In this document: positions 1 to 17,329 of the stretch, in pieces
Layout: every line of letters begins with the position of its first letter
Numbering within the stretch: the first letter of the stretch is position 1
Source of the DNA: an uncultured Acidimicrobiales bacterium
Lineage (GTDB): Bacteria > Actinomycetota > Acidimicrobiia > Acidimicrobiales > Aldehydirespiratoraceae
Assembly: GCA_938091985.1 (NCBI GenBank)
Contig: CALKOE010000047.1
Span: 1 to 17,329, forward strand
Length of the DNA: 17,329 nt
Reading direction: 5' to 3'
The notes under the pieces: model-generated
Seen by the model: only the letters and a program-made list of their open reading frames with translations
Databases searched by the model: none
What the model was told of the DNA's origin: nothing
Made by a program: the position numbers and the translations under genes

Positions 1-6
1 CCAGAC

Positions 7-909
7 TCAGGGGATCGGCGCCTCGGCCGGAGGCTCTCCGGCTGCGTCGAACGCCTCCTCCACATCGGAGTAGGTCAGCCGGCCGCGGGTACGGCGAGAG
101 TCGAGGTCTGACTGACGAAGCCGGGCGGTGTGGCGGAAGAACCGAATGGCGATCAGTGTCCAGAGGTAGAAGCCACCGATGACCTTCATGATCGCCCCGG
201 CGAGCTGTTGGTCGTCGGTTGGGTTGATACCCCACACGTTGGTGTCGTTGTCGTAGGCGTCGTAGACGACACCTTCGGCGAACGTGAGCCACCCGGCCGG
301 CACCGTGGGCACGATCGACATCAAGAAGAGATACACCAGCTTTCCGGGCTCGCTGAGGTGCACTTCCTTCAGCGGACCCAACACGGGGAACCACATCAGA
401 AGCGCTGAGAAGAACACGCCGAGATGGATCAGGTAGTGGAACGAACCGTTCTCGGCGCTCGTGTTCACCACGGCGGCCCAGTGGGTGAGGATCTGGAAGA
501 CGTTGAAGATCACACCGGCGACAACCGGCTTGGTGAGGACCCGCAACACCTTCGAGGTGGCGCCGCCGTCGAGGACGAGCAGGCGGGCCAGCCATTCGGG
601 CATGGCGAGCAACAGCAGCGGCGGCACCATGAACGCGATGAGCAGGTGCTGCAGCATGTGGACCGAGTAGAGGTATTCCTCGGCAATGTCGTGGATCGGG
701 TAGTCGGCAGCGATCCACAGCAGAACCACGCCTGCGGCAAAGAACCGCTTCTGTGACGTGGTGACAATCGTTTGGCCCGCCGGAACCACGAGAGGACCGA
801 TCGAACGGGTCGCGTAGTAGCCGAGGGCGACGATGCCGCCGATCAACAGCCAAACCTCAGGGTGGGCCTGGAAGGCCCAGACGTTCACGGCGAAGAGACT
901 CGCCGTCAT
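7..909 (-). CDS. ctaG: Cytochrome c oxidase assembly protein CtaG (caa3_CtaG family)
   Basis: A 300-residue polytopic membrane protein of the caa3_CtaG family, which in Bacillus is needed to assemble the CuA/CuB centres of caa3 oxidase and is thought to deliver copper. The sequence shows about seven hydrophobic segments and a set of family-typical histidines likely to bind copper: H73, H84 and H88 (segment VHMLQH) and H158/H162 (FHYLIH), followed by SALLMWFPVLGP and, near the C-terminus, the conserved DQQLAGAIMK segment. I chose the ATG at 907-909 because it lies 4 nt after the stop of the upstream COX4 gene; an in-frame extension to 966 would overlap that gene. No clear Shine-Dalgarno is seen, so translation is probably coupled. 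It is the last gene of the oxidase operon visible here; nothing but 6 nt lies beyond it in the window. Confidence 0.9.
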   Translation of the reverse strand: MTASLFAVNVWAFQAHPEVWLLIGGIVALGYYATRSIGPLVVPAGQTIVTTSQKRFFAAGVVLLWIAADYPIHDIAEEYLYSVHMLQHLLIAFMVPPLLLLAMPEWLARLLVLDGGATSKVLRVLTKPVVAGVIFNVFQILTHWAAVVNTSAENGSFHYLIHLGVFFSALLMWFPVLGPLKEVHLSEPGKLVYLFLMSIVPTVPAGWLTFAEGVVYDAYDNDTNVWGINPTDDQQLAGAIMKVIGGFYLWTLIAIRFFRHTARLRQSDLDSRRTRGRLTYSDVEEAFDAAGEPPAEAPIP

Positions 910-913
910 GACA

Positions 914-1258
914 TCAGGCCCAGAACTCGAATGCCGAAAGGAAGATGCAGTACACCGCGGTGGCAAGGACGAGTCCAGCGACGAACATGCGACCGAAGAT
1001 CGGGTTGTCGAAGCGCAGATGCATGAACCACGTGGCCACGAGATAGAACTTCACGACCATCAAGAACATGAGGGTCGCGATGGTGACCGAGTTGTTCTCG
1101 AAGAACGGCAGCGCGGATTCGAAGTACGTGAGCACTTCGATCCCGGTGAAGAGCGCCAGGATCAGCGCGATCTTGATGTAGACCCAGTCTGATGGGTGCT
1201 CGTGGGCGCCGTGGTCCTCGTCGTGCTCGAGGTGAGTTTCGGTGACGGTGTCAGTCAT
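914..1258 (-). CDS. ctaF: Cytochrome c oxidase subunit IV (COX4_pro type)
   Basis: A 114-residue protein with three predicted membrane helices, matching the prokaryotic COX4 family, a small non-catalytic subunit of caa3/aa3 oxidases. The diagnostic part is the second-helix region KFYLVATWFMHLRFD. The N-terminus (about residues 8-22) is rich in His, Asp and Glu (LEHDEDHGAHEH), a feature shared with three other products of this operon. The start is the ATG at 1256-1258, five bases behind an AGAGGGA ribosome-binding site; a longer reading frame to 1315 would run into ctaE and lacks such a site. It lies 11 nt downstream of ctaE and 4 nt upstream of ctaG. The operon also encodes a second, different subunit-IV-like protein at 5210-6073. 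Confidence 0.88.
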   Translation of the reverse strand: MTDTVTETHLEHDEDHGAHEHPSDWVYIKIALILALFTGIEVLTYFESALPFFENNSVTIATLMFLMVVKFYLVATWFMHLRFDNPIFGRMFVAGLVLATAVYCIFLSAFEFWA

Positions 1259-1263
1259 GTCGG

Positions 1264-1270
1264 TCCCTCT
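1264..1270 (-). promoter_or_regulatory. Ribosome-binding site of the COX4 gene
   Basis: AGAGGGA on the minus strand, 5 nt before the ATG at 1258. It overlaps the last base of the ctaE stop codon and fixes the start of the COX4 gene. Confidence 0.6.
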
Positions 1271-1905
1271 CAGTCGACTGGGATCAGGTAGATGACGGTG
1301 AAGATGAAGATCCACACCACATCCACGAAGTGCCAGTAGAGGCCGACGATCTCGACCGTTTCGGTGTGTTTGGGCGTCAACTTGCCCTGTTTCGACGCAA
1401 CGTAGAGCGACATCAGCATCAAGATGCCGAGGCTCACGTGGACGCCGTGGAAGCCGGTCAGCGTGAAGAACGCCGAGCTTGCCGGGTTGTGGGTGAAGCC
1501 CACGCCCTCACGGATGAAGCCGGTGAACTCATAGACCTGACCGCCGATGAAGACACTGCCGAGCATGGCTGTTGAGAGCAACCAGGCCCTCGTGGCGGCG
1601 TTGTCGCCTCGGGTGAGCGCCGACAGCGCCAGCACCATGGTGAGCGAGCTCATCAGGAGCACGAACGAACTCACCGAGGTGAACGGAATGTCGAAGATGT
1701 CGGTGGGGATCGCCGTGTTGTCCGGTCCCGGACCGCGACGCGTCTTGTAGAGCAGATACGTCGAGATCAGACCGCCGAAGAGCAGACACTCAGAGCCCAG
1801 GAACGTCCACATCGCCAACTTGGTGTTGGAGATGCCGGTGGACGTCGCATGGTGCTCGTCGTGGTCATCGTGGGTGTCGGGGCTGTCGATCGTTGCGGTT
1901 GCCAT
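1270..1905 (-). CDS. ctaE: Cytochrome c oxidase subunit III (five-helix form)
   Basis: Subunit III of the caa3 oxidase, 211 residues, with five membrane helices (about 30-53, 78-98, 106-126, 144-170, 184-209); this is the short bacterial form lacking the first two helices of the mitochondrial protein. Conserved family residues are present: E39 in LGSECLLFGG, H153 and H156 in GFHGVHVSLG, and Y190-W191-H192 with D195 in YWHFVDVVWIF. These serve as the reference against which the degenerate paralog at 6081-6671 can be read. The N-terminal 20 residues are His/Asp-rich (THDDHDEHH). The start is taken as ATG 1903-1905, 9 nt behind GGAGG; a GTG six bases earlier is only 3 nt from that site. It begins 2 nt after the ctaD stop. 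Confidence 0.93.
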   Translation of the reverse strand: MATATIDSPDTHDDHDEHHATSTGISNTKLAMWTFLGSECLLFGGLISTYLLYKTRRGPGPDNTAIPTDIFDIPFTSVSSFVLLMSSLTMVLALSALTRGDNAATRAWLLSTAMLGSVFIGGQVYEFTGFIREGVGFTHNPASSAFFTLTGFHGVHVSLGILMLMSLYVASKQGKLTPKHTETVEIVGLYWHFVDVVWIFIFTVIYLIPVD

Positions 1906-1907
1906 GA

Positions 1908-3917
1908 TCACTCGCCTCCTTCGGCGCCGGAAGTGACGGCTTCGGGCTCAGCGGCGTCGTCGTCGCCACCGTCGTCGTCATCGTGGTGGTCGTCGTGGCC
2001 GTGGTCGGCATCGGGATCGTCGACAGGCTCGAGAGCCCACGAGTAGAGCGCGAGACCGGTGAGTGCGCCTCCGAGGACGCAGAGCCACAGGTTGAAGATC
2101 AAGCCGTAGCCGATGAGGGGCAGGCCGAGCGCCAACACCAGTGGCCAGAACGACGGAGCCGGAAGGTGAACACCCTCGGCCGAACCGTCTTGGGCCACTT
2201 CCTCGATTGTGGCGATGCGCACGACACGCTTGTTCTCGTCGTAGCCGTACTTGCGATGCCACCACTCGTCTTCGCTCTCGACCAGGGGGACCTCGTCGAA
2301 GTTGTGCTCCGGGGTCGGCGACGGGATCATCCACTCGAGCGAGCGGGCGTCCCACGGGTCGGGACCCGGTGCCGGCAGGTTCGGCGCATCTCGGCGTGAA
2401 CGCCACACGTTGTAGAAGAAGACCAGCACCGACAGGGCGATGATGAAGGCGCCGATCGTGGCGACCATGTTCCACAGCTCGAAGCCGAAGCCCGGTGAGT
2501 AGGTGTCGATTCGGCGGCTCATGCCTTGCAAGCCGAGCACGTGCATCGGGCCGAACGTGAGGTTGAAGCCGATGAGCATGATCCAGAAGTGGACCTTGCC
2601 CCAGGTCTCGTTGAGCATGTGGCCGAAGATCTTCGGCCACCAGAAGTAGAGGCCGCCCATGAGACCGAGCACGCCGCCACCGAAGATCACATAGTGGAAG
2701 TGCGCCACGATGTAGTAGGTGTCGGTCTGCTGGGTGTCGGCCGGAGCCAGAGCGTGGGTGACGCCGGAGAGGCCACCGATGGTGAACATGGCGACGGCGC
2801 CCACGGCAAAGAGCATGGGTGTCGAGAAGAGCAGCTTTCCGCCCCACATCGTGGCGAGCCAGTTGAGGATCTTCACACCGGTCGGCACGGCGATGAACAT
2901 CGTGGACAGCGAGAACGCCGCCACGGAGAACGGGCCGATGCCGGAGACGAACATGTGGTGGGCCCACACGCCCCAGCCCATGAAGCCGATGGCGATGCCC
3001 GAGAACACCATGAACGAGTAGCCGAAGATGGGCTTGCGGCTGAACGTCGGGATGATCTCCGAGATGATGCCGAAGCTCGGCAAGATGATGATGTACACCT
3101 CAGGGTGTCCGAAGATCCAAAACAAGTGCTGCCACAGAAGTGGATCACCGCCGGTCGCCGGATTGAAGAACTGCGCATCGAACAGCCGGTCGAACATCAG
3201 CAGGAAGAGCGCCACCGTGATGACGGGCAGGGCGAACAGCAGCAGGAACTGGGTGACCAGCAGCATCCAGGTGAGGATGGGCATGCGGAACAAGCTCATG
3301 CCGGGCGCACGCATGTTGAGCACCGTCACGATCAGGTTGACCGCACCGAGCAGCGAAGCGATACCGGCGATCTGCAGACCGATGGCGTAGAAGTCGACGC
3401 CGTGGCTCGGGGAGAACGCAAGACCGCTGTTGGGCGAGTAGCAGAACCAACCACAGTCGGCGCCGCCGCCGCCCACGATCCATGAGCTGTTGAGGAAGAT
3501 CGCGCCTGAGATCCAGATCCAGAACGACAGGGCGTTGAGACGAGGGAACGCCACGTCTCGCGCGCCGATCTGGAGCGGAATCAGGTAGTTCGCGAAGGCC
3601 GCAGCCAGCGGCATGATGAACAGGAACACCATGGTGACGCCGTGCATCGTGAAGACCTGGTTGTAGACCTCGGCCGACAGCAGCTGCCCCTCGGGGGCTG
3701 CGAGCTGCCAACGGATCAGCAGGGCCTCGATGCCGCCCACGACGAAGAAGAACATCGCCGAAACGCCATACATGATGCCGATCTTCTTGTGATCGACGGT
3801 GCTCAACCAGTCACGCCAGCCGTTGCCACCCTGGGGTCGCGTGAGACCACCGAGCGGACGCTCGGCGGTGGCGGCTTCGCCCGATGTCAGGGCGAGGGGT
3901 TCTTCGATGATCGCCAT
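1908..3917 (-). CDS. ctaD: Cytochrome c oxidase subunit I (caa3 type, A1 heme-copper oxidase)
   Basis: Catalytic subunit, 669 residues, reducing O2 to water and pumping protons across the cytoplasmic membrane. All metal ligands are visible: H92 (TMHGVT) and H408 for heme a, H406 (AHFHYV) for heme a3, H271 (FGHPEVY) and H320-H321 (WAHHMF) for CuB, plus Y275, the tyrosine normally cross-linked to the CuB histidine. E273 in GHPEVY marks the A1 class, and K349 (PTGVKI) sits at the K-channel position. After the twelve-helix core, about residues 586-632 add two more hydrophobic helices, and the last 37 residues are an Asp/His-rich tail (DHGHDDHHDDDDGG). The start is ATG 3915-3917, 7 nt behind GGAGGTG and 1 nt after the ctaC stop. 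It lies between ctaC and ctaE in the operon. Confidence 0.97.
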   Translation of the reverse strand: MAIIEEPLALTSGEAATAERPLGGLTRPQGGNGWRDWLSTVDHKKIGIMYGVSAMFFFVVGGIEALLIRWQLAAPEGQLLSAEVYNQVFTMHGVTMVFLFIMPLAAAFANYLIPLQIGARDVAFPRLNALSFWIWISGAIFLNSSWIVGGGGADCGWFCYSPNSGLAFSPSHGVDFYAIGLQIAGIASLLGAVNLIVTVLNMRAPGMSLFRMPILTWMLLVTQFLLLFALPVITVALFLLMFDRLFDAQFFNPATGGDPLLWQHLFWIFGHPEVYIIILPSFGIISEIIPTFSRKPIFGYSFMVFSGIAIGFMGWGVWAHHMFVSGIGPFSVAAFSLSTMFIAVPTGVKILNWLATMWGGKLLFSTPMLFAVGAVAMFTIGGLSGVTHALAPADTQQTDTYYIVAHFHYVIFGGGVLGLMGGLYFWWPKIFGHMLNETWGKVHFWIMLIGFNLTFGPMHVLGLQGMSRRIDTYSPGFGFELWNMVATIGAFIIALSVLVFFYNVWRSRRDAPNLPAPGPDPWDARSLEWMIPSPTPEHNFDEVPLVESEDEWWHRKYGYDENKRVVRIATIEEVAQDGSAEGVHLPAPSFWPLVLALGLPLIGYGLIFNLWLCVLGGALTGLALYSWALEPVDDPDADHGHDDHHDDDDGGDDDAAEPEAVTSGAEGGE
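1915..1919 (-). promoter_or_regulatory. Ribosome-binding site of ctaE
   Basis: GGAGG on the minus strand, inside the last codons of ctaD and 9 nt before the ATG at 1905. It favours that ATG over the upstream in-frame GTG at 1911. Confidence 0.6.
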
Positions 3918-3918
3918 C

Positions 3919-5208
3919 TCACTCCACCTCCGTGGCCGCAATGCGCTCATCTGTCGGGCGGGGGCCCAACGTCTCGAGGAATGCGATCACGTCATTGATC
4001 TGTCGTTCGGTCAGGTTGCGGTCCGGCATGCCTCTGGGCAGCTCACCGTCGGCGAGATTGTCGGCGAAGTTCGCCTTGATCGCGTCGGGATCTCGGATCC
4101 AGGCGGCGAGGTCGTCGCGGTTGAGCGAGCCGTCCTCGTCGTTGTAGAGGTTGAGGATGCCGCCGGCGAAGGTGGTGTTGTTCGCCAGGTGGGTCAGGTT
4201 CGGGGCGGAGCCGGAGACGACTTCCGCGCCGTCGTAGTCGAGATCGTTGAGGCCATCGACCAGGTGGCACGAGGCGCACTGGGTGACGAACACATCGAGA
4301 CCACGAAGCGCCGCACTCGCGTCGTCGGGCACCGAACCGGCGCCGGCTTCGCGATAGGAGTCGACATAGGGCTGCAGTTCAGCGTCGAACGTGGCCGGCG
4401 ACATCTGCATGTCGATCCAGTCCTGGAAGTCGGCCTCGGTCATCGCGATGGTCTGCATGCGCATCCGGCTGTGGGAAAGGCCGCAGAACTCGGTGCACTG
4501 GCCGAAGTAGACGCCGGGATCATCGGCTTCGATCTTCCACGGGGAGAATCGGCCCGGCACTGCATCACGCTTGCCGTTGAGGCGCGGAATCCAGTGGGAG
4601 TGGATGACATCTCGCGAGGTGATGATCAGATCGACCTCGACGCCGGTCGGAATGGCGAACTGGCCAGACGCGACGATGTCAGCCGGGGGCAGGTTGCTCG
4701 GGTCGTCGAGCATCGACGCGTCGAGATCGCCGGCATCGAGGTAGTAGCGGTATTCCCACCACCACTGCTGACCCACGACCACGATGGTCGGGTCCCAGAC
4801 GCGTGTCTCGCCGTCGACCTGGATCTCAACGGCGGCGGCTTCGTCGCGGTTGATCGAGACGTGGACGATGATCGTGAAGACCGCAACGATGGCCAAGACG
4901 ACAGCAGGCACGATCGTCCAGGTGATCTCGAGGGCATTGTTGTGGGAGATCTGCTCGGGGAACTCCTCGTCGCCCTCGTAGGAGCTGACCCGGTTCTTCA
5001 CCGCGAGCCAGAGCACGGCACCACAGACGGCCACCAGCACGACGCCGGCGATGATGAACACCCAAAAGGCGAGGTCGTAGATCTCGTCGGCCGTGCCGCT
5101 CTCGGGCTTCAGCGTGTCGAGCTCAGCGTCGCCGGCACAGCCCGCGAGCACGAGACCGAGCATGGCGACCACGCCTGCGCCGGGAAGCCGGCGCCGGAAC
5201 TTGAACAT
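3919..5208 (-). CDS. ctaC: Cytochrome c oxidase subunit II with CuA and fused cytochrome c
   Basis: Subunit II of a caa3 oxidase, 429 residues, passing electrons from cytochrome c to heme a. Residues 1-24 are a lipoprotein signal (lipobox LAGC, lipidated C24). Two membrane helices follow (about 45-70 and 95-117). The cupredoxin domain carries the CuA ligands H203 (DVIHSHW), C238, E240, C242, H246 and M249 in GQCTEFCGLSHSRM. A C-terminal class I cytochrome c domain (about 300-415) has the heme c motif C311-A-S-C314-H315 and a likely distal ligand M394 (PRGMPD). The fusion makes this the caa3 type, unlike the mycobacterial CtaC, which has no fused cytochrome c. The start at ATG 5206-5208 gives the signal peptide and lies 1 nt after the preceding stop; the open frame extends to 5307 but overlaps the upstream gene. 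Confidence 0.96.
   Translation of the reverse strand: MFKFRRRLPGAGVVAMLGLVLAGCAGDAELDTLKPESGTADEIYDLAFWVFIIAGVVLVAVCGAVLWLAVKNRVSSYEGDEEFPEQISHNNALEITWTIVPAVVLAIVAVFTIIVHVSINRDEAAAVEIQVDGETRVWDPTIVVVGQQWWWEYRYYLDAGDLDASMLDDPSNLPPADIVASGQFAIPTGVEVDLIITSRDVIHSHWIPRLNGKRDAVPGRFSPWKIEADDPGVYFGQCTEFCGLSHSRMRMQTIAMTEADFQDWIDMQMSPATFDAELQPYVDSYREAGAGSVPDDASAALRGLDVFVTQCASCHLVDGLNDLDYDGAEVVSGSAPNLTHLANNTTFAGGILNLYNDEDGSLNRDDLAAWIRDPDAIKANFADNLADGELPRGMPDRNLTERQINDVIAFLETLGPRPTDERIAATEVE
3925..3931 (-). promoter_or_regulatory. Ribosome-binding site of ctaD
   Basis: GGAGGTG on the minus strand within the final codons of ctaC, 7 nt before the ctaD ATG at 3917. It supports that start over the in-frame ATG-like position at 3950. 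Confidence 0.65.
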
Positions 5209-5209
5209 G

Positions 5210-6073
5210 TCACTCACCGTCTGTGTCTCCGTCAGTGTGTTCGGCGTCTTCATCACCGTCGTCTGAATGCGATTCGTCGTCGCCATGATCCTCGTCTGCT
5301 TCGTCATGGGTTTCCGAACCGTGGGTTTCGTGGGGTTCGAACTCGCGCTCGCCCTCGACTACCGCCCAGACACCGCCGCCGAGCACGGCGACAGCGACCA
5401 CCAGGCTGAGCCCGGCGACCACATGACGGTTGAACTTGAAGGCATCAGTGGCCGCAAGGACGCCAATGCCGAGAATCACCACGGCAACCACGCCGGCCAC
5501 GATGACCGCGCCGAGCTTCGAGCTGCTCAGCAGGATGCGCGAGATGGCCAGCACGCCGAGACCGACCACGACCGCACCAGCGGCGGGGATCTCGATGGGA
5601 GCCATGATTCGATTGCGCAAGGCCCGGTTGGCTACGGGGTCGCCCGTGGCTCGGTCGGCCCATGCATCCATGGTCCATGACACGGCGACAATCGCGACGA
5701 TGACGAGCCCGGTGACGAAGACCGCAGTGTTGAGCACCAGGCCCACGGCCATGGTGCCGACACCGAAGGCGGCCACGATGGGCCAGTGGCTGCCGGTGAC
5801 CGGCTGCGTCGGGGCAATGTCGTCGACACCCATGTAGTCGGCCTGATCGGCCGGGTCGGCGTCGCGGAAGAAGATCAGCGTGAGTGCCGTACCCATCGCG
5901 GTGACTCCGAGGCCGACGAGGAGGCCGTAGCCGACGTGTTCGCCGACCCCGCCCTTCCAGCCCAGCGAGACGGGGCCCATGTGGTTGCCACCTGAGGTGT
6001 AGCCGTAGAGGACACCGGCGGTCGCCAAAGCGACACCGATGCCGAAGAAGAACTTGAAGCCCGTTGTGAACAT
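5210..6073 (-). CDS. CtaF-like oxidase subunit with extra C-terminal membrane domain and acidic tail
   Basis: A 287-residue membrane protein with about seven helices (near 8-25, 46-68, 97-115, 116-134, 161-180, 187-207, 217-238) and an Asp/Glu/His-rich tail (240-287). The first ~140 residues resemble the actinobacterial oxidase subunit IV (mycobacterial CtaF) in layout: short start, first helix ending in LYGYTS, a glycine-rich second helix ending in FFRDAD, then SHWPIVAAFG opening the third helix and a fourth helix. This assignment rests on remembered family features and is moderate. Residues ~141-238 add three helices not expected of CtaF. Arg/Lys-rich loops 4-5 and 6-7 suggest a cytoplasmic N-terminus and an extracytoplasmic tail. 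The start is ATG 6071-6073, 7 nt after the COX3-like stop with GGGA just upstream. It precedes ctaC by 1 nt, so it is probably co-translated with the oxidase subunits. Confidence 0.7.
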   Translation of the reverse strand: MFTTGFKFFFGIGVALATAGVLYGYTSGGNHMGPVSLGWKGGVGEHVGYGLLVGLGVTAMGTALTLIFFRDADPADQADYMGVDDIAPTQPVTGSHWPIVAAFGVGTMAVGLVLNTAVFVTGLVIVAIVAVSWTMDAWADRATGDPVANRALRNRIMAPIEIPAAGAVVVGLGVLAISRILLSSSKLGAVIVAGVVAVVILGIGVLAATDAFKFNRHVVAGLSLVVAVAVLGGGVWAVVEGEREFEPHETHGSETHDEADEDHGDDESHSDDGDEDAEHTDGDTDGE

Positions 6074-6080
6074 CTGATCC

Positions 6081-6671
6081 CTACTTCGTGACGAAGATGA
6101 CGTACCAGGCGATCGCATACATGGCGACGACTGTGTTCCAGTAAAAAGCGGCTGCAGCGACCGAGTCGGCCTTGCGTGGCCCGAATTGTCCGATGAAGGC
6201 CCGCACGAAGGTGAGGGCGATGAATCCGACGGCGACGATCATGAAGGCGACGAACGTGCCGAGCACGACGAAGAACATGAACTGGCCGTTGGTCTCGGCC
6301 AGCGAGAACCCGGTGTCGTTCATGATGAACCAGAGTTGGTTGAACACCGATGCCCCGAAGAGACCCGACAACGCGAGGGCAACGAGGGCGTTGGTGCGAT
6401 CGTTGTTGTTGATCGCCTGCACGGCCCACTGCACGGTGAAGATCGACAGGATCAGTGTGGAGAAGATGAACCCGGACGGGCCGAGCTCGATCGTGCCGTC
6501 GGGGAACCACTCGGCGCCGGCGGAGCGAGCCGATGCGCGTTCGCTGACGTAGACGAGGACGACACCCAGGAAGGCCATGAAGGCCGCACCTGAGCCGAAC
6601 ATCGTGCCGACGAGAACCGTGCGGGGACGGGTGATCTCAGCAGACGGGAGTGCGGTGGTTGTGGTGGTCAT
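6081..6671 (-). CDS. Degenerate COX3-like membrane protein
   Basis: A 196-residue protein with five predicted helices in the spacing of the five-helix subunit III. Ungapped anchors to CtaE of this operon are visible in three places: TMFGSGAAF against TFLGSECLL, GQFMFFVVLG against GFHGVHVSLG, and YWNTVV against YWHFVD. At each, the family's signature residue is gone: E39 of CtaE becomes G28, H153 and H156 become F131 and F134, H192 becomes N180, D195 becomes V183. It is therefore a diverged heme-copper oxidase subunit III paralog that probably pairs with the COX1-like protein encoded directly upstream. Its ATG (6669-6671) abuts the TAG stop of that gene with no spacer, and its GGAGG lies inside that gene at 6680-6684. 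The frame is intact, so it is not an obvious pseudogene. Function is unknown. Confidence 0.8.
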   Translation of the reverse strand: MTTTTTALPSAEITRPRTVLVGTMFGSGAAFMAFLGVVLVYVSERASARSAGAEWFPDGTIELGPSGFIFSTLILSIFTVQWAVQAINNNDRTNALVALALSGLFGASVFNQLWFIMNDTGFSLAETNGQFMFFVVLGTFVAFMIVAVGFIALTFVRAFIGQFGPRKADSVAAAAFYWNTVVAMYAIAWYVIFVTK

Positions 6672-8336
6672 CTACGACTCCTCCCCCTCGTCAGCGGCTT
6701 CATCGGGCGAAATGTCGAGAAGCGGCGACTCAGAAGTGACAAGGGCAGGCGGCTCGGCGAAGTTGCCGGCGGGCGGTGGGGTGGCCGTCGCCCACTCGAG
6801 CGTGTGACCACTCCAGGGGTCGTCGGCACCGGTTTCACCCGAGCGCATCGCCTTCGCGAGCGAGGCAAGAAGGCCGAGGGCACCCAGTGCGATCAGCGCC
6901 ATGCCGAGCAGCGAAACAAGGTTGAGCACATCGGCGGCGTCTTCGGTCGGAGCGACCAGCGGGTTGTTGGCGGTGAGGAAGAAGCCGTTGATGAACTGGG
7001 CTCCACCGAGAAGGACCGCACCGAGCACGATCTCGGCCACGACCATGCGCCCCAACATCGGCGACAGTTCGTGGCCACCGATCTTCGGTGCCCAGAACCA
7101 GAGACCGGCGATTGCCGAGGCGATCGCAGCGAAGAGCACGAGGTTCATCACGCCGGCGACGGAGACGCGATCGCCGAGGTCGAGCGGCTGAATGACCCGG
7201 GCAACGCCAGCCGCAGTGCCGGCCAGGAGCAAAACGCCACCGCCGAGTGCGCCCAGCAGATGGGCGGGAGGCAAGCCGGCGACACGATCACGGCCACGGA
7301 ACACCGAGTCGGCGGCGCCGCCGATCGCCCCGAGAACCGGGAAGATCGCAGCGATACCGAAGGCGATGTAGACAAACTTCTCGTCGTAGCGGACCAACGC
7401 ATCGTTGGTTTCCTGGAAGTAGGGCTGCGCCCAGGCACCGACGGACAGCAGGCCGAAGAATCCGATGAGGCCGAGTGACAGCCCGTGACGAGCGCCGCGC
7501 ACGCCGGCGGCGACCGGAACGATCGAGCCGAGAATGCCGAGAACCGGAATGGCGAAGGCGTAGACCTGCGGCTGCTCGACAATCCAGGCGATCTGGCCGT
7601 AGATGCTGAGGTCGCCACTGAGGCCGCCACCAAAGGTGCCTGGCCCATTGTGGAGATCGACATACGCCACGAGAAGGTTCGCGAGCAGCACCGGAAGCGT
7701 GAGCATCCAGACGGCGCAGGCGACAAGCATCGACCAGGCGAAGAGCGGAGTGCGAAGCAGCGTCATGCCCTTGACCCGCATGGAGATCACCGTGGTGGCG
7801 ATGCACAGAGAGGCGAGCAAGAGCGACAGGACGACCATGCCCATACCGACAAGGGTGAGGGCAACGGCGTCGCGCTCATCTCCGCTGGCCCGGTCGACCG
7901 CACCCCACCCACCGTTGGCGAGGACTGCGGCGATCATGATGCCGGCACCGATGAGGAAGCCCCATACGGCGGACAGCGCGGCACGAGGGAACGCGATGTT
8001 GGTCGAACCGACCTGCATCGGCACGACGATTGTGGCCAGACCGATGAACAACGGCGCGGCGACGAGGAGCACGAGAGCGATGCGATAGAGCGCCCAGATC
8101 TGGAAGTAGGCGTTGTCGCCGCCGAAGATGTCGGTCGAGTCGGCATCGAGACGCTCGATCCCGAGCAGCACGCCGAGCACGAGGGCGCCGACGAGCAAGA
8201 GCACGCCTGATTGCAGCCAGATTCGGCCGATGCGCTTGTGATCCGTGGTGGTCAGGGACTCATAGAGCCCAGCCACCGCAGGAGAAGGGGCCGCCGAAGC
8301 AGTTTCGGTCGCCGGCGGTGAGTCGGTCATCGTCAT
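6672..8336 (-). CDS. COX1-like protein lacking all heme and copper ligands
   Basis: A 554-residue polytopic membrane protein clearly derived from heme-copper oxidase subunit I. It shares with CtaD the N-terminal TDHKRIG (VDHKKIG), an ungapped stretch ending AFPR, WI-x-x-x-P-x-VY, FW-x-PKI and the C-terminal DPW...LEW...NF pattern. Yet every metal ligand is replaced: heme a H92 and H408 of CtaD become Y84 and M397; heme a3 H406 becomes G395; CuB H271, H320 and H321 become Q255, Q304 and P305. E273 becomes Q257 and no K-channel lysine is evident, while the CuB-linked tyrosine (Y259) is kept. It should not be able to reduce oxygen. The frame is intact, with its own GGAGG 12 nt before ATG 8334-8336; an ATG at 8330 is the alternative start. 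It is the first gene of the operon, behind a 201-nt leader. A structural or regulatory partner of the caa3 oxidase is plausible but unproven. Confidence 0.88.
   Translation of the reverse strand: MTMTDSPPATETASAAPSPAVAGLYESLTTTDHKRIGRIWLQSGVLLLVGALVLGVLLGIERLDADSTDIFGGDNAYFQIWALYRIALVLLVAAPLFIGLATIVVPMQVGSTNIAFPRAALSAVWGFLIGAGIMIAAVLANGGWGAVDRASGDERDAVALTLVGMGMVVLSLLLASLCIATTVISMRVKGMTLLRTPLFAWSMLVACAVWMLTLPVLLANLLVAYVDLHNGPGTFGGGLSGDLSIYGQIAWIVEQPQVYAFAIPVLGILGSIVPVAAGVRGARHGLSLGLIGFFGLLSVGAWAQPYFQETNDALVRYDEKFVYIAFGIAAIFPVLGAIGGAADSVFRGRDRVAGLPPAHLLGALGGGVLLLAGTAAGVARVIQPLDLGDRVSVAGVMNLVLFAAIASAIAGLWFWAPKIGGHELSPMLGRMVVAEIVLGAVLLGGAQFINGFFLTANNPLVAPTEDAADVLNLVSLLGMALIALGALGLLASLAKAMRSGETGADDPWSGHTLEWATATPPPAGNFAEPPALVTSESPLLDISPDEAADEGEES
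6680..6684 (-). promoter_or_regulatory. Ribosome-binding site of the COX3-like gene
   Basis: GGAGG on the minus strand inside the last codons of the COX1-like gene, 8 nt before the ATG at 6671. It indicates that the small downstream gene is actively translated together with its neighbour. Confidence 0.6.
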
Positions 8337-8347
8337 AGTGGCAGTGA

Positions 8348-8353
8348 TCCTCC
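8348..8353 (-). promoter_or_regulatory. Ribosome-binding site of the COX1-like gene
   Basis: GGAGGA on the minus strand; the GGAGG core is 12 nt before the ATG at 8336, slightly long, and 18 nt before the alternative ATG at 8330. It excludes the longer reading frame to 8504. Confidence 0.5.
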
Positions 8354-8461
8354 GACAGCAGCACCGGACAGCGGTGGTGCAGCTGTTGCTTCGTTCGTGG
8401 GCGCACCACTGGCTTCGCCGCGCAGCACGCGACGACACCGGAGGTGCAGTACCGAGAGGGG

Positions 8462-8493
8462 AGCCTACAGCGCTGCGCGCACCTGGTTGTAAA
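8462..8493 (-). promoter_or_regulatory. Candidate promoter of the oxidase operon
   Basis: On the minus strand, TTTACA (8493-8488) and TAGGCT (8467-8462) resemble -35 and -10 hexamers, with a longish 20-nt spacer (19 if TTACAA is used). It lies in the only sizeable non-coding gap (8337-8537) between ctaB and the operon, about 125 nt upstream of the first ATG. The assignment is by pattern only. Confidence 0.3.
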
Positions 8494-8505
8494 CCGGGCG
8501 GCAAG

Positions 8506-8525
8506 GGATTTTCGACGGATTTTCG
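8506..8525. repeat. Two 9-bp direct repeats, 11-bp period, upstream of the operon promoter
   Basis: GGATTTTCG occurs at 8506-8514 and again at 8517-8525, separated by AC. The 11-bp period is about one helical turn, so both copies face the same side of the DNA. They are flanked by GGCGGC (8497-8502) and GCCGCC (8525-8530). Relative to the candidate promoter they sit just upstream of the -35 element, where activator sites often lie. The repeat is seen directly; the regulatory role is inferred. Confidence 0.45.
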
Positions 8526-8537
8526 CCGCCGGGGCCC

Positions 8538-9434
<897 letters not shown>

Positions 9435-9442
9435 AAGACGAA

Positions 9443-9448
9443 AGGCTA
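9443..9448 (-). promoter_or_regulatory. Candidate -10 element for leaderless ctaB
   Basis: TAGCCT on the minus strand fits the TANNNT pattern of actinobacterial -10 boxes and ends 8 nt before the GTG at 9434, so transcription could begin at or next to the start codon. No convincing -35 is seen. Confidence 0.4.
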
Positions 9449-9482
9449 ACGGCCGACAGGGCATCACCGCCCAACGGGGCCG

Positions 9483-9488
9483 TACGCT
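9483..9488 (+). promoter_or_regulatory. Candidate -10 element for leaderless ctaA
   Basis: TACGCT (TANNNT) ends 6 nt before the GTG at 9495, again as expected for a leaderless mRNA. With the opposite element at 9443-9448 it forms a compact divergent promoter pair between ctaB and ctaA. Confidence 0.4.
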
Positions 9489-9494
9489 TTGGTC

Positions 9495-10424
9495 GTGAGT
9501 CCGGCCCGTTACGTCTCCTTGACCCGCGCTGCGCTGTGGTCACTCACGATCATCGTGATCTCCGGCGGCGCCGTGCGACTGACCGGATCCGGGCTCGGAT
9601 GTTCGGACTGGCCGAACTGCGAGCAGGACCAGCTCGTGTCCGACTTCGAGTATCACGGCATGATCGAGTTCGGAAACCGCATGTTCACCGGCGTGGTCAC
9701 GATCGCGGTGGTCGCCGCGGTGCTCGGCTCACTTCGACGCACTCCCCGTCGCGCCGACCTGATCCGGTTGTCGTGGGGCCTGGTGGCCGGGGTCGTCGCC
9801 CAGATCATTCTCGGCGGTCTGCTCGTGAAGACGGAGCTCGACCCACGGTTCACAATGGGGCACTTCCTCCTCTCGATGGTGCTGTTGTGGAACGCAACCG
9901 TGCTCATGCACCGAGCCGGAATCGGCGATGGACCGTTCTTCAGCGGCGGATGGGCCGACGACCACGACCGGGGCGAAGACGACAAGCACTTCATGCGACG
10001 ACTCACCCGCGGCGTCATGGCCGCCGGTGCAATCGTGTTGGTGATCGGCACGATCGTGACCGGATCAGGACCCCACTCGGGCAGCGACGAGGCCGAAGTG
10101 GCCGAGCGTTTGCCGTTCCTCGTTCGCGATGTGACCCGTATTCACAGCATCACCGCGATCGCGCTGCTCCTCGGTGTTGCGTTCGTCGGGTTCGAGGCCC
10201 ATCGACGGAACCTGACCAACGTCCGCCGCTCGGCGCTGACGGTGCTCGGGCTCGTCGTCGCCCAGGGCGTGGTCGGCTACTGGCAGTACTTCGCCGGTGT
10301 GCCCGTGCTGCTCGTGGCGGTCCACATCACGCTCGCGTCGATCACCTGGATCCACATCGTTCGGTTGGATCTCGAGGCGACGCTCATCAATGCCCCGGCC
10401 GACGTCAGGCTCGTGGCGCCATGA
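9495..10424 (+). CDS. ctaA: Heme A synthase (COX15/CtaA family)
   Basis: A 309-residue protein with eight predicted helices that converts heme O to heme A for the oxidase. Visible signatures are the paired cysteines C36 and C42 (GLGCSDWPNC), the glutamate E58 within IEFGNR, and histidines H54, H123 (MGHFLL), H217 (RIHSIT) and H277 (AVHITL) at heme-ligand positions of the two four-helix halves. In the common ExxHR motif the histidine is N61 here; I recall this as usual for actinobacterial members. Between the halves (about 143-170) is a charged loop. The start is the GTG at 9495; a TTG at 9489 is in frame but overlaps the putative promoter region. It is divergent from ctaB and overlaps clpS by 4 nt (ATGA). 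Confidence 0.92.
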   Translation: MSPARYVSLTRAALWSLTIIVISGGAVRLTGSGLGCSDWPNCEQDQLVSDFEYHGMIEFGNRMFTGVVTIAVVAAVLGSLRRTPRRADLIRLSWGLVAGVVAQIILGGLLVKTELDPRFTMGHFLLSMVLLWNATVLMHRAGIGDGPFFSGGWADDHDRGEDDKHFMRRLTRGVMAAGAIVLVIGTIVTGSGPHSGSDEAEVAERLPFLVRDVTRIHSITAIALLLGVAFVGFEAHRRNLTNVRRSALTVLGLVVAQGVVGYWQYFAGVPVLLVAVHITLASITWIHIVRLDLEATLINAPADVRLVAP

Positions 10425-10708
10425 CCGCACCTGTGATCGTCGAGAACCGGGAGACCGAGTCCGTCGACGATCTGTCGCGACCATGGAAGGTGATCGTGTG
10501 GGATGACCCGATCAACCTCATGTCGTATGTCGCATTTGTCTTCCGCAAGCTGTTCGGCTTCTCCGAGGAGAAGGCCCACCGGTTGATGATGGAGGTCCAC
10601 CAGGACGGCAAGGCGGTCGTGTCGTCGGGTCCGCAGGAGAAGGCGGAGATGGACGTGTTTCGTCTCCACGAACACGGCCTCTGGGCGACCATGGAGCACG
10701 ACTCGTGA
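10421..10708 (+). CDS. clpS: ATP-dependent Clp protease adaptor ClpS
   Basis: A 95-residue cytoplasmic adaptor that binds proteins with destabilising N-terminal residues and hands them to the ClpC/ClpA-ClpP protease. The domain starts at PWKVIVWDDPINLMSYV (21-37), where D28, D29 and M34 correspond to pocket residues of the E. coli protein, and continues with KAHRLMMEVHQDGKAVV, in which H60 matches the pocket histidine. Residues 1-20 are a short flexible N-terminal extension. The ATG at 10421 overlaps the ctaA stop (ATGA), so it is probably translated with ctaA. The stop lies inside the first unit of an imperfect tandem duplication (10685-10742), so the last residues MEHDS and the stop are nearly repeated downstream. 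Confidence 0.93.
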   Translation: MTAPVIVENRETESVDDLSRPWKVIVWDDPINLMSYVAFVFRKLFGFSEEKAHRLMMEVHQDGKAVVSSGPQEKAEMDVFRLHEHGLWATMEHDS

Positions 10709-10742
10709 GTGCGACCAACAATGGGGAGCACGACTCGTGAGT
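10685..10742 (+). repeat. Imperfect tandem duplication of the clpS/DUF2017 gene junction
   Basis: Unit 1 (10685-10710, 26 bp) and unit 2 (10711-10742, 32 bp) are directly adjacent. Both begin with GCGACCA and end with AGCACGACTCGTGAGT; the second has six extra bases in its middle. The shared end holds a GTGA, where a TGA stop overlaps a GTG start, preceded by a Shine-Dalgarno-like GGAG or GGGGAG. So the whole stop/start junction has been doubled. Confidence 0.85.
10705..10740 (+). CDS. Possible 11-residue micro-ORF between clpS and the DUF2017 gene
   Basis: GTG at 10705 overlaps the clpS stop by 4 nt and is followed by ten codons (reading MSATNNGEHDS) to a TGA at 10738-10740, which in turn overlaps the GTG of the next gene by 4 nt. 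GGAG lies 8 nt upstream. It arises from the tandem duplication. Translation is possible by coupling; a function of the peptide itself is not implied, but the frame would carry ribosomes from clpS to the next gene. Confidence 0.35.
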   Translation: MSATNNGEHDS

Positions 10743-11195
10743 CATCCGTCGTGGCCGTTCTTGCCGACCGAGGTCGGCGTGGAGGTGAACCTTCAGGAGC
10801 ACGAGCAGGAAGTTCTCGAGAATCTGATCGTCGATCTCCGCCATCTCCTGATGGCCGACGCACACGACGCACTCCGTCGGCTGAAGCCACCGGCGCACCC
10901 CGACAATGAGGAGGCCGAAGCGGCCTACCGGGAGCTCGTCGACGACGACATGTTGCGGTCTCGGCTCGACCTTCTCGACGTGATCGATCACGGCATGAAC
11001 GGCGCCACTCTCGATGAGGAAGGCGTCGGCGCCTGGATGCAGGGGCTCAACATGATCCGGCTCGTCCTCGGCGAACGGCTCGAACTCGACGGCGCCGACC
11101 TGCAATCCCACGAACTCCCGGAGGGGCCAGCAACGTTCCTCTACGAGTGGACGGGTGAGCTGCTGGAATTCCTCGTGCGAGCTGCGTCGGGTTGA
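10737..11195 (+). CDS. DUF2017 family protein
   Basis: A 152-residue soluble, mostly helical and acidic protein with the features of DUF2017, an actinobacterial family of unknown function usually encoded next to clpS. No membrane segment, signal or catalytic motif is apparent; the sequence includes EHEQEVLENLIVDLRHLL near the N-terminus and a C-terminal EWTGELLEFLVRAA. The GTG at 10737 follows GGGGAG by 8 nt and overlaps the micro-ORF stop. The conserved pairing with clpS suggests a role around regulated proteolysis, but this is guilt by association. It ends 4 nt from the convergent PH-domain gene, with no terminator between them. Confidence 0.82.
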   Translation: MSHPSWPFLPTEVGVEVNLQEHEQEVLENLIVDLRHLLMADAHDALRRLKPPAHPDNEEAEAAYRELVDDDMLRSRLDLLDVIDHGMNGATLDEEGVGAWMQGLNMIRLVLGERLELDGADLQSHELPEGPATFLYEWTGELLEFLVRAASG

Positions 11196-11199
11196 ACGC

Positions 11200-12660
11200 T
11201 TAGGCCCGCAACTCCCACGTGGTGGACGCGGCGGCTTCGGCGAGCTGAAGCTCGAGCTCCCGGCAACGCGCGATCGGCAAGTCCGGAATGACCACGTGGT
11301 TGCTCGGTCCCACGCCAGCTGTGCTGATGATCAGATGAGCGAGCCCGAGCCGCCGTTGGAACAGAGATGCGCGGGTCGACACCGATTGGATGTTGCCCAG
11401 CGGAACCTGCGTGAGGTGATGTTCGAGCACGCCGCGTCGCACGACGAGACGACGCTGGTCGACGGAGATTCCCAGCTGCCGGTGGCGCTCACGCGCGAAC
11501 CACACCGCAACGGGCCACCACACCAGGGTGGGCGCGAGAACGGCCAGCGGATGAACGAGCCAGAGCACGACCGACGCAGGGAGAAGTACGAGGAGATAGA
11601 TGACCGCCGCTCGCACCAGCTGACGCCGGATGGTGAGCACGCTCACTGGCTCGAGCTCGACCGCGAACGCCGGATCGACATCGACCGAACCCTGCACGAT
11701 CCGGCCGACCTCGTCGGTCGACGCAGCCGGCGAGAGCTGAACGATCGGGCTGTTCTTCGTTGCAGCCTTCCCGGTCGCCGCGGAGAAGGCGATCTGGTGG
11801 AGGTTGAGTCGCCGCACGATCGGCCCGGAGCTGACCGTGAGGGTCTGGATTCGCTCGGGGCGAACTTCGACCTGACGGCGCGACAACAAGCCCGCCTCGA
11901 CTCGCAGCGAACGGGGAGATCGCTCCAGACGGAAGCCACCGCTGACCAGGACCAAGTTGGTCGTGATGAAGATGGCGATGAGGACCAGCAGGCCGACACC
12001 GACACCGGCCGCCACGAGCGCGCCGAAGACACCGACGCCCAGCGCGACCACTACGACGGCCGCGAACGCGACCGCACCCAGCAGTATCAGGCCCGGCGCT
12101 ATCGCAGCGAGGCTGTAGACGATCAGCGAGTTCGTGGGAGTCGTGTGGAGCAGCGCGGCCGGGGGGTCGGGCGGCGGCGCAAGCGAACTGGCGCCGAGCT
12201 CAGTGTCGACCTCGGCCGCCTCATGTTGGCGCGCAAGAGTCCGAAGCCGGCTGGTGAGCGCCGACGCATCGTCCTTGCCGAGGTAGCTGATCTCGATATC
12301 GCCGTCGGCTGATGCTTCGGCCACCTGGACCACCGCGAGGCCGACGATGCGAGCGAGGACCGGTTCCGCCACCGACACCTGCTGAATGCGGGCAAGCGGG
12401 ATCGAGCGGGCCTGACGGTTCAGGATCCCGGACCGGTAGTGGACTGCTTCGTCGGTGATCGCATAGCCGGTCATGAACCAGCCCAGCGCACCGAACCCGA
12501 TCGTGACGACGCCGGCAGCCACAGCCAACGTGTCGAACCCGAGCCCGCCACCGAACGCGAACACGAACAACAACGGGAATCCGTTGCCGGTGACGAACGA
12601 CGCCACCAACACCAGAACGGTGAGCGGATGCGGCCGACGCCAGTCGAGTTCGCCGATCAC
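11200..12660 (-). CDS. Membrane protein with three bacterial PH domains (YdbT-like)
   Basis: A 486-residue protein built of three repeats, each a pair of membrane helices followed by a bacterial PH (bPH2, formerly DUF304) domain. Recognisable domain cores are ITDEAVHYRSGILNRQARSI with IPLARIQQVSV (about 68-100), LRVEAGLLSRRQVEVRPERI (near 275) and VDQRRLVVRRGVLEHHLTQV with PLGNIQSVSTRASLFQRRLG (about 397-440). Hydrophobic pairs are near residues 13-60, 178-240 and 347-388. This is the layout of Bacillus YdbT. The family's function is not well defined; YdbS/YdbT in Bacillus have been linked to resistance against an antimicrobial peptide. The GTG start at 12660 overlaps the stop of the smaller PH gene by 4 nt, a strong sign of coupled expression. 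Confidence 0.88.
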   Translation of the reverse strand: MIGELDWRRPHPLTVLVLVASFVTGNGFPLLFVFAFGGGLGFDTLAVAAGVVTIGFGALGWFMTGYAITDEAVHYRSGILNRQARSIPLARIQQVSVAEPVLARIVGLAVVQVAEASADGDIEISYLGKDDASALTSRLRTLARQHEAAEVDTELGASSLAPPPDPPAALLHTTPTNSLIVYSLAAIAPGLILLGAVAFAAVVVVALGVGVFGALVAAGVGVGLLVLIAIFITTNLVLVSGGFRLERSPRSLRVEAGLLSRRQVEVRPERIQTLTVSSGPIVRRLNLHQIAFSAATGKAATKNSPIVQLSPAASTDEVGRIVQGSVDVDPAFAVELEPVSVLTIRRQLVRAAVIYLLVLLPASVVLWLVHPLAVLAPTLVWWPVAVWFARERHRQLGISVDQRRLVVRRGVLEHHLTQVPLGNIQSVSTRASLFQRRLGLAHLIISTAGVGPSNHVVIPDLPIARCRELELQLAEAAASTTWELRA

Positions 12661-13115
12661 CCCGCAAGCTCGCTTCTCAGTTGTTCCGCCGCTTCATTTT
12701 CGAGGTGCGGAATCGTGAGATTGGGAGTGTGGGTGCCCGCAGTGTGGATCACGATCGAGCTGAGCCCGAGCCAGCGATCGATCGGGCCGGTCTTGGTGGT
12801 GAGCGTCTGCACGCGAGTCCGAGGCACCACCTGAGTGGTTCGAATCAACACGCCACTGCGGCGCTCGATCCACCGGTGATCGATTCCCCATCGCCATCGG
12901 TCGAACGCGAGGTTGATGACCCAGAGCCGAAGCGCGAGGAACACCACAGCCACAGCGACAAGGGCGAGCGTCACTGCGAAGAGGTCGCCGAGGATTCCGA
13001 CCACGAGTCCGGCAACGACGATCACAACGGCCTGGATGACCGCGACAACTCTCCACAACGTGCGGATCGCGCTGGGCATCGGATTGGTTGCGATCGGCTC
13101 CGCCGGTGCGGTCAT
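12657..13115 (-). CDS. Small membrane PH-domain protein (YdbS-like)
   Basis: A 152-residue protein with two N-terminal membrane helices (about 20-45 and 46-66) and one bacterial PH domain (about 73-150). The domain core reads GIDHRWIERRSGVLIRTTQV, then VPRTRVQTLTTKTGPIDRWL and IHTAGTHTPNLTIPHL, which is the conserved bPH2 pattern of a strand pair, a basic-residue turn and a terminal segment with Pro and Leu. It is the partner of the three-domain protein encoded immediately downstream, matching the YdbS-YdbT arrangement. The start is ATG 13113-13115; a GATACT hexamer 6 nt upstream suggests a leaderless message, and the only SD-like bases touch the ATG. No specific substrate or ligand can be named. 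Confidence 0.87.
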   Translation of the reverse strand: MTAPAEPIATNPMPSAIRTLWRVVAVIQAVVIVVAGLVVGILGDLFAVTLALVAVAVVFLALRLWVINLAFDRWRWGIDHRWIERRSGVLIRTTQVVPRTRVQTLTTKTGPIDRWLGLSSIVIHTAGTHTPNLTIPHLENEAAEQLRSELAG

Positions 13116-13121
13116 CTTCCA

Positions 13122-13127
13122 AGTATC
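13122..13127 (-). promoter_or_regulatory. Candidate -10 element for the PH-domain gene pair
   Basis: GATACT on the minus strand (four of six bases as in TATAAT) ends 6 nt before the ATG at 13115. The gap to the upstream degV stop is only 36 nt. A GTGACA at 13155-13150 is too far (22 nt) to be a standard -35. Confidence 0.35.
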
Positions 13128-13151
13128 GACGAGGTGGTCACTGCGATCGTG

Positions 13152-13988
13152 TCACTCGGCGATCGGATACCAGAAGCCACCCGCGGTGCCCGGCCCCGTG
13201 TGCGCTGCGATCGACGGACCAACGCGGTAGCGAACGAGATCGACCTCGACGGCGCTGTCGCGCAATCGGGCCTCGATGCCCTCGGTGAAAACGATCGTCG
13301 CCGGATCCGCGAGCGACACCCCGGCACGAATCGGACGGCCGGCGGCCAGGAAGGGTTCGACCATCTGATCGCAGAGATCATCGACTGAGTGCCCGGTGGC
13401 CAAGACGTCGATCGCGCCGGCAACGCCGCCGAGCACCATCACTCCATCGTGGTCTTCGGCGAGGTGAGAGGCGAGACGCCCGCCCTTTCGAGCGAAGTCG
13501 AGCGCCTGGATGATGAACGTGGTCCCCACCGTTGTCGCGGTGGCTCTGGCTCGCTCGGCCGCCGCATCAGCCGAAGCCCCCGCCGCCAGGGCCGCGCCCG
13601 CCTCCCAGACGCAGCAGCTCACGCCGAACGACGCGGTGCCCGAATCCACGAGATGCACGGGCACATCAACGCAGTCCGCGGCGAGGCGAGCCGCATTGAC
13701 CGTCCCGGAGTGTTCCGCCCCGACGTGGACAGAAACGATCTCGCTGGCGCCCTCGCGAACCGCCTGCTCGTACACGGCCGCGATTTCCCCCGGGCTCGGT
13801 TGCGAGGTGGTCACTTCAGGGCCAACACCATCCTTGAAGCGGCACCAGAATTCCTCGGCGTGGAGGTCGACCCCTTCTCGGTGATCGACTCCATCGACGG
13901 TGACCACCACAGGAACGACAGCAACATCGAGGCGAAGGGCAAGCTCCGGAGGAATCTGCGATGCCGAGTCGGTGACGAGTTTGATCAC
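13152..13988 (-). CDS. DegV family fatty-acid-binding protein
   Basis: A 278-residue soluble protein of the DegV family. Members bind a long-chain fatty acid; those called FakB present it to the kinase FakA, giving acyl-phosphate. Family signatures visible are the N-terminal VTDSAS (5-10), TTSQPSPGE (60-68) with the serine and threonine that hold the carboxylate, AEHSGTVNAARLAA, VDSGTASFG, and LDFARKGGRLA, matching the usual LxYLxKGGR segment. Full length, with no truncation. The GTG start at 13988 overlaps the stop of the PlsY-like gene by 4 nt. PlsY uses acyl-phosphate, the product of the Fak route, so the pairing makes biochemical sense, although no FakA gene is in the window and not every DegV protein is proven to be a FakB. 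Confidence 0.9.
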   Translation of the reverse strand: MIKLVTDSASQIPPELALRLDVAVVPVVVTVDGVDHREGVDLHAEEFWCRFKDGVGPEVTTSQPSPGEIAAVYEQAVREGASEIVSVHVGAEHSGTVNAARLAADCVDVPVHLVDSGTASFGVSCCVWEAGAALAAGASADAAAERARATATTVGTTFIIQALDFARKGGRLASHLAEDHDGVMVLGGVAGAIDVLATGHSVDDLCDQMVEPFLAAGRPIRAGVSLADPATIVFTEGIEARLRDSAVEVDLVRYRVGPSIAAHTGPGTAGGFWYPIAE

Positions 13989-14611
13989 GCCGCCACTCCA
14001 CGGTTGTAGTCATCCACCTTGTCGACCTCGGCGGCGAAGCGAATCGCGATCACGACCGAGCTGGCGAGCGCGGCCAGTGGCAACGCCGCCGTCGGTTCGA
14101 CACCACCGGGATTGCGGAACCGGCGGCGCCACGACAGCGCGGCACAGCCCACCCACGTGGCGCTGGCCACCGTGGTCGCAACCCGGGTTCGCTGCTTGAA
14201 AAAGGGGAGAGCCGAGGTGCCGACCGCCACGCCAATGTCGATCGGGAGATACGAGGGAAACGTTGCCGCGACTTGGCCGATCGACGTGGCCACGCCCTTG
14301 CCGCCGCGCCGCCCGATGGGAAAACAGTGCCCGGCGACTGCCGCGGTTGCAGCGATGTTGGCCCCGGCCGGTCCGGCGAAGCGCTGCCCGACTCGAGCGG
14401 CGACCGCGCCCTTGCCGATGTCGACCGCGGAGACTGCGACGCCCCACTTCTTGCCGAGGACATGGCTCGCGTTCATGGCGCCTGGGTTCTGCGTGCCTTC
14501 ACCGCTCACGTCGGGACCGCCAGCCGCCCGCGCCGCGAGATCGGCCGACGGCAGATTGCCGACCACGTAGCCGACCAACGCCGCCGCCACCCATCCCCGT
14601 CCGCTGCTCAT
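13985..14611 (-). CDS. plsY: PlsY-type acyl-phosphate:glycerol-3-phosphate acyltransferase
   Basis: A 208-residue integral membrane enzyme expected to transfer an acyl group from acyl-phosphate to glycerol-3-phosphate, the first step of phospholipid synthesis. The three PlsY motifs can be seen: GNLPSADLAAR (18-28) with the conserved serine, GEGTQNPGAMNASHVLG (37-53) in place of the usual GSxNxGATNxxR, with M46 where threonine is common, and GHCFPIGRRGGKGVAT (94-109). DIGKG (64-68) is also typical. The motif 2 deviations mean a related specificity cannot be excluded. I chose ATG 14609-14611 because TACCGT lies 7 nt upstream, as for a leaderless mRNA; a GTG at 14629 would place that element inside the gene. 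It overlaps degV by 4 nt. Confidence 0.83.
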   Translation of the reverse strand: MSSGRGWVAAALVGYVVGNLPSADLAARAAGGPDVSGEGTQNPGAMNASHVLGKKWGVAVSAVDIGKGAVAARVGQRFAGPAGANIAATAAVAGHCFPIGRRGGKGVATSIGQVAATFPSYLPIDIGVAVGTSALPFFKQRTRVATTVASATWVGCAALSWRRRFRNPGGVEPTAALPLAALASSVVIAIRFAAEVDKVDDYNRGVAA

Positions 14612-14618
14612 CGGATCG

Positions 14619-14624
14619 ACGGTA
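14619..14624 (-). promoter_or_regulatory. Candidate -10 element for leaderless plsY
   Basis: TACCGT (TANNNT) on the minus strand ends 7 nt before the ATG at 14611. No -35 with normal spacing is obvious. Confidence 0.35.
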
Positions 14625-14752
14625 GCCACCGACCCGACACGGGGCGTTGAATCGGGGCCGGATGCATACGACGGAAACCTCGCCGGGGCTGGCGCTATTC
14701 CGGGTCACAGTCCAGTCGAGGGATTTCCTGCCGGGTCGGGGCGCTGACGCCC

Positions 14753-14758
14753 TATCCT
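14753..14758 (+). promoter_or_regulatory. Candidate -10 element of the tRNA-Glu promoter
   Basis: TATCCT lies 28 nt before the mature tRNA 5' end, so transcription would begin near 14765-14767, at the foot of the leader hairpin. A weak -35-like CTGCCG is at 14728-14733 with a 19-nt spacer. Confidence 0.4.
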
Positions 14759-14766
14759 GGTGTCTC

Positions 14767-14782
14767 GATCAGTTCGCTGATC
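14767..14782 (+). other. Hairpin in the 5' leader of pre-tRNA-Glu
   Basis: GATCAG-TTCG-CTGATC forms a perfect 6-bp stem with a UUCG loop, closed by G-C rather than the extra-stable C-G. It ends 3 nt before the mature tRNA and would make up nearly the whole leader if transcription starts at the predicted point. Confidence 0.5.
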
Positions 14783-14785
14783 AGG

Positions 14786-14858
14786 GCCCCGTTCGTCCAG
14801 TGGCCTAGGACGCTGGCCTTTCACGCCGGTAACACGGGTTCGAATCCCGTACGGGGTA
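14786..14858 (+). tRNA. tRNA-Glu (anticodon TTC)
   Basis: A 73-nt cloverleaf folds without gaps: acceptor arms GCCCCGT/ACGGGGT (first pair G-U), D stem GTCC/GGAC, anticodon stem CTGGC/GCCGG around loop CTTTCAC with anticodon TTC at 14820-14822, and T arm ACGGG-TTCGAAT-CCCGT. The discriminator base is A14858; CCA is not encoded. It reads GAA/GAG codons and, as glutamyl-tRNA, may also feed heme synthesis through the C5 pathway. It is a single tRNA between plsY (divergent) and the ABC importer (convergent). Confidence 0.97.
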
Positions 14859-14874
14859 CTGCATGTCAGTACCA

Positions 14875-14901
14875 GGGTCCGCTCACCAGAGCGGACCCTT
14901 T
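14875..14901 (+). terminator. Rho-independent terminator of tRNA-Glu
   Basis: A perfect 10-bp stem, GGGTCCGCTC and GAGCGGACCC with loop ACCA, followed by TTTCTCC and, slightly later, TTTT. It begins 17 nt after the tRNA. The hairpin also covers the last codons and the stop of the ABC ATPase gene on the other strand, where no matching T-run follows, so it most likely terminates the tRNA transcript. Confidence 0.8.
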
Positions 14902-15677
14902 CTCCGTTTTGGGACCGATCTCCGGGAAGCGGGGAGGACGACCAATTCCCCCGCCATGTGTTCGACGACGAGCGGAGTGTCGTAGATCTCGGAAAGCAGC
15001 TCTGCCTGCAAGACCTCGTCAGGCGAGCCGACCGCCACGAGCTTGCCGTGGTGGATCAACGCGAGTCGATCAGCGAATCGAGATGCTGTCGAGAGATCAT
15101 GCATCGCGGCCACCACGCTCAGTTCCTCCTCGTGGCGGAGGCTGTCGACCAGCTCGAGCACCGCGTTCTGGTGGCCGAGATCCAACGCACTCGTGGGCTC
15201 GTCGAGCAAGAGGACCGGCGCGTCGTGGACGAGGGCGCGCGCCACCGCCACCCGCTGCTGCTCCCCTCCCGACAACTCGGTCATCCGCCGGGAAGCGAAG
15301 TCGTGGAGGCGGAGCCGCACCAGCACCAATCCCACGATCTCTCGGTCTGCGTTCGTCTCGTGCGCAAACCAACCGAGATGTGCGGTTCTACCCAGCAGCA
15401 CGTATTCCGCGACGGTCATGCCTTCCGGCACCACCGGCGCCTGTGGGACGAACGCGACATCACTGCGGGTGATCGGCATGTCCGACGCCCGTGCGATCGT
15501 CCCGTCGAACCCATGGACCCCCGCAAGAGCACCGAGCAGGCTCGACTTGCCTGCCCCGTTCGGGCCGATGATCCCGAGCCATTCACCCGGAGCGACGTCG
15601 AGCGACACGGAGTCGACCGCGACTCTGGATCCGAATTTCACCGACACGTCACGGCAACGCAGAGCAACCGAACTCAT
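14883..15677 (-). CDS. ABC importer ATP-binding protein (iron-siderophore/cobalamin type)
   Basis: A 264-residue ATPase that powers the importer encoded with the next two genes, on the cytoplasmic face of the membrane. All nucleotide-binding motifs are present: Walker A GPNGAGKSS (about 38-46), Q-loop FVPQAP, signature LSGGEQQR, Walker B VLLLDEPTSALD and H-loop AAMHDLS. The sequence is of the FepC/BtuD class (FecE-like, with GRTAHLGWF after the Q-loop). The start ATG 15675-15677 overlaps the permease stop by 4 nt (ATGA); the same frame stays open far upstream to 16910 but that part runs through the permease gene and is not coding. The stop codon and last codons (KGPLW) lie inside the terminator hairpin of the convergent tRNA-Glu. 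Confidence 0.93.
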   Translation of the reverse strand: MSSVALRCRDVSVKFGSRVAVDSVSLDVAPGEWLGIIGPNGAGKSSLLGALAGVHGFDGTIARASDMPITRSDVAFVPQAPVVPEGMTVAEYVLLGRTAHLGWFAHETNADREIVGLVLVRLRLHDFASRRMTELSGGEQQRVAVARALVHDAPVLLLDEPTSALDLGHQNAVLELVDSLRHEEELSVVAAMHDLSTASRFADRLALIHHGKLVAVGSPDEVLQAELLSEIYDTPLVVEHMAGELVVLPASRRSVPKRRKGPLW

Positions 15678-16768
15678 GACGAAACGTCCTGTCCACGCCA
15701 GAGGATGAACGCGAAGAAGGGTGCGCCGACAAACGCTGTGATGACACCCACCGGCAGTTCGGACGGGGCCAGCACCGTTCTGGCTCCCACGTCGACGAAC
15801 CCGAGAAAGGCGGCTCCGAAGAGCGCCGACAGCGGCACGATGGCGCGATAGCTGGTGCCGACGAGAAGTCGCACGATGTGAGGCACCACGAGCCCGACGA
15901 ATGCGATGAGGCCGCTCACCGACACAGCCGCGGCCGTGAGCACCGATGCGGCGACGACCACGACGAGTCGAGCCCGGGCCGGATCGAGCCCGAGGCTTGC
16001 GGCTTCCGCGTCGCCGACCCGCAACACATCGAGGTGACGGCGGTGCACGAACAGGACGGATCCACAGACAGCGAAGTAGGGACCGAGAATCCAGATCTGA
16101 TCCCAGCCACTCGTGTTGAGCTGACCGAAGAGCCACGACAACACTTCGCGGGCGCGAGTCTCGCTCAGCCGTTGCAGCGCGAACGTCTGCGAAGCGGAGA
16201 AGAGCGCAGCCATCGCGACGCCACCCAGCAGGAGGGTGGCCGGTGATGAACCCGGCCCACGGGCGATCACCGTCGACAACGTGACCGCCACCAGCGCACC
16301 GATGAAGGCGGCGGCTGGCACCGCGTCGAACGGGCCCCAGCCGACATCGATGTCGAATCCAAGGGCAAGAACCGCGCCGAGGCCGGCACCCGCCGACACC
16401 CCCAGCAAGTACGGGTCGGCGAGGGGGTTGCGAAACACACCCTGGTAGGCCGCGCCGGCCATCCCCAGGGATCCACCGACGAGCATCCCGAGCACCATCC
16501 GAGGGAGACGGATCTCGAAGAGGATGCTCTCCTGTCGATCGCTCAGGGTGCTGTCGACTCCGAGCAGCGGAATCCGGTCGAGAAACGCAGAGAGCACACC
16601 GCCCGTGGGAAGACCTGCCGCCCCCTGCGTGGCGCTCAAGATCGCGACCCCGAGAAGAGCGAGTGTGCCGACAACCACCGCGACCACGGGGAGGCGGAAC
16701 GCTCGGCCGACTGCGAGGTCGGCGTTGCGTTCCGTCTCGCCCGAGGAAGCGGAGGCTGACGGGAACAT
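15674..16768 (-). CDS. ABC importer permease, FecCD/BtuC family
   Basis: A 364-residue permease of the FecCD family, which forms a homodimeric channel for iron-siderophore, heme or cobalamin uptake. About ten helices are evident. Typical segments are EIRLPRMVLGMLVGGSLGMA (about 90-109), YQGVFRNPLADPYLLGVSAGAG, and the ATPase-contact region AEAASLGLDPARARL, followed by SGLIAFVGLVVPHIVRLLVG. The N-terminal 25 residues are polar and probably cytoplasmic. The ATG at 16766-16768 directly follows the TAG of the binding-protein gene with no spacer. Substrate cannot be told from the sequence; siderophore-iron and cobalamin are the main candidates. Confidence 0.94.
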   Translation of the reverse strand: MFPSASASSGETERNADLAVGRAFRLPVVAVVVGTLALLGVAILSATQGAAGLPTGGVLSAFLDRIPLLGVDSTLSDRQESILFEIRLPRMVLGMLVGGSLGMAGAAYQGVFRNPLADPYLLGVSAGAGLGAVLALGFDIDVGWGPFDAVPAAAFIGALVAVTLSTVIARGPGSSPATLLLGGVAMAALFSASQTFALQRLSETRAREVLSWLFGQLNTSGWDQIWILGPYFAVCGSVLFVHRRHLDVLRVGDAEAASLGLDPARARLVVVVAASVLTAAAVSVSGLIAFVGLVVPHIVRLLVGTSYRAIVPLSALFGAAFLGFVDVGARTVLAPSELPVGVITAFVGAPFFAFILWRGQDVSS

Positions 16769-17329
16769 CTACGAGGCCGAAACGGTGAGCGTGTTGAGCG
16801 CCTCCGCGACCGCGGTGATGAACTGCGGAAGCCGTGGTCCCCATCGCGACGCAATGTCGGTGTCGACCACGACCACGTCGCCGTTGGCGATCGCAGCGAT
16901 CTCGCCCCAACCGGGCCGCGAGAGCACATCGTCGACCGTGTAGCCGGCCTGGTCAGTGATCACGATCAGTTGTGGGTCGGCCTCGATGATGTATTCCTCA
17001 GTGAGCTGGGGGAAGCCGCCCTGATCGGAATCTGCCTGATCCGCGATGTTGGTTGCGCCCATCTCGGCGTAGACCGCGCCCACGAAACCGAATGAGCTCG
17101 CGGAGTAGAAGGAGTCACCCAGCTCGTGGTAGATCCGTGCCGAAGATTCCGGCGCCGACGCAAGTGCTACTTCGATCTCGGCGCGCATCGTTGCGATCGC
17201 CGCAGCCGTCTCGTCGACGTGGCCAGTGGCGAGACCGAGCTCGGCCATCGTCGCATAGCCACTCTCGATGTCGACTGGCGCGGTGCTGACGAGCACCGGG
17301 ATGTCGAGCGCCGTCAGGGCCGCCACAAG
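16769..17329 (-). CDS. Periplasmic substrate-binding protein of the ABC importer (5' end missing)
   Basis: The C-terminal 186 residues of a TroA-superfamily (FepB/BtuF-like) binding protein; the N-terminal lobe and any signal peptide lie beyond base 17329, and the frame is open to the edge. What is visible fits the second lobe: ALDIPVLVSTAP, a long connecting helix with TMRAEIEVAL, YHELGDSFYSASSFGFVGAV, EYIIEADPQLIVI and PGWGEIAAIANGDVVVVDTD, the last being the usual near-terminal block of this family. It would capture the substrate outside the membrane and deliver it to the permease encoded immediately downstream. Any riboswitch that would identify the substrate is outside the window. Confidence 0.9.
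   Translation of the reverse strand, partial: LVAALTALDIPVLVSTAPVDIESGYATMAELGLATGHVDETAAAIATMRAEIEVALASAPESSARIYHELGDSFYSASSFGFVGAVYAEMGATNIADQADSDQGGFPQLTEEYIIEADPQLIVITDQAGYTVDDVLSRPGWGEIAAIANGDVVVVDTDIASRWGPRLPQFITAVAEALNTLTVSAS

Follow-up and report, generated by a model that had tools for sequence, protein, structure and literature searches.

Here, I report that the oxidase operon of an uncultured Acidimicrobiales bacterium encodes, in addition to its catalytic subunit I, a second protein of the COX1 family (hereafter PARA) in which none of the six histidines binding heme a, heme a3 and CuB is left, and that this paralog belongs to a divergent but selectively maintained family linked to the same operon across the order. 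The window, that is, the whole stretch of DNA analysed (17,329 nucleotides), is one entire contig of a genome that is 66% complete and consists of 507 contigs. Its minus strand carries, in this order, ctaB, PARA, C3L, U287, ctaC, ctaD, ctaE, cox4 and ctaG; from PARA through ctaG the genes are tightly packed, with overlaps or gaps of at most 7 bases, and the oxidase is of the caa3 type, since ctaC bears a fused cytochrome c domain. The features are as follows, with the evidence for each in brackets.

9489 to 10424, plus strand: ctaA, heme a synthase, divergent from ctaB (Pfam)
8538 to 9467, minus strand: ctaB, heme o synthase, 201 bases upstream of PARA (profile matches)
6672 to 8336, minus strand: PARA, COX1 paralog of 554 aa (open reading frame, Pfam COX1, predicted fold, ligand alignment)
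6081 to 6671, minus strand: C3L, COX3-like subunit of 196 aa (Pfam COX3 below its cut-off, NCBIfam aa3_CtaE_Actin, synteny)
5210 to 6073, minus strand: U287, membrane protein of 287 aa (profile, helix and homology comparisons)
3919 to 5307, minus strand: ctaC, COX2 with fused cytochrome c, caa3-type (Pfam COX2, COX2_TM, Cytochrom_C)
1908 to 3950, minus strand: ctaD, catalytic COX1 with all ligands present (Pfam, ligand alignment)
1270 to 1911, minus strand: ctaE, COX3 (Pfam)
914 to 1315, minus strand: cox4, COX4_pro small subunit (Pfam)
7 to 966, minus strand: ctaG, caa3 assembly factor (Pfam)

The ctaC frame given here is the longest one and shares 98 bases with U287, which makes a start within the frame more likely; the frames of ctaG, cox4, ctaE and ctaB open at GTG or TTG and probably have internal starts as well. 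CtaD ends in an extension that matches PF12270 (COX IV) slightly below the cut-off. Promoter and terminator scans of the window returned nothing exceeding chance. At the end of the contig (14883 to 17329, minus strand), open reading frame translations judged by eye suggest an ABC transporter ATPase plus permease-like pair and a substrate-binding-like protein.

PARA is an uninterrupted gene and a genuine COX1 homolog. As the initial annotation had stated, its 554-codon frame, running from ATG to TAG, is intact and has its own ribosome-binding site (GGAGG upstream of the start); C3L begins at the base directly after the stop. The 554-residue protein matches the Pfam COX1 profile (PF00115) over residues 35-478 at 6.5e-36 (124.6 bits, cut-off 34.8), and the DHK motif near the N-terminus and the DPW..LEW..NF motif near the C-terminus, both noted initially, are seen in the alignment of the family. 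Scores against the NCBIfam equivalog models stay below their cut-offs (CtaD_CoxA, 205 vs 670.75 bits; cyt_aa3_Actin, 199 vs 880). The predicted structure has the 12-helix COX1 fold with good confidence, and a search with this model returned COX1 chains of oxidases as its best rows.

The six histidines of PARA (33, 229, 284, 359, 422 and 511) all lie away from the ligand sites. Aligned with CtaD of the same operon, the positions of the low-spin heme a ligands are Y84 (TM2) and N398 (TM10), that of the high-spin heme a3 ligand is V396, and those of the CuB ligands are Q255, Q304 and P305. The initial annotation had claimed that all six ligands were replaced and had named the residues: Y84, Q255, Q304 and P305 stand, while G395 and M397 give way to V396 (heme a3) and N398 (heme a). 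This shift is immaterial because none of the six sites has a histidine in the five residues to either side; for the same reason the claim itself holds, and its foreseen counter-evidence, an alignment placing intact histidines at the ligand sites, did not emerge for the window protein. The active-site tyrosine of the HPEVY motif is kept as Y259, the D-channel aspartate is N113, the E286-type glutamate is Q257, and the K-channel lysine is also replaced. Read over the columns heme a TM2, CuB-1, Glu, Tyr, CuB-2, CuB-3, heme a3, heme a TM10, D132, N139 and K362, the signature is YQQYQPVNNAA in the window PARA vs HHEYHHHHDNK in the same-operon CtaD, whose six ligands and D- and K-channel residues are thus all intact; the full signature is exact in 134 of 137 CtaD rows of a wide alignment.

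Searching with PARA yielded 395 proteins at E<=0.001, the lower of which may include ordinary COX1. Among the best 120 listed (the window protein and 119 homologs), Q255 and Q304 are constant in 120/120 and P305 in 119/120, a pattern beyond chance, while residue 84 varies (Y 106, H 9, others 5), as does residue 398 (N 96, H 9, others 15). A site for heme a alone in these close relatives is rejected, for none of the displayed rows has both histidines. The former ligand positions were also inspected for some other metal site common to the family, which is rejected because the letters there vary by lineage. Across the order, 107 PARA sequences were aligned, a count of rows and not of species because some organisms entered twice, under a handle and under a named record (e.g. 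L055/L105, L056/L101, L058/L112, L052/L130). The CuB triad is present in none of the 107, even if a histidine up to three residues away is allowed for each position. As to the initial question whether homologs share the same six substitutions, the lack of a CuB triad is common to 107/107 rows, and the heme histidines are kept in some. The tyrosine column reads Y in 58 of these rows, F in 29 and another residue in 20. The heme and FeB histidines of NorB-type nitric oxide reductases are likewise absent in PARA, and its best-matching families are CtaD types.

The linkage to the oxidase is order-wide. A class-wide search found some COX1-type match in 277 of 296 genomes, true CtaD counted in, and in the regions it delivered the order ctaB-PARA-C3L-U287-ctaC-ctaD-ctaE-cox4-ctaG recurs, also in records titled Acidimicrobiales, Acidimicrobiaceae, Microthrix, Microthrixaceae and others; Candidatus Microthrix, IMCC26207 and a record labelled Ferrithrix thermotolerans are among the named ones that hold the trio PARA, C3L and U287. 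These loci were mostly chosen via PARA matches; a less biased test comes from 138 genomes surveyed across the order. There, caa3-type CtaD (matches of at least 838 bits, plus three contig-end fragments of 67-71% identity) occurs in 84 genomes, U287 in 90 and both in 83. PARA is found in 102 of the 105 loci holding this CtaD or U287, in keeping with the anticipated adjacency of homologs to ctaCDE; one of the three exceptions lies outside the order (L083) and two end at U287 (L220 and L221). Around another type of CtaD, PARA occurs in 0/20 loci of the order. U287 without a listed caa3-type CtaD is seen in seven genomes (L212, L216, L218, L223 from G308, L224, G333 and G355), and the contigs of L212, L218 and L224 break off within ctaD or ahead of it. 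As side observations, ctaD of L216 (G317) is split across two overlapping frames, by frameshift or sequencing error, and L223 has ctaB, PARA, C3L and a U287 of 144 aa with no ctaC or ctaD found downstream, possibly owing to relocation of the oxidase genes or to an assembly break. G309 (80% complete) has CtaD and no U287 match.

Purifying selection acts on PARA. By the Nei-Gojobori method with Jukes-Cantor correction over 18 pairs, start codons being uncurated, the median dN/dS is about 0.15; values fall between 0.055 and 0.27 in 16 of the pairs, and the two pairs that have diverged most give 0.40 and 0.57, all away from the value near 1 named initially as a sign of relaxation. For CtaD, in 14 of the same pairs, the range is 0.018-0.27 and the median about 0.075: PARA is constrained, but looser and faster-evolving. 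This pace, together with the very high divergence (35-40% identity across the order), suggests that its contacts are not tightly fixed. Relative to CtaD, TM1-5 are the most constrained, along with the short loops that follow TM2 and TM4, periplasmic loop 3-4 and the C-terminal tail; constraint drops to its lowest in TM6-12 and the surrounding loops, which bear most of the redox ligands. Such a pattern would be expected of a protein that preserves its contacts but not its catalytic core; the conserved surface would then face the COX3-like subunit. R118, R187, P106, W415, G190 and G110 are kept in 54/54 PARA rows. Among 33 rows of nearer homologs, Q255, Q304, H284, R280, D148, E154 and D227 are invariant or nearly so; across the order, CuB-1 is Q in 64/107 and CuB-2 in 78/107.

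Partial metal sites survive in relatives. Sorted by ligands, the 107 rows comprise 8 with three heme histidines, 9 with the heme a pair only, 74 with none and 16 with other single or paired relics. The three-ligand rows (L051, L089, L208-L211, L213 and L214) are located between ctaB and the COX3-like gene; in L051:7920-9551 and its relatives the CuB ligands are replaced by Arg and, mostly, by Ala and Gly, and the D-channel Asp by Arg. A search from one three-ligand member gave 341 homologs, and among the 120 listed CuB-1 is Arg in 120/120, the heme a histidines are present in 119/120 (TM2, one gap) and 120/120 (TM10), that of heme a3 in 103/120, and D132 is Arg in 118/120; all three heme histidines without any CuB histidine occur in 102/120. 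Given the constancy of Arg and of the other replacements, the CuB-less form with heme ligands is a conserved protein in its own right and not a passing stage, and it presumably binds heme. I know of no named family for it.

The partner protein U287 differs in the same lineages. Pfam places a cupredoxin domain at the end of U287 in both loci tested (1.6e-11 and 7.6e-9), and precomputed Pfam annotation also gives this domain for 110/117 homologs of the L208 protein. The cupredoxin motif accompanies 8/8 of the three-ligand rows, 5/8 of the readable heme-a-only rows and 2/86 of the other readable rows. With about three changes of either trait along the tree, the link between heme and cupredoxin is suggestive only, and an independent-pairs test of the association (2-3 pairs) gave no significance.

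A tree of 97 rows, some of odd composition, was built with the ligand columns excluded; PARA forms one clade with a support of 100. Its first branch is a pair with heme a ligands only, followed by the clade holding the three-ligand rows, and further heme-a-only rows stand near the base of the large ligand-free clade. That relatives with heme histidines branch basally and none has the CuB triad suggests that the loss of the metal sites is old and stepwise. The initial annotation had taken relatives retaining the histidines as a pointer to recent decay; such relatives do exist, with three heme histidines in 8/107 rows, and their basal position and lack of a CuB triad do not indicate recent decay. 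The simplest reading is that CuB was lost first and once, heme a3 next and heme a last, which is not proof, because many inner branches are weakly supported and the outgroup does not fall cleanly on one side of a branch. PARA also branches apart from the CtaD of the same operon, not nested within it, possibly by reason of long branches; the trees thus lend no support to an origin of PARA by simple duplication of the ctaD next to it, although the long branches make this a weak result.

PARA, C3L and U287 travel as a trio. C3L scores 1.6e-4 (22.1 bits) with Pfam COX3, slightly under the cut-off of 23.8, and 3.6e-8 with NCBIfam aa3_CtaE_Actin, far below its cut-off; its relatives in L051 and L089 reach 29.8 and 19.5 bits with Pfam COX3. 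U287 has seven long predicted helices, and the window copy carries an acidic, His-rich tail where the cupredoxin domain sits elsewhere. Its C-terminal half is homologous to a 3TM-cupredoxin protein whose gene follows ctaG in the caa3 operons of other lineages of the phylum: 54/54 class genomes outside the order match U287 only from profile position 137 onward, and phylum matches outside the order start at position 132 or later. In 10 of 12 loci outside the order (L231-L238, L240 and L242) a separate 3TM-cupredoxin gene follows ctaG and PARA is absent; the protein of L234 apparently has two cupredoxin repeats. As only the C-half is matched outside the order, and there as a separate gene, U287 looks like a 3TM-cupredoxin protein with an added N-terminal half; the window copy differs from the free-standing form also in lacking the cupredoxin that the latter keeps. 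The N-half is weakly COX IV-like: 2/21 members match PF12270 (best E 0.0013), the PDB COX4 chain 9wcx is hit at E 0.68, and the U287 profile has four weak matches within the C-terminal extension of CtaD. A fold search with a low-confidence model of U287 (pLDDT 71.5) gave no clear match.

On balance, PARA is probably a pseudoenzyme subunit of the caa3 oxidase of its own operon, within a cofactor-free trio that would form the structural half of an asymmetric complex. PARA, C3L and U287 may be regarded as replicas, free of cofactors, of oxidase subunits I, III and probably IV; together they would pack against the catalytic core formed by CtaCDE, or else against a complex III partner, in the way that CydB, itself devoid of cofactors, does with CydA. 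The trio's ancestor would still have bound hemes, with no CuB, and carried a cupredoxin domain; having held both, it probably started as an electron-carrying side module, of which the lineage of the window would have lost the redox parts and retained the scaffold.

A different role is that of an assembly platform, in which the trio, as an apo-COX1 mimic absent from the mature enzyme, would hold CtaC, the ctaB and ctaG products or CtaE while CtaD receives heme a and CuB. Such a role would suit a cofactor-free mimic, and PARA does lie between ctaB and ctaC, with ctaA divergent and ctaG ending the same gene run. I regard it nevertheless as unlikely: the conserved heme ligands and the cupredoxin of its relatives suggest a redox subunit as ancestor and not a chaperone, the co-duplicated COX3-like partner resembles a complex, and other caa3 operons do without PARA (10/12 of the class and phylum loci with ctaC to ctaG; also L239 and L241). 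It is rather improbable, too, that PARA is active without metals, the emptied COX1 cavity binding a quinone or lipid, conducting protons or other ions, or providing an arm on which an electron donor docks; the near-invariant polar residues of the nearer homologs do exceed what a bare scaffold needs, yet those at CuB-1 and CuB-2 are inconstant across the order, and the D-, E- and K-channel residues are lost in most PARA rows.

Decay, with the gene maintained by linkage alone, is very improbable. The ligand loss is mosaic and lineage-specific and PARA outpaces CtaD, as a decaying gene might, but frames are open across a deep order, dN/dS is well below 1, linkage is near-universal and fold-level residues are conserved. 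Because the losses are shared by homologs, the gene order is conserved and dN/dS is low, a retained non-catalytic subunit, as proposed in the initial annotation, fits and recent decay does not. Misaligned histidines or a chimeric or mis-assembled sequence are scarcely conceivable, given the distance of every histidine from the sites in the window protein, the absence from all 107 rows of histidines within three residues of all three CuB positions, the shared gene order, and the recurrence of the family in hundreds of independent records (the 395 proteins, with the proviso made above for lower matches).

The pseudoenzyme reading has precedents and limits among known systems. PARA resembles A-type COX1 (CtaD/CoxA) in fold, length, PF00115 and terminal motifs, and its operon has the usual COX2, COX3, COX4, CtaB and CtaG; what sets it apart is the replacement of all six metal ligands and of the D, E and K residues of the proton paths. 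Paralogs without cofactors are known for respiratory subunits; none, to my knowledge, has been reported for COX1. CydB of cytochrome bd is comparable, being also a cofactor-free paralog of the catalytic subunit in the same operon; PARA fits such a role in its homology to the catalytic subunit with the cofactor sites lost, in its maintenance by selection and in the linkage of its gene to that of the catalytic subunit. In the available passages of two accounts (PMC9846854, PMC8324918), CydB of C. glutamicum is structural and holds no cofactors, and CydA and CydB are thought to derive from a duplication. Fold and family are unrelated in the two cases, the association of PARA with CtaD is putative, and CydB comes without a copied third subunit. 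Nearer at hand, the heme-bearing relatives share the locus position and clade of PARA, and differ from the window protein in keeping the heme a and heme a3 histidines, in having Arg at CuB-1 and in a U287 with cupredoxin.

Another lineage of the class offers a parallel. In L239, positions 9090-11219 (minus strand), a CcoN-like COX1 homolog fused to a 3TM-cupredoxin part lies directly upstream of ctaC; aligned to solved CcoN, it has non-ligand letters at all six positions. A 41% relative in L244 also lacks the ligand histidines and has a C-terminal CxxCH stretch. Both are, like PARA, COX1-superfamily proteins without ligand histidines by a cupredoxin or cytochrome c domain; unlike PARA, they are of C-family (cbb3) origin and belong to another order-level lineage, so that a COX1 without ligand histidines may have come to accompany a caa3 oxidase a second time, independently.

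A full-text literature search, which had preprints and subscription papers outside its scope and does not prove absence from print, found no description of a metal-free COX1 family. A paper on COX evolution (PMC8239418) mentions Acidimicrobiaceae once in its accessible part, for a CtaA type, and a classifier of heme-copper oxidases (PMC3084760), according to the accessible part of its text, dropped sequences without six histidines; a family like PARA would be invisible to such surveys. At NCBI, relatives are automatically named 'cbb3-type cytochrome c oxidase subunit I', which is misleading for PARA and the heme-bearing relatives alike, fitting neither the family nor the lost sites.

Heme and CuB ligands serve as the defining mark of the COX1 superfamily, and the order-wide PARA family lacks them. 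With its apparent living intermediates, it makes testable how far a respiratory enzyme tolerates demetallation and yet stays useful, and whether these bacteria, abundant in water and soil, have caa3 oxidases of asymmetric build. The heme-bearing relatives without CuB form a target of their own, perhaps the stronger one, since they may reveal the function of a heme A pair in the absence of copper. My more tentative proposal, which goes further than the evidence for a structural subunit, is that the caa3 oxidases of Acidimicrobiales could be hetero-oligomers with two unlike halves, the second of which would have originated as a heme a/heme a3 electron module lacking copper and supplied by a cupredoxin of its own. 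Its demetallation would have been stepwise: CuB gave way to Arg, heme a3 was lost next, and heme a together with the cupredoxin last, which left the metal-free, selected subunit of the window. If this is true, the heme-bearing stage would be a class of the heme-copper superfamily without CuB, in which heme A serves for something other than the reduction of O2 to water.
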